Positions 1-64,000 of a stretch of DNA of 64,000 nucleotides are shown here, piece after piece. This stretch comes from Brachyspira intermedia PWS/A. GTDB taxonomy: Bacteria; Spirochaetota; Brachyspiria; Brachyspirales; Brachyspiraceae. A model generated the notes under the pieces. The model was not told where the DNA came from, did no database searches, and worked only from the letters and a program-made list of their open reading frames with translations. Numbering within the stretch: position 1 is the first letter of the stretch; the number at the start of each line of letters is the position of its first letter. A program made the translations under genes and the position numbers. The DNA is taken from NCBI RefSeq assembly GCF_000223215.1, contig NC_017243.1:2170001-2234000 (forward strand), read 5' to 3'.

Positions 1-1295
1 AACTTAAAAATAATGGTAAAGTTGTAAGTTCATATATAAAAGTTGATACTCTAAAAGAAAGAATAGAAAATTATCTCTCTGACAGCAATGTATTTAGAAA
101 TTTAATAGAAGTTGAAATAGAAAAAGATGATGTGTCAATATACGGTTTATTTTCAAATTCTAAAATAAGCCAATCTATGAGAAAGAATAATTTTATATTC
201 TTAAATAACAGACCTATAGAGAATAGAGTTCTTGCCTATGCCATAAAAAATGCATATTCAAATGCTATACCTAAAGAGAGATATCCTTTCTTTTTCCTAT
301 ACATAAATATAGATAGCAGTAAAATAGATGTAAATGTTCACCCAAGTAAAAAAGAAGTTAGAATAAAAAATGAAAGAGAGATTTCAGGAATACTGTATAA
401 TACTATAGTAAACAATATTAATTCCGGAAACAATTTTGATTCTGTTAATATAGAAGTTGATCTTGATAAGGATATTACCCCTACTTTTCCTATACAACAG
501 AATAATAATTACAATACATATAATACTCCAAACTATAATACCGAATCAGCAGATGAAATAAAATACGATAATACAAGCTATTCAAATAACAGTTATAATA
601 AAGATGATTTAAATGTAGAAAATAACAATATAAATGACAATATAATAGAAGAAAATAGTATTAATAAAGAAATAAATTTAAATAATAATAATTTTACCTA
701 CAATAATATAGAATTTGGAGAGTATACAAGGGCCATAGGACAGGTATTTTCATCATATATAGTAGCTGAACGCGGCGGAGAAATGTATATAATAGATCAG
801 CATGCCGCTTATGAAAGACTCAATTATGAAAGAATATACAAAACTCTTATGTCAAAAAAAATAGAATATGAAAAACTCCTTATACCTTGTGAAATTGAGT
901 ACAGAGATTATGAAATTGATATTTTAAATGCATCAAAAGAATCTATAGAATCATTAGGAATAAGATTTGAATCTAATTCAAAACATAGCATTATAATAGA
1001 AGATATACCAATATACATTCCTAGAAATCAAAAAATTGAAAAAATCATAAAAGACATTTTGGATATATACATTTCAAAGGGCGACAATAATAATTTAGAA
1101 AAAGTTATAAAACATACCTGCTCTACTATATCATGCAAATATTCTCCAAAGGCTGGAGATAAACTTTCAAACAGCGATATGCAGACATTACTTGATTTGC
1201 TTGAAGAAGAAAACATACTTACAAACTGTCCTCATGGAAGACCTTTTGTATTAAGGCTATCAAAAGAATATTTAGATAAAAAATTCTTTAGATAA
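1..1295 (+). CDS. mutL: DNA mismatch repair protein MutL, 3' part (5' end outside window)
   Basis: MutL recruits downstream repair factors to MutS-bound mismatches and, in this subfamily, nicks DNA. The frame is open to the left edge, so this is the C-terminal part of a gene that starts upstream; the first in-frame GTG at 132 is internal. The ATPase-domain end is visible as FLNNRPIENR and DVNVHPSKKEVR. A linker of about 70 residues follows that is almost only Asn, Tyr, Ile and Glu. The C-terminal domain has the metal-binding endonuclease motif DQHAAYERLNYE (DQHA-x2-E-x4-E), then CKYSPKAGD, CPHGRP and a terminal FFR (FXR motif). This set marks a nicking-competent MutL, as in bacteria that lack MutH. 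Reading frame and motifs are seen; endonuclease activity follows from the family. Confidence 0.95.
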   Translation, partial: LKNNGKVVSSYIKVDTLKERIENYLSDSNVFRNLIEVEIEKDDVSIYGLFSNSKISQSMRKNNFIFLNNRPIENRVLAYAIKNAYSNAIPKERYPFFFLYINIDSSKIDVNVHPSKKEVRIKNEREISGILYNTIVNNINSGNNFDSVNIEVDLDKDITPTFPIQQNNNYNTYNTPNYNTESADEIKYDNTSYSNNSYNKDDLNVENNNINDNIIEENSINKEINLNNNNFTYNNIEFGEYTRAIGQVFSSYIVAERGGEMYIIDQHAAYERLNYERIYKTLMSKKIEYEKLLIPCEIEYRDYEIDILNASKESIESLGIRFESNSKHSIIIEDIPIYIPRNQKIEKIIKDILDIYISKGDNNNLEKVIKHTCSTISCKYSPKAGDKLSNSDMQTLLDLLEEENILTNCPHGRPFVLRLSKEYLDKKFFR

Positions 1296-1366
1296 TACGA
1301 TTTTTTATTTTACTACTAATAAACTTATTAAAAAATAGCTTGTTAATTTATGATTAGAACATTAGC

Positions 1367-1394
1367 TTTACATTTATAGTTATTTTAGTATAAT
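1367..1394 (+). promoter_or_regulatory. Putative promoter of the Rpn-type gene, probably leaderless
   Basis: TTTACA (1367-1372), a 16-bp spacer and TATAAT (1389-1394). The ATG lies only 6 nt after the -10 box, so transcription should start at or next to the start codon. No Shine-Dalgarno sequence is present. The intact paralogue at 39387 has the same 16-bp spacer and the same 6-nt gap, which supports this reading. Confidence 0.55.
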
Positions 1395-1400
1395 AAAGTT

Positions 1401-2272
1401 ATGAGAAATATTAATGTTTTGAATGATTACTTTATGCGTTATATGTTTGCCAAAGAAGGACATGAGCATATTTTATTGAATTTAATTAATGCCGTAAGAA
1501 CTGATTACAATCAAGAGCCTTTGAGGAAGTTAAGGTACTTAATACTTTTAATCTTAAAGAAACAATTAATGATAAACAGTCAATAGTTGATGTAAGAGCT
1601 GTCACTAAAAGCGGTGAAACTGTGTTAATAGAAATACAAAGAGTTGGAAATCAATCTTTTGTTTATAGAAGTTTATACTATTGGGCTAAAGGCTATATAT
1701 CTAATTTAAGAAATAATGAAAAATATAATGATTTGAAACAAGTAATAGTAATTAATATATTAGACTTTAATTTGTTAAAAGATATAAACAAAGAACATAG
1801 CTGTTATGTAATTAAAGAACTTGAAACAAATCACATACTAACTAATCATCTAGAAATGCATTTTCTAGAATTACCTAAATATTTATCTTCAAGTTCTAAA
1901 TTGACAGATAAATTATATGCTTGGTTTTATTTTTTAACAATTAAAGAAAAAAGAGAAAAAATGGAGAAAATTATGGAAATGTTAGTTAAAAAAAATCCTA
2001 TAATGAAAGAAGTTTATGATGAATATAATAAATTTGTAAATACAAAAGATTTATTTGAAAATTATTCAGAATATGAGAAGAATTATTTTGATATATTGGC
2101 ATTAAATGAAGAAAGAATAAAAGGGAGAGAAGAAGGTCTTAAAGAAGGCATAGAACAAGGCGAAAAAAATAAAGCAATATCTATGGCAAAAAATATGAAA
2201 GCTAGAGATATGGATTTAAATCTTATCAGTGAATTAACAGGCTTGAGTATAGAAGAAATAAAAAAATTATGA
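1401..2272 (+). pseudogene. PD-(D/E)XK (Rpn/PDDEXK_2-type) nuclease or transposase-like gene, frameshifted
   Basis: Rpn-type proteins are PD-(D/E)XK endonucleases linked to RecA-independent recombination; they are often annotated as putative transposases. The first frame gives an N-terminus (NVLNDYFMRYMFAKEGHE) like that of the intact paralogue at 38458-39387, then is lost. Adding one T to the T-run at 1520-1522 restores a continuous reading of about 290 residues. It includes the nuclease core VDVRAVTKSGET and LIEIQ (D...E-x-Q) and ends in the same GLSIEEIKKL tail as the paralogue. The downstream half could restart at the GTG at 1622 but would lack the catalytic Asp. It lies just after mutL and ahead of an ankyrin gene, as its paralogue also adjoins one. 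It is either a true one-base deletion or a homopolymer sequencing error. Confidence 0.85.
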
Positions 2273-2319
2273 GCGTCTGCTAAATTTATTTAGCAGAGCC
2301 TTTGAGCGAATAATTTTTT
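2261..2319 (+). repeat. Short palindromic repeat element, copy 1
   Basis: A 59-bp unit with 10-bp perfect inverted ends (aaaaaattat at 2261, ataatttttt at 2310) around an inner hairpin whose arms are ctgctaaa and tttagcag. The outer and inner parts recur reverse-complemented at 19892-19970, where a GC-rich block (about gccgcaggcacgcagagc) is additionally present. It overlaps the last codons of the Rpn-type pseudogene and may serve as its terminator. Confidence 0.7.
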
Positions 2320-2344
2320 ATGAATATAAATAAGAAATAAAAAT

Positions 2345-2426
2345 AAAAAATTATGAGCATATGACGAATTCAACTAAGGCATCATATACTATACCAAAGG
2401 TACGCAGAGCGAGCAAATAATTTTTT
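2345..2426 (+). repeat. Short palindromic repeat element, copy 2
   Basis: An 82-bp unit with the same outer ends as copy 1: aaaaaattatgagc on the left and gcaaataatttttt on the right. The interior differs. It carries acgcagagcgagc, the GC-rich block that also occurs at 19892-19970. With copy 1 it fills most of the 308-bp gap before the ankyrin gene; the rest is AT-rich and leads into the promoter at 2527. Confidence 0.6.
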
Positions 2427-2526
2427 ATAAAAATAAAACTATAATAAAAATTTCTTATTATAATAAACATCATTAAAAATCATAAAACAAATTCATTAAT
2501 TTCATATTTAATAAAATCCATTTTAA

Positions 2527-2555
2527 TTGACAAAGCATAATAATTAATATATAAT
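2527..2555 (+). promoter_or_regulatory. Consensus sigma-70 promoter of the ankyrin gene
   Basis: TTGACA (2527-2532), a 17-bp spacer and TATAAT (2550-2555), a perfect match to the consensus. The start codon is 25 nt after the -10 box, with an AGGGGG ribosome-binding site in a short leader. The paralogue at 39564 has the same promoter, spacer and similar leader, so the whole control region was copied with the gene. Confidence 0.8.
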
Positions 2556-2580
2556 CCAGTGGTATGCTTAGGGGGTATAT

Positions 2581-4092
2581 ATGAAAAAAGTATTTATTAT
2601 ATTATTCTTGTTTAATATACTTTTGTATTCTCAGACTTTAGATGAATCGTTATTTTTAGCTGTAGAAGATAATAACATAGAAGAAGTTAAATCATATTTA
2701 GCTAAAGGAGCAAATCCAAATGCTCGAAATGAATACGGTCTTACATCATTAATGACAGCTGCTGTAAGCGGAAACTATGAAATGGTTAAATTTTTATTAG
2801 AAAATGGTGCTGATATAAATACTAAAGACAATGATGGAAACACTGCGTTATATTATAATATTTGCTATGATCATTATGGAGAAGAAGAAAAACTAGAAAA
2901 TGCTAAAAAAATATTTAATTTATTAATAAAATACGGTGCTGATGTAAATACTAAAGACAATGATGGAGCATCACTTCTTAATAAATCTTATAGAGCTTCA
3001 ACAGCATTGGCACAAAATAGAGAAATGTTTAAAGTATTAGTAGAAAATGGTTTTGACTTAGAATCAAGAATAAAGGCTGGGGAGCATTCTCCTGATGATT
3101 ATGATTATACTCCTTTAATGATAGCAGCTTTAAGAAATGACTATGATATGGTTAAATTTTTAGTTGAAAAAGGTGCCGATGTAAATGCTAAAACACATTA
3201 TAGTTCTGAATATAGCTCAGTAGTAACTCCTCTATTACTCTCATTAGATGATGAACATATTGAATCTAGATATGATGAAAATTCATCTGTTGCAGAATAT
3301 TTAATAAATAATGGTGCTGATATAAATGTAACAAATGAGGATGGAGAGACACCTTTAATGTATGCTTCCAAACTTCATAATATAAAAGTGGTAGAACTTC
3401 TAATACAAAAAGGGGCAAATATAAATGCTTTCGATAATTATGGAAATACAGCCTTAATATATGGTGTAAATAATTTAGAAACAGTAAAATTATTAGTGGA
3501 AAATGGTGCAGATGTAAACTTTTATAAAGGAGGGAGTACTGCTTTAATATCAGCATGTGAGTATAGTCATGAAAGAAATATAGATGTAATAAAATATTTA
3601 GTTTCAAAAAATGCCAATATAAATGCCCAAGATAATAAAGGAGACACAGCTTTAAATAAAACTCTTGATACTTCAGATGAAGGAAGTATTGATATACTAG
3701 ACTTTGAAATAGCTAATTTTTTAATAGAGCAAGGTGCTGATGTAAACATAAAGAATAAACGAGAATATACTCCTTTGATATATCTTGGTATGGGTGAAGG
3801 TAATTTTAATAATAAAAGTTTTCAGGAATATCGTATAGAATTAGCTGAAGTTTTATTAGAAAAAGGTGCAGATATTAATGCTCAAGATTATAATGGATAC
3901 ACTTCTTTAATTTGGGCTTGTGCATCATCAGGATCAAGATTTGCTGAACCATTTGTTAAATTTCTAGTAGAAAAAGGAGCCGATGTAAATATAGAAGATG
4001 ACCATGGAGATACTGCTTTAGATATAGCAGAAGATCTTAAACTTAGAAAAATTGCAGGTATTCTAAAAAAAGCTCAAAGAAATAGAAAGTAA
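2581..4092 (+). CDS. Secreted ankyrin-repeat protein, 503 residues
   Basis: Residues 1-18 form a typical signal peptide (KK, then a hydrophobic stretch ending near YSQ) with no lipobox Cys. The rest is a run of about a dozen 33-residue ankyrin units, recognisable by repeated GADVN/GADIN turns and TPLMYA/TALIYG helices. Ankyrin arrays bind proteins; the partner is unknown, and the signal peptide suggests action in the periplasm or outside the cell. From the sequence YSQTL onward it is closely similar to the lipoprotein at 39564-41921, with many stretches identical at the DNA level, including the 3' end and terminator. The two differ mainly at the N-terminus and in repeat number. Start chosen from the ATG behind AGGGGG. 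Ankyrin identity is certain; function is not known. Confidence 0.9.
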   Translation: MKKVFIILFLFNILLYSQTLDESLFLAVEDNNIEEVKSYLAKGANPNARNEYGLTSLMTAAVSGNYEMVKFLLENGADINTKDNDGNTALYYNICYDHYGEEEKLENAKKIFNLLIKYGADVNTKDNDGASLLNKSYRASTALAQNREMFKVLVENGFDLESRIKAGEHSPDDYDYTPLMIAALRNDYDMVKFLVEKGADVNAKTHYSSEYSSVVTPLLLSLDDEHIESRYDENSSVAEYLINNGADINVTNEDGETPLMYASKLHNIKVVELLIQKGANINAFDNYGNTALIYGVNNLETVKLLVENGADVNFYKGGSTALISACEYSHERNIDVIKYLVSKNANINAQDNKGDTALNKTLDTSDEGSIDILDFEIANFLIEQGADVNIKNKREYTPLIYLGMGEGNFNNKSFQEYRIELAEVLLEKGADINAQDYNGYTSLIWACASSGSRFAEPFVKFLVEKGADVNIEDDHGDTALDIAEDLKLRKIAGILKKAQRNRK

Positions 4093-4111
4093 ATTTTATT
4101 TAAATAAATTA

Positions 4112-4157
4112 AAATCTTCATTATAAAATTGATATAATTTATAATGAAGATTTTTTT
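4112..4157 (+). terminator. Strong intrinsic terminator of the ankyrin gene
   Basis: A perfect 16-bp stem (aaatcttcattataaa at 4112-4127 with tttataatgaagattt at 4138-4153), a 10-nt loop and a T-run. The same hairpin follows the paralogue at 41943, with an identical stem and loop. Confidence 0.9.
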
Positions 4158-4187
4158 AATATGATTAATTATATAATAATTCTGTAA

Positions 4188-4569
4188 TATATACCTAAAC
4201 AATTATATTTTGTCAAAAATAAAGTTATATTTTCTTTTTTATATTTGTGGCTTTGCTTCGAAGCACACAGTCGTTCCATACTCTACTTCTTTTGCGACCG
4301 TAGGAAGTGCCTGTGGCGTGCCACAAAGAAGCTATATCCTCGATAAACTCGGATACGCTTCGCGAAAGGCTACATTTGGGCTTTAATTTAATAAATTATC
4401 TTACATGTAAGACAACTTTAACATGATTTAGTACTAATTTTATACTTGCACTTTCGCAAAGCGTGCCTGCGGCAGCAACTTTGACGAAGTCCGCCTCGCT
4501 GTGCGTGCCTTCGGCAGGCGTGCGGCGGGAAAAAGTTGAATAAAAAATGACAAACTCTAAAATTTTCAG
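4188..4569 (+). repeat. TIR-bounded non-coding element, copy A (tandem with copy B)
   Basis: The left end is tatatacctaaacaattata... and the right end is ...aaaattttcagtatata. Their 28-bp termini are imperfect inverted repeats, with 21 of 28 positions matching by hand count. The interior is AT-rich with GC-rich inserts built from small palindromes (ttcgcgaa, cttcgaag, gcctgcggcag, gccttcggcaggc). Copy B begins exactly 382 bp later and shares the junction tatata. No convincing gene is present; the open frames across it have no ribosome-binding site or family match. The layout is MITE-like (non-autonomous miniature transposable element). Confidence 0.75.
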
Positions 4570-4957
4570 TATATACCTAAACAATTATATTTTGTCAAAA
4601 ATAAAATTATATTTTCTTTTTTATATTTGTGGCTTTGCTTCGAAGCACACAGTCGTTCCATACTCTACTTCTTTTGCGACCGTAGGAAGTGCCTGTGGCG
4701 TGCCACAAAGAAGCTATATCCTCGACAAGCTCGGATACGCTTCGCGAAGGGCTATATTTTAGCTTAAATTAATAACCTATCTTACATATAAAACAAAATT
4801 GGTATTATTTAGTACTAATTTTATACTTGCACTTTCGCAAAGCGTGCCTGCGGCAGCAACTTTGACGAAGTCTGCCTCGCTGTGCGTGCCTTCGGCAGGC
4901 GTGCGTCGGGAAAAAGTTGAATAAAAAAATGACAAACTCTAAAATTTTCAGTATATA
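4570..4957 (+). repeat. TIR-bounded non-coding element, copy B
   Basis: A near-identical direct repeat of copy A (a few base differences and small indels), with the same left and right ends and the same GC-rich inserts. A 71-codon open frame running through it from 4547 reads the GC-rich modules. I treat it as chance because it starts in the end of copy A, lacks a ribosome-binding site, and its counterparts in other copies are broken. Confidence 0.75.
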
Positions 4958-5065
4958 TACATAATCAGTTTATAAGTTAATTAATAAATAAAAAATTTTT
5001 AATAAATTCCATTTTATTGTATAATACAAATAATGTTTTAAAAATGATATTTAGGATTTATTAAT

Positions 5066-5815
5066 ATGAATAAAATAGAAAGCTATTTTTTACAGCAGAA
5101 TAAAATAAAATTCTCAAATGTAGTTTGCTCTCAGCATAATAAAAAAATAATATTAAGAAATCCAAAAAAAGCAGTAAAAAAAGAAGAAAAAGATATTAAA
5201 GATGAAGGTATTGAATTAATGAAAGAAATACATAATGAAGAATTAAAAAAGATATACAGCGAAGTAGAAAAATGCATGAAATGTGAGGCTTTATGTAATA
5301 GCAGATTAAATGTTGTATTTGGAAGAGGAGATGAAGAACCTGATATAGTATTTGTCGGAGAGGCACCTGGAGCTGACGAGGATAAACAAGGACTTCCATT
5401 TGTAGGAAGAGGCGGAAAATTATTGGATAAATGGATTGAAAGAATGAATATCAATAATAAAAAATACTATATTATGAATGCTTTAAAATGCCGTCCTCCT
5501 GAAAATAGAGACCCTTTGCCTGAAGAAAAATCTAATTGCAGAGATTATTTTGTAAATCAATTAAAAATACTTAATCCTAAAATAATATGTGCATTAGGAC
5601 GTCATGGTTTTGGTAATTTAATAGATTTTGATTTGAAAACACCTTTTGGAAAAGCTAGAAATAAAGTTCATTACTACAATAATAATGGAAAAGATGTGCC
5701 TGTAATAGCAACTTATCACCCTGCTTATATTTTAAGGAATCAAAAAGAGGAAGATAAAGTTATATCCGATTTAGAGTTTATGCTTAGCGAATTAGAAAAA
5801 ATTGAAAATAATTAA
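5066..5815 (+). CDS. Uracil-DNA glycosylase, family 4 (iron-sulfur type)
   Basis: It removes uracil from DNA to start base-excision repair. Motifs of family 4: GEAPGADED with PFVGRGGKLLD (active-site and uracil pocket), NALKCRPPENRDP, and ATYHPAYILRN (HPA motif). The four Fe-S cysteines can be placed: two in CMKCEALC and two in KCRPPENRDP...SNCRDYF, 17 residues apart. The first 60 or so residues are a Lys/Glu-rich extension not found in the core family. It opens with MNKIESYF, which loosely resembles a sliding-clamp-binding tail (inference only). Start is the ATG behind a weak TAGGAT site. The gene is preceded by about 100 bp of AT-rich sequence after the repeats and followed by an ankyrin gene 27 bp on. 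Confidence 0.92.
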   Translation: MNKIESYFLQQNKIKFSNVVCSQHNKKIILRNPKKAVKKEEKDIKDEGIELMKEIHNEELKKIYSEVEKCMKCEALCNSRLNVVFGRGDEEPDIVFVGEAPGADEDKQGLPFVGRGGKLLDKWIERMNINNKKYYIMNALKCRPPENRDPLPEEKSNCRDYFVNQLKILNPKIICALGRHGFGNLIDFDLKTPFGKARNKVHYYNNNGKDVPVIATYHPAYILRNQKEEDKVISDLEFMLSELEKIENN

Positions 5816-5842
5816 AATAATTTTTATAATAGGAGTCTGCTA

Positions 5843-6646
5843 TTGAAGAAATATTTTATTTTAATGTTAATAATATACCAATGTCTAATGCCTAATTCAT
5901 TCGACAATATAATAGATGCATCCGATTATCAAACTTATGAAAATATAGAGTATTCCAATATTCCCAAAAAGCCTACTATATTTGATTATATAAATCATAA
6001 AAATGAATTATCTGATATTATAGAAAGAATAAATAAATATTTGGATAATAATGGAGATATAAACGCTGTAAATAAAAATGGTAATACTCTTCTTATGGAA
6101 GCTGTAGCTATAGGATACTATGATTTAGCTGATTATTTAGTAGAAAAAAAAGCTGATATATCTATAACTAATGCTAATGGAGAGAATGCTTTAATACTTT
6201 CCGCACATTATCCATATATAATGAATCTTCTTATAAATAACAATGCTGATATAAATACTGCTGACAATAATGGCAAAACAGCTTTACATTATGCATGTGA
6301 ATATGGAGATTTATATTCAGTAAAACTTCTTATAAAAAGCGGTGCTGATATTAATAAAAAAGATATATTAGGAAAAACTATTCTTATGTATGCAGTTGAA
6401 AATGAACATCTTTTATTAATAAAGTATTTAGTTGAAGATTTACAAGTTGATATTAATGAAAAAGATGATTGGGGTCAAAATGCCATGTTTTATGCCACAA
6501 AAATAGATATAGCAAGATACCTTATTTATAATGATATGAATTATACAGATGTTAACTCAATAGGTTTGAAGCCTTATGAAGTTATGAAATATAACGGCTA
6601 TATAAATGTATCAAATTATCTGCAAAAGTTAGAAAAAAGGAGATAA
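5843..6646 (+). CDS. Small secreted ankyrin-repeat protein, 267 residues
   Basis: The start is TTG, placed by AGGAG eight bases upstream and by the signal peptide it yields (KK, then a hydrophobic stretch through about residue 17). After a non-repeat segment to about residue 70 there are five to six ankyrin units, with the turns GDINAVNKNGNT, NADINTADNNGKT and GADINKKDILGKT. Unlike the 2581 and 39564 genes it is not a recent copy of them; the repeats are more diverged and no shared promoter or terminator is seen. It lies 27 bp after the glycosylase gene and 66 bp before the next gene. Its role is unknown; export is inferred from the N-terminus. Confidence 0.85.
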   Translation: MKKYFILMLIIYQCLMPNSFDNIIDASDYQTYENIEYSNIPKKPTIFDYINHKNELSDIIERINKYLDNNGDINAVNKNGNTLLMEAVAIGYYDLADYLVEKKADISITNANGENALILSAHYPYIMNLLINNNADINTADNNGKTALHYACEYGDLYSVKLLIKSGADINKKDILGKTILMYAVENEHLLLIKYLVEDLQVDINEKDDWGQNAMFYATKIDIARYLIYNDMNYTDVNSIGLKPYEVMKYNGYINVSNYLQKLEKRR

Positions 6647-6712
6647 CTGATAAAAAATACCTTTAAGTATTTTTTTATAAACCGAGAATATTTACAGTAT
6701 ATTGGAGTTTAT

Positions 6713-7549
6713 ATGAATATCAAGGTTATTTTACTATTTATTACTATAAATATGCTTCTTTTTCCTCAATATCTGTCTTTAACTAATAATAATATATTAG
6801 TTAATATAGGTGAAGGAAGAGTTGACTATACTACATATACGATATATGCAGATGCAACAGCCGATTTTGTTACAGATACTCGCTTACACCCTGAAGCATT
6901 ATTAATATTGCAGCAGCAGGCTGAAGAAGAAACTATGAAAACTTTATACGACACATTAGGAAATATACCTATAGACAGTGAAGATAATATATACAGCATA
7001 ATAGAAGAAAATAGATTATTGAAAGAAAAAGTAGTAAATTCTATAAATAATGCTAGATTAGTAGGTATATCATACCCTACAAGAACAAGCGTTAAAGTAC
7101 TTATGGCATTGGATATTATAACAAATAATCTTATGTCAGATTTAATAAATAACATACATATATACAAACCTGAACCTATAGTAACATATTTTGATGCCGG
7201 TACAGATTATGACAGCCTTGTTATAGATGCTAGAGGCGTAGGTTTTAAGCCTTCATTATTTCCTACAGTATATGATGAAGATGGTAATGAAATATATAGT
7301 TTAGCTTATATAAATAAAAACATTGCTTCTACAAATGGATATATTACATATTCTACAAATTCTTTCCTTACTAATCAGAATATGACAAATACAATAGGAA
7401 AAAAACCTTATAACATTGTAGCATGGAGATCCAGAGGCAGACTTTCAAGCGATTTAGTTATAGGAAATGAGGATGCAAGTATAATTATGAGCAGCCCTAA
7501 CCTAAAAAATGCTATAAAAAATTGTAAAGTTGTATTTATAATAGATTAA
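6713..7549 (+). CDS. Secreted LPP20/FlgP-like protein
   Basis: The N-terminal 17-20 residues are a signal peptide (lipobox absent). Residues about 30-120 have the alpha/beta pattern of LPP20-type domains (GEGRVDYTTYTIYADATA, then SVKVLMALDI). The C-terminal part has YDSLVIDARGVGFKPSLFP followed by YDEDGNEIY, a motif I associate with LPP20/FlgP-type envelope proteins. In other bacteria such proteins form outer-membrane or flagellar basal-disk structures. Brachyspira has periplasmic flagella, so a motility role is possible but not shown. No flagellar gene is adjacent; the neighbours are an ankyrin gene and a DUF4132 gene. Family assignment is from recalled motifs, so it is moderate. Confidence 0.55.
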   Translation: MNIKVILLFITINMLLFPQYLSLTNNNILVNIGEGRVDYTTYTIYADATADFVTDTRLHPEALLILQQQAEEETMKTLYDTLGNIPIDSEDNIYSIIEENRLLKEKVVNSINNARLVGISYPTRTSVKVLMALDIITNNLMSDLINNIHIYKPEPIVTYFDAGTDYDSLVIDARGVGFKPSLFPTVYDEDGNEIYSLAYINKNIASTNGYITYSTNSFLTNQNMTNTIGKKPYNIVAWRSRGRLSSDLVIGNEDASIIMSSPNLKNAIKNCKVVFIID

Positions 7550-7623
7550 TTTATTATATTTTTATTATTCATTTTTTTTCAAAATATGGTATAGTATCTA
7601 TTATATTTTTAGGGTTATTTCTT

Positions 7624-10600
7624 ATGAGTATTATAGATAGTTATATAGATGATATTTTTAAAAATCATCCGTATAAAGATGATATAAAAAAATATGTCAA
7701 TAATGAAAATGACAATATAAATTTCGATACTGAAGAAACAAACCTGACTATTTCAAATAATCGTTCGATATATTCAAATCTATTAGAGCTATATGCCAAT
7801 GATAAGCAAAATGAAAGTTTAATTAGATTATTCAAAGTCATATCTATGCAAAAAATAGAAAACATATATATTTTTGAAATGCTTATCATTAATATAATAT
7901 CCGGTATGAATGTAAAAGATGCATTATTAAAATGCATATCTATAAAGAAAATAAATGATTGGAACAGAGATTATAAAAAATATTCATACAATGTAAATCC
8001 TATTTCAAATGAAATAATGAATGCTAAAATTAATATACTCATTTATTATTATTATGCTGAAAAATATTTTCCAAAAGAAACCAATGAATATATGGAAAAT
8101 ATATGCTCATCCAATATAGATGATATTATAAATGAATACGGTGATAATATATTAATTCCATTGATGGCTTTAACTATAAAGATATATTTTGGAGATTATA
8201 GTAAAATATCTGCTATACTAGAATATTCACAGAAAGTAAATTATTTAGATTCTATAATTTCTCTTTTTATTATTGTAAATATAGATGATAATATATCAAA
8301 AAGATTCAAAGAATTAATAGAAAATAATATGCTTAGCGGAAATGAGAATTTATTTATCAGCTTAGCATATATGATAAAATTATTTTTCCTAACAAGAAAG
8401 AATTATAGTGAAAAATTTAAAAATAAAAGTTTTGATGATTTCATATATGATCTTGTAGATTTTAATATACCAAAATATTTCATCTTCCTTATAAAATATT
8501 TGGATACCAATTTATCAATTAATTCAAATAAAGTATTTGAAGGGATAAAGAATTTATACAGCAAAGACAAAGAATCATTTTATAAACTTTATGATATATT
8601 AAAAAAAGTTGAAATACCATACATTATAGAAATGAAATCAGTATTAAATTGTGTTCTTTTGAATGCTAAAGATGATAATGCTGATGTTACAGTTCTTGAT
8701 AACAGCATAGATTATTTCATAGGAAACATTAAAAAAGAATTAGAAAAAATATATGATATAAAATCTGATAATATATTTGAATTATTAGAAAATGAAAATA
8801 TAGATAAATATGATTTGTCTGTTAATCTCAGCAATGAATTAATATTTACAACAAAAATCGTAGTTCTTATGTATGATTATAATGAAAAGGCAAGAAAAAT
8901 TGTTCGTGCTTTACTTAAATCATTGCCTTATAATTTAGCTATACCATTGATGATTAAAGATAGAAAAGAGTTCTATGATATTAAATTAAAAGAGATACTT
9001 GATTATTTGCAAGGGTATGATTTAGATTTGAAAGATTTAATAATAACGTATCTATACACCTACCCTATTTATATTTTCAGCACAAAATATATATTAAAAC
9101 TAGTTACTAAAAATGCTGATTATACAGTAGAAATGTTCCATGATAAAACATTTTTGAAAGCAGCTTCATATAAAAGTTATGCTCTAATAGATTTCTTAGA
9201 ACTTCTATACAAAAAAGATAAAGCAGGATTCACAAACTATTCTGCAATTTGTTATGTACTGCATTTAAAAAATAAAGAGATAATAAACTGTGCTTTAAGT
9301 TTGATAGAAGAAGATGAATACAATTCTAGAGCTTATGTTGAAAATAGTATACATGCCTATAGAGAAGATGTACAGTTTGAATTGAAAAAGATAATAAAAA
9401 AATGGAATTACAGAAGAAAAGGATTTAAGTTCAAAACTTTAGATGATATAAATCAGTATATTGATGATTATTATGAAGAAAGTTACGAACATTTAATTGA
9501 CTTTATAGATGAATCTTTAATATCTGATGTAGTTTTAAGAAGTGATAAGAATACTAAAGTTCCTGTAAAAATTATTAAATATATACTTTTAGAATATATG
9601 CTTCTTAAAGAACCTTATAGAATAAAAGATATAGACAGAATGATAGATTTATTCGATATGAATTCCATAAGAAGTACATTTGAAAACGTATATAAATATT
9701 GGACTGATAATAATTGCGAAGAAAGCAAAAAGAATATCATTCTACCTTATTGTATTTATGCTGATTATAGCCAGATAGTAAATTTATATGATAAAATAGA
9801 ATATTGGCAGGAGAACTTTCAATCATCTTTAGCAGCATATATAATACCTGCAATAGCAATGAACGGTGAAAAATTTGCATTGATGATAATAAACAATATT
9901 ATATATACTTCTAATAATAAAGTAGTAAAAAATGCTGCAATAGGTTCTTTTGAAAAGGCAGCAGAATGTTTGAATATACCTATTGATAATTTATTTGATA
10001 AAGTTCTTCCTAATTTAGGTTTTAATGTAGAGAGAAATAAAGTTATCAATTATGGAAAGCAACAATTTACACTTCAGTTGTTAAGCGATTCATATTTAGA
10101 AATAATCGATAATGAAAATCATAAAATATTAAAAGAACTTCCCGATGCTATAGATGGAGATGATGAAATAAAAGTAACAGAAGCCAAAAAAGATTTAATA
10201 CATATAAGAAATTCATTAAGAGCTATAATAGCATATCAAACAGATAAACTAAAAAAAGTAATGTTTAATGCAAGAAAATGGGATTATGAAACTTTCTTTG
10301 AAGTATTTGTAGAGAATCCCGTTATGCAGTATTTTACTCTGGCATTTGTTTGGGGTGTATATGATGAAGATAACAATTTAATAGAATGCTTCAGATATAT
10401 GGAAGATGGTTCCTTAATTTCAATAGATGAAGATTTATATGAGCTTCCTAAAAATATAAAATATTATATAAGTTTATATCATCCTATTGATCAAGATGAA
10501 GATTATCAAAAAGTTTGGACTTATCAATTAGAGCTTTATGAAATAAATCAGCCTATAGAACAAATAAAAATAAAAAGATATATATTAAATGACAATGACG

Positions 10601-10914
10601 TTGAAAATGATTCTATAATATCTTTAAAAGGTCAGAAATTATCATTAGAATATATGGAAAAATTATCCAAAGAGTTGGATATGAAAACAGAATATTTTGA
10701 TGAGTATGTATCTTACTATATGGCAGATAATGTTTTAAAAATAATATGCGAAATTAACTGCAGTATATCTGATGAAGACATGATAATAGATAGTATAAAA
10801 TTTTATGAATTAGAAAAATATAATAAATTTGGCAGAGTAATTTCTCCTTTTGATATAGAAAAAAGATTTATTAGTACAATGATTTATTATTTATCTTTAG
10901 GTTTTTATGATTAA
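7624..10914 (+). CDS. Large alpha-helical protein with C-terminal DUF4132-like domain
   Basis: 1096 residues, no signal peptide or membrane segment, so probably cytoplasmic. Residues 1-750 are helix-rich with repeated amphipathic pairs, as in HEAT-like solenoids. From about residue 820 the pattern matches DUF4132: LPDAIDGDDEIK, a helical segment, then FVENPVMQYFTLAFVWGVYD, FRYMEDGSLIS, LYHPIDQDE and NQPIEQIKIKRYIL. Proteins with this domain (MolR-like, often with WGR domains) have no settled function; no WGR domain is visible here. The stop codon overlaps the rpoN start by 8 bp, so translation of the two is probably coupled. A simple AGGG site precedes the ATG. Confidence 0.7.
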   Translation: MSIIDSYIDDIFKNHPYKDDIKKYVNNENDNINFDTEETNLTISNNRSIYSNLLELYANDKQNESLIRLFKVISMQKIENIYIFEMLIINIISGMNVKDALLKCISIKKINDWNRDYKKYSYNVNPISNEIMNAKINILIYYYYAEKYFPKETNEYMENICSSNIDDIINEYGDNILIPLMALTIKIYFGDYSKISAILEYSQKVNYLDSIISLFIIVNIDDNISKRFKELIENNMLSGNENLFISLAYMIKLFFLTRKNYSEKFKNKSFDDFIYDLVDFNIPKYFIFLIKYLDTNLSINSNKVFEGIKNLYSKDKESFYKLYDILKKVEIPYIIEMKSVLNCVLLNAKDDNADVTVLDNSIDYFIGNIKKELEKIYDIKSDNIFELLENENIDKYDLSVNLSNELIFTTKIVVLMYDYNEKARKIVRALLKSLPYNLAIPLMIKDRKEFYDIKLKEILDYLQGYDLDLKDLIITYLYTYPIYIFSTKYILKLVTKNADYTVEMFHDKTFLKAASYKSYALIDFLELLYKKDKAGFTNYSAICYVLHLKNKEIINCALSLIEEDEYNSRAYVENSIHAYREDVQFELKKIIKKWNYRRKGFKFKTLDDINQYIDDYYEESYEHLIDFIDESLISDVVLRSDKNTKVPVKIIKYILLEYMLLKEPYRIKDIDRMIDLFDMNSIRSTFENVYKYWTDNNCEESKKNIILPYCIYADYSQIVNLYDKIEYWQENFQSSLAAYIIPAIAMNGEKFALMIINNIIYTSNNKVVKNAAIGSFEKAAECLNIPIDNLFDKVLPNLGFNVERNKVINYGKQQFTLQLLSDSYLEIIDNENHKILKELPDAIDGDDEIKVTEAKKDLIHIRNSLRAIIAYQTDKLKKVMFNARKWDYETFFEVFVENPVMQYFTLAFVWGVYDEDNNLIECFRYMEDGSLISIDEDLYELPKNIKYYISLYHPIDQDEDYQKVWTYQLELYEINQPIEQIKIKRYILNDNDVENDSIISLKGQKLSLEYMEKLSKELDMKTEYFDEYVSYYMADNVLKIICEINCSISDEDMIIDSIKFYELEKYNKFGRVISPFDIEKRFISTMIYYLSLGFYD

Positions 10915-12217
10915 TAATTCTTTATCAGCAAATACTTCTATAAGAACTGCAATAAAAAATGATTTAAGACTCAATTATCAAACTAGAGTATGGCTTGATG
11001 TTATATCATTACCTGCTATAGAGCTTAAAGAAAAGATACAAAAAGCAATGGAAGAAAATCCATTTTTGGAATATGATTTCAATGATAATTATTCAAAGTC
11101 TTCTTCTTCAAAAGCATCAAGCGATATTAATTCTATAATAGAAAACACAATAGAAAATAATAAAGAAAGTTTATTTTCTCATTTAAAAAGTCAAATAGAT
11201 ATTACCTTTGATGATAAAAAAGAAATAGAACTTGCAGAGCAAATATGCAGTTTTATAAATGAAGACGGATATTTAACCATTGAAAGCGGAGAGATATCAA
11301 ATATATTAAATGCAGATATAAAGCAAATAGATAAAATAATTTCTATAATAAAAACATTTGATCCTTACGGGGTTGCTGCTAAAAATATCAATGAATGTCT
11401 TTCCATACAATTAAAGATGAAAAAAAAAGAAGCTGATGACAAAGAGATATATGATACAGCAATAAACATTGTAGAAAATTATTTAGATGAATTATCAAAA
11501 AAGAATTATGAGAAAATAGCTTTAAATTTAAATATAGAAGTAAATACAGTATTAAAGGCTTTAAAATTAATACAAACATTAGAACCCTACCCTGCAAGAG
11601 AATATGATACATCATCTGTTAAATATATAGTACCTGAATTATTTATTTTTAAAGAAAATGAAAATTGGATTGTAAAAACAGATGAAACTTTTATCCCCCA
11701 CTTGAAAATTAGCAAAAAATATATTAAACTATTAGATAGAGAGGAAAGTAAAGATAACATAAACTTCTTAAAAGAAAAAAAGAAAGAAGCTGAAAGCCTT
11801 ATAAATGCATCTAATGATAGAAAAAAAACTTTATTAAAAATAGGCGAAGCTCTGCTTAAATTTCAGATAAATTTCTTTGAGTATGGAAAAGAGTTTATGA
11901 AGCCATTAACTTTGAAAGATATGTCTTTGGAGGTGAATTTAAGCGAATCTACTATAAGCAGAATAGCTAATGGCAAGTATCTTAACACTGTTTGGGGTAC
12001 ATTTTCTATAAAATATTTTTTCTCTAGAGCTGTAAATGGCGGGCTTGGTTCTAGAGGCGTTAAAGAAATTATAAAAAGAATTATAGAAAACTCTCAGGCA
12101 AAACTAAGTGATGAAAAAATCCGACTCATACTTAAAAGCGAAGGTATTGATATTTCGAGAAGAACCGTAGCTAAATATAGAAAAAGTATGAATATTTTTT
12201 CATCAAGAAACAGATAA
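10907..12217 (+). CDS. rpoN: RNA polymerase sigma-54 factor
   Basis: Directs RNA polymerase to -24/-12 promoters that need an AAA+ activator. The C-terminal RpoN box is clear as SRRTVAKYRK, and the preceding DNA-binding HTH reads LSESTISRIANGKYLNT with TFSIKYFF after it. The N-terminal activator-interacting region keeps AIELKEKIQKAMEENPFLE but is poor in the Gln residues usual for region I. At 436 residues it is somewhat shorter than typical (about 480), mostly from a reduced region II. The ATG overlaps the previous stop by 8 bp. It heads the classic order rpoN, hpf, ptsN, hprK. No sigma-54 activator gene is in this window. Confidence 0.95.
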   Translation: MINNSLSANTSIRTAIKNDLRLNYQTRVWLDVISLPAIELKEKIQKAMEENPFLEYDFNDNYSKSSSSKASSDINSIIENTIENNKESLFSHLKSQIDITFDDKKEIELAEQICSFINEDGYLTIESGEISNILNADIKQIDKIISIIKTFDPYGVAAKNINECLSIQLKMKKKEADDKEIYDTAINIVENYLDELSKKNYEKIALNLNIEVNTVLKALKLIQTLEPYPAREYDTSSVKYIVPELFIFKENENWIVKTDETFIPHLKISKKYIKLLDREESKDNINFLKEKKKEAESLINASNDRKKTLLKIGEALLKFQINFFEYGKEFMKPLTLKDMSLEVNLSESTISRIANGKYLNTVWGTFSIKYFFSRAVNGGLGSRGVKEIIKRIIENSQAKLSDEKIRLILKSEGIDISRRTVAKYRKSMNIFSSRNR

Positions 12218-12233
12218 AACAAAAGGAGATTTT

Positions 12234-13010
12234 ATGCATCAAAATATCATTGGAAAGAACGTAAGAATCACTAAAAATGTTAGAGAACATATAGCAAATA
12301 AGATGCAAAATATCAAAATACATGCTGATAGAATAATAGACGCCAATATTATCTGCGACTATATGCATGGTGAATATACTGTACAAGGCACTATAGCTTT
12401 CGGTAAAAAAGTATTTCATGATAAAGAAAAAGAAAAAGATTTATATGTAGCAATAGATGCTATGTTTCAAAAGATAGAAAGAGAAATAAGAAAATCAAAA
12501 GAAAGAAATATAGACAGAAGCCAAAGAGCTGTTGTAGATAAATCAGTACAGGCAGATGAAGATGATGATGCTTATTCAATCAATTCTGTAGGAATATACG
12601 AAAAACCTTTAGATGAGCTTGATGCTGTATTACACTTTAATAGCGATAAAAAACCTTATATGGCTTATTTACCTATTAAACAAGGTGAAGATTTATTCAG
12701 CATAAAAATAGGAAAATTCCCTGTATTCTTGTTTAAAGGCAATGACAATAAAGTACTTGAAGTATACAATAAAGATGAAGAATATTGGAACATCGATGAA
12801 GTTAGTGTAACTCCTGATAATCATATAGATGCAAGTAAAAGCGAAAATTATTTGATAAAAGAATACAATGTAAGTGAAGCTGTAAATTATCTTACAGAAA
12901 ATGCTGATAAAAAATTTGTTGTTTATATAAGCAGCATAACAGAACAAGCAGAGGCTTTATATAAAGAATCTGATAATTCATTTGTTCTAATAAGAATGTT
13001 TGATATTTAA
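12234..13010 (+). CDS. hpf: Ribosome hibernation factor, long HPF-like (sigma-54 modulation protein family)
   Basis: Residues 1-100 match the HPF/RaiA fold that sits in the ribosomal decoding centre (IIGKNVRITKNVREHIANKM, then YTVQGTIAFGKK and DLYVAIDAMFQKIEREI). An acidic linker follows. The C-terminal half is longer than in ordinary long HPF. It seems to hold two segments resembling the dimerisation domain: one around residues 150-190 (IGKFPVFLFKGNDNKVLEVY) and one at residues 205-258 (YNVSEAVNYLTENADKKFVVY). That would be an unusual duplicated tail (inference). AGGAG precedes the ATG, 16 bp after rpoN. Confidence 0.85.
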   Translation: MHQNIIGKNVRITKNVREHIANKMQNIKIHADRIIDANIICDYMHGEYTVQGTIAFGKKVFHDKEKEKDLYVAIDAMFQKIEREIRKSKERNIDRSQRAVVDKSVQADEDDDAYSINSVGIYEKPLDELDAVLHFNSDKKPYMAYLPIKQGEDLFSIKIGKFPVFLFKGNDNKVLEVYNKDEEYWNIDEVSVTPDNHIDASKSENYLIKEYNVSEAVNYLTENADKKFVVYISSITEQAEALYKESDNSFVLIRMFDI

Positions 13011-13050
13011 TTTATTTATTATATAATTAACCATTTTGGAGGGTTTGATA

Positions 13051-13515
13051 ATGAGTTTGATAGATTACATAAATAAAGATTCCATAATGATAGATGTTCA
13101 GGAAACTGACAAAGAGCGTCTTCTCTCTAAAATGGTTGAGCGATTAGATGAATGCAAATTACTCGTCAGTAAAGATGATGCTGAACATGCTATTATGGCT
13201 AGAGAACAATTAATGAGTACCGGAGTTGGTAATGGTATAGCAATACCTCATGCTAAAACAGATGCTGTAAAAAGTATTGTACTTAGTGTGGCAACTATAA
13301 AAAATGGTATAAATTATAAATCTGTAGATAAGAAAAAAGTATTTGCAGTTTTTATGCTTCTAGCCCCAAAAACTTCAGCAAGTGAAAATTTAAAAGTGCT
13401 TACTGCAATAGCTAAAATATTAAGAGACAATCCTCATTTCTTGGAAAAACTTATAAATGTTGAAAAACCTGAAGAGATTATGGAACTCATTGCTAAAGAG
13501 GAAATGAAAATATAA
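13051..13515 (+). CDS. ptsN: PTS IIA component, nitrogen/fructose type (PtsN-like)
   Basis: 154 residues with the EIIA(Fru/Ntr) phosphorylation site in GNGIAIPHAKTDAV, where His is the phospho-acceptor. It typically receives phosphate from a PTS phosphocarrier and acts as a regulator rather than in one transport system. I place the start at the ATG at 13051 because GGAGG lies at 13038-13042; the TTG at 13036 would be upstream of its own ribosome site. It ends by overlapping hprK by one base. Position between hpf and hprK supports the regulatory IIA assignment. A fructose-type IIA is the alternative, but no IIB or IIC partner is adjacent. Confidence 0.9.
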   Translation: MSLIDYINKDSIMIDVQETDKERLLSKMVERLDECKLLVSKDDAEHAIMAREQLMSTGVGNGIAIPHAKTDAVKSIVLSVATIKNGINYKSVDKKKVFAVFMLLAPKTSASENLKVLTAIAKILRDNPHFLEKLINVEKPEEIMELIAKEEMKI

Positions 13516-14480
13516 TGTCTAAAATAAGCGTATCTAAATTCTTAGAACTTAATGAATTAAGAAATAATACTCTCAAAATAAGACGTTTAACAGGTCTTAT
13601 AGGAATGGAAAATAGTATAATAGGCTATGATATAAATAGACCTGGTATGGCTTTGTTTAAATATTTCAAAGATTTTGCATATGAAAGAATACAAATATTA
13701 GGAAAGGGTGAAGCTAATTACATAATAACCCTAGATGAAGAAAATAAAATAGATGTATTTGAAGAAATGCTTAGTTACAAAATACCTATATGCATATTCA
13801 CTTACAATATAACTCCTCCTGAATCATTCATAGAAATAGCTAAAAAAAATAATATATGTGTAATAATAAGCGAATTAAAAACATCAGATATGATTAGAGG
13901 TATAGAATCCCTAATAGAAGAAGAATTTGTTGAATCTTTCACTATACATGGCGGACTTGTAGAAGTTTTCGGTGTAGGAGTTTTAATTTTAGGTAAAAGT
14001 GGAGTTGGAAAGAGTGAGGCTACTTTAGAGCTTATATCAAAAGGACATAGACTTATATCAGATGATACAGTTGAATTTAAAAAATTAAAAGATGGTAGAA
14101 TAATTGGAAGAAAAAACGAATATATAAAGCATAACATGGAAGTACGAGGAATTGGAGTAGTAGATATAAGCAGACTTTCAGGTATGAGTGCCATCAGAGA
14201 TAAAAAAAGACTTGATTTAATAATAGAACTTGAACATTGGAAAGATAATGAACAATATGATAGAATGGGATTAATCGATAAAACTTATAATATATTAAAT
14301 ACTGAAGTGCCTTATCAAAAGATTCCTGTTCGTTCCGGAAGAAATGTATGCATACTTATAGAAACCGCTGCTAAAAACTATAGACTAAAGCAGATGGGAT
14401 ATAATAGTGCTAAAGAATTAGATAAGGCATTAATAGCACAAATAGAAAAGAAGAGAACAGATTCTACAAATAATTATTGA
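13515..14480 (+). CDS. hprK: HPr kinase/phosphorylase
   Basis: Phosphorylates HPr on a regulatory serine and reverses the reaction, linking carbon status to PTS activity. The P-loop is GVLILGKSGVGKSEAT, followed by GHRLISDDTVE. The signature MEVRGIGVVDI and the C-terminal VRSGRNVCILIETAAKNYRLK are as expected. The N-terminal domain (residues 1-130) is the usual HprK N-domain. The ATG overlaps the ptsN stop, so the two are translationally coupled. At the 3' end it runs tail-to-tail into the ftsL-like gene with a 7-bp overlap. The sucrose PTS genes at 34-36 kb are a plausible downstream target of this control (inference). Confidence 0.95.
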   Translation: MSKISVSKFLELNELRNNTLKIRRLTGLIGMENSIIGYDINRPGMALFKYFKDFAYERIQILGKGEANYIITLDEENKIDVFEEMLSYKIPICIFTYNITPPESFIEIAKKNNICVIISELKTSDMIRGIESLIEEEFVESFTIHGGLVEVFGVGVLILGKSGVGKSEATLELISKGHRLISDDTVEFKKLKDGRIIGRKNEYIKHNMEVRGIGVVDISRLSGMSAIRDKKRLDLIIELEHWKDNEQYDRMGLIDKTYNILNTEVPYQKIPVRSGRNVCILIETAAKNYRLKQMGYNSAKELDKALIAQIEKKRTDSTNNY

Positions 14481-14812
14481 TTGTTATTATTTTGATCTTC
14501 TATTTTTAGATAAAGTATATCATTTTTATCGCCGCTTACAGAAGTAAATCCGTTTATTATAGCTGTTTCTATAAATCTATTAGGAGATGAATATTCTGCT
14601 TCCTCTGCACTAAGAACTTTAACTTCCTTTTCTAAACGTTCTATTTCATTATCTAATTTTGATAATTCTATAAGTATTTCATTAGCTTTAACATTCCTAG
14701 CAAATGTAAAAATACTTATCACTATAACAAATAATATAATAACTATAAAAAGAGAACCTATAGAATAAGTTTTCTTTTCATTTTTATCTATATTTTGCTT
14801 ATTTTCATTCAT
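14474..14812 (-). CDS. ftsL: FtsL-like cell division protein
   Basis: 112 residues: a charged cytoplasmic tail, one transmembrane segment (about residues 20-40, SIGSLFIVIILFVIVISIFT), then a coiled coil (ELSKLDNEIERLEKEVKVL) and a short C-terminal part. This layout and its place 14 bp after rsmH fit FtsL, a divisome scaffold that works with FtsB and FtsQ. Sequence alone is too weak for family assignment; position carries the call. I chose the ATG at 14812 because GGAGAT lies six bases upstream; the TTG at 14824 is less likely. The usual next gene, ftsI, is missing: the strand changes to hprK, with overlapping 3' ends. Confidence 0.65.
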   Translation of the reverse strand: MNENKQNIDKNEKKTYSIGSLFIVIILFVIVISIFTFARNVKANEILIELSKLDNEIERLEKEVKVLSAEEAEYSSPNRFIETAIINGFTSVSGDKNDILYLKIEDQNNNNQ

Positions 14813-14826
14813 ATTTATCTCCAAAA

Positions 14827-15729
14827 TTACAGCTTTTGAGCTATTCTCATCTTAGCACTTCTGCTTGCAGGATTAGATTTTATTTCTTCATTTGTCGGAA
14901 GTTTAACTTTATTATTTAGAAGTTTAAATATACCATCTTTATTCTTAGTTTTCTCATTTTCTTTAAAAAATCTCTTTATTATCCTATCTTCTAAAGAATG
15001 ATAGCTCATTACCACAACTACCCCATTGGGTTTAAGTATAGAAGGTATATTTGATATTGATTTTTCAAGTATATTAAGCTCATCATTAACTTCTATTCTT
15101 ATAGCCTGAAAAACTAAAGTTGCAGGGTGAATTTTACCGTATCTTTGAGATTTATCAGTATTATGAAATATTATATTTTCTAATTCTCTTGATGTTTCTA
15201 TTTTTCTTCTATTTCTTTCTTTTATTATAACATTAGCCATTTTTCTAGCATTGCTTATTTCTCCGTAATCTCTAAATATTCTCTCCAATTCTTCTTCGCT
15301 ATATCCGTTTATAACATCATAAGCACTTTTTTCATTGAGTCCAAGCCTCATATCAAGTCTTACATTATCTTTAAAAGAAAAGCCTCTTTCAGCTTTTTTG
15401 AAATGAAATAAAGACACACCCAAATCATAAAGCATAAAATCAACATTTCCAATTATACTATCATCAAGTTCTTCTATCATCTTATCATAAGTATTATTAT
15501 AGTAATGGAACTTGTCATAATTTTTAAGTCTTTTTTTAGCTATTTCAAGAATGGCTGAATCTCTTTCAAAACTATGAACTTCAAGATTTAAATCGAGCAT
15601 TGCCTTAGTATGTCCGCCCTCTCCTAATGTGGCATCAATGGCTATTTTAGCATTCTCTGGTATGAAGCTCAAAACTTCTTTAAGCATAACAGGTGTATGC
15701 ACTATCTCTAATTCTTCATTATTATCCAT
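14827..15729 (-). CDS. rsmH: 16S rRNA (cytosine1402-N4)-methyltransferase RsmH
   Basis: Methylates N4 of C1402 in the ribosomal P site. SAM-binding motif AIDATLGEGGHTKAML, family blocks HTPVMLKEVL, YDLGVSLFHFKKAERGFSF, RLDMRL, MSYHSLEDRIIKRFF and the C-terminal NPASRSAKMRIAQK are all present. Length (300) is normal. In most bacteria it follows mraZ and leads the division and cell-wall cluster. Here mraZ is absent; upstream is a 140-bp AT-rich divergent spacer to the HdeD-like gene, and only the ftsL-like gene follows. Confidence 0.96.
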   Translation of the reverse strand: MDNNEELEIVHTPVMLKEVLSFIPENAKIAIDATLGEGGHTKAMLDLNLEVHSFERDSAILEIAKKRLKNYDKFHYYNNTYDKMIEELDDSIIGNVDFMLYDLGVSLFHFKKAERGFSFKDNVRLDMRLGLNEKSAYDVINGYSEEELERIFRDYGEISNARKMANVIIKERNRRKIETSRELENIIFHNTDKSQRYGKIHPATLVFQAIRIEVNDELNILEKSISNIPSILKPNGVVVVMSYHSLEDRIIKRFFKENEKTKNKDGIFKLLNNKVKLPTNEEIKSNPASRSAKMRIAQKL

Positions 15730-15871
15730 TTGTAAATATTATCGGAACAATTAACATTAAAATAATTTCAATAAAAAATTAATTTAAAAATACTACAGAT
15801 TTTTATATTGATTTTTTTATACATTTTATTATCATATATAGATTAATATTTATAAATAAAGGAGTTTTTAT

Positions 15872-16402
15872 ATGGGAAAATTAGGAAGAGTTCTATGGCT
15901 CATTTTTGGCATTCTATTAATAATATCAGGAATAGCTACATTATTTAATCCAATAGAAACCGTTTTGATGTTAGCTTATATAATAGGATTTTTAACAATA
16001 TTCTCTGGAATAAGTGCTATATTCTATTACTTTAGTTTAAGAGATAAATCAGGTTCTACCTTAATTTTATTAGATGGTATAGTATCAACAATATGTGGTA
16101 TTATAATTATTTCTAATTTACAAATAAGCGGTGCATTTGTACCTTATATGGCTGCTTTCTTTGTAATAGTAAGAGGAGTTGTTGCAATATCTTCTTCTAT
16201 TGAACTTAAGAAGTTCGGATATAATCAATGGGGTCTTTCTATGTTCAGCGGAATACTTACTTTGATTGCAGGGATAATTTTAACTTTCAATCCTATACTC
16301 GGTGCTGTTTATGTTAGTGTTGTACTTGGATTAGCTTTAATACTATATGGTATAATAACATTACAATTATGGTTCGCTTTCGGTAAATTCTTTAAAATAT
16401 AA
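15872..16402 (+). CDS. HdeD-like (DUF308) six-helix membrane protein
   Basis: 176 residues, almost all hydrophobic, with six predicted membrane helices in three similar pairs. This matches the HdeD/DUF308 family of small inner-membrane proteins, named for an acid-resistance gene in E. coli. The opening GRVLWLIFGILLIISGIATLFNP, with its Gly-Ile pairs and NP turn, is typical; the same NP turn recurs in ILTFNPILGAVY. It has its own ribosome site (AAAGGAG) and stands alone, divergent from rsmH. A stress role is an extrapolation from E. coli. Confidence 0.75.
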   Translation: MGKLGRVLWLIFGILLIISGIATLFNPIETVLMLAYIIGFLTIFSGISAIFYYFSLRDKSGSTLILLDGIVSTICGIIIISNLQISGAFVPYMAAFFVIVRGVVAISSSIELKKFGYNQWGLSMFSGILTLIAGIILTFNPILGAVYVSVVLGLALILYGIITLQLWFAFGKFFKI

Positions 16403-16481
16403 AATTATACCGATAAAGATGTATTGATTTTATTTACTAATATTGTTAAAATAAATCAATTATTAATATGGGAGAAAATTT

Positions 16482-16700
16482 ATGTTTGAAAAGAATTTAA
16501 ATAGCACTATATGCTTTTGTAAAAATATAAAATATAAAGAAGTTATTGATGCAATTAAAGAAAATAACTATACAACATTAGAAGAAGTTATGCATCATAC
16601 AAAAGCCGGCATTACCTGCTGGAGCTGTAGAGGAGATATCAAAGATTTATTAGAAGAGTACAAAAAAACTGGAAAAATATTAAGTATAAAAAATCAATAA
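16482..16700 (+). CDS. Small BFD-like [2Fe-2S] protein 1
   Basis: 72 residues with the cysteine pattern of the BFD-like [2Fe-2S] domain: C-x-C in ICFCKN and C-x2-C in GITCWSCRGD, about 32 residues apart. Such domains occur in bacterioferritin-associated ferredoxin and as electron-transfer modules in larger redox enzymes. Free-standing versions probably carry electrons or help iron release, but the partner here is unknown. GGGAG precedes the ATG. A second, similar gene follows 21 bp downstream, so the two form a pair. Confidence 0.8.
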   Translation: MFEKNLNSTICFCKNIKYKEVIDAIKENNYTTLEEVMHHTKAGITCWSCRGDIKDLLEEYKKTGKILSIKNQ

Positions 16701-16721
16701 TAAAAATCGGAGATATATACA

Positions 16722-16901
16722 TTGACAAATAATGATTTTATATGCAAATGTAAAGAACTTTCTCTTGAAGAGATAAAATCTTTAGAAAAAGAATACGGTA
16801 TAAAAACATTAAAAGAACTTGTACAACATACCAAAGCAGGAACAGAATGTGGTGGATGCCGAAATAAATTGAAAGAAATATTTAAATTCAATTTAAAATA
16901 A
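16722..16901 (+). CDS. Small BFD-like [2Fe-2S] protein 2 (TTG start)
   Basis: 59 codons starting with TTG at 16722, nine bases after CGGAG. The translation has the same layout as the gene before it: C-x-C in FICKCKELS and C-x2-C in GTECGGCRNK, with the shared core LVQHTKAGT (HHTKAGI in the first). The pair therefore arose by duplication. There is no in-frame ATG, which is why it is easily missed by gene callers. A terminator hairpin follows at once. Confidence 0.8.
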   Translation: MTNNDFICKCKELSLEEIKSLEKEYGIKTLKELVQHTKAGTECGGCRNKLKEIFKFNLK

Positions 16902-16915
16902 TGTTATTAACATAT

Positions 16916-16950
16916 AAAAAGGAGGGTATTAAAAAATACTCTCCTTTTTA
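16916..16950 (+). terminator. Intrinsic terminator, probably bidirectional
   Basis: Stem aaaaaggagggtatt with aatactctccttttt (one unpaired or mismatched base), a 4-nt A loop and a T-run. It ends the BFD pair. The A-run on its left side lets it also stop the transketolase operon coming from the other strand. Confidence 0.85.
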
Positions 16951-16968
16951 TTATAATTAAATCATTAA

Positions 16969-17886
16969 TTATTTAAAAGTATCATAAATAGCCTTTGCAT
17001 TAAGACCATATTTATTAATAAGCTCTTCAACCGTTCCTGATTCGCCGAAAGTATCTTTTATACCTACTCTTATAAGTTTAGCAGGATATTCATCAGTTAA
17101 AACTTCAGATATAGCAGAACCAAGTCCGCCTATTATAGAATGCTCTTCAACACTAATAAGTTTTTTATGTTTCTTAGCCATCTCAACAACAATTTCTCTG
17201 TCTATAGGCTTTATAGTATGAACATCAACAACAGTAACAGATATTCCGTCTTTTTCAGCCATTTGAGCAGCCTCTAAAGCCTCTGATACCACTATTCCAC
17301 AAGCAAATATACATACATCTTTACCTTCTCTAAGAACATTAGCTTTTCCTATTTTGAAAGGTGTATCCTCTTTTGTTATTATATTAGTAGCAGGTCTAGC
17401 CATTCTTAAATAGCATGGTCCGTCATATTCAGCAGCGGCAAATACAGCTTTTTCAGCCTCAACAGCATCGCAAGGTACAATAACTATCATATTTGGTATA
17501 GAACGCATTAAAGATATATCTTCAATACTTTGATGGCTAGCACCGTCTTCACCAACTGATATACCAGAATGAGTAACTGCAACTTTAACATTTAATTTAG
17601 GATAGCAAATAGAGTTTCTAATAATTTCAAAAGCTCTTCCTGCTCCGAACATAGCAAAAGTAGAAGCAAAAGGGATTTTTCCTTCAATAGCAAGTCCTGC
17701 AGCAGCTCCCATCATATTTTGTTCAGCTATTCCCATATTAAAAAATCTATCAGGGAAAGCAGATTTAAAAAGTTTTGTCATAGTAGAACCAGATAAATCA
17801 GCGTCTAAAACTACAACATTTTTATTTATTTCTCCAAGGCGTTTCAAAGCCTCACCATAAGCATTTCTTATTGCCTTTTTTTCCAT
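16969..17886 (-). CDS. Transketolase, C-terminal subunit
   Basis: Second half of a split transketolase, covering the pyrimidine-binding and C-terminal domains. The cofactor-activating Glu is in FFNMGIAEQNMMG. The segment AVTHSGISVGEDGASHQSIE and the C-terminal VEEHSIIGGLGSA are typical. Together with the N-terminal subunit it moves two-carbon units between pentose and hexose phosphates, the non-oxidative pentose phosphate route. It lies 39 bp after the other half, with AAGGA before the ATG. Split transketolases are common in anaerobes and archaea. Confidence 0.93.
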   Translation of the reverse strand: MEKKAIRNAYGEALKRLGEINKNVVVLDADLSGSTMTKLFKSAFPDRFFNMGIAEQNMMGAAAGLAIEGKIPFASTFAMFGAGRAFEIIRNSICYPKLNVKVAVTHSGISVGEDGASHQSIEDISLMRSIPNMIVIVPCDAVEAEKAVFAAAEYDGPCYLRMARPATNIITKEDTPFKIGKANVLREGKDVCIFACGIVVSEALEAAQMAEKDGISVTVVDVHTIKPIDREIVVEMAKKHKKLISVEEHSIIGGLGSAISEVLTDEYPAKLIRVGIKDTFGESGTVEELINKYGLNAKAIYDTFK

Positions 17887-17925
17887 AGTAATTATTCCTT
17901 AATATTTTATACTTAAAAATTTTAA

Positions 17926-18723
17926 TTAATCAAGTTTATTCAACTCTTCCATAGCCTTTTCATATTCTTCTTTGTTAGGAGCTTTTCCATGCCAGCCTAC
18001 ATTATTTTCCATAAATGATACGCCTTTACCTTTAACTGTTTGAGCAATTACACATTTAGGCTTTCCAGATACTTTTTTATTAAATACTTCTTCAAGTTCT
18101 TTTTCATTATGTCCATCAACAACATAAGTTTCAAAACCGAATGCTTTCATCTTAGCTTCTAAATCACCTAGACTCATAACTTCATCATTCTTACCATCTA
18201 TCTGCAATCCGTTATGGTCTATAATAAGAGTATAATTATCAAGCTTGTAATTAGCAGCAGCCATGGCAGATTCCCAGAAAGTACCTTCCTGAGCCTCTCC
18301 ATCTCCAGCTATAACAAAAACTTTAGCATCTTTTTTATCTAATTTATATCCTAAAGCAGCACCTAAAGCTATACAAACACCTTGTCCTAAAGAACCTGTA
18401 GAAGCCTCGATACATTCTAAATTCTTTTTGGAAGGGTGCCCTTGAAGTCTTGAACCTAATTTTCTATAAGTTAAAAGCTCATCTGTTGAGAAAAATCCTC
18501 TATGTGCTAATGTAGAATAAAGTACTGCAGAAGCATGTCCTTTAGACATAATAAATATATCCCTGCCGTCCATTTTTGGATTTTTAGGATCGATATTCAT
18601 AATCTTAAAATATAAAGTATGCATTATCTCTACCAATGATAAAGAACCACCTATATGTCCTGAATTGGCATTATAAACCATACTTACTATATCTTTTCTT
18701 ATTTGAGTATTTAAAGAAGACAT
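17926..18723 (-). CDS. Transketolase, N-terminal subunit
   Basis: First half of the split enzyme, holding the diphosphate-binding domain. The thiamine-diphosphate motif begins GDGEAQEG and ends at the Asn of IIDHNGLQIDG, about 30 residues on. SGHIGGSLSLVEIMH and MSKGHASAVLYS are conserved substrate and cofactor contacts. AAGGA lies seven bases before the ATG. Transcribed ahead of the C-terminal half. No other pentose-phosphate gene is adjacent. Confidence 0.94.
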   Translation of the reverse strand: MSSLNTQIRKDIVSMVYNANSGHIGGSLSLVEIMHTLYFKIMNIDPKNPKMDGRDIFIMSKGHASAVLYSTLAHRGFFSTDELLTYRKLGSRLQGHPSKKNLECIEASTGSLGQGVCIALGAALGYKLDKKDAKVFVIAGDGEAQEGTFWESAMAAANYKLDNYTLIIDHNGLQIDGKNDEVMSLGDLEAKMKAFGFETYVVDGHNEKELEEVFNKKVSGKPKCVIAQTVKGKGVSFMENNVGWHGKAPNKEEYEKAMEELNKLD

Positions 18724-18806
18724 AATAATTCCTTATTTAATATAATTTTTTGTTTAATGATACAATGCAAAAATATTATTGTCAAATAATATAGTTTGTT
18801 TGATAA

Positions 18807-19190
18807 CTATTCTTTATGAAATATATTATTTATATGTTCTATATCCTTTTTACTAACACTTCTAATACTTATACTGATGTTAAGATCTTTCTTTTTATTT
18901 TTCATTTCTTTTATATAATAACTTTTAAGGAGTCTATTATTTTCTATAAACATAGTTTTTACTTTTTTATCCATAGTCTTTATATAATGCTCTACACTCA
19001 AAGCAATATTAACATTCTCAACCTTCCAAGCCGAAAGATATTTTAATGGCTTACGAAATTTTGTATAATTAGCTCCCCTACCCTTTGCGTGTTTATTAAA
19101 TCTATTGACAAGATCATTAGTAATGCCTGTATAGTATGAATTATTTTCACAAAGTATTATATAGACATAATAACTTTTATTATCTTCCAT
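18807..19190 (-). CDS. GIY-YIG domain protein (YhbQ/UPF0213-like) with C-terminal extension
   Basis: Residues 5-85 are a GIY-YIG nuclease-like domain: YYVYIILCENNSYYTGIT (with the GIY replaced by VYI and YIG by YTG, as in YhbQ-type proteins), then NRFNKHAKGRGANYTKF. The single-domain family is of unclear role; some members have been linked to DNA repair. The last 40 residues are Lys/Ile-rich and have no recognisable counterpart. It overlaps the cytidylyltransferase gene upstream by 11 bp, with no clear ribosome site, so translation is probably coupled. Confidence 0.85.
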   Translation of the reverse strand: MEDNKSYYVYIILCENNSYYTGITNDLVNRFNKHAKGRGANYTKFRKPLKYLSAWKVENVNIALSVEHYIKTMDKKVKTMFIENNRLLKSYYIKEMKNKKKDLNISISIRSVSKKDIEHINNIFHKE

Positions 19191-19860
19191 TTCTTATATC
19201 GCTTATTATAGTATCAACATCTACATATATATCATTATTATATTTTTCAAAGATTTTACATACATTATTATAATCTTCAATAGTATCAACTGTAGTTCTA
19301 AGTTCAGGCATAGCAAATTCTTCTTTAACTTCAGGATTTTCTATTTTGAATTTATCAGGGTTTCTATAATGATACTGTGTGATATGCTCATGCTCAAAAG
19401 CATCTTTGGAATTATCATCGGCAATTTTTAAAGCCTCATAATTTATCACTTCCACACCGCTGCCATAAGGAAGTAAATCATAATGGCTCAAATCAGCATT
19501 TTTTTCTATATGATAATCTATAATCATATCCAATGCTTTAACACTCACCAAAGGATTATCTCCTGTAGCACGCACAACTATATCAGCATTAAACTCTTCA
19601 GCGGCTTTTCTATATCTATTTAAAACATCTTCTTCACTTCCAACAAAATAACTGCATTTCAATTTATCAAATATATTTTTAAAAGCCTCATAAGATTTTT
19701 CTTCAGTAGCTACAATTACATCATTAGCCCTTTTAGAACTTCTTAATCTTTTAATAATAAGTTCAAGCATACTATCGCAATTAGCCATAGGTTTTAATGC
19801 CTTTTGCGGAAGTCTTGTAGAACCCAATCTTGAAGCAAGTATAATAACTATCTTTTTCAT
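19180..19860 (-). CDS. SpsF-like cytidylyltransferase
   Basis: A nucleotidyltransferase-fold protein that activates a surface sugar with CTP, by homology to SpsF and related acylneuraminate cytidylyltransferases. Evidence: IILASRLGSTRLPQKALKP (nucleotide loop), VIVATEE, and VVRATGDNPLVS (metal-binding Asp). The acceptor sugar cannot be read from sequence. With kdsA 0.6 kb upstream, a role in lipooligosaccharide or surface glycan synthesis is plausible. A ribosome site (AGGAGA) is present but about 15 bases from the ATG. Upstream lie the palindromic and TIR repeats. Confidence 0.8.
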   Translation of the reverse strand: MKKIVIILASRLGSTRLPQKALKPMANCDSMLELIIKRLRSSKRANDVIVATEEKSYEAFKNIFDKLKCSYFVGSEEDVLNRYRKAAEEFNADIVVRATGDNPLVSVKALDMIIDYHIEKNADLSHYDLLPYGSGVEVINYEALKIADDNSKDAFEHEHITQYHYRNPDKFKIENPEVKEEFAMPELRTTVDTIEDYNNVCKIFEKYNNDIYVDVDTIISDIRNGR

Positions 19861-19891
19861 ATTTTTAATTAATTTTCTCCTATTCTAAATC

Positions 19892-19970
19892 CCTAAAATT
19901 ATTCGCTCGCTCTGCGTGCCTGCGGCAAGGGCTCTGCTAAATAAATTTAGCAGACGCTCATAATTTTAGG
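19892..19970 (-). repeat. Short palindromic repeat element, copy 3 (fullest form)
   Basis: 79 bp with perfect 10-bp inverted ends: cctaaaatta at 19892 and taattttagg at 19961. Inside are the 8-bp-stem hairpin (ctgctaaa/tttagcag) of copy 1 and the GC-rich block cgctctgcgtgcctgcggca, part of which recurs in copy 2. Read on the minus strand, it matches copy 1 with an 18-bp or so insertion. Confidence 0.7.
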
Positions 19971-19984
19971 AAATATATTTTTAA

Positions 19985-20058
19985 ATTTATTCAACTTTTC
20001 CTGTTGCCCACCTCAAGAGGTGAACTTTGTCAAAGTTGCAAAAGCACATGTTATTTTA
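19985..20058 (-). repeat. Remnant of a TIR element
   Basis: ttattcaactttt and aactttgtcaaagttgc match the inner right part of the TIR elements (compare 4470-4545 in reverse). The GC-rich inserts between them are replaced by a unique block holding the palindrome cacctc-aa-gaggtg. No terminal repeat remains. It abuts the full copy at 20060. Confidence 0.45.
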
Positions 20059-20059
20059 A

Positions 20060-20409
20060 TATATACTGAAAATTTTTAAGTTTGTCAACCGATGCACTTT
20101 ATATAGAATTATCAACTTTTTTGCCGCACACGCTCTGCGGACTTCGTCAAAGTTGCTGCCACAGGCACGCTTAGCGAAAATGCAATTGCTAGATATTAAA
20201 AAATACTTATTACATATAGGATATATCCTATATGTATACCAAAATGCAGTTGTTCGCGAAGCGTATCCGAGCCTGTAGAGGATATAGGTTCTTTTATACC
20301 AATAAAAGAACTGGGGCATGGCACGACTGTGTGCTTCGCAGCAAAGCCCCGAATATCAAAACAAAAATATAAATTTATCATTGACAAAATATAATTGTTT
20401 AGGTATATA
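20060..20409 (-). repeat. TIR-bounded non-coding element, copy C
   Basis: 350 bp in reverse orientation to copies A and B. The left edge tatatactgaaaatttt... and the right edge ...aattgtttaggtatata correspond to their right and left termini. It has the GC-rich modules (ttcgcgaagcgtatccga, gctgccacaggcacgc), but the middle AT-rich part differs, including an inverted repeat acatataggatatatcctatatgt. With copy 3 of the short repeat it fills the 626-bp gap between kdsA and the cytidylyltransferase gene. No gene seen. Confidence 0.7.
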
Positions 20410-20486
20410 CCAAATCTGGTAAAACGTATTTAATTTAAGCAGAATATATTTTATTCAATAACTTAACAATAAATTGTATACATTAA

Positions 20487-21302
20487 TTACAAACTCTTAA
20501 CTAAATCATTGATCTTTATAACCTTAGTCCACAATTCCTCAACCTTATTCAAATCAAATATAGTGCCCGAATCTGAAGGGCTTTTATCAGGATTAGGATG
20601 CACCTCCATAAATACAGCGTCTATTCCCAAAGCAACAGCCGATTTCAATATAGCAGGTATGAACTCTCTAGCTCCTCCAGATTGTCCATTATTAGCAGAA
20701 GGCATTTGAAGTGAATGAGTAGCATCATACATAACAGGTGCATAATTTTTCATTATCTCCAAATTCTTCATATCTACAACTAAATTACCATATCCGAACA
20801 TAGTACCTCTTTCACATAAAAAAAGTCTATTTTCATTGATAGCATCAGTACATTTATCAGCTATATATTTACAATCGTAACCGCTTATGAATTGTCCTTT
20901 CTTAACATTAACAGCCTTTCCAGTTTCGCATGCCGCTCTTAACATATCAGTTTGTCTGCATAAAAAAGCTGGTATCTGCAAAAAGTCAACATATTTAGCA
21001 GCTTCTTCAGCATCTGTAGGAACATGTATATCTGTTAAAGTAAGAAAATTAAATTCTTTACCAACATTCTGAAGTATTTGAAGTCCTTCTTTCATTCCAA
21101 GCCCTCTGAAAGATGAAAGAGATGTTCTGTTTGCTTTATCAAAACTTCCTTTGAAAATTAATTGTATATTTAATTTATCCTTTATCTCTTTTAATTTTTT
21201 TGCTATAGTCATTGTCATTTCTTCGCTTTCTATAACACAAGGACCAGCAACAAATATTAAATCTTTATTTTTATTAGTAATGCCTTTATAATCAAAAATC
21301 AT
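20487..21302 (-). CDS. kdsA: 3-deoxy-D-manno-octulosonate 8-phosphate synthase, metal-type
   Basis: Condenses arabinose 5-phosphate with phosphoenolpyruvate to give Kdo8P, the precursor of the lipid A-core sugar Kdo. Motifs: FKGSFDKANRTSLSSFRG, CERGTMFGYGN and YDATHSLQMP. The early segment VAGPCVIESEE has Cys where the non-metal E. coli type has Asn, which marks the metal-dependent class. I put the start at the ATG at 21302, seven bases after AAAGGA. Upstream in-frame codons run into a repeat element and lack homology, so the longer 310-codon reading is not real. It implies Kdo-containing lipooligosaccharide. 271 residues is normal length. Confidence 0.94.
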   Translation of the reverse strand: MIFDYKGITNKNKDLIFVAGPCVIESEEMTMTIAKKLKEIKDKLNIQLIFKGSFDKANRTSLSSFRGLGMKEGLQILQNVGKEFNFLTLTDIHVPTDAEEAAKYVDFLQIPAFLCRQTDMLRAACETGKAVNVKKGQFISGYDCKYIADKCTDAINENRLFLCERGTMFGYGNLVVDMKNLEIMKNYAPVMYDATHSLQMPSANNGQSGGAREFIPAILKSAVALGIDAVFMEVHPNPDKSPSDSGTIFDLNKVEELWTKVIKINDLVKSL

Positions 21303-21390
21303 ATTATATCCTTTAAAAATATAAAAATTATGTTTATATGATACAATATTAATACTTAAAGTCAATGTACTAGCTAGTATTATACAATGG

Positions 21391-21654
21391 TATATACCTA
21401 AACAACTATATTCTGTCAATTTTTGATTATTTTTGAATTAATTATAATTTATAAATAATATAAAATATTAAGACATAGCAGTAAAATATGTTTTAAATAT
21501 GATATGAAACTACATATTTATACAATAATAAGTAATCAGCCGCACGTATAGTGGACGTTTGAAAGAGTAGGCAATACTGTGCGGAAAGCCTCCGCGAAGC
21601 GTACCCAATGGGTATAGGCGAATAGTTGACAAACTTAAAAATTTTAACTATATT
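21391..21654 (+). repeat. TIR-bounded non-coding element, copy D (most diverged)
   Basis: 264 bp. The left end tatatacctaaacaactata matches copies A and B except for few bases; the right end ttgacaaacttaaaaatttt matches copy C's end in reverse. The interior is mostly different, with its own GC-rich block (gcggaaagcctccgcgaagcg). It occupies most of the 452-bp gap between kdsA and the first acetyltransferase gene; the remaining 100 bp before that gene is plain AT-rich sequence. Confidence 0.6.
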
Positions 21655-21754
21655 CACAAATAATAAAAAATAAATCAAATATCAAAAATACTGTATTTAC
21701 TTAATTCTAAAAATAGTATATAATCGGACTAAATCTAATATTGGAGTTTTTATT

Positions 21755-22318
21755 ATGATTAAATTGATTGAAATGAAAGAAAATTTAGAAAACAGAGATT
21801 TTTATAAGCAATTATATAACGATGCTTTTCCTCCTGAAGAAAGATGGAATTTCGATATGACTTTAGAAAATAAGGATAATCATAATTATAAATTTTATGC
21901 TATATTAGATGATGATGTTCCTATAGGCTTAACTATGCTATGGGATTTGGACGATTTCAATTATGGTGAATATTTGGCAATAGATAAAAATTTAAGAGGC
22001 AAAAAATATGGTTCTGAAGTACTTACTAAAATACTAGAAATACTAAGCAATAAATTAATAGTTATAGAAGTAGAGCCTTATGATTTAAATGAAATCGCAC
22101 AAAAACGCATAGAATGGTATAAAAGATTCGGACTAATACTCGCCGATCATGAATATGATATGCCTTGTATAAATGAAAATCAGGAAATATCAACTATGAA
22201 AATGAAAATAATGACAAGCAGAAAGATACAGGATAAAGAAGAGCATGACAATATCACAAAAATAATATATAATAAGGTATACAAGCCTAGATTAGATGAA
22301 ATAGATAAATGGAAATAG
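21755..22318 (+). CDS. GNAT-family acetyltransferase 1
   Basis: 187 residues. The acetyl-CoA-binding block is AIDKNLRGKKYGSEVLTKIL, a normal Q/R-x-x-G-x-G/A variant, preceded by the strand VPIGLTMLWDLDDFNYGEYL and followed by LIVIEVEPY and KRIEWYKRFGL. The substrate is unknown. GGAG precedes the ATG. It overlaps the next acetyltransferase gene by 10 bp. The two share EYLAI/EYFAI, the R-x-W/N-WY-x-x-G/LGF region and overall order, so they are tandem paralogues that have diverged strongly. Confidence 0.88.
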   Translation: MIKLIEMKENLENRDFYKQLYNDAFPPEERWNFDMTLENKDNHNYKFYAILDDDVPIGLTMLWDLDDFNYGEYLAIDKNLRGKKYGSEVLTKILEILSNKLIVIEVEPYDLNEIAQKRIEWYKRFGLILADHEYDMPCINENQEISTMKMKIMTSRKIQDKEEHDNITKIIYNKVYKPRLDEIDKWK

Positions 22319-22830
22319 AATTAATAGAAAGTATTGATTCTTCAAACTATAATGAAGAAATTATAAAAGACTCTTTTAATATCCGTGAAAATTGGAGTTT
22401 AAAAGAGTCTTTAAATAATAACAAAATCAAAAAAAATCTTTATGACATTAAAAAAGATAATATCCATATAGGCGTTTGCTTGTCTTGGCTTCTTGAAGAA
22501 TTTACATATATAGAATATTTCGCCATAGAAAGAAAATATAGATGTATGGGTTATGGTTCTGCTGCATTGAAAAAATTAATAAAAATGTATGATAATATAA
22601 TATTAGAAGTTGTGCCTGAAGATACTAATGACTTAGCATATAGGAGAGTAAATTGGTATAGATCTTTAGGCTTCTATTTATATAATGATACATATCCATA
22701 TCCTTATTTTCTTGATAATGGAGAAGTTACATTTATAGATTTCAGATTAATGTCATCGAATGAACTTACAAGTTATGAATACAAAAAAATAGTTAATCTT
22801 CTTCATAAGAATATATATAATTTATATTGA
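22309..22830 (+). CDS. GNAT-family acetyltransferase 2
   Basis: 173 residues, paralogous to the gene it overlaps by 10 bp. Acetyl-CoA motif AIERKYRCMGYGSAALKKLI; then IILEVVPEDTNDLAYRRVNWYRSLGF. The N-terminal third (SFNIRENWSLKESLNNN) matches DAFPPEERWNFDMTLENK of its partner in position, so both share a family-specific substrate region. No ribosome site of its own stands out, so translation is probably coupled. Substrate unknown. Confidence 0.86.
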   Translation: MEIELIESIDSSNYNEEIIKDSFNIRENWSLKESLNNNKIKKNLYDIKKDNIHIGVCLSWLLEEFTYIEYFAIERKYRCMGYGSAALKKLIKMYDNIILEVVPEDTNDLAYRRVNWYRSLGFYLYNDTYPYPYFLDNGEVTFIDFRLMSSNELTSYEYKKIVNLLHKNIYNLY

Positions 22831-22890
22831 TTTACTAAAATATTTATACTATCATATAAATATAATAATCAAATTTTGAGGTATTGAATT

Positions 22891-25266
22891 ATGAATGATA
22901 ATAAATACTCGCAAAAAATAAAAGAATTAATGAAAGAAATGACTTTGGAAGAAAAAGTCTCTCTTTTAAGCGGTAAAGATTTTTGGTCAACAAAAGCAAT
23001 AGACAGATTGAAAATAGACTCTGTATACTTAACAGATGGACCTCATGGAGTGAGAAAACAAAGCACTGAATCCGATGAATTAAGTTTGCAAAAGTCCATT
23101 TCATCAACCTGCTTTCCTACCGCATGCTGTTCTGCCTGCTCATTCGATCCTAATATAATGTATGAAATGGGTGAAGCTATATCAAGAGAAGCAAAGGCAA
23201 ATAAAGTTTCTGTAGTATTAGGACCAGGAGTAAATATTAAACGCTCTCCTTTATGCGGAAGAAATTTTGAATATTTTTCAGAAGATCCTTATCTTGCAGG
23301 AAAAATGGCTAGTGGCTGGATAAATGGTTTGGAGGATAATGGAATACAGTCAAGCCTCAAACATTTTGCCGCTAATAATCAGGAAACTTTAAGGCTCATA
23401 ATAGACAGTGTAGTTGATGAAAGAGCTTTGAGAGAAATATATTTATATGCATTTGAAATAGCCGTGAAAGAGGCTAAACCTTCTACTGTTATGTGTGCCT
23501 ATAATAGTGTTAATGGAACATTTGCATCAGAAAATAAATACTTGCTTACAGATATACTTAGAGATGAATGGGGATTTGATGGAATTGTTGTTTCAGATTG
23601 GGGTGCTGTAAATGACAGAGTAGAAGCTTTAAAGGCTGGACTTGATTTACAAATGCCTTCAACTAATGGAGAAGATGATAAAAAAGTTTATAATGCCGTT
23701 AAAGAAACTATTATAGATGAAAAAATATTAGATAAAGCCGTAGAAAGACTATTATATTTCTCTTTATATTCTATGGATAATATTTATGATAATTTCGATT
23801 ATGATAAAGAAGAACATCATAATATAGCTAGAAAAATCGCTGAAAACTCTATAGTATTATTAAAAAATGAAGATAAAATACTTCCTGCAAAAAAAGAAAG
23901 TAAAATTGCTGTGATAGGAGAATTCGCTCAAAAACCTAGATATCAAGGTAATGGAAGCTCTCTTATAAATGCTTACAAAATAGATACTGCAGAAGAATAT
24001 TTCAAAGAAAACAATATAGAATTCAATTATGCTAAAGGATACGATTCAAATTCTCCAGATATAGATAATGCCTTAATAGAAGAAGCTGTAAATATATCAA
24101 AAGACAAAGATATTGTAATAATATTTGCAGGGCTTATAAACTCTTATGAATCTGAAGGATTTGACAGGAAACATCTAAACTTACCTGAAAATCATAATCA
24201 TTTAATAGAAGAAATTTCAAAAGTAAATAAAAATGTAGTTGTTGTGCTTTCTATAGGTGCACCTGTTTTAATGCCTTGGATTGATAAAGTAAAAGGAGTG
24301 CTTAATTTATATTTGGCAGGAGAAGCAGCTGTCAGTGCCGCATTTAATATAATATTTGGTATAGTTAATCCTAGCGGAAAATTGGCTGAAAGTTTCCCAT
24401 TAAGTTTAGAAGATAATCCAAGCTATAAATATTTTCCTGGAGGCAATAAGGCTGTTGAATACAGAGAATCAATATTTGTAGGATATAGATATTATGATAA
24501 AGCACAAAAGAATGTTTTATTCCCATTCGGATTTGGTTTATCATATACGACTTTTGAATTCTCTAATTTGATTGTTTCAGATGCCAACACTATTGCAGGA
24601 CTTGATAATATACATGTGGTATTCGATATAAAAAATACTGGAGATGTATTCGGATGCGAAGTTGCTCAAGTTTATATATCTGCTCCTGAAAACAATGTGT
24701 TTAAACCACAAAAAGAATTAAAGTCTTTTATAAAAGTATTTCTAGAACCTGGTGAAACTAAAACTGTTATATTAAAATTAAATAAAAGAAGTTTCTCTTT
24801 CTATAATGCTGATACTAAACAATATGAAATAGAAAGTGGAATCTATACAATATATATAGGAAATTCATCAAGAAATTTATTATTGAGTAAAACTATGGAA
24901 ATAAACTCCATAAATTATTATCAAAAAAGAATTGATAATTATTTCAACTTTAAAGATATAAATATTTCAGATAATGAATTCCAACAGCTTTTGGGAAGAA
25001 AATTAAAACCTATAAATATAAAAGCATCTAAACCTTATCATCTTAATAATAATTTAGCAGATTTGCTTGATAATAATATAGCAAAAGAATTTTATAATAA
25101 ACTTTTATCAGGACTCAATGATATGTTCAAAGATGATAAAACAGACACTAAAAAAATGTTTGAAAGCATGATGCTTGAAACTCCTCTTCGTTCGCTTCAT
25201 ACTATGAGCGGAGGTATTATCTCAAGAGAAGATGTTGAAAATTTAATAAACACTTTGAATAAATAA
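22891..25266 (+). CDS. Glycoside hydrolase family 3 beta-glucosidase
   Basis: Cytoplasmic (no signal peptide), 791 residues. Domain order: GH3 barrel (residues 10-290) with LTDGPHGVR, KRSPLCGRNFEYFSEDP, SSLKHFAANNQE and the nucleophile Asp in GIVVSDWGAVNDR; GH3 C-terminal domain (320-540) with RYQGNGSSLINA; then a fibronectin-III-like domain (590-670, SGIYTIYIGNSSRN). The last 110 residues are an extra helical tail. It likely hydrolyses beta-linked glucosides taken up by transport; the exact glycoside cannot be read. GAGG precedes the ATG, and a terminator follows. Confidence 0.93.
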   Translation: MNDNKYSQKIKELMKEMTLEEKVSLLSGKDFWSTKAIDRLKIDSVYLTDGPHGVRKQSTESDELSLQKSISSTCFPTACCSACSFDPNIMYEMGEAISREAKANKVSVVLGPGVNIKRSPLCGRNFEYFSEDPYLAGKMASGWINGLEDNGIQSSLKHFAANNQETLRLIIDSVVDERALREIYLYAFEIAVKEAKPSTVMCAYNSVNGTFASENKYLLTDILRDEWGFDGIVVSDWGAVNDRVEALKAGLDLQMPSTNGEDDKKVYNAVKETIIDEKILDKAVERLLYFSLYSMDNIYDNFDYDKEEHHNIARKIAENSIVLLKNEDKILPAKKESKIAVIGEFAQKPRYQGNGSSLINAYKIDTAEEYFKENNIEFNYAKGYDSNSPDIDNALIEEAVNISKDKDIVIIFAGLINSYESEGFDRKHLNLPENHNHLIEEISKVNKNVVVVLSIGAPVLMPWIDKVKGVLNLYLAGEAAVSAAFNIIFGIVNPSGKLAESFPLSLEDNPSYKYFPGGNKAVEYRESIFVGYRYYDKAQKNVLFPFGFGLSYTTFEFSNLIVSDANTIAGLDNIHVVFDIKNTGDVFGCEVAQVYISAPENNVFKPQKELKSFIKVFLEPGETKTVILKLNKRSFSFYNADTKQYEIESGIYTIYIGNSSRNLLLSKTMEINSINYYQKRIDNYFNFKDINISDNEFQQLLGRKLKPINIKASKPYHLNNNLADLLDNNIAKEFYNKLLSGLNDMFKDDKTDTKKMFESMMLETPLRSLHTMSGGIISREDVENLINTLNK

Positions 25267-25281
25267 TTAATTTAAAAGTAA

Positions 25282-25326
25282 AAAAGCGGTAGATATTATC
25301 ATCAATTCTGCCGCTTTTGTTTTTTC
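25282..25326 (+). terminator. Intrinsic terminator between convergent genes
   Basis: Stem aaaagcggtaga with tctgccgctttt (one G-T pair), 13-nt loop, and a T-rich tail. Flanking A and T runs allow it to stop both the GH3 gene and the PepSY-like gene. Confidence 0.85.
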
Positions 25327-25349
25327 ATTTTTTATTTTTGCATTATTGA

Positions 25350-25778
25350 TTAATCATCAAATTGCTGTCCCATTATTTGTCCGTTTCCAGAAACCATAAC
25401 TTCCATCATATTATTTAATTTTAATTTATAATTGCCCCATTCTTTTTCTGCATCAATAATAGCAGCTTGAGGATATGCTTTTTTTACAGCTTGTAAAACA
25501 GCAGGAGGGAAAGCAGCATCAGGTATAGGAGCATATTCACTATCTATATTTTCCCAATCTCCATTACCTAAAAAATCTATAGATACTCCATTAGATAAAT
25601 TTACATCAAATTTTGCTCCATCTCTTTCAACTTTCCAAATTTGAACGCCAGGAAATACTCTATTTATAAAAGCAGTAGCTTGCTTAGGCAATGCTGAAGG
25701 CGGAACTACCATATCAGCAAAAAGACTAGAAGCTGATAAAATAAATAATGATACTAAAAAGATAGATAATTTTTTCAT
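25350..25778 (-). CDS. Secreted PepSY-like protein
   Basis: 142 residues with a signal peptide (residues 1-21, ending SLFA-D). The mature part has the two alternating strand-helix units of PepSY-like (DUF2874) domains: LPKQATAFINRVFPGVQIWKVERD, then FDVNLSNGVSIDFLGNGDW, and AVLQAVKKAYPQAAIIDAEKEWG, then YKLKLNNMMEVMVSGNGQIM. These domains are periplasmic; their role is not established, though some inhibit or chaperone other proteins. GGAG lies seven bases before the ATG. It stands alone between the terminator and glgC. Confidence 0.82.
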   Translation of the reverse strand: MKKLSIFLVSLFILSASSLFADMVVPPSALPKQATAFINRVFPGVQIWKVERDGAKFDVNLSNGVSIDFLGNGDWENIDSEYAPIPDAAFPPAVLQAVKKAYPQAAIIDAEKEWGNYKLKLNNMMEVMVSGNGQIMGQQFDD

Positions 25779-25963
25779 GATTTACTCTCCTTAATATTAA
25801 ACTACATAAATTATCTTTATAGTTATAAGTATAGCACTTTTATAATATTTGTCAAGTTTATTTACAATATTTTTACTATTTTTTTACATTTTTTATTTTA
25901 ATCATATAATTATGGGTAGAAGACTTCTCCTACCCACAACAAACAAACTTAAACTAACAAATA

Positions 25964-27250
25964 TTAGATAATTGTACCGCTTTTAACTATTGTATTTTTA
26001 GGAATTATTACAATACCATCTCTAATACAATAGAATTCACTATCTTGATGCTGTATTTTCTTTTTATTTGTGATAACAACATCATTGCCTATTCTTACAT
26101 TCTTATCTATAATTACATTTTTAAGAGTACACTTTTTACCAATACCGATTTTAGGAATATGCTTAACATTTAGTCTTTCAATATCATCGCTATCCTCATA
26201 ATAGTCACTACCCATCATAACTACTCTTTCCAATGTAGAACCGCTTTGAACTACCGAACGAACACCTATAACACATTCTTTAATAGTAGCATTCTCTATT
26301 CTGCATCCATCAGCTATAATACTAGATGTTACTGTAGCCTTTTCAACTTTAGAAGGAGATAAGTAACGAACATGAGTATATATAGGAGCATTTTCATCAT
26401 AGAAATCGAAAGGAGGATTTTTGCTTCCGAAAGATATATTAGCTTCAAAATAAGCCTTAATAGTTCCTACATCTTCCCAGTATCCTTGGAATGCATAACT
26501 AAATACCTTATATTTCTTGATAGCTTCTGGAATAATATCTTTACCGAAATCCATCATAGATACATCTGATAAAATTTCTTTAAGTACATTTCTTCTAAAT
26601 ACATAAATACCCATAGAAGCCAAATACTCTTTCTCAGGATCTTCTATATTAAACATTTTCTTCTGATCTTCACTTAATTTTAATGAATCAAGTTCTTCAG
26701 CTTCTTTAGGTTTTTCCATAAAGTTAGTAATCTGACCTCTTTTATTTACTAACATAACACCAAAACCTTTTGCATCTTCTCTTACAACAGGTACAGTACC
26801 TACAACTATATCAGCACCTGTTTCAAGCATATGCTGAAGCATAACATTATAATTCATACGGTATACTTGGTCACCTGAAAGTATCACTACATTATTAACA
26901 AATTCATTATCAAAATGGGCAAGATTTTTTCTAACCGCATCAGCTGTTCCCTGATACCAATCTATATTAGTATCTGTCTGTTCAGCAGCAAGTATACTTA
27001 CATGACCGCCTGAAAAGTTATCAAATCTGTAGGCATTGTATATATGATTATTCAAAGATGCACTATTAAATTGTGTTATAACATATATATTTCTAAATCC
27101 GCTGTTTATACAATTAGATACAGGTATGTCTATCATTCTGTATTGACCGCCTAAAGATACTGCAGGCTTAGAACGTGCTTTTACTAAAGGATAAAGTCTT
27201 GTTCCTCTACCTCCTCCAAGTATCAAAGCAACAGTATTAAATGCTCTCAT
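25964..27250 (-). CDS. glgC: Glucose-1-phosphate adenylyltransferase
   Basis: Makes ADP-glucose, the committed step of glycogen synthesis. N-terminal nucleotidyltransferase motif LILGGGRGTRLYPLVKARSKP, then GGQYRMIDIPVSNCINSG, catalytic Asp in LSGDQVYRMNY, and glucose-1-phosphate contact FMEKPKE. The C-terminal left-handed beta-helix is seen in repeated hexapeptides (CRIENATIKECVIGVRSVV). 428 residues is normal. GGAG precedes the ATG. glgA lies 3.2 kb further upstream on the same strand, separated by HAD phosphatase and DJ-1 genes. Confidence 0.96.
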   Translation of the reverse strand: MRAFNTVALILGGGRGTRLYPLVKARSKPAVSLGGQYRMIDIPVSNCINSGFRNIYVITQFNSASLNNHIYNAYRFDNFSGGHVSILAAEQTDTNIDWYQGTADAVRKNLAHFDNEFVNNVVILSGDQVYRMNYNVMLQHMLETGADIVVGTVPVVREDAKGFGVMLVNKRGQITNFMEKPKEAEELDSLKLSEDQKKMFNIEDPEKEYLASMGIYVFRRNVLKEILSDVSMMDFGKDIIPEAIKKYKVFSYAFQGYWEDVGTIKAYFEANISFGSKNPPFDFYDENAPIYTHVRYLSPSKVEKATVTSSIIADGCRIENATIKECVIGVRSVVQSGSTLERVVMMGSDYYEDSDDIERLNVKHIPKIGIGKKCTLKNVIIDKNVRIGNDVVITNKKKIQHQDSEFYCIRDGIVIIPKNTIVKSGTII

Positions 27251-27344
27251 AAAAAAACTCCAATAATTTTTTATTATCTAAATAATTCATATATTATAAG
27301 TATAGTAAAAAATTATTGACTTTTCAAGAATTATCAATTATATA

Positions 27345-28130
27345 TTATAATACATTAAAATGTTTTAAAGCATTATAAACGCCGTCATTATCTACATCAT
27401 CTGTAATATAATCTGCTACCTCTTTTACTTCTTCATTAGCATTACCCATAGCAACACCTATAGAAGCATGCTTTATCATAGTAATGTCATTTCCGCCATC
27501 TCCGAAAGCCATTGTTTCTGATAAATCTATGCCATAATATTCTATAATCTTATCTATACCTATATGCTTACCGCCGCCTTTTGTATTAACATCTGTAAAG
27601 TCTGGATGCCATCTGCTTGATTCGCAATTTTTGAATATTTTACTCATTAATTCTTTTTCTTTTTTAGCATCTACAAATAAATTTATTTGCAAAATATCAT
27701 TTATATTTTCTTCTAAAAAATCATAATAATTATCAACGGCCGGTATAGGAAGGTTTATGGACTCAGAAACTCTTTTCACTTTATCTGTAACATAATTAAT
27801 ATATATACCGCTATTCATCATTACAGAGCATGGAAATTGTTCTTTATTTTTTAAATAATCCATCAAAGAATATACTTCTTCTTTAGCTATGCCATGTCTG
27901 TAAATGGACTTATCGCCTATATAACAATCAAAACCATTAGCTGTTATATATCCGTCAAATTCTATACCGTCTACATTGTTTATATGATTCTTTATTCTTC
28001 CTGTAGCTATAAAAACTTTTATACCCTTTTCTTTTAATAGTCTTATAGCCTCTTTAGAAGAATCTGAGACTTTATGTGTATTAAAGCTAACTAAAGTACC
28101 ATCTATATCAAAAAATACTGCTTTTATCAT
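27345..28130 (-). CDS. HAD-IIB (Cof-type) phosphatase 1
   Basis: Haloacid dehalogenase-superfamily phosphatase, probably on sugar phosphates or nucleotides. Motif I FFDIDGTLVSF (nucleophile Asp and DxD), motif II FIATGR, Lys and GGKHIGIDKI for motif III, and motif IV FGDGGNDITMIKHA. The type IIB cap lies between motifs II and III. It is the last of three tandem paralogues and is nearly identical to the middle one over long stretches. GAGGA precedes the ATG. Its position between glgC and glgA suggests sugar-phosphate turnover, but this is inference. Confidence 0.92.
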   Translation of the reverse strand: MIKAVFFDIDGTLVSFNTHKVSDSSKEAIRLLKEKGIKVFIATGRIKNHINNVDGIEFDGYITANGFDCYIGDKSIYRHGIAKEEVYSLMDYLKNKEQFPCSVMMNSGIYINYVTDKVKRVSESINLPIPAVDNYYDFLEENINDILQINLFVDAKKEKELMSKIFKNCESSRWHPDFTDVNTKGGGKHIGIDKIIEYYGIDLSETMAFGDGGNDITMIKHASIGVAMGNANEEVKEVADYITDDVDNDGVYNALKHFNVL

Positions 28131-28152
28131 AAAAAATCCTCACATTTCTACA

Positions 28153-28941
28153 TTAATCTAATATATTAAAATGTTTTAAAGCATTATATATTCCGTCATT
28201 ATCCACATCATCTGTGATATAATCTGCTATCTTTTTTACGCTTTCATTAGCATTTCCCATAGCAACACCTATAGCAGCATGCTTGATCATAGAAGCATCA
28301 TTTCCGCCATCTCCGAATACCATTGTTTCTGATAAGTCTATTCCGTAATACTCAATTATCTTATCTATTCCTATGTGCTTGCCTCCGCCTTTTGTATTAA
28401 CATCTGTTAAAGCCGGATGCCATCTGCTTGATTCGCAATTTTTGAATATTTTACTCATCAATTCTCTTTCTTTTTCTTCATTAACAAATAAATTGATTTG
28501 CAAAATATCATCTATATTTTCTAATAAAAAATCATAATAATTTTCTGCTACATTTATTTTAAGATTAATAGATTCTAAATATTTAGCAACTTCATCAGTA
28601 ATATAATTAATGAATACTCCCTTAGCCATCATCACAGAGCATGGAAATTGTTCTTTATTTTTTAAATAATCTATAAGTGAATATATTTCTTCTTTAGCTA
28701 TAGAATGTCTGTAAATGGACTTATCGCCTATATAACAATCAAAACCATTCGCTGTTATATATCCGTCAAACTCTATATTATCTACATTATTTATATGCAT
28801 TTTGATTCTTCCAGTTGCTATAAATACTTTTATTCCTTTTTCTTTTAAAATTCTAATAGCTTCTTTAGAAGAATCTGAAATCTTATGAGTATTAAAACTA
28901 ACCAAAGTACCGTCTATATCAAAAAATACCGCCTTAATCAT
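28153..28941 (-). CDS. HAD-IIB (Cof-type) phosphatase 2
   Basis: Same motifs as its neighbours: FFDIDGTLVSF, FIATGR, GGKHIGIDKIIEYYG and FGDGGNDASMIKHA. I place the start at the ATG at 28941 (AAAGG seven bases upstream), giving 262 residues and aligning with the paralogues. The longer reading from 28968 adds nine residues that match nothing and overlaps the gene upstream. Differences from copy 1 are concentrated in the cap (residues 110-160), the part that decides substrate, so the copies may act on different phosphates. Confidence 0.91.
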   Translation of the reverse strand: MIKAVFFDIDGTLVSFNTHKISDSSKEAIRILKEKGIKVFIATGRIKMHINNVDNIEFDGYITANGFDCYIGDKSIYRHSIAKEEIYSLIDYLKNKEQFPCSVMMAKGVFINYITDEVAKYLESINLKINVAENYYDFLLENIDDILQINLFVNEEKERELMSKIFKNCESSRWHPALTDVNTKGGGKHIGIDKIIEYYGIDLSETMVFGDGGNDASMIKHAAIGVAMGNANESVKKIADYITDDVDNDGIYNALKHFNILD

Positions 28942-28964
28942 ACAAAAACCTTTATTTACAACAA

Positions 28965-29762
28965 TCAATCCAATATATTAAAATGTTTCAAAGCCTTATA
29001 TACTCCGTCATTATCAACATCATCTGTAATATAATCTGCTATTTTTTTCACATTTTCATTAGCATTACCCATAGCAACACCTATAGCAGCATGCTTAATC
29101 ATACCTATATCATTTCCTCCGTCTCCGAAAGCCATTGTTTCTGACAAGTCTATTCCATAATATTCGATTATCTTATCTATACCTATATCTTTACCGCTAT
29201 ATTTTGAATTTACATCTGCAAAAGAAAAATGCCATCTGCTTGACTTAGAATTTTTTAATACATTATCCATTAAATATTTTTCTTTATTTTCATCTACAAA
29301 AATATTAAGCTGGAGAATCTTATCATAATTATTTGGTACATAATCATTAAAGTCTCTAGACTCTGGAACTTTCACATTTGCCATACTATAAAGATGTGCT
29401 ATTATATCATCTGTATAATTAATAAATAAATTATCGCTTGTTATTACTGTACAAGGAAATTTATCTTTATTTAGATAATCAACTAAAGCAAATAAATCAT
29501 CTTTATCTAAAGAAACTCTATATATTTCTTTATAATTTCCATTATCTTTTACTAAACAGCTTCCGCCATTTATCGTTATATAGCCGTCGAAATATAGACC
29601 GTCCAAATTATCTATTTGAAATAAAGCCCTTCCACTTGCTATAAAAACTTTTATTCCTTTATCTTTTAAAATTTTAATAGCCTCTTTGGAAGAATCTGAA
29701 ATTTTATGCGTATTAAAACTCACCAAAGTACCATCTATATCAAAAAATACTGCTTTTATCAT
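28965..29762 (-). CDS. HAD-IIB (Cof-type) phosphatase 3
   Basis: First and most diverged member of the tandem set, 265 residues. Core motifs are unchanged: FFDIDGTLVSF, FIASGR, KDIGIDKIIEYYG and FGDGGNDIGMIKHA. The cap differs more (about residues 80-180, for example CLVKDNGNYKEIYRVSL). The ATG has only a weak ribosome site. A divergent cap with a conserved core is what would be expected of duplication followed by change in specificity. Confidence 0.91.
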   Translation of the reverse strand: MIKAVFFDIDGTLVSFNTHKISDSSKEAIKILKDKGIKVFIASGRALFQIDNLDGLYFDGYITINGGSCLVKDNGNYKEIYRVSLDKDDLFALVDYLNKDKFPCTVITSDNLFINYTDDIIAHLYSMANVKVPESRDFNDYVPNNYDKILQLNIFVDENKEKYLMDNVLKNSKSSRWHFSFADVNSKYSGKDIGIDKIIEYYGIDLSETMAFGDGGNDIGMIKHAAIGVAMGNANENVKKIADYITDDVDNDGVYKALKHFNILD

Positions 29763-29830
29763 TTGTTAGTACCATCTTTTATTTTATAAATTTGAAATCT
29801 ATTAAGAATTAAACAATAATACATTGTTAA

Positions 29831-29862
29831 TAAATAAAAGGCCCAATCAATTATAGGCCTTT
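29831..29862 (-). terminator. Intrinsic terminator after the DJ-1 family gene
   Basis: Stem aaaggcc with ggccttt around a 10-nt loop; on the minus strand it is followed by a T-rich run. It separates the DJ-1 family gene from the HAD genes. Confidence 0.75.
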
Positions 29863-29878
29863 CATTTATAAAGATTAA

Positions 29879-30403
29879 TTAAGATATATTACTCAATGCA
29901 CCTACAATAGCATTGGCAAATTCTTTTGAGGAAGCAGGACCATTAGCTGTTATAATATTTCCTGAAACAACAACATTGTCCTTCAAAACGTTGGCATTAC
30001 CATGTCTTACATGCGATTCATCTGCAGGCAAACAAGTAACATTAATACCGTCTAATATTTTAGCATTAGCCATAATTACTATTCCGCTTCCTATACCTGC
30101 AACTATTTTTTGATTATCTAAAAATAATTTAGCAAGTCCCTGAGTACGCCAATCATCCCATAAAGTTATACATCCTATACCGCCTATAAATATTACAGCA
30201 TCAAATTCTATAGCATCAACTTCACTGAATAGTAAATCAATATTGGTCATACCACCCAATTTTCCCTGAGCTGTACCTATAAATGTAGATGATACTTCTG
30301 TTTTATAACCGGCATTATCAAAAATCTTTTTACTCTCAAAATACTCTTCATCCTGAAAATTCTGCCCGGACATAACATACAATATTTTATTAGTTTTTCC
30401 CAT
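29879..30403 (-). CDS. DJ-1/PfpI family protein lacking the nucleophile cysteine
   Basis: 174 residues with the flavodoxin-like fold of the family: KILYVMSGQNFQDEEY, the Glu-containing segment, and FDAVIFIGGIGCITLWDD. At the nucleophile elbow, where catalytic members read A-I-C-x-G-P, this protein has AGIGSGIVI, with Gly in place of Cys. It therefore should not have the usual Cys-based hydrolase, chaperone or glyoxalase chemistry, and may bind a ligand or partner. The only Cys residues (GIGCITL and VTCLPAD) lie elsewhere. GGAG precedes the ATG. It is transcribed after glgA and probably within that unit. Confidence 0.8.
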   Translation of the reverse strand: MGKTNKILYVMSGQNFQDEEYFESKKIFDNAGYKTEVSSTFIGTAQGKLGGMTNIDLLFSEVDAIEFDAVIFIGGIGCITLWDDWRTQGLAKLFLDNQKIVAGIGSGIVIMANAKILDGINVTCLPADESHVRHGNANVLKDNVVVSGNIITANGPASSKEFANAIVGALSNIS

Positions 30404-30439
30404 TATATAATATCTCCAATATTTATTTTCCGTAAATCA

Positions 30440-31933
30440 TTATAAACCGCAATTTCTATCATAATTATTTTTGTTCAAAATAGCAAGTTCATAAGCCTTA
30501 ACATATTCTTTAGCACTTTTCTCCCAAGAATTATCTATTTTCATAGCCCTTTTCTGCATAGCAGTAAATCTATCTCTATGATCATAATAAACACTTACAG
30601 CCCAGCCTATAGTATTATATAATGCTGAAGGAGTAGAATCATAGAATTTAAATCCTGTACCTTCTCCTGTCTGTTCATTATAATTTTCAACAGTATCTTC
30701 AAGTCCACCTGTAGCATGAACTATAGGCAAAGTACCATATCTTAAAGAGTACATCTGATTAAGTCCGCAAGGCTCGAATAATGAAGGCATTACAAATAAA
30801 TCACAGCCTGCTTCTATTAAATGTGATAATTCATTGCTATATCCTATATAAGAACCTACTCTACCAGGATATCTTTTAGGTATATCACCAAAGAAACTTT
30901 CAAGACCTTTATCACCTGTACCAAGTATACAGAACTGAACTTTCATATTATTAACTAAAGAATCTATTATAGAAGATATAAAATGATATCCTTTCTGATC
31001 AACAAATCTTCCTATTGCTCCTATCAAAACAACATCATCATCTTCTTCAAGTAAGAATCTTTTTTGAAGTTCTCTTTTACATACTTTTTTACCTTCCATC
31101 TTATCTGCTGAATAATTTGCAGGTATAAATTTATCTTTTTCAGGAGACCAAACTTCTTCATCAATACCATTAAGTATTCCGAAGAAACTTGTTGTTTTAT
31201 TCTGCAAATAAGGTGCCATACCATGTCCGCCATAAGGTGAAGCAATTTCTCTAGCATAAGTAGGGCTTACAGTAGTAACTACATCAGAAAAGAATATTCC
31301 ACCTTTAAGGAAATTTATATTGCCATGATCTTCAAAGGTATCTGGACTAAAGTTATTCCATCCTAATCCTAAATAATCATAAGTGGTAGTAGCATTATAT
31401 ATACCTTGATAATTTGCATTATGTATAGTAAGCATACTAGCAGCATGACCTATTTGATCATTCCAATGCCAAGTTTTAATATATGCAGGAATAGCTGCTG
31501 TCTGCCAATCATTAGCATGAACAACATCTACATTTAATTGTAAATCCTTACATAACTGCAAAGCAGCTCTTGAAAAGAATCCGAATCTCCAAGCATTATC
31601 TTGATAATCATTGAATGAAGCATCATGATAAAGTCCTTCTCTACTGAAGAAACTATGATGTTCTATAAAATAAAAATCAATTCCATCTTTTACTGTCTTA
31701 AATACTGAGCACCACTCTTCTCCATTACCCATCCATACTCCCATAGTAGGAAGAACATTCTCTAAATAACAATCCTGAAAATTAATATCTCTATATTTAG
31801 GAAGTACTACACAAGCTTCTACATCAAGCTTCTTTAAATAAATAGGCAAAGCACCAACAACATCGGCAAGTCCACCTGTTTTTATAAATGGGGTTGCTTC
31901 AGATGATGCTATCATAACTTTCATTTTTGACAT
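30440..31933 (-). CDS. glgA: Glycogen synthase (ADP-glucose type)
   Basis: Extends alpha-1,4-glucan chains with ADP-glucose (GT5). N-terminal KTGGLADVVGALP is the ADP-glucose-binding KxGGL motif; HANDWQTAAIP, LTIHNANYQGIY and the C-terminal FEPCGLNQMYSLRYGTLPIVHATGGLEDTV are all typical. 497 residues is normal. AGGAG lies before the ATG. With glgC at 26 kb it gives the two core steps of glycogen synthesis; the branching enzyme is not in this window. Confidence 0.96.
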   Translation of the reverse strand: MSKMKVMIASSEATPFIKTGGLADVVGALPIYLKKLDVEACVVLPKYRDINFQDCYLENVLPTMGVWMGNGEEWCSVFKTVKDGIDFYFIEHHSFFSREGLYHDASFNDYQDNAWRFGFFSRAALQLCKDLQLNVDVVHANDWQTAAIPAYIKTWHWNDQIGHAASMLTIHNANYQGIYNATTTYDYLGLGWNNFSPDTFEDHGNINFLKGGIFFSDVVTTVSPTYAREIASPYGGHGMAPYLQNKTTSFFGILNGIDEEVWSPEKDKFIPANYSADKMEGKKVCKRELQKRFLLEEDDDVVLIGAIGRFVDQKGYHFISSIIDSLVNNMKVQFCILGTGDKGLESFFGDIPKRYPGRVGSYIGYSNELSHLIEAGCDLFVMPSLFEPCGLNQMYSLRYGTLPIVHATGGLEDTVENYNEQTGEGTGFKFYDSTPSALYNTIGWAVSVYYDHRDRFTAMQKRAMKIDNSWEKSAKEYVKAYELAILNKNNYDRNCGL

Positions 31934-32035
31934 ATAAAACTCCTAAAACGTGGAATATATTTTTAAATATATAACTTTATTTAAAAACTTCAAGTCAAAT
32001 TATGATTTTAGAATATTATTATAATAAAAAGTTTA

Positions 32036-32082
32036 ATAAAAAATAAAAGAATTCTATTTTTTATTAAATAGAATTCCTTTTT
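32036..32082 (-). terminator. Intrinsic terminator of greA
   Basis: Stem gaattctattt (32049-32059) with aaatagaattc (32066-32076), 6-nt loop, followed on the minus strand by a T-rich tract (plus-strand aaaaaataaaa at 32039-32048). Confidence 0.85.
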
Positions 32083-32101
32083 TACATAAAATTATTATAA
32101 A

Positions 32102-32566
32102 TCAAATACTAATCTCTAATATCTCTAAAACCTTATCTCCAGCAGGTACTTTTATAGTAACAACATCGCCAATTTTTTTACCTAATAATCCTTTAGCAAT
32201 AGGAGTTACTATTGTTATTTCATTTTTAGTCATATCTGCTTCTAATTCGCCCACTATTCTATATTCAAAAACAGCATTTCTAGTTTTATCTTTAACTTTT
32301 ACTCTTTTACCGAAAGTTACAGTGTCCTTATCCAAATTAGCAGGATCTATTATTTCACAGCCTGCCAAATCACTTTCCAACTTTGATATCTGAGCATTCA
32401 ATAATCCCTGTCTTTCTTTAGCAGCATGATACTCAGCATTTTCTTTTAAATCGCCTTTTTCTCTAGCCTCTGCAATAATAGCAGGCAAAGTTTCAAACTC
32501 AGCCTTTAATTCAGAAAGTCTAGCTTTAGCTTTATCATATCCTTCTTTTGTTATTGGTTTAGCCAT
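32102..32566 (-). CDS. greA: Transcription elongation factor GreA
   Basis: Rescues backtracked RNA polymerase by stimulating RNA cleavage. The coiled-coil N-domain has the acidic tip GDLKENAEYHAAKERQ, and the C-domain has VTPIAKGLLGKKIGDVV with VKVPAGD-like ending. 154 residues, normal. I chose the ATG at 32566 because AAGGA is eight bases upstream; a TTG two codons earlier would be only two bases from it. Transcribed alone, with its own terminator. Confidence 0.95.
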   Translation of the reverse strand: MAKPITKEGYDKAKARLSELKAEFETLPAIIAEAREKGDLKENAEYHAAKERQGLLNAQISKLESDLAGCEIIDPANLDKDTVTFGKRVKVKDKTRNAVFEYRIVGELEADMTKNEITIVTPIAKGLLGKKIGDVVTIKVPAGDKVLEILEISI

Positions 32567-32635
32567 TTTCAATATCCTTAAAATTAGTAATTTTGATATT
32601 ATAAACTATTTTTAAATATTTACAAACAAAAAAGA

Positions 32636-34114
32636 TTAATGATTAATATTAAAATTAGATAATTTATATATTGTTAAATTCATATTTCCAATGATTTTAA
32701 AAGAATATTCATCAGGATAATATCTAGTAGAAAAAACAATCTCACCATCATTTACAAATATCTCTATAGCTGATGTATCTATAAGTATTCTCAAACTTTC
32801 TAACTTTTCTAAATCACAACTTCTTTTATATCTTCCGCCGCCTATTTTCTTTCCTATATCATTTATAAACTCTAATATGAATCTATTATTTTTATATTTA
32901 ATAGAAACACCTTCAGAAATTAATAATTCAAAATTATCAGAACTTTTTATATTATCAATTAGAACTTCATAAGAATTAATATCTTTAGAAATCAAATTAT
33001 CAGACAATAAATCATAAGAACATGATTTTTCAAATATTTTTTTCTCTCTTAACTTCTCTAAACTTCTATGAGGTTTTTGATAAAGTTTGCCATTTTTAAA
33101 ACTTAATTCTCTTGCCACAGTTAAACAATGCTGCCAGCCGTATTGAACAGTTAGATTTTTATGATCATCTTCTGTATCAGGAACACCCATCCAGCCTATT
33201 ATAACTCTATTTCCGTTCTCATCTAAAAAAGTCTGAGGAGCATAGAAATCAAATCCTCTATCAATAACTGTAAAATTATTAACTTCTATATGTTCTTTAT
33301 TTTCATAATCATCATTAATCAAAAAATATCCTGAAAGATAAATATTTTCATATACATTTTCAATTTGCTCTACACCTTGAGGGCAAGTAATTAAAATATT
33401 CTGTCCGTCTAAATTAAATAAATCAGGACATTCCCACATATAGCCGAATCTATTTTTAGAATTTATAGTGCTTGTATGCTTCCAATTTCTTTTATCTTCA
33501 GATTTGAATATTAATACTTCTCCAATATCATTATCTCTATCTTTTCCATATTTTCTAGCACCTTGAACCATATAATAAGAATCATTTTCTTTCCATACTT
33601 TAGGATCTCTTATATGATTAGTTATATCTTTAGGATAATCTTTCATTTCCATTAAGCATTCTTTTTTAGAGAAGTTAATACCATCTTCGGAGATTATAAG
33701 CATGGTATTAGCTTCTCTTCCGCTTTCTATGTAATCATGTTTGCCTAGAAGCTTTACATTACCTGTATAGTATATGTATAATTTATCATCTTCTGTAAGG
33801 GCAGAACCTGAATACACACCATGGCAATCGTATTTTTCATCTGGATATATTGATACTCCCACATATTTGTGATTGATTAAGTCTTTAGTTATATAATGAC
33901 CCCAAAATTTTAATCCGCCTTCAACATCAAATGGAGAATATTGAAAAAATATATGATACTCTCCTTTGAAATATGATAAAGCATTAGGATCATTAAGCCA
34001 GCCTACAGGAGGCATCAAATGAAAATTTAATCTCCATTTATTATTATTATCTTTAGAATATTCAATTTCTTTTTGTTTTATCGCCTCTTCAAATACTTTA
34101 CTAACCAGCCTCAT
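32636..34114 (-). CDS. scrB: Sucrose-6-phosphate hydrolase, GH32
   Basis: Splits sucrose 6-phosphate formed by the PTS into glucose 6-phosphate and fructose. GH32 motifs: WLNDPNAL (nucleophile Asp), FFQYSP, RDPKVW (transition-state Asp) and WECPDLF (acid/base Glu). The barrel is followed by a beta-sandwich from about residue 350. Start at the ATG at 34114, with GAGGA upstream; the 14 extra codons of the longer reading would cover that site. It follows scrA by 133 bp, with a long stem-loop between. Inulin or levan hydrolysis is an alternative within GH32, but the PTS neighbour and the absence of a signal peptide favour sucrose 6-phosphate. Confidence 0.92.
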   Translation of the reverse strand: MRLVSKVFEEAIKQKEIEYSKDNNNKWRLNFHLMPPVGWLNDPNALSYFKGEYHIFFQYSPFDVEGGLKFWGHYITKDLINHKYVGVSIYPDEKYDCHGVYSGSALTEDDKLYIYYTGNVKLLGKHDYIESGREANTMLIISEDGINFSKKECLMEMKDYPKDITNHIRDPKVWKENDSYYMVQGARKYGKDRDNDIGEVLIFKSEDKRNWKHTSTINSKNRFGYMWECPDLFNLDGQNILITCPQGVEQIENVYENIYLSGYFLINDDYENKEHIEVNNFTVIDRGFDFYAPQTFLDENGNRVIIGWMGVPDTEDDHKNLTVQYGWQHCLTVARELSFKNGKLYQKPHRSLEKLREKKIFEKSCSYDLLSDNLISKDINSYEVLIDNIKSSDNFELLISEGVSIKYKNNRFILEFINDIGKKIGGGRYKRSCDLEKLESLRILIDTSAIEIFVNDGEIVFSTRYYPDEYSFKIIGNMNLTIYKLSNFNINH

Positions 34115-34145
34115 TTCATTTCCTCGTATTAATTGCATAATAGTA

Positions 34146-34184
34146 CTTAATATCATGTATTAAGAACTAATACATGATATTAAG
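34146..34184 (-). promoter_or_regulatory. Intercistronic stem-loop between scrA and scrB
   Basis: A perfect 17-bp stem (cttaatatcatgtatta with taatacatgatattaag) and a 5-nt loop. No T-run follows on the transcribed strand, so it is probably not a plain terminator. It could be an RNA-processing or stability element that sets the scrA:scrB ratio, or a partial terminator. Confidence 0.6.
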
Positions 34185-34247
34185 CGAATAAATTATTTTA
34201 TTGGATTTATGTAGAAATTATTGTGTAAACATTGTCTTTTTTAATTT

Positions 34248-35669
34248 TTACTCCTCATCTTCCTGCATATACTCATCAGGAACACCAAAGAACCAAGTAA
34301 TAGTAAATGATAGGAGAACTGTAACTAAAGCAACAGCTATATAACCAACTAATTGCTTTCCATCATAAATATAAAGCAATGCTCCCGGTATTCCTGTAAC
34401 TCCGTTTGCAGTAGCTTGTAAATTCAATAATCTTGCGATCAAGCCTGTTATACCCGCAGCAATAGCACCGCAAACCATAGGCTTTATTCCATATCTTATA
34501 TTTATACCAAATATAGCAGGCTCTGTTATACCAAGCCAAGCTGATAATGTAGCACCATATCCCATAGCTTTTACGCTTTTTCTTCTAGTTTTTAATGTAA
34601 CGGCTAAACAAGCAGCACCTGCAGCTAAATTAGCAACGGATAAAAGAGGATTAATAGGATTAAACGTAGTAGCAGCAAGTAATGATATTTCTATTAAGTT
34701 CATTATATGATGTACTCCTGTTACAACTATAAATATTATTCCAAACCCTATTATAAATCCTCCTATTCCAAAAGGTAATGATAAAGAAAAATTTATAGCT
34801 ATCAATATCCATTGTTCAACTATATGAAAAATAGGGCCTATTACAGCTAAAGATAATATCAACATTATAAGTAGAGTCAAAAAAGGTGTTGCTAGTATAT
34901 CTATTATATTTGGAATCACTTTTCTTAAATTCAATTCTACTTTAGATCCTATTATACCAGCAATAAGTGCAGGAAGTATGCTTCCTTGATATCCTACTAT
35001 AGGTATAAATCCAAACAACATTATAGGTTTAACTCCACTGTCTGGGTTGGCTACCAAATAAGCATTAGGCAAAGCAGGTGAAACAAGCATTAAACCTAAT
35101 AATATACCCAATATAGGAGAACCTCCGAAAACTCTGAATGTTGACCAGCATACCAAAGCAGGTAAAAATGCAAATGTCGTTTCTGTTAAAACACTCATAA
35201 ATGTCATAACAGAAACGGGAATATTAGACACTTGCAAATTAAATAAACCTAAAAAACTATCATTTATTAAAGCACCTTTAAGCCCTAAAAATAAACCAGT
35301 TGCAATCATAGCTGGCATTATTGGTACAAATACATCAGCAAATATACGGATAAACTTTCTAAAATTATTTTTCTCTCCCACTTTTTTAGTTTCTTCCGTA
35401 TTTTGTTTTGCAGCTCCTGTAACACCTAAATTAACAACTTCAGCATAAACCTTATTTACAACTCCTGTACCTAATATTATCTGATATTGATCTGAATTAA
35501 AAAATACTCCTTTAACACCTTCTATTTTTTGAACATCTGAATCTTTTATACTTTCTCTATTTTTTACTATTAATCTTAATCTTGTGGCACAGAAAGTTGC
35601 GGAAATAATATTATCTTTATTCACTACTCTAATAATTTCTTCAGCAGTTTTTTTATAATTGATAGCCAT
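34248..35669 (-). CDS. scrA: PTS sucrose-type permease, EIIBC
   Basis: Imports and phosphorylates sucrose (or a related glucoside). Domain order: EIIB (residues 1-80) with the phospho-Cys in SATFCATRLRL; EIIC (about 105-460) with ten or so membrane helices, the GITEPAIFGI motif and VTGVHHIMNLIE. No EIIA domain is fused, so phosphate must come from an EIIA(Glc)-type protein encoded elsewhere; the PtsN-like protein at 13 kb is of a different class. It is divergent from the regulator gene and has an operator at its transcription start. Sucrose specificity rests on the scrB and scrR context. Confidence 0.9.
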   Translation of the reverse strand: MAINYKKTAEEIIRVVNKDNIISATFCATRLRLIVKNRESIKDSDVQKIEGVKGVFFNSDQYQIILGTGVVNKVYAEVVNLGVTGAAKQNTEETKKVGEKNNFRKFIRIFADVFVPIMPAMIATGLFLGLKGALINDSFLGLFNLQVSNIPVSVMTFMSVLTETTFAFLPALVCWSTFRVFGGSPILGILLGLMLVSPALPNAYLVANPDSGVKPIMLFGFIPIVGYQGSILPALIAGIIGSKVELNLRKVIPNIIDILATPFLTLLIMLILSLAVIGPIFHIVEQWILIAINFSLSLPFGIGGFIIGFGIIFIVVTGVHHIMNLIEISLLAATTFNPINPLLSVANLAAGAACLAVTLKTRRKSVKAMGYGATLSAWLGITEPAIFGINIRYGIKPMVCGAIAAGITGLIARLLNLQATANGVTGIPGALLYIYDGKQLVGYIAVALVTVLLSFTITWFFGVPDEYMQEDEE

Positions 35670-35696
35670 AATAAAAATCCTATTGAAATTGTCATC

Positions 35697-35714
35697 TATG
35701 TAACCTGTTACATA
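35697..35714. promoter_or_regulatory. Palindromic operator for the LacI-type regulator
   Basis: The 18-bp perfect palindrome tatgtaacctgttacata sits directly downstream of the scrA -10 box, about at the transcription start. A repressor bound here would block scrA-scrB transcription. Position and symmetry fit a LacI-family site; no second copy is seen near the regulator's own start. Confidence 0.8.
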
Positions 35715-35718
35715 ATAT

Positions 35719-35746
35719 ATTATAGCAATATTTTAATATTTGTCAA
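35719..35746 (-). promoter_or_regulatory. scrA promoter
   Basis: Read on the minus strand: TTGACA (35746-35741), a 16-bp spacer and TATAAT (35724-35719). Both boxes match the consensus. The operator palindrome begins five bases after the -10 box. Confidence 0.8.
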
Positions 35747-35834
35747 GCATTATGTATTTTTTTATAAAATAATTATATAAATTTGTATTTAACAATAAAA
35801 AGTATATACTTTATTAATATCAGGATAATGGAAT

Positions 35835-36800
35835 ATGGCTACGAATAAAAAAATTACTATGAAAGAAATAGCAGAAATTGCTGGTGTTACAAAAACTACT
35901 ATATCTAGATACTTTAACGGCGGATATTTAAAAGAAGAAACAAAAAAAAGAATAATGGAAATAATATCAGAATATGATTATGAGCCAAACACATTCGCAA
36001 GATTAAAGGCAAAGAAAAGCCATATAATAGGAATAATAGTACCAGCTTTAGACTCTATAGTTGGAGCAAGAGTATTAACAGGGCTTGAAAAAACTCTTAG
36101 AGAAAAACATTATATGCCTATAATAATGAATACAAATCATCAGCATAAATTAGAACTTCAGTATATAGAAAAATTAAAAAGATTAAATGTTGATGGGATA
36201 GTATTGAGTGCAACATATATCACTGAAGATCATAAAAACATATTGAAGAAATTAGATATACCAATCGTAATTTACGGACAGGAATGCAGCGAGGGAATAA
36301 GTATAGTTAATGATGATTATAATGCAGGTGTAGATATAGGAGAATATATAGGCAGCAAAAATCATAAAAATATAGGATTTATAACAGTAGATGAAAATGA
36401 TATTGCTGTTGGAATAACAAGAAAAAATGGAGTATTAGACGGACTATCTAACTATGGGATAGAAAATATAAAAATAGAAATAGCAGATTTTTCTTATGAG
36501 AAAGCAAAAATAGCTACAGAAAAATTATTAAAAAATAAAAATATAGATGCTATAATATGTTCAACTGACAGACAAGCTTTGGGAGTATATAAAGTATTAA
36601 AAGAAATGGGATTAAAAATTCCAGATGATGTATCTGTAATATCTTTTGGAGGATATGATATTGATGAGATAATAGAGCCTGGACTTTCAACAATAAAATT
36701 CGATTCATTTAATGCCGGAGTATGCACAGCAAATACTTTAATAGATTTAATTAACAATATAAAAGTAAAAAAGTATTGTATGTTAATTATGAATTCTTAG
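35835..36800 (+). CDS. scrR: LacI-family repressor of the sucrose operon, C-terminal frameshift
   Basis: The N-terminal HTH is ITMKEIAEIAGVTKTTISRYFNGGYLKEET; the rest is a periplasmic-binding-protein-like effector domain (IIGIIVPALDSIVG, INDDYNAGVDIG-like segment, ICSTDRQALGVYKVLKEMG, SVISFGGYDIDEIIEPGLSTI). It is divergent from scrA, and the operator between them is its likely target. The usual C-terminal end is lost: the frame stops at KYCMLIMNS, whereas the next frame continues as NYEFLERNSVSNKE to a stop at 36829. One missing base near 36783-36785 explains this. The change affects only the last 14 or so residues, so the protein may still fold. Confidence 0.88.
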   Translation: MATNKKITMKEIAEIAGVTKTTISRYFNGGYLKEETKKRIMEIISEYDYEPNTFARLKAKKSHIIGIIVPALDSIVGARVLTGLEKTLREKHYMPIIMNTNHQHKLELQYIEKLKRLNVDGIVLSATYITEDHKNILKKLDIPIVIYGQECSEGISIVNDDYNAGVDIGEYIGSKNHKNIGFITVDENDIAVGITRKNGVLDGLSNYGIENIKIEIADFSYEKAKIATEKLLKNKNIDAIICSTDRQALGVYKVLKEMGLKIPDDVSVISFGGYDIDEIIEPGLSTIKFDSFNAGVCTANTLIDLINNIKVKKYCMLIMNS

Positions 36801-36835
36801 AAAGAAATAGTGTAAGCAATAAAGAATAATAAAAA

Positions 36836-36870
36836 AATAACTGACTAAAAAATCATAGCCAGTTATTTTA
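36836..36870. terminator. Bidirectional terminator between scrR and hydA
   Basis: Stem aataactg with cagttatt, extended by a further short pairing (acta/tag), and a T-rich end on the plus strand and A-rich start giving a T-run on the minus strand. It ends both convergent genes. Confidence 0.75.
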
Positions 36871-36889
36871 TATAATAAATATTTTTATA

Positions 36890-38329
36890 TTAATTACAAT
36901 CAATATCTATATAATCACCTAATTTGAAATGCTTATTAAAATCAGCATAATGATCTAAACTTTTTCTCTTTATAAATTTACCATCTCCTTTATTTCCTAA
37001 GAACTTATTGTCTTTGCATACAATTTTACCTCTTGATATAACTGTATCAACAGAGCATAAAAGTTCCATTCCTTCATAAGCAGTATAATCACAAGCACCA
37101 TGCATATTTGATTTTGTGATAACAGATTTTTTATTAGGGTCTATTATAGTAATATCAGCATCGGCATTTGGAATAATAGCACCTTTTTGAGGATAAAGTC
37201 CGTATATTAAAGCTGGATTATAGCATAAAGTTTCAACGAATTTATTTATGCTTATTCTTCCTTTCATAACACCTTCAGAGAACATCAAAGGGTATCTCTC
37301 CTCTACTCCGCCTGCCCCATTAGGGCATTTAGTGAAATTATCTTTTCCTTTCACCTTATCAGTTTCATAATTGAAAGGACAGTGATCTGTAGCTATTACC
37401 TGAATATGTCCGTCTGCAATAGCTTTCCATAATCTGTCACAGTCTTCCTGTTTCCTTAAAGGAGGAGACATTACAAATTTAAGTCCGTCTTCTCTGTCAT
37501 ATTCTTTATCAGTTAATACTAAATATTGAGGGCAAGTTTCAGAGAAAATATTTTTATGTCCTAAAGCTCTGGCATTAACTATTTCATCTACACTCTTTGA
37601 AGCGGAAGTATGAACTATATAAACAGGAGCATTTCCGGCTACAACAGATAAATGTATGATTCTATTAACTGCCTCAGCTTCAGCCTCTGCAGGTCTGCTT
37701 ATAGGGTGATAATGTGCAGAAGTTTTACCTTCTTCAACAAATTTCTTCTTTAAATATTCTACTACATAATGGTTTTCAGCATGGAAAGCAGAAACTCCAT
37801 TAATCTCTTTCATCTTCTTTAATACTCTCACAACATTATCATCTTCTATTTTATAATTATAAGTTAAATATAATTTTGTACTTTGCAAACCTTCTTCTTT
37901 TGCTAATAATTCAAGCCCTTTAAGCACATCTTCATCAACATGCTGTAAAACTCCATGAAAGCTATAATCAATAACAGCCTTATTATCAGCAAGACTATGA
38001 TAATGCTTTAATTGATGAAATACATTGCAGTCTTTAGGTCCAAATCCCATATGATCAACTATAGTAGTAGTACCGCCGCAAGCAGCAGCAATAGTACCAG
38101 TATAAAAATCATCAACAGCACGTCCAATTCCGACATCTATATCCATATGAGTATGAACATCAATACCTCCTGGCATTACATATTTGCCTGAAGCATCAAT
38201 TATTTCTGCCCCTTCGCATTTTAAATCAGCACCTATTTGAGAAATTTTTTCATCTTCTATTAATACATCAGCCTTATAAGTTTCTGAAGCATTAACTATA
38301 GTACCATTTTTTATAATAATCTTTTTCAT
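36890..38329 (-). CDS. hydA: Dihydropyrimidinase/D-hydantoinase
   Basis: Opens cyclic ureides (hydantoin, dihydropyrimidine or an imidazolone-type purine breakdown product). Binuclear metal site: GGIDVHTHMDID (HxH), the carboxylated Lys in STKLYLTYN, AFHAENH, VHTSAS and IATDHCPFNY. 479 residues, normal. The orthologue in E. coli (hyuA/ygeZ) belongs to the same ygeW-ssnA cluster as the genes that follow here. It is now separated from yqeB by the Rpn-ankyrin-TIR insertion. The physiological substrate in this pathway is inferred, not shown. Confidence 0.92.
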   Translation of the reverse strand: MKKIIIKNGTIVNASETYKADVLIEDEKISQIGADLKCEGAEIIDASGKYVMPGGIDVHTHMDIDVGIGRAVDDFYTGTIAAACGGTTTIVDHMGFGPKDCNVFHQLKHYHSLADNKAVIDYSFHGVLQHVDEDVLKGLELLAKEEGLQSTKLYLTYNYKIEDDNVVRVLKKMKEINGVSAFHAENHYVVEYLKKKFVEEGKTSAHYHPISRPAEAEAEAVNRIIHLSVVAGNAPVYIVHTSASKSVDEIVNARALGHKNIFSETCPQYLVLTDKEYDREDGLKFVMSPPLRKQEDCDRLWKAIADGHIQVIATDHCPFNYETDKVKGKDNFTKCPNGAGGVEERYPLMFSEGVMKGRISINKFVETLCYNPALIYGLYPQKGAIIPNADADITIIDPNKKSVITKSNMHGACDYTAYEGMELLCSVDTVISRGKIVCKDNKFLGNKGDGKFIKRKSLDHYADFNKHFKLGDYIDIDCN

Positions 38330-38457
38330 TTTATAATCCTATATTTATTTGTTTATTAAAATAATTACTAAATTTATATGAATTAAATAAAGCATATGCA
38401 AGCAAAATTCAATATACTTATAATTTTTTTATTTATCTATAAAAACTTGTCATATAT

Positions 38458-39387
38458 TCATAAGTCTTTTATTTCTTCTATACTTAAACCTGTAATTCTG
38501 CTTATAACATCAATATTCATATTTTCTTTTTTCATTTCTTTAGCTATATTTATCTGGCTTTCTTTATAACCCTTTTCTATACCCTTTTCTATACCTTTTT
38601 CTATGCCTTGCTTAAATCCTATTTCCATACCCTCTTTTTTTCCTTCTGCTCTCTCATACTGAAGCATAGCAGCCTGTCCATAAAGAAAAGTATCTCTTTC
38701 ATTATAGGCAGACATCTCTTTTTCATCAGCTACAAATCTTTTATATTTATCTATTACTTTACTCATAATATGATTGCCTCCTATAAGTTTATTAATATCT
38801 TTTTCTAAATCTTTAGTAGTGAAAAAATCAATCCAAGATAAAAGTTTATTTTTATTATAATCATCTATACTAGCATTTTTTAATATTTCTGCAAATCTTT
38901 TAATCTCTATAAAATGTATCTGAAAATCATCTAATTTAAGGCTAGGATTATTAATATCTGATAATTGAAGACATTTATGCTCTTTTTTTATATCAGTTTC
39001 ACTTCCTATGTTTAAATTAAAATTTAAAAAACTAATACTAATCATTTGACTTATATTAATATAGTTTTCATTCTCTTTTAATTCAGAAGCTATATTTTTA
39101 GCTATATAATATAAAATTCTTTTTATAAAATTATTATTACCTATCAACTGTATTTCAATAAGTATCTTTTTACCATCTTTAGTTTTTGCTTTAACATCAA
39201 GAATAGACTCTTTTAAATTCTCATTTTCAGGTAGGTTGTAAGGATTAATAATTTCAAGATTGCTTACAGATTCAAAACCAGCATCATTTAAAACAGCATT
39301 AACAATATTTTCTAATATATCCTCATCTCCTTCAGTACCAATTAGATATCGTACGAATAAATCATTAAGTCTGTTAATTTCTTTCAT
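38458..39387 (-). CDS. PD-(D/E)XK (Rpn/PDDEXK_2-type) nuclease family protein, intact
   Basis: 309 residues. Nuclease core: SILDVKAKTKDGKKILIEIQLIG, with the D...E-x-Q residues of the PD-(D/E)XK fold, after an N-terminal helix region (LNDLFVRYLIGTEGDE). The C-terminal 70 residues hold a Glu/Lys/Gly repeat (GIEKG three times, coded by a 12-bp tandem repeat near 38570-38610) and the family tail DVISRITGLSIEEIKDL. Rpn proteins promote recombination by cutting DNA. It is transcribed away from the ankyrin gene, with a promoter that leaves no leader. Its frameshifted paralogue is at 1401. Whether it moves DNA here is unknown. Confidence 0.9.
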   Translation of the reverse strand: MKEINRLNDLFVRYLIGTEGDEDILENIVNAVLNDAGFESVSNLEIINPYNLPENENLKESILDVKAKTKDGKKILIEIQLIGNNNFIKRILYYIAKNIASELKENENYINISQMISISFLNFNLNIGSETDIKKEHKCLQLSDINNPSLKLDDFQIHFIEIKRFAEILKNASIDDYNKNKLLSWIDFFTTKDLEKDINKLIGGNHIMSKVIDKYKRFVADEKEMSAYNERDTFLYGQAAMLQYERAEGKKEGMEIGFKQGIEKGIEKGIEKGYKESQINIAKEMKKENMNIDVISRITGLSIEEIKDL

Positions 39388-39393
39388 AGATTA

Positions 39394-39421
39394 ATTATAC
39401 TAAAAATTTTATTAATATCAA
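39394..39421 (-). promoter_or_regulatory. Putative leaderless promoter of the Rpn-type gene
   Basis: On the minus strand: TTGATA (39421-39416), a 16-bp spacer and TATAAT (39399-39394), then 6 nt to the ATG. No Shine-Dalgarno sequence fits in that gap. The spacing equals that of the paralogue at 1401. Confidence 0.6.
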
Positions 39422-39511
39422 TTTATATTTATATAATTTTCATTCATCAAAAACTAATACATAAAATTATCATATATTTTTAATGAGTATATTATATAAA
39501 TTATAGTTATA

Positions 39512-39540
39512 TTGACATAAAATAATTTTAAACATATAAT
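39512..39540 (+). promoter_or_regulatory. Consensus sigma-70 promoter of the ankyrin lipoprotein gene
   Basis: TTGACA (39512-39517), 17-bp spacer, TATAAT (39535-39540). The leader cttaggggtatatATG closely matches that of the 2581 gene. Perfect consensus and conserved spacing imply strong constitutive expression. Confidence 0.8.
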
Positions 39541-39563
39541 CCCGTATATACTTAGGGGTATAT

Positions 39564-41921
39564 ATGAAAAATATTATTTCCATTATTTCTATTTTTGTTT
39601 TAATAGCCTGCAGCTGCGGTAACAGCGGCAATACTAAACAAACAGAAAATACTCAAACTAATCAAACTCAAACAAATGAACAAGTATATATTAATCCAAC
39701 AACTACAAATACTAATGAATATGTTCAAGGTATAAAAATGTATCCTATGTATTCTCAGACTTTAGGTGGATCGTTATTTTTAGCTGTAAAATATAATAAC
39801 ATAGAAGAAGTTAAATCATATTTAGATAAAGGAGCAAATCCAAATGCTCAAGATGAATACGGTTTTACAGCATTAATGTACGCTACTTTAATCGATATAG
39901 CAAAATTACTTATAGAAGAAGGTACTGATGTCAATATTAAAGATAATGCAGGTGCTACATCATTAATGTATGCTGCTAGAGATACAAATTATGAAATGGT
40001 TGAATTTTTATTAAAAAATGGTGCTGATGTAAATATTAGAGATACATCAGGAAAAACTGCATTATATTATAGTATTCAGCATGATAGTTTCGGACAAGAA
40101 AATGCTATAAAAATACTTAATTTATTAATAAAATACGGTGCTGATGTAAATACTAAAGACAATGATGGAGCATCTCTCCTTGATGTATCCTATAGAATTT
40201 CAGAATCTTTTGATAAAAATAAAGAAATGTTTAAAATATTAGTTGAAAATGGTTTTGATTTAGAGTCAAGAATAAAGACGGGTAGATCTGATTATGATTA
40301 TACTCCTTTAATGATAGCAGCTTTAAGAAATGATTATGATATGGTTAAATATTTGCTTGATAAAGGTGCCAATCCTAATACAGTAAATAATGAAAACAAA
40401 ACAGCTTTAACGATTGCTAATGATTATGGAAAATTTGATATTTCAAAATTACTTATACAACAAGGTGCAAATATAAACACACAAGATGAAGAGGGCTGTA
40501 CAGCATTAATGAACGCTACTATGATAGGAGACTATGAAATGGTTAAATTTTTATTAGAAAATGGTGCCAATATAAATACTAAAGACAATGATGGAAACAC
40601 TGTATTATATTATAATATTCGCTATGATCATTACGAAAAAGAAGAAAAACTAGAAAATGCTAAAAAAATATTTAATTTATTAATAAAATATGGTGCTGAT
40701 ATAAATACTAAAAACAATTATGGAGCATCACTTCTTGATACAGCTTATACAACAGAATTGGCACTAAATAGAGAAATGTTTAAAGTATTAGTAGAAAATG
40801 GTTTTGACTTAGAATCAAGAATAAAGGGTGGGGAGTATTATTCTCCTGCTGATTATGATTATACTCCTTTAATGATAGCAGCTTTAAGAAATGACTATGA
40901 TATGGTTAAATTTTTAGTTGAAAAAGGTGCCGATGTAAATGCTAAAACACATTCTGAACATAGCTCAGTAGAAACTCCCCTATTACTCTCATTAGATAAT
41001 GAACATCCTGACTATAGATATTATTATTATAAAAATGAAAATTCATCTGCTGCAGAATTTTTAATAAATAATGGTGCAGATATAAATGTAACAAATGAGG
41101 ATGGAGAAACACCTTTAATGTATGCTTCCAAACTTCATAATATAAAAGTGGCAGAACTTCTAATACAAAAAGGTGCAGATATAAATGTAATAAATGAGGA
41201 TGGAAAGACACCTTTAATGTATGCTTCCAAACTTCATAATATAAAAGTGGTAGAACTTCTAATACAAAAAGGTGCAGATATAAATGCTTTCGATGATTAT
41301 GGAAATACAGCCTTAATGTATGGTGTAAATAATTTAGAAACAGTAAAATTATTAGTTGAAAACGGTGCTGATGTAAACTTTTATAAAGGAGGAAGTACTG
41401 CTTTAATATTAGCATGTAAACCTAGTTTGGAAATAAATATAGACGTAATAAAATATTTAGTTTCAAAAAATGCTGATATAAATGCCCAAGATAATGAAGG
41501 ATACACAGCTTTAAACAAAACTCTTACTACTATGCCAGACTTTGAAATAGCTCATTTTTTAATAGAGCAAGGTGCTGATGTAAACATAAAGAATAAAAAC
41601 CAATATACTCCTTTGATACATCTTGGTATGCTTGAAGGTAGTTTTTATAATATAAGTTTTCAGGAAAATCGTATAAAATTAGCTGAAGTTTTATTAGAAA
41701 AAGGTGCAGATATTAATGCTCAAGATTATAATGGATACACTTCTTTAATGTGGGCTTGTACAAGAAAATCTAATGAATCATTTGTTAAATTTCTAGTAGA
41801 AAAAGGAGCCGATGTAAATATAGAAGATGACGATGGAGATACTGCTTTAGATATGGCAGAGAATCTTAAACTTAGAGAAATTGCAGATATTCTAAAAAAA
41901 GCTCAAAGAAATGTAAAGTAA
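39564..41921 (+). CDS. Ankyrin-repeat lipoprotein, 785 residues
   Basis: The N-terminus is a lipoprotein signal with lipobox LIAC (Cys at about residue 17), followed by a Ser/Asn/Thr/Gln-rich linker of about 50 residues. From YSQTL on, the protein matches the secreted 503-residue paralogue at 2581, but with about 20 ankyrin units. The extra length comes from an internal duplication: the block with MFKILVENGFDLESRIK and DYDYTPLMIAALRNDYDM occurs twice, and one 33-residue unit is present as two adjacent near-identical copies. It is expected to sit on an outer or inner membrane leaflet and bind a partner. Strong promoter, strong terminator. Function unknown. Confidence 0.9.
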   Translation: MKNIISIISIFVLIACSCGNSGNTKQTENTQTNQTQTNEQVYINPTTTNTNEYVQGIKMYPMYSQTLGGSLFLAVKYNNIEEVKSYLDKGANPNAQDEYGFTALMYATLIDIAKLLIEEGTDVNIKDNAGATSLMYAARDTNYEMVEFLLKNGADVNIRDTSGKTALYYSIQHDSFGQENAIKILNLLIKYGADVNTKDNDGASLLDVSYRISESFDKNKEMFKILVENGFDLESRIKTGRSDYDYTPLMIAALRNDYDMVKYLLDKGANPNTVNNENKTALTIANDYGKFDISKLLIQQGANINTQDEEGCTALMNATMIGDYEMVKFLLENGANINTKDNDGNTVLYYNIRYDHYEKEEKLENAKKIFNLLIKYGADINTKNNYGASLLDTAYTTELALNREMFKVLVENGFDLESRIKGGEYYSPADYDYTPLMIAALRNDYDMVKFLVEKGADVNAKTHSEHSSVETPLLLSLDNEHPDYRYYYYKNENSSAAEFLINNGADINVTNEDGETPLMYASKLHNIKVAELLIQKGADINVINEDGKTPLMYASKLHNIKVVELLIQKGADINAFDDYGNTALMYGVNNLETVKLLVENGADVNFYKGGSTALILACKPSLEINIDVIKYLVSKNADINAQDNEGYTALNKTLTTMPDFEIAHFLIEQGADVNIKNKNQYTPLIHLGMLEGSFYNISFQENRIKLAEVLLEKGADINAQDYNGYTSLMWACTRKSNESFVKFLVEKGADVNIEDDDGDTALDMAENLKLREIADILKKAQRNVK
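41076..41285 (+). repeat. Recent 99-bp tandem duplication of one ankyrin unit
   Basis: Two adjacent 33-codon units, each containing TPLMYASKLHNIKV and LLIQKGADIN, differ at only a few bases. The paralogue at 2581 has a single copy of the unit. This shows recent change in repeat number. Confidence 0.85.
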
Positions 41922-41942
41922 ATTTTATATTTAAATAAATTA

Positions 41943-41987
41943 AAATCTTCATTATAAAATTGATATAATTTATAATGAAGATTTTTT
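41943..41987 (+). terminator. Strong intrinsic terminator of the ankyrin lipoprotein gene
   Basis: The same 16-bp perfect stem and 10-nt loop as at 4112-4157 (aaatcttcattataaa / tttataatgaagattt), followed by a T-run. Confidence 0.9.
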
Positions 41988-42012
41988 AATATAAATAATT
42001 ATATAAGAGTTA

Positions 42013-42274
42013 TATATACCAAAAATTTTTAACTTTGTCAATTTGTTTATTGTTCTTTTTCCCGCCGCAAAAAGAACCAAAAAGTGCAAGTGTAAAAATT
42101 AGTACTAAATCATACTAAAAATGTTTTACATGTAATATAATTTATTAAATTAAAGCCCAATATAGCCTTTTTGCTTCTTTGTGGCAACAAAAGAAGTGGG
42201 GTTTGGGGCAAAGCCCCAAATATAAAAATAAAAATATAAATTGATTTTTGATAAAATATAATTGTTTAGGTATA
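42013..42274 (-). repeat. TIR-bounded non-coding element, copy E (without most GC-rich modules)
   Basis: 262 bp, reverse orientation. Ends tatataccaaaaattttta... and ...aattgtttaggtata match the other copies. It keeps the AT-rich backbone of A and B (for example gtaaaaattagtactaaatc and ttattaaattaaagccca) but lacks three GC-rich blocks those copies carry. At one site cttctttgtggcaacaaaag replaces a version with about 23 extra GC-rich bases. With the terminator it fills the 365-bp gap before yqeB. Confidence 0.72.
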
Positions 42275-42286
42275 ATCTAAAATTAA

Positions 42287-43114
42287 TTATCTATTATATA
42301 AATACATCATAGCAGTAAGTACGGAACCGCCTAAATTTCTAGCCTTATCAGAAATGGTAAAGCAATTATCATATTCAGATTTTCTAGGATCAATATCAGC
42401 TATTTTCAAACCCTTATGAACTTTGAAACCATCTTTTATAATGCCTCTTAAAAGCCCATCAAAAGTAGCAAGCACTTCTATTTTTTCATTGTTATTATTT
42501 ATATATGCTATAACTTCTTTTTCTTTAACAAAGTCGCCTATATTTTTCACGTTTTCAATAATGCCGTCAGAACTTGCATGTATTACTCTTTCAGCTTCTT
42601 TACCGCCTATATTACCGGGAATTCCTGTATTAGGTATAGCCTCGCCTTCTAAATACATTCTTCCAAGATTATGACCTCGCATAGTTTCTATAACAATATC
42701 ACAGTCTTTACCGGCAGTAAAACCTGGACCTAATGCTATAGTATATTTAGCCATAGATTTATTGGTACCAAGATTTTTTTTAGCAATTATGGCATCAATT
42801 AAAAATGTTGGTTTTATATTTTTTAGTATATCACAATTAGGATCTATAAGAATAGGAATCTTTTTATAATTTTTATTTGCAATTATATTAAGAGCTTCTT
42901 CATAGCTTTTTACCAATACAGATTCAATATCCTCAACTTTACTTTCACCATCATAAACAGCTTCGGATAATGCAACCCTTCTTCTAATAGAAGAGGGGTA
43001 TTGTGTTTCTAATACAATAACTTTGAAATGAGCCTTGTATAAGGAATACACAATACCTGTAGCTAAATCACCAGCTCCTCTTACAATTACAAGTTCATCG
43101 TTAAATAAACTCAT
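42287..43114 (-). CDS. yqeB: Selenium-dependent molybdenum hydroxylase system protein YqeB
   Basis: 275 residues of the EF2563/YqeB family. N-terminal Rossmann-type segment IVRGAGDLATGIVYSLYKAHF, then LETQYPSSIRRRVALSEAV, IALGPGFTAGKDCDIVIETMRGHNLG and GIPGNIGGKEAERVIHA. The family marks genomes that insert a labile selenium into Mo hydroxylases; the exact reaction is not known. It follows the XdhD-type gene by 15 bp, with only a weak ribosome site. A YqeC-MocA fusion at 61 kb supplies the matching partner. Confidence 0.9.
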   Translation of the reverse strand: MSLFNDELVIVRGAGDLATGIVYSLYKAHFKVIVLETQYPSSIRRRVALSEAVYDGESKVEDIESVLVKSYEEALNIIANKNYKKIPILIDPNCDILKNIKPTFLIDAIIAKKNLGTNKSMAKYTIALGPGFTAGKDCDIVIETMRGHNLGRMYLEGEAIPNTGIPGNIGGKEAERVIHASSDGIIENVKNIGDFVKEKEVIAYINNNNEKIEVLATFDGLLRGIIKDGFKVHKGLKIADIDPRKSEYDNCFTISDKARNLGGSVLTAMMYLYNR

Positions 43115-43129
43115 AATAAATAAAATAAA

Positions 43130-45700
43130 TTATCTTGAATAAGGAGTATTTTTAAGTGGTAGTTCTGTTTGGAACTCACCGTTAAACTTATAATAAGCTA
43201 AAGCAACAGCAGGAGCAGTAGGTATACTAGAAATCTCTCCTATACCTGTAGCACCATAACCATAAGGAACACCAGGTTTTTCTATAATAATAGATTCAAC
43301 ATCTGGAGTTTTATCAGCTCTGAATAATCCTAAAGTACCGAATTTAACTTTAGGAACACAATCTTCAAGCGGGAATTTTTCTGTCAAAGCATAACCTAAA
43401 GACATAACAACACCGCCTTCAATTTGTCCTTCCAAAGCTATAGGGTTAATAGCCTTTCCTATATCATGAGCAGCAACTATTTTATTTATAGTACCGTCAT
43501 CATTAAGTATACATACTTGTGTAGCATAACTGTATGCAACGTGAGAAACAGGATGAGGTTTATCAACGCCCATTTTATCTGTAATAGTTAACCATTCGCC
43601 GTAATATTCTTTTCCTTCTAAATCTTTTAATGTTTTACCAGCCAAATCTTTCTTAAGGTCTTCACAAGCTCTCTTACAAGCTTCACCTGTAATAAGTGTT
43701 TGTCTTGAACCTGAAGTAGTACCGGAGTCAGGAGAAGTTGCAGTATTAGGCTGATGAATTATTATCTCATCATCATTCAAATCAAGAGTTTCTCCAGCTA
43801 TTTGATAAAGTACTGTAGCAATACCCTGTCCTATACAAGAAGCAGCAGAGTATACATTAACTTTTCCGTCTTTTACTACCAAACGAACTCTTCCTGTGTC
43901 AGGCAAACCAACACCTACACCAGAGTTTTTCAAAGAACAAGCTATACCAACATTTTTATTATTATAATAAATGTCTTTAACAGCTTCTAATGTTTCAACA
44001 AGTCCTGTAGCCTCATCAGCTATTTGATAGTTAGGAAGCACTTGACCAGGACGTATAGCATTTCTATATCTTATTTCCCAAGGATCTAAACCGCACATTT
44101 CAGCAAGCAAGTTTATATTCATTTCAGTAGCAAAACAAGACTGAGGTACGCCGAATCCTCTGAATGGTCCAGTTGGAGGGTTATTAGTATAGAAAGATTT
44201 ACCCTCTATATCTATAACTTGATAATTATAAGGACCAGCAGCATGTGTACAAGCTCTTTGAAGTACAGGGCCTGATAATGAAGCATAAGCACCGGCATCT
44301 GTAATTAAAGTAGCTTTCATAGCTGTAAGTATACCGTTTTCATCACAAGCAGTAGTCATATCTATGCTCATAGGGTGACGTTTTGGGTGCCAGTTTATAC
44401 TTTCTTGTCTTGTAAGTTTAAATTTAACAGGTCTTTTTGTTCTATATGCCATTATAGCTGCATAATGCTGAACACTCATATCCTCCTTACCACCAAATCC
44501 GCCGCCTACATATTTATTTTCTACTACAACTTTTTCTGCATCTATACCTAAAGCCAAAGCAACCTCTTTTTTAGTATCATAAACACTTTGGTCGCTTGAA
44601 TATACAAATATTCCATCTTCATTGAAAGGCATAGCAACAGCAACTTCTGCTTCCATAAATGCATGCTCTGTCCAAGGAAGTTCATAATGTTTTGTAACTT
44701 TATATTTAGATTTAGCTATTACTTCATCAGCATTACCTTTAACTAATCTTTCATGAGTAAGTAAATTGCTTTCTCTTTCTTCATGAACTAAAGGAGCACC
44801 CTCTTTCATAGCTTCCTGAGGATTTCTTACCAATGGTAATTCTTCATATTCTATTTTTACTAAATCTCTAGCTTTTTTAGCAGTAGCTTCATCTTCAGCA
44901 ACGATTAAAGCTAAACCGTCAGCGATAAATCTTGTAGTTTCGCCTTCACCGATAAGTACATCCCAGTCATGGAAAATATGTCCGATTTTCTTAGCACCAG
45001 GTAAATCTTTAGCAGTTATTACATCAACTACGCCTTTTAAAGCTTTTGCTTCGCTAATATCTATTTTTAATATTTTAGCTCTTGGATATTTAGTTCTTAC
45101 AGCAACCCCATGAAGCATACCTTCTAACTCTATATCATCACAGTATTCGCCAATACCTAAAGCTTTTTCTTTAGCATCTACTCTAGCAATATTTCTATCG
45201 CCTAATTTTACTTTACCTTTGTATTCTTTAACATCAATATTTTCTCTAATCATTTTAGCAGCTAATTCTATAGCATCAATGATTTTTTTGTATCCTGTAC
45301 ATCTGCAAATATTATTTTTAATAGCAGCAACAATTTCAAGTCTTGTAGGATTAGGATTTTTATCTATTAATCCTTTAGCACATATAACCATGCCAGGTAT
45401 ACAGAATCCGCATTGAACGGCCCCTGCAACTGCAAAAGCATGAGCATAAATATCTTTTTCTCTTTGAGTAAATCCCTCTATAGTTTGTACGCTTTTACCC
45501 TGCAATCTTCCTATAGTTTGTATACATGCTTTAGTAGGTTTTCCATCTATCAAAACAGTACAAGTTCCGCAAGCACCTTCAGAACATCCGTCTTTAACTG
45601 ATTTACATTTACAGTCATTCCTAAGAACATCCATTAACTTTCTGTCTGAGTCAAAGCTCATCTCTTTACCATTAATGATAATCTTGGCAATCTCGCCCAT
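43130..45700 (-). CDS. xdhD: Molybdenum hydroxylase, FeS-Mo fusion without FAD domain (XdhD type)
   Basis: 856 residues. Residues 1-155 bind two [2Fe-2S] clusters: GCSEGACGTC with KAC, and QCGFCIPG with CRCTGY. From about 165 the Mo-binding part follows: GVAVRTKYPRAKIL, GGGFGGKEDMS, and near the end GYGATGIGEISS with the catalytic Glu. There is no FAD domain, so electrons must pass to another flavoprotein; YgfK encoded just upstream is the obvious candidate. AAGGAGG precedes the ATG at 45700; the nine extra upstream codons overlap that site. The E. coli homologue is XdhD, proposed to act on purines or hypoxanthine. Selenium dependence is inferred from yqeB and yqeC. Confidence 0.92.
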   Translation of the reverse strand: MGEIAKIIINGKEMSFDSDRKLMDVLRNDCKCKSVKDGCSEGACGTCTVLIDGKPTKACIQTIGRLQGKSVQTIEGFTQREKDIYAHAFAVAGAVQCGFCIPGMVICAKGLIDKNPNPTRLEIVAAIKNNICRCTGYKKIIDAIELAAKMIRENIDVKEYKGKVKLGDRNIARVDAKEKALGIGEYCDDIELEGMLHGVAVRTKYPRAKILKIDISEAKALKGVVDVITAKDLPGAKKIGHIFHDWDVLIGEGETTRFIADGLALIVAEDEATAKKARDLVKIEYEELPLVRNPQEAMKEGAPLVHEERESNLLTHERLVKGNADEVIAKSKYKVTKHYELPWTEHAFMEAEVAVAMPFNEDGIFVYSSDQSVYDTKKEVALALGIDAEKVVVENKYVGGGFGGKEDMSVQHYAAIMAYRTKRPVKFKLTRQESINWHPKRHPMSIDMTTACDENGILTAMKATLITDAGAYASLSGPVLQRACTHAAGPYNYQVIDIEGKSFYTNNPPTGPFRGFGVPQSCFATEMNINLLAEMCGLDPWEIRYRNAIRPGQVLPNYQIADEATGLVETLEAVKDIYYNNKNVGIACSLKNSGVGVGLPDTGRVRLVVKDGKVNVYSAASCIGQGIATVLYQIAGETLDLNDDEIIIHQPNTATSPDSGTTSGSRQTLITGEACKRACEDLKKDLAGKTLKDLEGKEYYGEWLTITDKMGVDKPHPVSHVAYSYATQVCILNDDGTINKIVAAHDIGKAINPIALEGQIEGGVVMSLGYALTEKFPLEDCVPKVKFGTLGLFRADKTPDVESIIIEKPGVPYGYGATGIGEISSIPTAPAVALAYYKFNGEFQTELPLKNTPYSR

Positions 45701-45730
45701 ATATTCCTCCTTATATATTAAAATCAAATA

Positions 45731-45772
45731 AACATAACAAGGGAAAGATACTTACCTCTCCTTTGCTATGTT
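45731..45772 (-). promoter_or_regulatory. Stem-loop between ygfK and xdhD
   Basis: On the minus strand aacatagcaaagg pairs with cccttgttatgtt, with G-T or mismatch at two positions, around a loop of about 15 nt. The following bases are T-rich but not a clean T-run. Weak terminator or processing site. Confidence 0.4.
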
Positions 45773-45796
45773 ATACAATAATCAATATAAAGTCAA

Positions 45797-48766
45797 TTAT
45801 TTTAATATTAAATACTTATAGTTATTAAATACGGCATCAACTATAGTGTAAACACCATTGTTCTTTCCGCCAACTTTATAAGATTCTTCTTTACCATCAA
45901 TTCTAAGTTTAGCATTTCCTTCTTTATCTAAGAATAAGAAACCATCATTTTTAGAATTTTTCATATCATCTTCAGTAGCAAACAATGTAAATTTATCTTT
46001 ATAAGGAGCAGAACTATAAGGACAGAATGTTTCACAGTTACCGCATTCATTACACATATAATCAACGTGTATGATTTGTGATATCTTAGCATGTCCTGCA
46101 ACTTTTATAGATACATTAGCTCTGTTAGGACAAACTTCAGTACAGCTTTCACAAATATAATCACAGCTTAAACATCTAGTAGCTTCAGGGTCTTTTGATA
46201 CTTCTTTCAAATTACCTTTTTTACTATAAGATATTTCTTCAGTAGAAACAGAAGGCAAATCAGGAGCAACTGCTTTTCCTAATATAGCTTCAGCAACAAC
46301 TTTAGCATCTCTTATAGCTTCAACTATAGTAGCAGCACCATATAAACCATCACCAGCAACATAAACATTTTTGATAGATGATTCATTAGCAGCAGAACAT
46401 TTTGGCTTGCCTTTATCATCAACATCTATACCATTAGATTTGTAGAAGTCAGATTCAATTTGCTCACCAATAGAAGCTATAACACTGCTAGCAGGTACTT
46501 CTACTGTTTCGCCAGTTTCAACAACATTTCTTCTGCCTTTTTCATCATAGTCAGATAATTCCATTTTTTTACAAAGAAGTTTACCGTTTTCTAATTTAAC
46601 AGGTGCAAGTAATTCCATAAACTCAACACCATCTTCTAAAGCCTCTTGAAGTTCTTCTTCTAAAGCAGGCATATATCTCTTAGTTCTTCTATAAACTAAT
46701 CTAACATTTTTAACGCCTTTATTTTTCTTAGCAGCACGAGCAGCATCCATAGCAGTGTTACCGCCTCCAATTACTACTACATCTTCTCCTAAAGCAACGT
46801 TTCCATTAGTTTTATTGAACTCTTCTAAGAATTTAAGAGCGTTCATAGATTCGCCGGCTTCAAGTTTTAAAGGCATATTTTTATGAGCACCTATACAAAC
46901 AACAGTGTAATCATAATTTTTAGCAAATTCTTTTATATCTTTAATTTCTTTGCCTAATTCAAATTTAACACCCATTTGCTTACATAAGCTAACATCATTT
47001 CCAATCTCTTCAGCACTTATTCTGAAGCTAGGTATAATATTAGCAACTACACCGCCAGCTTTTTCTCTCTTATCGAATACTGTAACATCAACACCAGCAC
47101 GAGCCAAGAAGAATGCAGCAGAAAGTCCGGCAGGACCAGCACCTATGATACCAGCTTTTTTACCTATAGAAGCAGCAGGTTTTAAAGTGCCTATTACTTT
47201 ACTATATCCAGCTTTAGCAGCTTCTAATTTGCAAGCTCTAATGCTTACAGGCTCTTCATAGAATTGTCTAGTACATTTATCCATACAAGTATGAGGACAT
47301 AATATACCTGTAGCAAATGGAAGAGCGTTTTTCTCTATAATAACTTTGAAAGACTCTTCATATTTTCCTTCAGAATTAAGTCTTATATAAGTAGTAAGGT
47401 CTTGATGAATAGGACAAGTTTCCATACAAGGAGCTATATAACAATCGATCAAAGGTACTTTTTTATTAACTTTTCTGCTAGCAAGAGGCTTAACAGGTTT
47501 AATATGATGTTTGCTTTTTTTGCTCCATTCAATGATTTTTTCAGTTTTAGCTACATCTACTTTAGTAAATGCTTTTGGTTCTTTAAGGTTTTTAGCTATT
47601 TGCTCGCCTCTTTGATAACCGCCTGATTTTAAGAAAGTAGTAGCCATAGTTACAGGCCAAATTCCTGCATCTATAACATCATTGATATTGAAATAATCAC
47701 ATCCGCCTGAATACGAAATTCTCAATTTTCCGTCAAAATCTTTACTCAATCTTGAAGCAACTGTCATAGAAAGTGGGAATAAAGATTTACCAGACATGTA
47801 CATTTCTTCAGATGGTAATTCTTTTTGTTTAACATCTACAGGGAATGTATTAGTTATTTTTACACCGAATGCAAGTGAATTATCTTCAGCTAATTTTTGA
47901 AGTCTTTGAAGCATAGGAATTGCATCGCTGTATTGTAAGTCATCATTAAAGTGGAAATCGGTAAATGATATATAATCATAACCCATTTCATCTAAAGTTT
48001 TTCTAGCATATTCATAACCTAATAAAGTTGGGTTACATTTAACAAAAGTATTTAATTTCTTTTCTGTGATTAGGTATGAAGCTATTTTTTCTATTTCTGT
48101 AGGAGGACATCCATGAAGAGTAGATAAAGTAACAGAATTACATACATCAGCATTGATTTTATCTATATCTTCTTTTTTGAAGTTTTGGAATCTGCTGATA
48201 TTATCAGTTAACCATTGTTTACATTCTTTGAAAATAGGAGTATTAGAAGCATCTTTCATGCCTTCAATGAAAGTATCGATTTTTTCAGTTTTAATGCCTT
48301 CATAATCATAACCAACAGACATATTGAACTGAAAACCGTCCATATCTCCTAAATCCCATTCTTTAGCAATTACTTTTAAAGCAACCCAAGCCTTAACATA
48401 TTCATCAAAAGCCTGAGGAACATAAAGTTCTGTAGACCATTCACAGTTATAACATTCATCATTAGCTGTGATACAAGGTTTAGCAACGCATTTGCTTAAT
48501 TCTTCTCCGTCCATTTTCTGAACAGTTTTAAGTTCAAAGAATCTGCTTCCTGTATAATAAGCAGCAACTATGTTTTGAGCTAATTGAGTATGAGGTCCTG
48601 CTGCAGGTCCTATAGGAGTTTCTAATTTTCTTCCAAAAATTTCGTAATATTTAGCTTTATCAGCTTTAAATGCTCTTGAAACACCAAATACTTTACCAGA
48701 TTTTTTTTCTTCTAGAATCCAATTCATAAGGTTTCCAAAAGGTATGGGTGTCATTACATCACTCAT
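45797..48766 (-). CDS. ygfK: YgfK, iron-sulfur flavoprotein (putative selenate reductase subunit)
   Basis: 989 residues. Residues 1-400 resemble a dihydroorotate-dehydrogenase-type barrel (ETPIGPAAGPHTQ, STLHGCPPTEIEK). Residues 430-830 resemble the glutamate synthase small subunit: a Cys-rich stretch (CMETCPIHQDLT, CPHTCMDKC), an FAD site GIIGAGPAGLSAAFFLARAG, and an NAD(P)H site VVIGGGNTAMDAARAAKK. The C-terminus holds two 4Fe-4S motifs (CLSCDYICESCTEVCP and CNECGNCETFCP). In E. coli it was tied to selenate reduction, but its constant place in purine clusters suggests NAD(P)H-linked reduction of a purine intermediate or electron delivery to XdhD. GGAGG precedes the ATG. Confidence 0.92.
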   Translation of the reverse strand: MSDVMTPIPFGNLMNWILEEKKSGKVFGVSRAFKADKAKYYEIFGRKLETPIGPAAGPHTQLAQNIVAAYYTGSRFFELKTVQKMDGEELSKCVAKPCITANDECYNCEWSTELYVPQAFDEYVKAWVALKVIAKEWDLGDMDGFQFNMSVGYDYEGIKTEKIDTFIEGMKDASNTPIFKECKQWLTDNISRFQNFKKEDIDKINADVCNSVTLSTLHGCPPTEIEKIASYLITEKKLNTFVKCNPTLLGYEYARKTLDEMGYDYISFTDFHFNDDLQYSDAIPMLQRLQKLAEDNSLAFGVKITNTFPVDVKQKELPSEEMYMSGKSLFPLSMTVASRLSKDFDGKLRISYSGGCDYFNINDVIDAGIWPVTMATTFLKSGGYQRGEQIAKNLKEPKAFTKVDVAKTEKIIEWSKKSKHHIKPVKPLASRKVNKKVPLIDCYIAPCMETCPIHQDLTTYIRLNSEGKYEESFKVIIEKNALPFATGILCPHTCMDKCTRQFYEEPVSIRACKLEAAKAGYSKVIGTLKPAASIGKKAGIIGAGPAGLSAAFFLARAGVDVTVFDKREKAGGVVANIIPSFRISAEEIGNDVSLCKQMGVKFELGKEIKDIKEFAKNYDYTVVCIGAHKNMPLKLEAGESMNALKFLEEFNKTNGNVALGEDVVVIGGGNTAMDAARAAKKNKGVKNVRLVYRRTKRYMPALEEELQEALEDGVEFMELLAPVKLENGKLLCKKMELSDYDEKGRRNVVETGETVEVPASSVIASIGEQIESDFYKSNGIDVDDKGKPKCSAANESSIKNVYVAGDGLYGAATIVEAIRDAKVVAEAILGKAVAPDLPSVSTEEISYSKKGNLKEVSKDPEATRCLSCDYICESCTEVCPNRANVSIKVAGHAKISQIIHVDYMCNECGNCETFCPYSSAPYKDKFTLFATEDDMKNSKNDGFLFLDKEGNAKLRIDGKEESYKVGGKNNGVYTIVDAVFNNYKYLILK

Positions 48767-48814
48767 TATAATTCCTCCAATTAATTATTACTGTAATTTA
48801 TTAAAATACCAAAA

Positions 48815-48849
48815 AAATTCTATATAAAAATCAATTTTATATAGAATTT
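48815..48849 (-). terminator. Intrinsic terminator of ssnA
   Basis: Perfect 15-bp stem (aaattctatataaaa with ttttatatagaattt), 5-nt loop, and on the minus strand a run of seven T. It separates ssnA from ygfK transcription, or gives partial read-through. Confidence 0.85.
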
Positions 48850-48863
48850 CATGATATTATTTT

Positions 48864-50195
48864 TTATTTATTAATCTGTTTCCAAAGCTTATCAGCTTCT
48901 TCTCTTATCTTAGCATAAGCAGCTTCTTCATCAATCTTAGTGAGTTTTCTATCTCTCATCAATACTTCACCGTTACAAACAGTAGTATTAACATGTCCGC
49001 CGTTCATACCGAATAATATATGTCCATTAATATTTTTATCACTTAATTCTGTATAGTTTTTATAATCTACAATGATAACATCAGCAGCAGCACCCTCTTT
49101 AAGTACGCCAAGTGGAGTATCGAAATAACGATTAGCCATTTTAGCATTATTTTCAAATAACATTGTAGGTATTTCGCCCCAAGCAGCATTTGGATCGCAA
49201 AGGCTATGTTTATGAAGTACATTAGCTACTTTGTATGATTCTGTCATATCATGAGTATATCCATCAGTACCTAAACCTGTTAATATTCCTTTTTTCATTA
49301 ATTCCATTGTAGGAGGACATCCGCAAGCATTACCCATATTAGATTCAGGGTTATGAGAAGTCATAGTATCTGTTTCTTTGATTAAATCCATTTCATGGGG
49401 ATTGATATATATACAATGTACAAGTATAGTTTTAGGACCTAAAACTTTGAAATCATAAAGTCTATCAACTATTCTTTTACCATGTTCTTTCAAACAAGCA
49501 TGTAAATCTTCTATACCTTCAGCAACGTGAATATGGCAGCCTATACCTTCAGGTAAATCTTTCATACAAGCTTCCATAGTTTTATCAGAAATAGTGAAAG
49601 AAGCATGCATTCCCATCATACCTTTAATCATATCTGTTTTATCAGCCATAGCATGTTTAATAAAATCAAGGTTTTCTTTAACTGAAGCTTTTGACTTAGC
49701 CTCTCCATCTCTATCAGAAACTTCATAACATAAACAAGAACGAACACCCATAGTTTTAGCAGCTTCTTCTATAGCGAATAAAGAACCTTCAATATGACCG
49801 AAACTAGCATGGTGGTCAAATACAGTAGTAACACCGCTTTTAATAGATTCTATATAAGTAGCCATAGCACTTTGTTTAGTTTGTTCTAAAGTAAGGTTTC
49901 TATCTATAGTCCACCACATACCATCTAATATTTCTAAAAATCCTTTAGGATTATAACCATTAATGCTGAAACCTCTAGCCATAGCAGAGTAAATATGTTC
50001 ATGTACATTTATGAAAGCCGGCATAATAATGCTTCCTTTAGCATCTATATACTCAGCATCTTTATATTTTGCTTTCAAATCTGAAGTTTTTCCAACTTCT
50101 TTAATTAATCTTCCATCACAAAGAACTGCACCATCTTCAATAAATGGCTTAGCAGGATCTCTAGTAATTAATTTTCCCCCACCTATTAATAACAT
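48864..50195 (-). CDS. ssnA: SsnA, putative aminohydrolase of the purine cluster
   Basis: Amidohydrolase-superfamily protein, 443 residues. Metal ligands: FINVHEHIYSAMARG (HxH), GMHASF, HIHVAEGIEDLHACL and GLGTDGYTHDM (Asp). It is close to guanine and chlorohydrolase-type deaminases; in E. coli it was first noted for an effect in stationary phase. In this cluster it probably deaminates or hydrolyses a purine-derived ring, but the substrate is not settled. TAGGAGG precedes the ATG. Divergent from the regulator gene, with promoters for both in the 180-bp gap. Confidence 0.9.
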   Translation of the reverse strand: MLLIGGGKLITRDPAKPFIEDGAVLCDGRLIKEVGKTSDLKAKYKDAEYIDAKGSIIMPAFINVHEHIYSAMARGFSINGYNPKGFLEILDGMWWTIDRNLTLEQTKQSAMATYIESIKSGVTTVFDHHASFGHIEGSLFAIEEAAKTMGVRSCLCYEVSDRDGEAKSKASVKENLDFIKHAMADKTDMIKGMMGMHASFTISDKTMEACMKDLPEGIGCHIHVAEGIEDLHACLKEHGKRIVDRLYDFKVLGPKTILVHCIYINPHEMDLIKETDTMTSHNPESNMGNACGCPPTMELMKKGILTGLGTDGYTHDMTESYKVANVLHKHSLCDPNAAWGEIPTMLFENNAKMANRYFDTPLGVLKEGAAADVIIVDYKNYTELSDKNINGHILFGMNGGHVNTTVCNGEVLMRDRKLTKIDEEAAYAKIREEADKLWKQINK

Positions 50196-50245
50196 AAGCT
50201 GCCTCCTAAATTTATATTCGAGTAATTATTTATATACATTTTAAT

Positions 50246-50273
50246 AGGATATTAAAAAAAGCACATTTGTCAA
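50246..50273 (-). promoter_or_regulatory. ssnA promoter
   Basis: On the minus strand: TTGACA (50273-50268), a 16-bp spacer and TATCCT (50251-50246). The -35 is perfect and the -10 is four of six. Confidence 0.55.
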
Positions 50274-50290
50274 CGAATTTTCAAAAAAAA

Positions 50291-50316
50291 TTTAGATTTT
50301 TTCTTGAAAATCTAAA
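50291..50316. promoter_or_regulatory. Inverted repeat in the divergent ssnA/regulator control region
   Basis: tttagatttt and aaaatctaaa form a perfect 10-bp inverted repeat with a 6-bp centre. It overlaps the -35 box of the regulator promoter and is flanked by a wider ttttcaa/ttgaaaa pair. It is the best candidate for a regulator binding site. Confidence 0.55.
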
Positions 50317-50332
50317 AAAAAATTAGTATACT
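50304..50332 (+). promoter_or_regulatory. Promoter of the DauR-like regulator operon
   Basis: TTGAAA (50304-50309), 17-bp spacer, TATACT (50327-50332): each box is one base from consensus with ideal spacing. It would drive the regulator and the co-directional ygeX-ygeY-ygeW genes. Confidence 0.65.
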
Positions 50333-50375
50333 ATAAGCATATTAATTAACTATTATAAAATATTTTGGAATATTT

Positions 50376-51029
50376 ATGAGTTCTAATATAATACTTGAAA
50401 CATTAATAAGCGTTGCTCATGGCATAGCAAGACAATTTGGAAATAATTGTGAAGTTTGTTTACATGAACTAAAAGAAGATGACTTGGAACATACAATTAT
50501 TTTTATTATTAATGGAGGTATAACTGGAAGACAAGCAGGAGAAGGTGCCTCTAATATCGTTATAAACACCATAGAAAAACTAAGAAAAGGGGAACCAATA
50601 GTTGACCATTTATCATACCTTACAAAAGCATCAAATGGAAAAATATTGAAATCTTCAACAGTTTTTATAAAGGATATGAATGGTAAATACAGATATATAC
50701 TATCTATAAACTTCGATATAACTAATTTTTTACCATTTAAAAGCGATTTAGATACATTATTACAAACTGAAGATAAATCTAAATTGGAAGAAATCCCTAA
50801 TAGTGCTCAAGAACTTATGGAAAAGTTAATAATAAAAAGTGAGGAATTAGTAGGAAAGCCTGCTTCTATAATGAATAAAGATGAAAAAATAAAGGCTATA
50901 AAATTTTTAAATGACTCCGGAGTATTTTTGATAACTAAATCCGGAGATAAGGTATCTAATCATTTTGGAATAAGTAAATTCACTCTATATAACTATATAG
51001 ATTCAAAAAAGGAGGATATAAATGAGTGA
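50376..51029 (+). CDS. YheO/DauR-like PAS-HTH transcriptional regulator
   Basis: 217 residues. The N-terminal YheO-type PAS domain covers about residues 5-115 (GIARQFGNNCEVCLHEL, GGITGRQAGEG, FIKDMNGKYRYILSINFDIT). A C-terminal HTH lies around 175-210 (GVFLITKSGDKVSNHFGISKFTLYNYI). Relatives such as DauR control amino-acid catabolic genes. Here it sits between the two arms of the purine cluster and overlaps ygeX by 8 bp, so it is the likely regulator of the set. The ligand may be a pathway intermediate (inference). Its promoter overlaps the inverted repeat upstream, suggesting self-control. Confidence 0.85.
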   Translation: MSSNIILETLISVAHGIARQFGNNCEVCLHELKEDDLEHTIIFIINGGITGRQAGEGASNIVINTIEKLRKGEPIVDHLSYLTKASNGKILKSSTVFIKDMNGKYRYILSINFDITNFLPFKSDLDTLLQTEDKSKLEEIPNSAQELMEKLIIKSEELVGKPASIMNKDEKIKAIKFLNDSGVFLITKSGDKVSNHFGISKFTLYNYIDSKKEDINE

Positions 51030-52215
51030 TCTTAAATGGGCTGAAAATAAAATGCCTAAAACAGAAGATAAAAATTTACCAATTATGTCTATTGAGGAAG
51101 TAAAAAAAGCAAAAGCTTTTCACCAAAGTTTCCCTCAATATACAGAAACACCATTAGCAGATTTAAAAGAAATGGCTAAATATTTAGGTTTAGGAACTAT
51201 AAAAGTAAAAGATGAGTCATATAGATTCGGTCTTAATGCTTTTAAAGTATTAGGCGGTTCTTACTCTATGGCTAGATATATAGCTCAGAAAATGGGAAAA
51301 GATGTAAGCGAATTCCCTTATGATGTATTAACTTCAAAAAAATTAAAAGATGAATTCGGTCAAGCTACATTCTTCTCAGCTACAGACGGTAACCATGGTA
51401 GAGGTGTTGCTTGGGCTGCTAACAAATTAGGACAAAAATCAGTAATTTTTATGCCTAAAGGTTCAACAGAAACTAGATTAAAAAATATTCAGGCTGAAGG
51501 TGCTACAGCTACAATAGAAGAATTCAACTATGATGAATGCGTTAGAAAAGCTGCTGCTGAAGCTGCTAAAGTTCAAAACGGAGTAGTTGTTCAGGACACT
51601 GCTTGGGAAGGATATGAAGAAATACCTGCTTGGATCATGCAAGGTTATGGTACTATGGCTTTAGAAGCTGATGAGCAATTCGGTGAAAGACCTACACATG
51701 TATTCGTACAGGCTGGTGTTGGTTCTTTAGCTGGTGCTATGGTTGGATATTTCTCTAACAAATATAAAGATAATCCTCCTGTAATGGTAGTAGTGGAAGC
51801 TGATGCTGCTGCTTGTTTATACAAAGGAGCTGAAGCTGGAGACGGAAAAATAAGAATAGTTGAAGGTGATTTAGACACTATTATGGCTGGACTTGCTTGC
51901 GGTGAGCCTAATATCACTTCTTGGGATATACTTAAAAACCATGCTGATTGTTTCATAGCTGCTCAGGATATAGTTGCTGCTAGAGGTATGAGAATGTTAT
52001 CTGCTCCATTAAAAGGAGACCCTCAAGTAGTATCTGGTGAATCTGGTGCTGCTCCATTCGGTGCTTTAGCTACTATAATGCTTAATGATGAATATGCTGA
52101 ATTAAGAAAAAAATTAAAACTTGATTCCAATTCTAAAGTATTATTATTCAGCACAGAAGGTGATACTGATCCTGAAAGATGGAAAAATATCATTTGGGAA
52201 GCTAAAGAAAGATAA
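51022..52215 (+). CDS. ygeX: Diaminopropionate ammonia-lyase
   Basis: PLP enzyme that converts 2,3-diaminopropionate to pyruvate and two ammonia. The PLP Lys lies in GLNAFKVLGGSYSMARY; FSATDGNHGRGVAWAA is the phosphate-side asparagine loop; SGESGAAPFGAL closes the cofactor site. 397 residues, normal. AAAGGAGG precedes the ATG, which lies inside the last codons of the regulator gene. In the purine cluster it would be the step that yields pyruvate. Codons are strongly biased to GCT, GGT and GAA, unlike the genes on the other strand, which suggests very high expression. Confidence 0.94.
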   Translation: MSDLKWAENKMPKTEDKNLPIMSIEEVKKAKAFHQSFPQYTETPLADLKEMAKYLGLGTIKVKDESYRFGLNAFKVLGGSYSMARYIAQKMGKDVSEFPYDVLTSKKLKDEFGQATFFSATDGNHGRGVAWAANKLGQKSVIFMPKGSTETRLKNIQAEGATATIEEFNYDECVRKAAAEAAKVQNGVVVQDTAWEGYEEIPAWIMQGYGTMALEADEQFGERPTHVFVQAGVGSLAGAMVGYFSNKYKDNPPVMVVVEADAAACLYKGAEAGDGKIRIVEGDLDTIMAGLACGEPNITSWDILKNHADCFIAAQDIVAARGMRMLSAPLKGDPQVVSGESGAAPFGALATIMLNDEYAELRKKLKLDSNSKVLLFSTEGDTDPERWKNIIWEAKER

Positions 52216-52273
52216 TTATAAAAGTAAAAAAGAAATAAAAAATAAATTATAAATTTTTAGGAGAATAAAAACA

Positions 52274-53605
52274 ATGAGTGCTATTTCAAAAGAACAATTT
52301 GAACAAATAAAAGCAAAAGCTGAAGGCTATAAAGCTGATATGACTAAGTTCTTAAGAGATTTAATTAGAATTCCTAGTGAATCTTGTGAAGAAAAAGGTG
52401 TAATCGAAAGAATAGCTGAAGAAATGAAAAAAGTAGGATTTGACAAAGTTGATATCGATCCTATGGGTAACGTTTTAGGATATATGGGTACTGGTAAAAC
52501 TTTAATAGGTATAGATGCTCATATAGACACAGTTGGTATAGGAAACAAAGATAACTGGAATTTTGACCCTTATGAAGGTTATGAAAATGATGTAGAAATC
52601 GGAGGAAGAGGAACTTCTGACCAAGAAGGCGGTATAGTTTCTGGTGTTTACGGTGCTAAAATAATGAAAGATTTAGGTCTTTTAAATGACAAATATCAAG
52701 TAGTTGTTGTTGGTACAGTACAAGAAGAAGACTGCGATGGTTTATGCTGGGAATACATTTGTAAAGAAAGCAAAATTAAACCTGAATTCGTAATTTCTAC
52801 TGAACCTACTGACGGCGGTATTTACAGAGGTCAAAGAGGAAGAATGGAAATAAGAGTAGACGTTAAAGGTATTTCTTGTCACGGTTCTGCTCCAGAAAGA
52901 GGAGATAACGCTATTTACAAAATGGCTGACATACTTCAAGACATCAGAAGCCTTAACGAAAACGATGCTAAAGATTCTACAGAAATCAAAGGCTTAGTAA
53001 AAATGTTAGAAGAAAAATACAATCCTCAATACAAAGAAGCTAACTTCTTAGGAAGAGGTACTGTAACAGTTTCTCAAATTTTCTATACTTCTCCAAGCAG
53101 ATGTGCTGTAGCTGACTCTTGTTCTATTTCTTTAGATAGAAGAATGACAGCTGGTGAAACTTGGGAAAGCTGCTTAGAAGAAATTAGAAATCTTCCTAAC
53201 GTTAAAAAATATGGTGCTGAAGTATCTATGTATAACTATGACAGACCTTCTTGGACTAACTTAGTTTATCCAATAGAATGTTACTTCCCTACTTGGGTAA
53301 TACCTGAAGACCATGTTGTTACTAAAACTTTAGAAGAAGCTTATAAAGGCTTATTCGGTACTGAAAGAGTAGGACCTACTCCAGAAATAGATAAAGAAAG
53401 AAAAGCTCGTCCACTTACTGATAAATGGACTTTCTCTACTAACGGTGTATCTATTATGGGAAGAAACGGAATACCTTGTATAGGTTTCGGACCTGGTGCT
53501 GAAGCTCAAGCACATGCTCCTAATGAAAAAACTTGGAAACAAGATTTAGTAAACTGTGCTGCTTTATACGCTGCTGTACCTACTATCTATTGTGAAAATA
53601 AATAA
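52274..53605 (+). CDS. ygeY: YgeY, M20-family metallohydrolase
   Basis: 443 residues of the M20/ArgE-DapE fold. Metal and catalytic segments: [42 protein letters not shown] (catalytic Glu pair), then the lid domain with [16 protein letters not shown], and [17 protein letters not shown] near the end. Annotated as a peptidase in E. coli, but by context it more likely removes a carbamoyl or acyl group from a diaminopropionate derivative. AGGAG precedes the ATG. Codon bias as in ygeX. Confidence 0.92.
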
Positions 53606-53655
53606 TTTGTGATTTAATAAAAAAATTAAAATAAATAAAAAAGGATGAAAAAAAT

Positions 53656-54846
53656 ATGGGTATACAAAAATACATTTCAAAACTTGATAGCCTTGAATTC
53701 GGCAAAATGTATCAAAATGATTTCTTTTTAACTTGGGACAAAACTTTTGATGAATTACAAGCAGTTTGGACTGTTGCTGATGCTTTAAGATTCTTAAGAG
53801 AAAGCAACATTTCTACTAAAGTATTTGATTCTGGTTTAGGTATCTCTTTATTCAGAGATAATTCTACTAGAACTCGTTTCTCTTTCGCTTCTGCTTGTAA
53901 CCTTTTAGGTTTAGAAGTACAAGACTTAGATGAAGGTAAAAGCCAAATAGCTCATGGTGAAACAGTTAGAGAAACTGCTAACATGGTATCTTTCATGGCT
54001 GATGTTATTGGTATCAGAGATGATATGTACATCGGTAAAGGTCATGAATATATGAAAGAAGTTTCTGAATCTGTAAAACAAGGTTACAATGACGGTATAT
54101 TAGAGCAAAGACCTACTTTAGTTAACTTACAGTGTGACAGAGACCATCCAACTCAAATGATGGCTGACTCTTTACACTTCATCCATGAATTAGGCGGATT
54201 AGAAAACTTAAGAGGTAAAAAAGTTGCTATGACTTGGGCTTATTCACCTTCTTACGGTAAACCTCTTTCTGTACCTCAAGGTGCTGCTGGTTTATTCACT
54301 AGATTAGGTATGGATGTTGCTTTAGCTTATCCAAAAGGTTATGAACTTATGCCTGAAGTTGAAGCTATTGCTAAGAAAAATGCTGAAGCTGCTGGTGTTA
54401 AATTAACTATCACTAACAATATGGACGAAGCATTTGAAGATGCTGATGTTGTTTATCCTAAATCTTGGGCTCCTTTTGCTGCTATGCAGGAAAGAACTGA
54501 CCTTTATGGTAAAGGTGACACTGACGGTATCAAAGCTCTTGAAAAAAGATTATTAGAGCAAAACGCTAATTATAAAGATTGGTGCTGTACTGAAGAAAAA
54601 ATGAAGAAAACTAAAGACGGAAAAGCTTTATACTTACACTGCTTACCTGCTGATATTAATGATGTTAGCTGTAAAGATGGTGAAGTTGAAGCTTCAGTAT
54701 TCGACAGATACAGAGTACCTCTTTACAAACAAGCTAGTTACAAACCATATGTTATAGCTGCTATGATCTTCTTATCTAAGTTCAGAGATCCTCAAGCTGT
54801 ATTAAGCAAATTAGCTTCTGATAAAAAACAAAGAATATTTGGATAA
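53656..54846 (+). CDS. ygeW: YgeW, knotted carbamoyltransferase
   Basis: A transcarbamylase paralogue, 396 residues. Carbamoyl phosphate site FRDNSTRTRFSFASA, then DLDEGKSQIAHGETVRETANM, CDRDHPTQMMADS and the second-substrate region LHCLPADINDVSC. The YgeW family has a trefoil knot and does not use ornithine or aspartate; its accepted substrate is unsettled. In this cluster it would run in reverse, releasing carbamoyl phosphate for the carbamate kinase next to it. AAGGA precedes the ATG. Codon bias is the strongest of the set, and a terminator follows. Confidence 0.93.
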   Translation: MGIQKYISKLDSLEFGKMYQNDFFLTWDKTFDELQAVWTVADALRFLRESNISTKVFDSGLGISLFRDNSTRTRFSFASACNLLGLEVQDLDEGKSQIAHGETVRETANMVSFMADVIGIRDDMYIGKGHEYMKEVSESVKQGYNDGILEQRPTLVNLQCDRDHPTQMMADSLHFIHELGGLENLRGKKVAMTWAYSPSYGKPLSVPQGAAGLFTRLGMDVALAYPKGYELMPEVEAIAKKNAEAAGVKLTITNNMDEAFEDADVVYPKSWAPFAAMQERTDLYGKGDTDGIKALEKRLLEQNANYKDWCCTEEKMKKTKDGKALYLHCLPADINDVSCKDGEVEASVFDRYRVPLYKQASYKPYVIAAMIFLSKFRDPQAVLSKLASDKKQRIFG

Positions 54847-54857
54847 TTAAAACTAAA

Positions 54858-54900
54858 TAGATGGTAAGTATCTATAATATATATAGTACTTACCATTTTA
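54858..54900 (+). terminator. Intrinsic terminator after ygeW
   Basis: Stem atggtaagta (54861-54870) with tacttaccat (54887-54896), and a T-rich tail. It separates the regulator-ygeX-ygeY-ygeW unit from carbamate kinase. Confidence 0.8.
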
Positions 54901-54975
54901 TATCTGTTATATTGTGAAAAAAAGCACTTTTTCCAATATAAAAAGAATTTAATTTTTGATTTAGGATATTAAAAT

Positions 54976-55917
54976 ATGGAAAATAAGAAAAGAATTGTTA
55001 TTGCTTTGGGAGGTAATGCTTTAGGTGATACTCTTGCTGAGCAAATGGAAGCTGTAAAAATCACTGCTAAAAATATAGTAGATTTAGTAGAAAGCGGATG
55101 CGAAGTAATTGTAGCTCATGGTAATGGTCCTCAAGTTGGATTCATTAACAATGCTATGAATGAATATACTAATAATCATAATACTGGAAATCCTATACCT
55201 TTATCAGTATGTGTTGCTATGAGTCAGGCTTATATTGGTTATGACTTACAGAATGCTATTATGGAAGAATTCTCTAATAGAAAGATTACTGTTCCACCAA
55301 TAGCTACATTAATTACACAAGTAGTAGTTGATGAAAATGACCCTGCTTTCAAAAACCCTACTAAGCCTATAGGTCAATTCATGACTAAAGAAGAAGGCGA
55401 AGCAAAAGCTAAAGAATTAGGCTGGATAGTAAAAGAAGATGCAGGAAGAGGATACAGAAGAGTTGTTGCTTCTCCTAAACCTGTTGCTATAGCTGAAAGT
55501 ACTGCAATCAATGCTATGCTTAATGAAAAAGCATTAGTAATTTGCTGCGGCGGTGGTGGAATACCTGTAATAAGAATAGGTAATCACTTAAAAGGTATGG
55601 CTGCTGTTATAGATAAAGACTTTGCTGCTTCTGTACTTGCTAAAGAACTTAATGCTGATATGCTTATCATCTTAACTGCTGTAGAAAAAGTTGCTGTTAA
55701 CTTTGGAAAACCTGATGTTAAATGGCTTGATTCTATGACTATAGCAGAAGCTAAAAAACATTGCGATGATGGTCAGTTTGCTCCTGGTTCTATGCTTCCA
55801 AAAGTACAGGCTTGTATGCAGTTTGTTGAAGCTACTGGAAAAGAAGCTATGATAACATTATTAGAAAAAGCTAAAGATGCTATCAATGGAAAAACTGGTA
55901 CTAGAGTAGTAAAATAA
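54976..55917 (+). CDS. arcC: Carbamate kinase
   Basis: Makes ATP from carbamoyl phosphate and ADP, releasing carbamate (ammonia and CO2). Motifs: VIALGGNALGDTL, VIVAHGNGPQVGFI, VVASPKPVAIAE, VICCGGGGIPVIR and AAVIDKDFAASVLAKEL. 313 residues. The E. coli counterpart in the same cluster is YqeA. With YgeW it forms the energy-yielding end of the pathway. TAGGA precedes the ATG; a hairpin follows the gene. Confidence 0.95.
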   Translation: MENKKRIVIALGGNALGDTLAEQMEAVKITAKNIVDLVESGCEVIVAHGNGPQVGFINNAMNEYTNNHNTGNPIPLSVCVAMSQAYIGYDLQNAIMEEFSNRKITVPPIATLITQVVVDENDPAFKNPTKPIGQFMTKEEGEAKAKELGWIVKEDAGRGYRRVVASPKPVAIAESTAINAMLNEKALVICCGGGGIPVIRIGNHLKGMAAVIDKDFAASVLAKELNADMLIILTAVEKVAVNFGKPDVKWLDSMTIAEAKKHCDDGQFAPGSMLPKVQACMQFVEATGKEAMITLLEKAKDAINGKTGTRVVK

Positions 55918-55937
55918 TTTTTAGTAGTATATAAATG

Positions 55938-55979
55938 AACTAGATATTTATATAAACTATAAATTATCTAGTTTATTTA
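55938..55979 (+). terminator. Probable terminator after arcC
   Basis: Stem aactagata (55938-55946) with tatctagtt (55965-55973) and a T-rich tail. Weaker than the one before arcC because all pairs but three are A-T. Confidence 0.65.
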
Positions 55980-56074
55980 TAGCTTGTCAATATCTATAAT
56001 ATATTAATATTTACTATTGATATATTATAAATATTAACAATATTTAAATTAAATAATAAGTTGAGGGCTATTTT

Positions 56075-58210
56075 ATGGAAACTCTAATTAAAGAATTGAA
56101 AAATTCTGTAGCAAGAGTAGATGCTCTTGATAAGATAACAGGAAAAACTAAGTATTTAAACGATATTGATTTTGGAAAAGAAGTCCTGCATGCTAAGATT
56201 GTTCATTCTACAAAGGCAAGGGCTAAAATATTAAAAATCAATATTCCTGAACTTCCTGAAGGTTATTCTATAATAGATTATAGAGATGTTCCGGGTAAAA
56301 ATGCCGCTACTATGATTATATCTGACTGGCGTCCTTTTGCTGATGATAATGTTAGATATATTGGAGAAACAATACTTCTTATTGTAGGACCTGACAAAAA
56401 TGTAGTATATGATATAGCCGAAAAAGTTACAATAGAATATGAAGATTTAGAACCAGTATTAAATATAGAAGACTCCAAAAAATTATTAGGCGGTCCTATA
56501 TATGGAGATGATAATATATTCATTTCATTTAAAGCAGGATACGGCGATGTTGATGAAGCATTCAAAAAAGCTAAAACAATAATAGAAGAAACATATCATA
56601 CACCATATCAAGAACATTTATATATGGAAGTTAATGGAACTGTAGGTGTTTGGGAAAATGACGGAGTAACTTTATATTCATCTACACAATGTCCATATTA
56701 TGTACAAAAAGCTGTTGCTCCTGTTCTTGGTGTTGAAGATTCAAAGGTAAGAGTAATATCACCTACTATAGGCGGAGGATTTGGAGGAAAAGAGCATTAT
56801 CCTGATATACTATCCGCTGCAGTTGCTGTTGCCGTACATAAACTAAAAAAAACAGTTAAGCTTATATTAGACAGACAATTTGATTTAGCTTATAGTGTAA
56901 AAAGACAGCCTGCTCAAATCACAACTAAAATTGCTCTTGATGAAAATAATAATATTATTGCTCTTGATGTAGTATCAGATATGGATGCTGGTGCTTATGA
57001 ATCAAGCTCAAGAGTTATTATGCAAAGATGCACTTACACTGCTGCTAATGTATATCATTTTCCTAATGTGAGAGTTTTGGGAAGATTATACTGTACTAAT
57101 AATGTGCCTAGCTGTGCATTCAGAGGATTCGGCGGACCTCAGGCTATATTTGCTATAGAAAGAACTATGGATAATGTAGCTAATAAAATAAATGTTGATC
57201 CTATAGAGCTTAAAAGAAAATATTTCGTTAAACAAAATGATCCTACAATAACAGGCGGAATATTCCATGATAATATAATACTTCCTAAAATGCTTGATTT
57301 AGCTTTAAAAGAATCTGATTATGAAAACAAAGTAAAAAAATATAAAGATGATATGTACAAAGGAATAGGAATTTCCTGCTTCTTGCATGGATGTGCTTTC
57401 ACAGGAAGCGGAGAAAGAGATATAATCAAAGCTAAATTAAAGTTAAAGAAAAAAGGAAATAAAGTAACAATACTGACATCAAATACAGAAATTGGTCAGG
57501 GACTTCATACTACATTCAGAAAAATAGCCGCTTATAATTTGAATATACCATTAGAAAATATAGATATATCTGTATATGATACAAATCTAATTCCAAATAC
57601 AGGTCCGACTGTTGCTTCACGTTCAGTTATGATAGTAGGATATTTAATACAGGAAGCATGCAAAAAATTAAAAGATAGATGGAATGAATCTGAAGAAATA
57701 GAGATAACCGAAGATTATAAACATCCTTCGCATTTGGTTGATTGGGATAGTACTAATTTAAGAGGAGATGCCTACCCTACTTACGGACTTGGAATAAATG
57801 TTGTTGAAGTTGAAATTGATAAATTTACATTAGAAGTAAAAATAGTAGGTGTTTGGGCTGTATTTGACTGCGGATATGCTATAGATGAAAAGATAGTTGA
57901 AGGTCAGATAAAAGGCGGGGTTGCTCAGGCACTTGGCTGGGGGGCTTTAGAAAACATAGTAAATAAAGACGGAAGATTCTTACAGGTAAAAATGTCTGAT
58001 TATATGATACCTACTTCTTTAGACTTGCCTGAAATAAAAACATATATTATGGGAGAGCCTTATCAATATGGTCCTTCTGGTGCAAAAGGAATAGGAGAAA
58101 TTACTTTTGACGGTGCTGCAAGTGCTTATGCATCTGCTATGGAAAATGCTTTGAAACATCATTTTACAAAAATACCTATTCTGCCTGAAAACATAGCGGA
58201 GGTGATATAA
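56075..58210 (+). CDS. xdhA: Xanthine dehydrogenase, molybdenum-binding subunit
   Basis: 711 residues. VARVDALDKITGKTKYLND opens the Mo-hydroxylase fold; TPYQEHLYMEVNGTVGVW and GGGFGGKEHYPD bind the cofactor; FRGFGGPQ is the Phe/Arg region that contacts purine; GPSGAKGIGEITF near the C-terminus holds the catalytic Glu. It is somewhat short for the family (about 750). It works with the FeS and FAD subunits encoded next. GAGGG precedes the ATG, and the stop overlaps the FeS gene by one base. Likely substrate xanthine or hypoxanthine; selenium dependence is inferred from yqeB and yqeC. Confidence 0.92.
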   Translation: METLIKELKNSVARVDALDKITGKTKYLNDIDFGKEVLHAKIVHSTKARAKILKINIPELPEGYSIIDYRDVPGKNAATMIISDWRPFADDNVRYIGETILLIVGPDKNVVYDIAEKVTIEYEDLEPVLNIEDSKKLLGGPIYGDDNIFISFKAGYGDVDEAFKKAKTIIEETYHTPYQEHLYMEVNGTVGVWENDGVTLYSSTQCPYYVQKAVAPVLGVEDSKVRVISPTIGGGFGGKEHYPDILSAAVAVAVHKLKKTVKLILDRQFDLAYSVKRQPAQITTKIALDENNNIIALDVVSDMDAGAYESSSRVIMQRCTYTAANVYHFPNVRVLGRLYCTNNVPSCAFRGFGGPQAIFAIERTMDNVANKINVDPIELKRKYFVKQNDPTITGGIFHDNIILPKMLDLALKESDYENKVKKYKDDMYKGIGISCFLHGCAFTGSGERDIIKAKLKLKKKGNKVTILTSNTEIGQGLHTTFRKIAAYNLNIPLENIDISVYDTNLIPNTGPTVASRSVMIVGYLIQEACKKLKDRWNESEEIEITEDYKHPSHLVDWDSTNLRGDAYPTYGLGINVVEVEIDKFTLEVKIVGVWAVFDCGYAIDEKIVEGQIKGGVAQALGWGALENIVNKDGRFLQVKMSDYMIPTSLDLPEIKTYIMGEPYQYGPSGAKGIGEITFDGAASAYASAMENALKHHFTKIPILPENIAEVI

Positions 58211-58698
58211 TGCCTATAAAATTTAAAGTAAATGGAAATGAAGTTAATACAGAATTAGATCCTTTAACTAGATTAATAGATTTTATAAGAGATGAATTAA
58301 AACTCACAGGTACTAAAGAAGGATGCGGAGAAGGAGAATGCGGTGCTTGTGCTGTACTTATGGATGGAAAAGTAGTGAACTCTTGCTTGATACCTATAAT
58401 TTTATGCGAGGGAAAAGAAATTATAACAATAGAAGGATATTCTGAAACTGAAAGAGGTAAAATAGTAACAAAGGCTTTTGTAGATGAAGGAGCTGTTCAA
58501 TGCGGTTTCTGTACTCCGGGAATGATAATGTCATCTGAAGCTATTTTGAATGATACTAAAGGAAAACCTACAGAGTATGAAGTAAGAAAAGGATTATCAG
58601 GCAATCTATGCAGATGCACTGGATATGATCATATAGTAAGTGCAGTATTAAGAGCATCTGATATAGCTTTTAAGGAGGGTAAAAATTTATGGCAGTAA
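58210..58698 (+). CDS. xdhC: Xanthine dehydrogenase, [2Fe-2S] subunit
   Basis: 162 residues with both cluster motifs: GCGEGECGACAVLMDG with SC for the plant-type cluster, and QCGFCTPGM with NLCRCTGYDHI for the second. It passes electrons from the Mo centre to FAD. Starts within the stop of the Mo subunit (GGAGGTGAT upstream) and overlaps the FAD subunit gene by 10 bp. Order Mo, FeS, FAD here differs from the Mo, FAD, FeS order of E. coli xdhABC. Confidence 0.94.
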   Translation: MPIKFKVNGNEVNTELDPLTRLIDFIRDELKLTGTKEGCGEGECGACAVLMDGKVVNSCLIPIILCEGKEIITIEGYSETERGKIVTKAFVDEGAVQCGFCTPGMIMSSEAILNDTKGKPTEYEVRKGLSGNLCRCTGYDHIVSAVLRASDIAFKEGKNLWQ

Positions 58699-59530
58699 CT
58701 TTAAAAGCTAAAAATATTAATGAAGCATTAGATTTTAGAGCCTCAAATGATTCTGTGATTTTTGCAGGCGGTACAGATCTAATGGTAGAACATCTTAGAG
58801 GAAGCAATTTAATAGCAAAATTTGATAAGCCTATATTATTTATAAATGATATAGATGAATTAAAAGGCATAAAAGAAGATGAAAATAATATCATTATAGG
58901 GGCATTAACTACATTTGATGAAATTATTAAATCAGATTTAACTCCTCAAGTATTGAAAGACAGTGCCTCAGGAATAGCAGGACCTCCTATCAGAAATATT
59001 GCCACTATAGGAGGAAATATATGCAATGCCTCACCTTCCGCTGATAGCCTGCCTTCTTTATATGCAATGGATGCAGTTTTAGTATTAAAAAGTAAAAATT
59101 CTCAAAGAGAAGTAAAGATAAAAGATTTTATTACAGGAGTAAGTAAAACAATATTAAAAAATGACGAAATACTTACGCATATTATAATACCGAAAAAGAT
59201 TATAAATATTCTTTTTATAGAAAAATAGGAACTAGAAAAGCTAATGCATTATCAAAACTTGCAATATGTGCATTAGTTTGCAAAGAAAATGACAAGTACA
59301 GATTCAAAATAAGTTTTTGTACATTAGGTATTACAATTACAAGAGATGAAAGTATAGAGGAAAAATATATTGTTTCAGATGTAAATGAATGGAAAAACAA
59401 TATTAAATCTATACAAGAAGCATATTCTTCAATTATGAATCCTAGAAACAGTGCTAGGTCAACAGCTTTATATAGGAAGAAATGTGCTTTAAATTTAATT
59501 GAATATTTTTTAGATAATATAAATCTATAA
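58689..59530 (+). pseudogene. xdhB: Xanthine dehydrogenase, FAD-binding subunit, frameshifted
   Basis: The first frame (to 59228) encodes the FAD domain: FAGGTDLMVEHLRG and IRNIATIGGNICNASPSADS. It breaks in the A-run at 59193-59197. With one A added (six instead of five) the frame runs on as KDYKYSFYRKIGTRKANALS to a stop at 59530, giving about 280 residues, the normal length with the C-terminal flavoprotein domain. GGAGG precedes the ATG. Either the subunit is truncated and the dehydrogenase lacks a full flavin protein, or the run was misread. The intact neighbours argue for a recent or artefactual change. Confidence 0.9.
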
Positions 59531-59556
59531 AATATAATAAAAAATTGGAGTTAATT

Positions 59557-60942
59557 ATGAGTACAAATGAAAAAACTCAAGACGTTTTGTTTCAGTACGA
59601 AGGTATGCCCAAAATGTCTCAAGCTTTTCCGTTAGCTATTCAGCACGTAGTAGCAATGATCGTTGGTTGTGTTACACCAGCACTTATTGTATCATCTGCT
59701 GCAGGTCTTAAAAGCGGAAGTCCAGAGCAGATATTACTAGTTCAGTCATCTTTAGTATTTGCTGCTATTTCAACTATTATTATGTTGTTCCCAATACCTA
59801 TTACAAAAAACTATCACATAGGTGCTAGACTTCCTATGATAATGGGTGTTAGTTTTGCTTATGTATCTACTATGCAGTCTATTGCTAGAGGTCCTGAAGG
59901 TACTGGTCTTGGTGTTAGAGGTATAGCTATAATACTTGGAGCTCAAATCATAGGTGGTGTAGTTGCTATAATATTTGGTTTTGCCGTTGATAAAATAAGA
60001 AAACTATTCCCTCCTCTAATTGCTGGTACTGTTGTTTTCACTGTTGGTCTTTCTTTATACCCTACAGCTGTTAGATATATGGCTGGTGGAAGCACTTTGT
60101 ACAAAATAAATGGTGAAGTTGTTCCTTTCGGTTCTTGGCAGTATTGGGCTGTTGCTGGTATAACTCTTGTTGCAGTTATTTTCTTCAACCAATTTACTAA
60201 AGGATTCCTAAAATTAGCTTCTGTATTATTCGGATTAATAGTAGGATATATAGCTGCTTTCTTCTTTGGTATGATTAACTTTACAAGCGTTGCTAATGCC
60301 GGTATTTTCCAAGCTCCTAAACTTATACCTTTTGGAATAGAGTTTGATCCTTCTGCTGCTATTGCTATATCTCTTTTATTTGCTGTTAACTCTGTTCAGG
60401 CAATAGGAGACTTCTCTGCTACTACTTCAGGAAGTCCTATAGGAAGAATGCCTACAGACCAAGAATTAAAATGCGGTATCACTGCTTATGGTCTTACTAA
60501 TATATTATGTTCTGTATTCGGATGTTTACCAACTGCTACTTACAGTCAGAACGTAGGTATAGTTGTTACTACTAAAGTTATTAACAGAATCGTTTTAGGT
60601 ATAGCTGCTATCATAATATTAATAGCTGGTTTATTCCCTAAATTCTCAGCTTTACTTACTACAATACCTTCTTGTGTATTAGGAGGAGCTACTATAATGG
60701 TATTTGCTTCTATCGCTATGACTGGTATTAAATTGGTATTCACTGAAAATATGGGACCTAGAAACACATTAATAGTTGGACTTGCTGTTGCTTTAGGTAT
60801 GGGTACTGTTCAAGTTGGCGGTGCTTTAGATACTTTCCCTGCTTGGGCTAAAACAGTATTCGGAAGCAGCCCTGTTGTTATAGCTACTTGTGTTGCTATT
60901 ATACTTAACGTTATTCTTCCTAAAGAAGAAGCTAAAAAATAA
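59557..60942 (+). CDS. NCS2 purine (xanthine/uracil) permease
   Basis: 461 residues, about 14 membrane helices. NCS2 signature SQNVGIVVTTKVINR (QN-x-G...T), the acidic-residue region SVQAIGDFSATT, and N-terminal MSQAFPLAIQHVVAMIVGCVTPAL. It most likely brings in xanthine, urate or uracil; cluster context favours xanthine or urate. The start is the ATG at 59557 because GGAG is at 59547-59550; the TTG at 59545 overlaps that site. Follows xdhB by 26 bp. Codon bias toward GCT/GGT suggests high expression. Confidence 0.92.
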   Translation: MSTNEKTQDVLFQYEGMPKMSQAFPLAIQHVVAMIVGCVTPALIVSSAAGLKSGSPEQILLVQSSLVFAAISTIIMLFPIPITKNYHIGARLPMIMGVSFAYVSTMQSIARGPEGTGLGVRGIAIILGAQIIGGVVAIIFGFAVDKIRKLFPPLIAGTVVFTVGLSLYPTAVRYMAGGSTLYKINGEVVPFGSWQYWAVAGITLVAVIFFNQFTKGFLKLASVLFGLIVGYIAAFFFGMINFTSVANAGIFQAPKLIPFGIEFDPSAAIAISLLFAVNSVQAIGDFSATTSGSPIGRMPTDQELKCGITAYGLTNILCSVFGCLPTATYSQNVGIVVTTKVINRIVLGIAAIIILIAGLFPKFSALLTTIPSCVLGGATIMVFASIAMTGIKLVFTENMGPRNTLIVGLAVALGMGTVQVGGALDTFPAWAKTVFGSSPVVIATCVAIILNVILPKEEAKK

Positions 60943-60964
60943 TTAAAAATACTTTTTAATATAC

Positions 60965-60999
60965 AAAAGCATAAGTTATTTATAACTTATGCTTTTTCT
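60965..60999. terminator. Intrinsic terminator after the permease gene
   Basis: Perfect 14-bp stem (aaaagcataagtta with taacttatgctttt), 4-nt loop and T-run. It ends the plus-strand purine operon and may also stop the convergent yqeC-mocA gene. Confidence 0.9.
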
Positions 61000-61048
61000 T
61001 TTATTGAGTTTTATGAACTTACATTAACTTTTATTAACTAAATATATT

Positions 61049-62233
61049 TTAAAATAAATCTTCTCTTGTATCTATATCTTTTAATTTATTTTCATCTATA
61101 GTGTAAAAAAAACAATCTTCAATATTCTTTTTTATAATTCTAATTGCACCAAAATCATTTTCTAAACTCAAAATATCATTAACATACTTAGATGAAAAAA
61201 TAGCAGGATTAGAAGGTCTGTTATCTGTAAACATAGCACCTATATTTTTATGACTATAATAAAAATATTTTAACATATTGAATATATCATTACTTTCTAA
61301 AAAAGGCATGTCGCATACAAAAAAAGCAAATGAATCAGATTTTAGTTTTAATGCCTCATTAATTCCAAGTTTTATAGAAGCACTTATACCCTCATTATGT
61401 CTGTCATTATAAAAAGCATAATAATCTTTATTTTCAAATTTTTTATTTATTATATCATCATATACACTTACAACTATTACATCAGTTTCTATATTTTTTA
61501 GCTTTTTATCTTCTTTGAATAATTTTCTCACATCGGATATTTTATCTATTGTTTTTTCAAATAATGTTTTGTTATTAAGAGATTTGAATTTATGAATTAA
61601 TTTATTTCCATTAAAACGTTCACTTTTACCAGATGCAAGTATGATAAAAGCTGTTTTTTTATAATCAATATAATTATTCTCTGTAAAATCATTTAAATAT
61701 AGTTTTATATTGCTGCATTTATATTTAAGTTTATTAATATAATATTTATCAACTATATAATTAATAGTATCTAAATCAACTATTCTTTCAGGATCTATTT
61801 CATAGCATAAATTATATCTGAAACAAACCTCTTTAAACTTTCTTCCTAAACTATGAAACCCCATAATAACAACTATTTTGGATATTCTGCCATATAAAAA
61901 ACTTGGTATAGCAGGTTCTTCATCATTAGGTATTTTTAAAGAATGATATTTCGCTCCGTCTGCCTCTATCAAAACAATATCAGCATATTTAATTGCATTT
62001 TCTAATTGTTCATCTCCTGCATACATTAACTTTTTTTCATCATACTCTTTTCCTAGTACAATAATATTATCATTATCAAAGGAATGATTATTTATAGTTT
62101 CTGTATAGTTTTCAGGTTTGAATATTTTAGTAGTAGTTGTGATTACTATTTTTTTATCTTTATTATTTTCTGCTATTTTTTTTATATATGAGGTTTTACC
62201 CCCGGCACCGCATACAATAATAATTTCTGACAT
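61049..62233 (-). CDS. YqeC-MocA fusion, Mo hydroxylase maturation protein
   Basis: 394 residues in two parts. Residues 1-190 match YqeC, the selenium-dependent hydroxylase accessory protein (IIIVCGAGGKTSYIKKIA P-loop-like start, ITTTTKIF, VLIEADGAKYHSLKIP). Residues 195-394 match MocA-type Mo-cofactor cytidylyltransferases (FIILASGKSERFNGNKLIHKF, HNEGISASIKLGINEA, FVCDMPFLESND, NPAIFSSKY). MocA attaches CMP to the molybdopterin of hydroxylases; YqeC's role is unknown. In other genomes the two are separate neighbours. The fusion links the selenium and Mo-cofactor steps in one protein. It lies 2 bp after the TrkH gene on the same strand. Confidence 0.88.
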   Translation of the reverse strand: MSEIIIVCGAGGKTSYIKKIAENNKDKKIVITTTTKIFKPENYTETINNHSFDNDNIIVLGKEYDEKKLMYAGDEQLENAIKYADIVLIEADGAKYHSLKIPNDEEPAIPSFLYGRISKIVVIMGFHSLGRKFKEVCFRYNLCYEIDPERIVDLDTINYIVDKYYINKLKYKCSNIKLYLNDFTENNYIDYKKTAFIILASGKSERFNGNKLIHKFKSLNNKTLFEKTIDKISDVRKLFKEDKKLKNIETDVIVVSVYDDIINKKFENKDYYAFYNDRHNEGISASIKLGINEALKLKSDSFAFFVCDMPFLESNDIFNMLKYFYYSHKNIGAMFTDNRPSNPAIFSSKYVNDILSLENDFGAIRIIKKNIEDCFFYTIDENKLKDIDTREDLF

Positions 62234-62235
62234 AA

Positions 62236-63993
62236 TTATCCTATAGTTACTTCGCCTGTAGGTAAATCTATTATACCATATTTTCCTTTATTGATAGAAC
62301 CTATACTCATAAATAAAGTAAGATAACCAACACGTCCTATAAACATTAAAACTATAAGTATTAATTTACTCCATACTGTAACTGTAGGAGTTATACCAAG
62401 AGAAAGCCCTACTGTACTTATTGCAGATATAGCTTCAAAAAGTATAGGCATCATAGTATTTGACTTTTCTATATAAAACATAATAAATGAAGCTAATACA
62501 GAAATAGCTATTGCAAGCGTAACTATAGCAACAGATTTATTAACTGTATCATCTTTTATTTTTCTGCCATTAACTACAATATATGGTCTATTAAAAATTG
62601 CTGTGATTACTGAGAACATAAATACAAATAAAGTAGTAGTCTTTACTCCACCTCCTGTACTGTTTGGAGAAGCTCCTACAAACATTAAAAATATAACAAC
62701 TCCTATAGTAACATTACTCATAGAATTATAGGCAATGGTTTCAAATCCTGCTGTTCTTGGACTTACACTCTGAAATAAAGAAACTAATATCTTTTCTTTT
62801 AATGGCAAATCTTTAAGAGAATTTGAATATTCATTGAAAAATATAAAAGCACTTCCAGCCAATATAAGAATAATACTTGTAAATATTACTATTCTAGCCT
62901 GAACATCAAATACATATCTTTGTCCTTTTATCTTATTAACTATAGCCCTAGTAACAGTAAGCATAACAGGATATCCTATACCTCCAAGAGTTATAAGAAG
63001 CATAATAGTAACATTAACTACAACATTTGCAGAATATTGATGTAGATTATCCGTATAAAGAGAAAATCCTGCATTACAAAATGCACTTATAGAATGAAAT
63101 ATTGAAGAAAATATACGCGTTCCTAATTTAGCATTAGTATCCATAACAGTAAATAAAGAAACAGCACCTAATAATTCTATTAAAAATGTGGATAAAAAGA
63201 TCACTTTTATAGTAGATTGTATTATATCTTTATTCTGTGTATTAAACATTTCTAAAGTTCTTACCCTATCCTGAACACTACCCTTACTTATAGAAAATAA
63301 AAGCACTATTGCAGATATGGACATAATACCAAGTCCGCCTATTTGAATAAGAGCAATCAATACAATTTGTCCAAATAAAGTAAATTCTTTTGAAATATCT
63401 ATAACACTAAGCCCCGTAACACATACTGCACTAGTCGCCGTAAATAAAGCATCTACAAATGATAATTTACCTGTTACTGTACTTAAAGGTAAATATAAAA
63501 GCAAACTTCCCAATGTTATAACAAATATAAAAGATGCTATAATCATCTGATATAATGTAAATTTAGAATATGAAAGCCTAAGCCAATTTATAACTATAAC
63601 TAAAAAGAAAAGTATAGAACCTGCTATAGTCCATATTATTCTATTTGCATATACATCATAATATTTTCTGCTGAAAAAATTTAAAAGAAGTAAGCCTACA
63701 AGCTGAATAATAGGCACAACTATATAGAGTTTCCTTGGTGCTATTCTTATTTGGTCTATAAGTATAAATACAAAACATATTGTAATAATATTTATAATCT
63801 TATCATAATTATATATATAAAAATTATAAATGCTTATCTGTCTTACCTGCATTAAAAGTACAAATATTGCAAATATAGAACCTGCTATTGCTATTAAATT
63901 TGATATTCTTCTTAAGAACTCATCTATAGCCTGAATAAATGTTTTATTTGGATTATTTTGATTATTAACTTTATTATTAAAAATATTTTTCAT
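62236..63993 (-). CDS. TrkH/KtrB-type potassium uptake channel subunit
   Basis: 585 residues. The four pore repeats can be read by their selectivity-filter segments: SAVCVTGLSV, SAFCNAGFSLY, SPRTAGFETI and SAISTVGLSLG, each with the conserved Gly. The first 150 residues contain several extra membrane helices before the first repeat, longer than in plain KtrB. It imports potassium coupled to sodium or proton gradients and needs a TrkA/KtrA regulatory subunit, which is not in this window. The ATG is 8 bases from the right edge, so its upstream region is not visible. It probably shares a transcript with the YqeC-MocA gene. Confidence 0.92.
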   Translation of the reverse strand: MKNIFNNKVNNQNNPNKTFIQAIDEFLRRISNLIAIAGSIFAIFVLLMQVRQISIYNFYIYNYDKIINIITICFVFILIDQIRIAPRKLYIVVPIIQLVGLLLLNFFSRKYYDVYANRIIWTIAGSILFFLVIVINWLRLSYSKFTLYQMIIASFIFVITLGSLLLYLPLSTVTGKLSFVDALFTATSAVCVTGLSVIDISKEFTLFGQIVLIALIQIGGLGIMSISAIVLLFSISKGSVQDRVRTLEMFNTQNKDIIQSTIKVIFLSTFLIELLGAVSLFTVMDTNAKLGTRIFSSIFHSISAFCNAGFSLYTDNLHQYSANVVVNVTIMLLITLGGIGYPVMLTVTRAIVNKIKGQRYVFDVQARIVIFTSIILILAGSAFIFFNEYSNSLKDLPLKEKILVSLFQSVSPRTAGFETIAYNSMSNVTIGVVIFLMFVGASPNSTGGGVKTTTLFVFMFSVITAIFNRPYIVVNGRKIKDDTVNKSVAIVTLAIAISVLASFIMFYIEKSNTMMPILFEAISAISTVGLSLGITPTVTVWSKLILIVLMFIGRVGYLTLFMSIGSINKGKYGIIDLPTGEVTIG

Positions 63994-64000
63994 AACTAAT

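Follow-up and report, generated by a model that had tools for sequence, protein, structure and literature searches.

Copy E of a repeat family lies between a 785-aa ankyrin-repeat gene, with the terminator-like hairpin of that gene, and the next gene, in a 64,000-nucleotide stretch of Brachyspira intermedia PWS/A (here, the window; positions 2170001-2234000 of a 3,304,788-bp contig, the host total being 3,308,048 bases including a 3,260-bp second contig). Two ankyrin-repeat paralogues (2624-4156 and 39748-41987) have the terminator-like hairpin in common (98% identity over 63 bp), and both are directly followed by family elements, copies A and B in minus orientation and copy E in plus. The features of copy E are as follows:

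42017-42272, plus strand: copy E, a MITE-like element (TACC...GGTA) without any GC-rich module, delimited by a whole-element empty site in G007 and by the end patterns
42015-42016: left TA target duplication of E, from the filled/empty comparison with L400 (G007)
42273-42274: right TA target duplication of E, from the same comparison with L400 (G007)
42069-42070, plus strand: empty module site 57 of E, where the G014 orthologue has the module TACGCTCTGCGGACTTCGT
42170-42171, plus strand: empty module site 158 of E, where the G014 orthologue has CGCGAAGCGTATCCGAGCTTGTCGAGGATA
42187-42188, plus strand: empty module site 175 of E, where the G014 orthologue has TACTTACAGTACTTCCTTCGGTCG; this is the junction quoted in the first-pass annotation

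The other members of the family in the window, and one module standing apart from it, are:

4192-4571, minus strand: copy A, with modules at five sites and in opposite orientation to E
4258-4275, minus strand: A module, site 194
4296-4318, minus strand: A module, site 174, 23 nt
4335-4364, minus strand: A module, site 158, 30 nt
4455-4474, minus strand: A module near site 68, a double hairpin
4491-4520, minus strand: A module, site 57, whose loop contains a second, nested module
4574-4953, minus strand: copy B, with modules at the five sites of A
4640-4657, minus strand: B module, site 194
4678-4700, minus strand: B module, site 174
4717-4746, minus strand: B module, site 158
4836-4855, minus strand: B module near site 68
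4878-4897, minus strand: B module nested in the site-57 module
20064-20405, plus strand: another member of the family, its modules lying at 20130-20148, 20157-20176, 20253-20286 and 20322-20339
19908-19927, plus strand: double-hairpin module CGCTCTGCGTGCCTGCGGCA, outside the element and beside a different inverted repeat

The last of these is adjoined by the second copy of a 42-bp repeat with TGCTAAAT...ATTTAGCA, whose two copies (2263-2304 and 19926-19967) stand in opposite orientation. Copies A and B are arranged head to tail and joined through one shared TA, and tandem copies of the family share TATATA. The locus of E is empty in the related genome G007, where TTATATA is followed by ATCTAAAA and the host reads TTATATA-TACC...GGTA-TA-ATCTAAAA (L400 alignment), so that the element consists of TACC...GGTA, 42017-42272, and duplicates TA. 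At the same locus of G025, a copy in reverse orientation lies some 50 bp from this site, within the terminator loop; it too is at a TA.

The copy number of this family is far beyond chance. The left-end pattern was detected at 71+81 places in the genome against 0+0 for the control, a count that at three mismatches includes some right ends, and the right-end pattern at 57+55 places against 4+2 for the reversed control pattern. BLAST with E returned 71 matching pieces in the host genome, and pairing of ends in the stretches taken yielded 92 left-right pairs at a loose threshold; a stricter threshold, with ends no more than 700 bp apart, gave 81 left-right (LE-RE), 11 right-right and 6 left-left pairs. 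Elements with two right or two left ends (970984-971434, 1004234-1004569 and 2137055-2137490 in the host, G000, among others) look as if the ends were interchangeable. The LE and RE consensus sequences share TATATAC, AAA and TTTGTCA in mirror position, constituting imperfect TIRs; TA is duplicated, with an empty site proven at one locus (L400); and the 81 LE-RE pairs occur without a transposase gene, all as in a MITE. No element-length ORF was seen in family elements, an observation made outside any systematic survey. The exact left-end pattern is present in at least 120 stretches of the contig database, and all 80 listed are from Brachyspira.

The profile PF13358 (IS630/Tc1-type DDE) matched nothing in the host and a single, broken sequence across 26 genomes of the genus, and no cognate DDE transposase with the same TIRs, as in a MITE mobilised by IS630/Tc1-mariner elements, was found among them; the cognate enzyme may have been lost or may be of another family. 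LE-LE and RE-RE spans of 1.9-2.7 kb were considered as autonomous transposons and rejected: judged by eye, none of their inner ORFs is transposase-like, and these look like an AAA-type ATPase, a MATE-type transporter and ankyrin repeats. The RNA folds of E (z -3.81) and of copy A (z -4.01) are better than those of shuffled sequences. An RNA gene or riboswitch was rejected on Rfam scores (best 20.8 and 20.7 bits, below gathering thresholds of 47.2 and 64), as was a tRNA-related element, there being none in the window. No Brachyspira paper on this repeat family was found in the literature searched, whose scope leaves out most subscription journals.

Copy E had been described in the first-pass annotation as continuous across three positions at which A and B hold GC-rich inserts. 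The quoted junction reads as given, with cttctttgtggca-A-caaaagaagt in E and CGCCACAGGCACTTCCTACGGTC (23 bases) at that place in A. The continuity of E is likewise borne out, but pairwise alignment places the inserts of A and B at five sites rather than three: 57/65 (29 nt, composite), 68 (26), 158 (30), 174 (23) and 194 (18). By coincidence, three is the exact number of modules separating E from its orthologue in G014 (L375). This orthologue occupies the same site in the same orientation; it agrees with E at 262 of 264 bases (the two non-identical columns may be alignment edge effects) and with the spacer at all 91, and the flanking genes are 96.4% and 94.7% identical to those of the host. 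It differs by exactly three extra GC-rich modules, TACGCTCTGCGGACTTCGT at site 57, CGCGAAGCGTATCCGAGCTTGTCGAGGATA at site 158 and TACTTACAGTACTTCCTTCGGTCG at site 175. Copy E has either never borne modules or lost three of them precisely; the comparison at E is with one relative, G014, a metagenome bin.

Comparable differences were observed at other loci. A first set of 14 alignments, covering 13 host loci and made against G014, G022 and G025, contains two in which modules are the sole difference, both against G022, which does not have them: two modules at 558597-558900 (L421) and four at 2648755-2650630 (L429; 98.3% identical). L423 is a tandem copy, and most other alignments of this set present a wholesale change of the element (L411, L419, L420, L426/L436, L427, L433, L439). 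A second set covered 50 loci, of which 22 could be aligned, 23 had too little flank match and five a span mismatch; most aligned loci with many differences were tallied as a count only. Four module pieces of the element at 2557420-2557834, one nested in another module, are missing from G007 (L471), an isolate-grade genome with a 3.04 Mb contig, and three modules are missing at 2059842 from G025 (L437; 2.24 Mb contig), together with other changes. Since modules are extra in G014 at E and missing in G022, G007 and G025, changes have occurred in both directions relative to the host. Misassembly of short-read repeats is possible in G014 and G022, which are metagenome bins.

Modules also combine freely. 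Among 38 E-like copies (of 89 aligned), 23 presence patterns were found over seven sites, at which modules are present in 11, 13, 4, 15, 17, 16 and 18 copies, respectively. E had been proposed as the empty copy, and empty it is, although not alone: four of the 38, E included, are empty at every site. Modules are thus double-hairpin units, lodged within MITEs, that are gained or lost one by one.

Modules are typically 20-21 nt long (range about 18-32 nt) and are built of a 9- or 10-nt hairpin with a 3-bp stem directly joined to an 11-nt hairpin with a 4-bp stem. Of the 17 modules whose borders are set by orthologue gaps, twelve can be divided exactly into two adjacent hairpins when the frame is allowed to shift by up to two bases, against a mean of 0.09 and a maximum of 2 in 300 shuffles; the remaining five, including all three at E, cannot. 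Clean 21-nt insertions lacking TA, or similar ones, account for five of the 17, and the borders of several slide by one or two bases. At site 166, the second stem changes from GGC/GCC to TAC/GTA in four of 17 inserts, the two outer pairs changing together. No target duplication accompanies module insertions, at which zero to two bases are replaced. In G006, a single 11-nt hairpin, CGCCACAGGCG, lies near the place of a 21-nt double one in the host.

Element zones (89 kb) contain 116 strict double hairpins, against 15 in the 338 kb of remaining host DNA examined, which was chosen around elements; first-order Markov controls gave 1, 0, 0, 0 and 0. The heptamer GCGAAGC, an unusually stable DNA mini-hairpin, is part of many modules and occurs 122 times in element zones and 11 times outside. 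Single modules are no more stable in folding energy than composition-matched shuffles, so energy provides no argument here. Stable mini-hairpins as a general concept are treated in passages of PMC10527192.

A genome-wide search with four module patterns located 161 distinct places, 95 of them between two ends and 51 near one end; the rest comprise 13 called as element-like bodies and two with neither end nor body. Modules outside TIR elements, which the first-pass annotation had proposed to seek, do exist, yet 146 of the 161 places are within reach of a TIR end. Because most places are in or beside family elements, module spread may be mostly passive. The places at 1762258 and 1762419, in the ssb region, were scored as element remnants because neighbouring modules matched, but by eye they lie outside elements.

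In this region of the host, a stretch of about 450 bp has five modules, which lie in a prophage-type ssb gene or immediately behind it. All five are absent from five of the six homologues compared (G022, G015, G004, G025 and G008), whereas L197 (G006) has some of them. The module-free homologues, among them that of the single-contig genome G004, keep an open frame of 128-129 aa (Pfam SSB). The gene after ssb contains two 21-nt modules, absent from all seven well-aligning loci of the 16 examined, and one of these is, relative to L219, a clean insertion with no bases lost. In-frame 21-nt modules at 600-2001 of L178 and 11640-12047 of L189 would add, for example, DCPPAAR to a predicted protein. 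G006 has modules at two of the ssb positions used in the host, identical at 19 of 19 and 18 of 19 bases, in flanks that resemble those of G015 (one mismatch in 40 bases at either site), although G015 itself is without modules. Modules may have arrived repeatedly at the same nucleotide, or be old and exactly lost several times, or have been carried by very short conversion tracts. Comparisons of module-bearing and module-free ssb genes gave dN/dS values of 0.15-0.22, except for G006-G015 (0.86) and G006-G004 (0.42), and branch values obtained by hand arithmetic from small numbers are about 1.0 for G006, 0.36 for the host and 0.15-0.3 for three module-free branches. These branch values, small as the numbers are, fit recent insertion followed by decay better than tolerance of harmless modules in ssb.

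With defined borders, filled and empty orthologous sites, free combination, hairpin anatomy and places outside TIR elements, these modules are probably one of two layers of mobile DNA, in which GC-rich inner modules are gained and lost as units within a MITE-like outer element. The outer layer would be an element of mostly about 240-450 bp, with imperfect terminal repeats of about 28 bp, that inserts at TA and duplicates it. Modules would enter or leave this element at fixed positions, in or beside its own hairpins, and would occasionally enter genes. They may spread by copying from other modules, conceivably with the aid of a trans-acting enzyme whose substrate would probably be hairpin DNA in single-stranded form, or else by way of RNA. 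The suggestion that modules move or are lost on their own is supported by the E orthologue, the free combinations and the places outside TIR elements. The simple deletion set against it in the first-pass annotation called for modules found only within TIR elements and always together, which is at odds with the modules in ssb and the next gene and with the 23 combinations.

Ordinary deletion, whereby ancestral modules were lost from E by replication slippage and nothing moves by itself, strikes us as unlikely. It accords with the location of modules in hairpins, palindromes being often deletion-prone, and with differences that run the same way at each locus (three missing at E, four missing in G022 at 2648755-2650630). 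The modules in ssb and the next gene nonetheless need insertion, as module-free homologues keep an open frame; many base-precise losses would be required in places without flanking direct repeats, and nested modules and 23 combinations are unlike mere decay. Gene conversion between dispersed copies, which would swap interiors and shift module content without module mobility, also appears doubtful, even though one genome has more than 100 similar copies and many orthologous loci show wholesale element replacement. Apart from its modules, the element is unaltered at E, 558597 and 2648755-2650630, and the other E-like copies differ from E by at least 8%, so that a conversion tract would have left substitutions; modules in genes are left unexplained as well. 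Template switching at hairpins (quasi-palindrome mutation) could make modules in place, given that all are palindromic and mostly in or beside hairpins, and that G006 has the single hairpin CGCCACAGGCG near the double one of the host. We regard it as quite improbable, since the same few module sequences recur genome-wide and at unrelated sites, CGCCAAAGGCGGACAGCGT being found both in ssb and in element 3076458-, and the AT-rich gene has no local templates for a GC-rich stem. An assembly artefact, in which collapsed repeats in draft genomes such as the bins G014 and G022 mimic module differences, is very improbable, because the same kind of difference appears in the long contigs of G007 and G025 and the module-free ssb homologues include one from a single-contig genome.

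An extension of the two-layer reading can be proposed only speculatively, and we doubt that it holds: modules that are site-directed, as the same ssb nucleotide in otherwise different flanks might suggest, would be the smallest independently mobile DNA units of a bacterium, and host genes might tolerate them through skipping or removal at the RNA or translation level. Mitochondrial bypassing elements are skipped or removed at these levels.

Among known systems, the modules resemble in kind mitochondrial double-hairpin elements and GC clusters, besides bacterial MITEs and Rickettsia palindromic elements. They would be candidate members of these mitochondrial groups; at 20 nt a sequence holds too little information to trace common descent with the mitochondrial elements. 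As described in passages of PMC2800124, the double-hairpin elements of Allomyces mitochondria and the hairpin repeats of sponges are also small, GC-rich double hairpins that are dispersed and vary between close relatives; such elements occasionally insert into coding sequences, and no flanking duplication is reported in those passages for the Allomyces ones, which are known here through the citing papers PMC2800124 and PMC4478555. Two adjoining hairpins, as in these elements, were found in 12 of the 17 gap-defined modules and not in five, and presence/absence at orthologous sites was observed, but the modules reside in a bacterial chromosome, are only about 20 nt long and are mostly nested at fixed positions in a TIR element. 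Yeast mitochondrial GC clusters (GC42 and others), according to parts of PMC4478555, are GC-rich palindromes in an AT-rich genome with presence/absence polymorphism, whose units merge and shuffle and whose stem pairs are more conserved than loops, all as in the modules; they have a putative AG target duplication, whereas the modules have none and their host is bacterial.

The outer element is comparable to Correia/NEMIS, RUP and ERIC, which excerpts of PMC2229807 describe as non-autonomous, with TIRs, 5'-TA ends and a TSD; Correia occurs with and without an internal 50-bp piece, and use of an IS630 enzyme at TA has been proposed for RUP (same excerpts). It differs from them in having at least seven internal sites, each freely taking small double-hairpin units, in a host where the search for an IS630-type DDE_3 gene found none. 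Rickettsia palindromic elements are, like some modules, palindromic repeats inside reading frames, but are given in parts of PMC2229807 and PMC10969869 as single long stem-loops, of 105-146 bp in one review and of about 150 bp in the other; the modules, double and about 20 nt (18-32 nt), fall outside the 105-150 bp range and conserved peptide of that class. REP/CGTC repeats are short GC-rich palindromes as well, and those of the CGTC type are mentioned in portions of PMC3733652 as occurring in some Spirochaetes without a known enzyme. They have one 8-9 bp stem and a terminal CGTC tag (same portions), and the modules have neither the single stem of about 5-13 bp nor the terminal tetranucleotide, GTAG or CGTC, of REPs, but two stems of 3 and 4 bp and no constant tag.

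These hairpin modules of about 20 bases may be among the smallest mobile DNAs so far known from bacteria, and would form a second, much smaller mobile-DNA layer living inside a MITE. In the literature searched, exact gain and loss of hairpin units this small (about 20 bp) is documented chiefly in mitochondria, where the mode of movement is likewise unsettled; a bacterium that can be cultured, and that has many copies, modules inserted within modules and orthologous filled/empty pairs, would make the mechanism testable. Modules also explain a large part of the GC-rich intergenic islands in the AT-rich genus Brachyspira.

The host region around the module-bearing ssb gene (1752000-1767000, L189) is prophage- or plasmid-like, with an integrase, an AAA replication protein and an N6 methylase. 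No phage relatives of the ssb region were matched in 50,697 records, and a module pattern scan of viral contigs hit 32, with a pattern short enough for chance in GC-rich DNA. In G006, the ssb region has a different MITE-like insert, about 250 bp long and with ends ACTTGTTTCAAAACTA, which itself contains hairpins resembling those of the E family; it lies in L197, close to query position 65 of L189:9980-12100, and is present in L387 as well. Elsewhere in the window, 27343-29762 comprises three direct repeats with a spacing of about 811 bp and 81-88% identity.

What the first reader, a model, noticed from the sequence alone, without database searches (positions are those of the whole stretch)
61049..62233. 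YqeC fused to MocA
A selenium-system accessory protein and the Mo-cofactor cytidylyltransferase, usually separate genes, form one protein. It suggests that selenium insertion and cofactor maturation are physically coupled, and may give a hint to YqeC's role.
Basis: partly seen in the sequence, partly recalled or inferred. Interest (0 to 1): 0.6.

Follow-up and report, generated by a model that had tools for sequence, protein, structure and literature searches.

The report
YqeC–MocA fused cofactor maturation protein
In this spirochaete, an accessory protein of selenium-dependent molybdenum enzymes and the enzyme that finishes their molybdenum cofactor are made as one protein; the fusion is real and conserved, but the same fusion was recorded in 2008 and is common in other bacteria.

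Summary
Window 61049-62233 (-) is one uninterrupted 394-codon gene with a YqeC domain (residues 4-183; TIGR03172 112.5 bits, cut-off 73) and a MocA-type nucleotidyltransferase domain (residues ~196-393). Sixteen genus genomes carry it intact and both halves are under purifying selection (median dN/dS 0.19 and 0.16). It is the genome's only MocA/MobA-type gene and lies near a Se-dependent xanthine dehydrogenase/YqeB/SsnA/YgfK purine cluster; selD is present.

It is not a new kind of fusion. Zhang et al. 2008 (PMC2432076, Table 1) list it in Moorella thermoacetica. I confirmed it in 36 of 114 Bacillota and 19 of 95 Chloroflexota YqeC-bearing genomes sampled and in another spirochaete family. Fused YqeCs are not one clade (AU p = 0.0024).

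Best mechanism (inferred): YqeC is a SIMIBI-class P-loop NTPase, distantly similar to MobB, acting beside MocA as MobB does beside MobA; the fusion couples CTP-dependent completion of the cofactor to hand-over towards the enzyme. Selenium insertion by YqeC is not shown; deleting yqeC in C. difficile gave no clear phenotype. Special here is a compact YqeC lacking the usual NKxD motif.

The parts
61049..62233 (-). yqeC-mocA fusion gene, 394 aa
   Evidence: conserved in the genus
61685..62224 (-). YqeC domain (residues 4-183), compact form
   Evidence: TIGR03172 112.5 bits; PF19842 102.8 bits; model pLDDT 91
62189..62209 (-). P-loop GAGGKTS (residues 9-15)
   Evidence: G-x-G-G-K-[TS] in every aligned YqeC that covers it; G[AG]GGKT in all intact genus orthologs
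61955..61966 (-). EADG motif after a Walker-B-like strand (residues 90-93)
   Evidence: E, D and G invariant in 52 of 52 other YqeC domains
61649..61684 (-). short linker between the domains (residues 184-195); the usual post-NKxD tail of YqeC is missing here
   Evidence: alignments
61055..61648 (-). MocA-type nucleotidyltransferase domain (residues 196-393)
   Evidence: TIGR03310 best match, below cut-off; NTP_transf_3 over cut-off; fold match to 3d5n and E. coli MobA 1e5k
42287..43114 (-). yqeB (SDMH accessory protein), same system
   Evidence: TIGR03309 350 bits, cut-off 220
43130..45727 (-). selenium-dependent xanthine dehydrogenase, likely client enzyme
   Evidence: TIGR03311 1319.7 bits, cut-off 830
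45797..48766 (-). ygfK, cluster member
   Evidence: TIGR03315 1362 bits
48864..50195 (-). ssnA, cluster member
   Evidence: TIGR03314 618.6 bits
56075..59228 (+). second xanthine-dehydrogenase-like enzyme (Mo, Fe-S and FAD subunits; the FAD subunit is cut short), possible second client

Best explanation
A bifunctional maturation protein for molybdenum hydroxylases. Shown: one chain with an N-terminal P-loop NTPase domain (YqeC) and a C-terminal MocA-type nucleotidyltransferase domain, the only such transferase found in this genome. Inferred: the MocA half uses CTP to turn Mo-molybdopterin into molybdopterin cytosine dinucleotide; the YqeC half is a SIMIBI-class NTPase that plays for MocA the part MobB plays for MobA, binding nucleotide and helping load or release the cofactor towards YqeB/XdhC and the apo-xanthine dehydrogenase, where YqeB and SelD-derived selenium complete the site. 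The fusion keeps the two steps side by side.
For: Domain matches. YqeC P-loop and EADG motifs are near-invariant, and N[KQR]x[DE], a GTPase G4-like motif, is found in 44 of 52 other YqeCs. The model of the YqeC domain (pLDDT 91) aligns with SRP-type and GPN-loop GTPases at Z 9-10.7 over about 135 residues; a YqeC profile hits FtsY and ArsA in the PDB. Profile comparison with MobB: 92% probability over 118 columns, reaching from the P-loop to past the EADG region, against 82% over 27 columns for FtsY. MocA half: PDB matches 3d5n (phmmer 3.4e-14) and E. coli MobA. Residues G202, R206, K211, G282, D308, P310, P343 and D388 match those invariant in the other MocAs aligned. No other MocA/MobA-like gene among the genome's NTP_transf_3 matches; MoeA, MoaA, MoaC and XdhC are present. 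Recurrent fusions and neighbourhoods of yqeC, mocA and yqeB. Purifying selection on both halves.
Against: The MobB similarity is distant and partly generic to P-loop proteins; MobB was not among the 50 structural rows shown. This YqeC lacks the NKxD motif, so a GTPase role for it is doubtful. In C. difficile a yqeC deletion had no clear phenotype, although complementation data hinted at a need (PMC11448449). The C-terminal half is below the MocA equivalog cut-off, so CTP specificity is inferred from family and context.
Confidence: 0.5

Rival explanations
1. YqeC is a selenium-insertion factor: it carries or activates selenium from selenophosphate and, joined to MocA, puts it on the cofactor as the dinucleotide is formed.
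For: Phylogenetic co-occurrence with SelD and YqeB (PMC2276186, PMC2432076); selD in this genome; Se-dependent xanthine dehydrogenase in the window.
Against: selD here is not diagnostic, since selA and an adjacent selB-like gene are also present. C. [quoted passage not shown] No conserved Cys stands out as a selenium carrier in YqeC (position 8 is Cys in this genus but mostly Val elsewhere).
Confidence: 0.2
2. YqeC is a regulatory or sensing NTPase that tunes MocA or transcription according to cofactor or molybdenum supply; the fusion only ensures co-expression at equal amounts.
For: HTH_1-YqeC fusions in Bacillota; weak deletion phenotype in C. difficile.
Against: The HTH form is a minority; repeated fusion with MocA and YqeB points to a direct part in maturation.
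Confidence: 0.2
3. In this genus the YqeC half is a degenerate remnant that now only serves as a domain or dimerisation module for MocA.
For: Compact YqeC without the NKxD motif and C-terminal tail; frame breaks near the N-terminus in two genus genomes, G004 and G007.
Against: P-loop and EADG strictly kept and dN/dS about 0.19 in the YqeC half, like the MocA half.
Confidence: 0.1

Closest known systems
HP2-COG2068 (YqeC-MobA-related) fusion gene of Moorella thermoacetica, Zhang et al. 2008, PMC2432076 Table 1
   Same: Same two families fused in one gene, in an organism of the Se-cofactor trait.
   Different: The spirochaete protein is shorter (394 aa against a 1368-bp gene) with a compact YqeC lacking the NKxD motif; different phylum.
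E. coli yqeC (b2876) and mocA/ygfJ (b2877)
   Same: Same families, adjacent, in the same purine/selenium cluster with ygfK, ssnA, ygeX, ygeY, ygeW.
   Different: Two separate genes, divergently transcribed, in E. coli.
MobB-MobA pair
   Same: P-loop NTPase accessory beside a molybdopterin nucleotidyltransferase (MobB described as a GTP-binding accessory of MobA-dependent guanylylation in PMC13197769); distant profile similarity YqeC-MobB.
   Different: GTP and DMSO-reductase-family enzymes instead of CTP and hydroxylases; only distant sequence similarity.
YqeC-YqeB (L029, L131), YqeB-MocA (L062) and HTH_1-YqeC (L183, L187, L189, L199) fusions
   Same: Fusions within the same small set of proteins.
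   Different: Different partner combinations.

Membership tests
YqeC (TIGR03172) | Score above the curated cut-off | tested here: met
   112.5 bits vs 73.05
YqeC (TIGR03172) | GxGGKT P-loop and EADG motif | tested here: met
YqeC (TIGR03172) | N[KQR]x[DE] motif and C-terminal tail usual in the family (a usual trait, not a published defining one) | tested here: not met
   NDFT at the aligned place; motif found in 44 of 52 others
YqeC (TIGR03172) | Co-occurrence with selD and yqeB | tested here: met
MocA/YgfJ (TIGR03310) | Score above the curated equivalog cut-off | tested here: not met
   83.4 bits vs 186.45, though the best-scoring NCBIfam model for that half
MobA-like NTP transferase domain (PF12804) | Score above gathering cut-off and matching fold | tested here: met
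   71.5 bits vs 27; 3d5n, 1e5k
MocA/YgfJ (TIGR03310) | CTP-specific cytidylyl transfer to Mo-molybdopterin | not testable with these tools
   needs an enzyme assay
SIMIBI-class P-loop NTPase | Fold and P-loop | tested here: met
   Z up to 10.7 to SRP54/FtsY and GPN GTPases; the short P-loop is atypical
MobB | Clear sequence membership | tested here: inconclusive
   hhalign 92% over 118 columns, 14% identity; no NCBIfam MobB hit

The most novel reading that the evidence does not exclude
YqeC is a MobB-like NTPase dedicated to MocA, defining a separate cytosine-dinucleotide branch for selenium-dependent hydroxylases; the repeated YqeC-MocA, YqeC-YqeB and HTH-YqeC fusions show it sits at the node of cofactor completion, delivery and control.
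Probability: 0.3. Interest if true: 0.5.

Novelty: new member of a known kind. Interest (0 to 1): 0.27.

Why it matters
How labile selenium gets into molybdenum hydroxylases is unsolved and YqeC has no assigned function. The fusion is a natural test object: one chain in which nucleotide binding by YqeC can be tested against the activity of its own MocA half, in an organism with no second MocA or MobA to mask the effect.

Tried and rejected
Junction artefact or frameshift: rejected, intact in 16 genus genomes. A separate MocA or MobA elsewhere in the genome: none; the other NTP_transf_3 matches read, by my inspection of their sequences, as sugar nucleotidyltransferases, GlmU-like, KdsB, IspD and GlgC. 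Orphan SelD (which would tie SelD to this system alone): rejected, selA and a selB-like gene present. A single origin of the fusion: rejected by the AU test, p 0.0024, on a quick tree with long branches. Direct Foldseek of the YqeC domain gave no match better than E 0.005; the structural aligner then placed it with SIMIBI GTPases, with MobB not among the 50 rows shown. A first alignment was too diverse for a contig search. Long open frames without a partner domain in L152, L156 and L241 have N-terminal extensions of unlikely composition, which I take as unread upstream frame, not fusions; L170 has a methyltransferase-like N-terminal stretch by eye, not followed up.

Full report
Observation. 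The gene at 61049-62233 on the minus strand is a single open frame of 394 codons. Its first half is YqeC (TIGR03172, 112.5 bits, residues 4-183; PF19842), its second half a MobA-like nucleotidyltransferase whose best NCBIfam model is MocA/YgfJ, though below that model's cut-off. The predicted structure of the whole chain has two confident domains (mean pLDDT 90) and a short linker.

Conservation. Of 26 genomes of the genus seen in two searches, 19 have the gene; 16 are intact full-length fusions, two (G004, G007) are broken near the N-terminus and one (G024) runs into an assembly gap. Pairwise dN/dS medians are 0.19 (YqeC half) and 0.16 (MocA half), and the P-loop is kept throughout. The phylum is Spirochaetota: two sampled phylum-mates are identical in their YqeC domain to loci named as Spirochaetes. 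That the genus is Brachyspira is my inference from gene content and composition; no tool named it.

Setting. The window carries a Se-dependent purine cluster: hydantoinase, YqeB, Se-dependent xanthine dehydrogenase, YgfK, SsnA, diaminopropionate ammonia-lyase, YgeY, YgeW and carbamate kinase, matching the E. coli cluster in content. Elsewhere the genome has selD, selA with a selB-like neighbour, and moeA, moaA, moaC and xdhC (moeA, moaA, moaC and selB by reading the sequences). The fusion is the only MocA/MobA-like gene among the genome's NTP_transf_3 matches, so this organism's cytosine dinucleotide, if made, must come from it (inference).

Distribution. Zhang et al. 2008 (PMC2432076) state that MobA-related and XdhC proteins are fused with HP1 (YqeB) or HP2 (YqeC) in some organisms, and Table 1 gives one gene for HP2 and COG2068 in Moorella thermoacetica. 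Here, with domain matches on the same frame, the YqeC-MocA fusion was confirmed in 36 of 114 sampled Bacillota genomes and 19 of 95 sampled Chloroflexota genomes whose YqeC passes the cut-off; about 20 more Chloroflexota have frames long enough but were not read. These counts are lower bounds from sampled genomes; the phylum names come from the named loci on which the searches were centred. Five named Chloroflexota loci show it too, and one spirochaete of another family (L030). A sister genus in the window's own family has an unfused YqeC (G066/L033). On a tree of 111 YqeC domains the fused state needs 10 changes, and one clade for all fused rows is rejected (p-AU 0.0024), though the tree is a quick one with long branches. 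Elsewhere yqeC and mocA are often neighbours, many overlapping.

Mechanism. YqeC has an invariant GxGGK[TS] P-loop and EADG motif, and mostly an N[KQR]x[DE] motif. The modelled domain aligns with SIMIBI GTPases (SRP54, FtsY, GPN-loop) at Z 9-10.7. Profile comparison with MobB gives 92% over 118 columns, wider than with FtsY (27 columns), but the similarity is distant. I therefore propose that YqeC is to MocA what MobB is to MobA. In this genus YqeC is compact: the NKxD position reads NDFT and the tail is gone, so its nucleotide preference may differ. Direct selenium handling by YqeC is possible but unsupported; C. difficile data favour YqeB and SelD for the selenium step (PMC11448449).

Verdict. 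A real, conserved fusion, a new member of a fusion type known since 2008, with a compact YqeC as its own trait. Its value is as a test object for YqeC's unknown function.

Noticed in passing
window 58689-59560 (+): The FAD subunit gene of the second xanthine-dehydrogenase-like enzyme stops at 179 aa (family models about 290); the rest of the protein continues in another frame just downstream, so the gene is split by a frameshift or mis-sequenced.
   Followed up: partly
L183, L187, L189, L199: In some Bacillota YqeC carries an N-terminal HTH_1 (LysR-type) DNA-binding domain, ModE-like by eye: a YqeC that may act as a transcription factor.
   Followed up: partly
L029 and L131; L062: YqeC-YqeB fusion in a spirochaete and YqeB-MocA fusion in a Desulfobacterales contig.
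   Followed up: partly
window 62236-63993 (-): A TrkH-type potassium transporter gene ends 2 bases before the fusion gene starts; TrkH lies directly upstream in 14 of the 18 genus loci checked, the window's own included, and not in a group of four.
   Followed up: partly
G007 (L018) and G004 (L007, L020): In two genus genomes the fusion gene is broken between its start and the P-loop region or just after it.
   Followed up: partly
window 2581-4092, 5843-6646, 39564-41921 (+): Several genes read by eye as ankyrin-repeat proteins, one of 785 aa.
   Followed up: no
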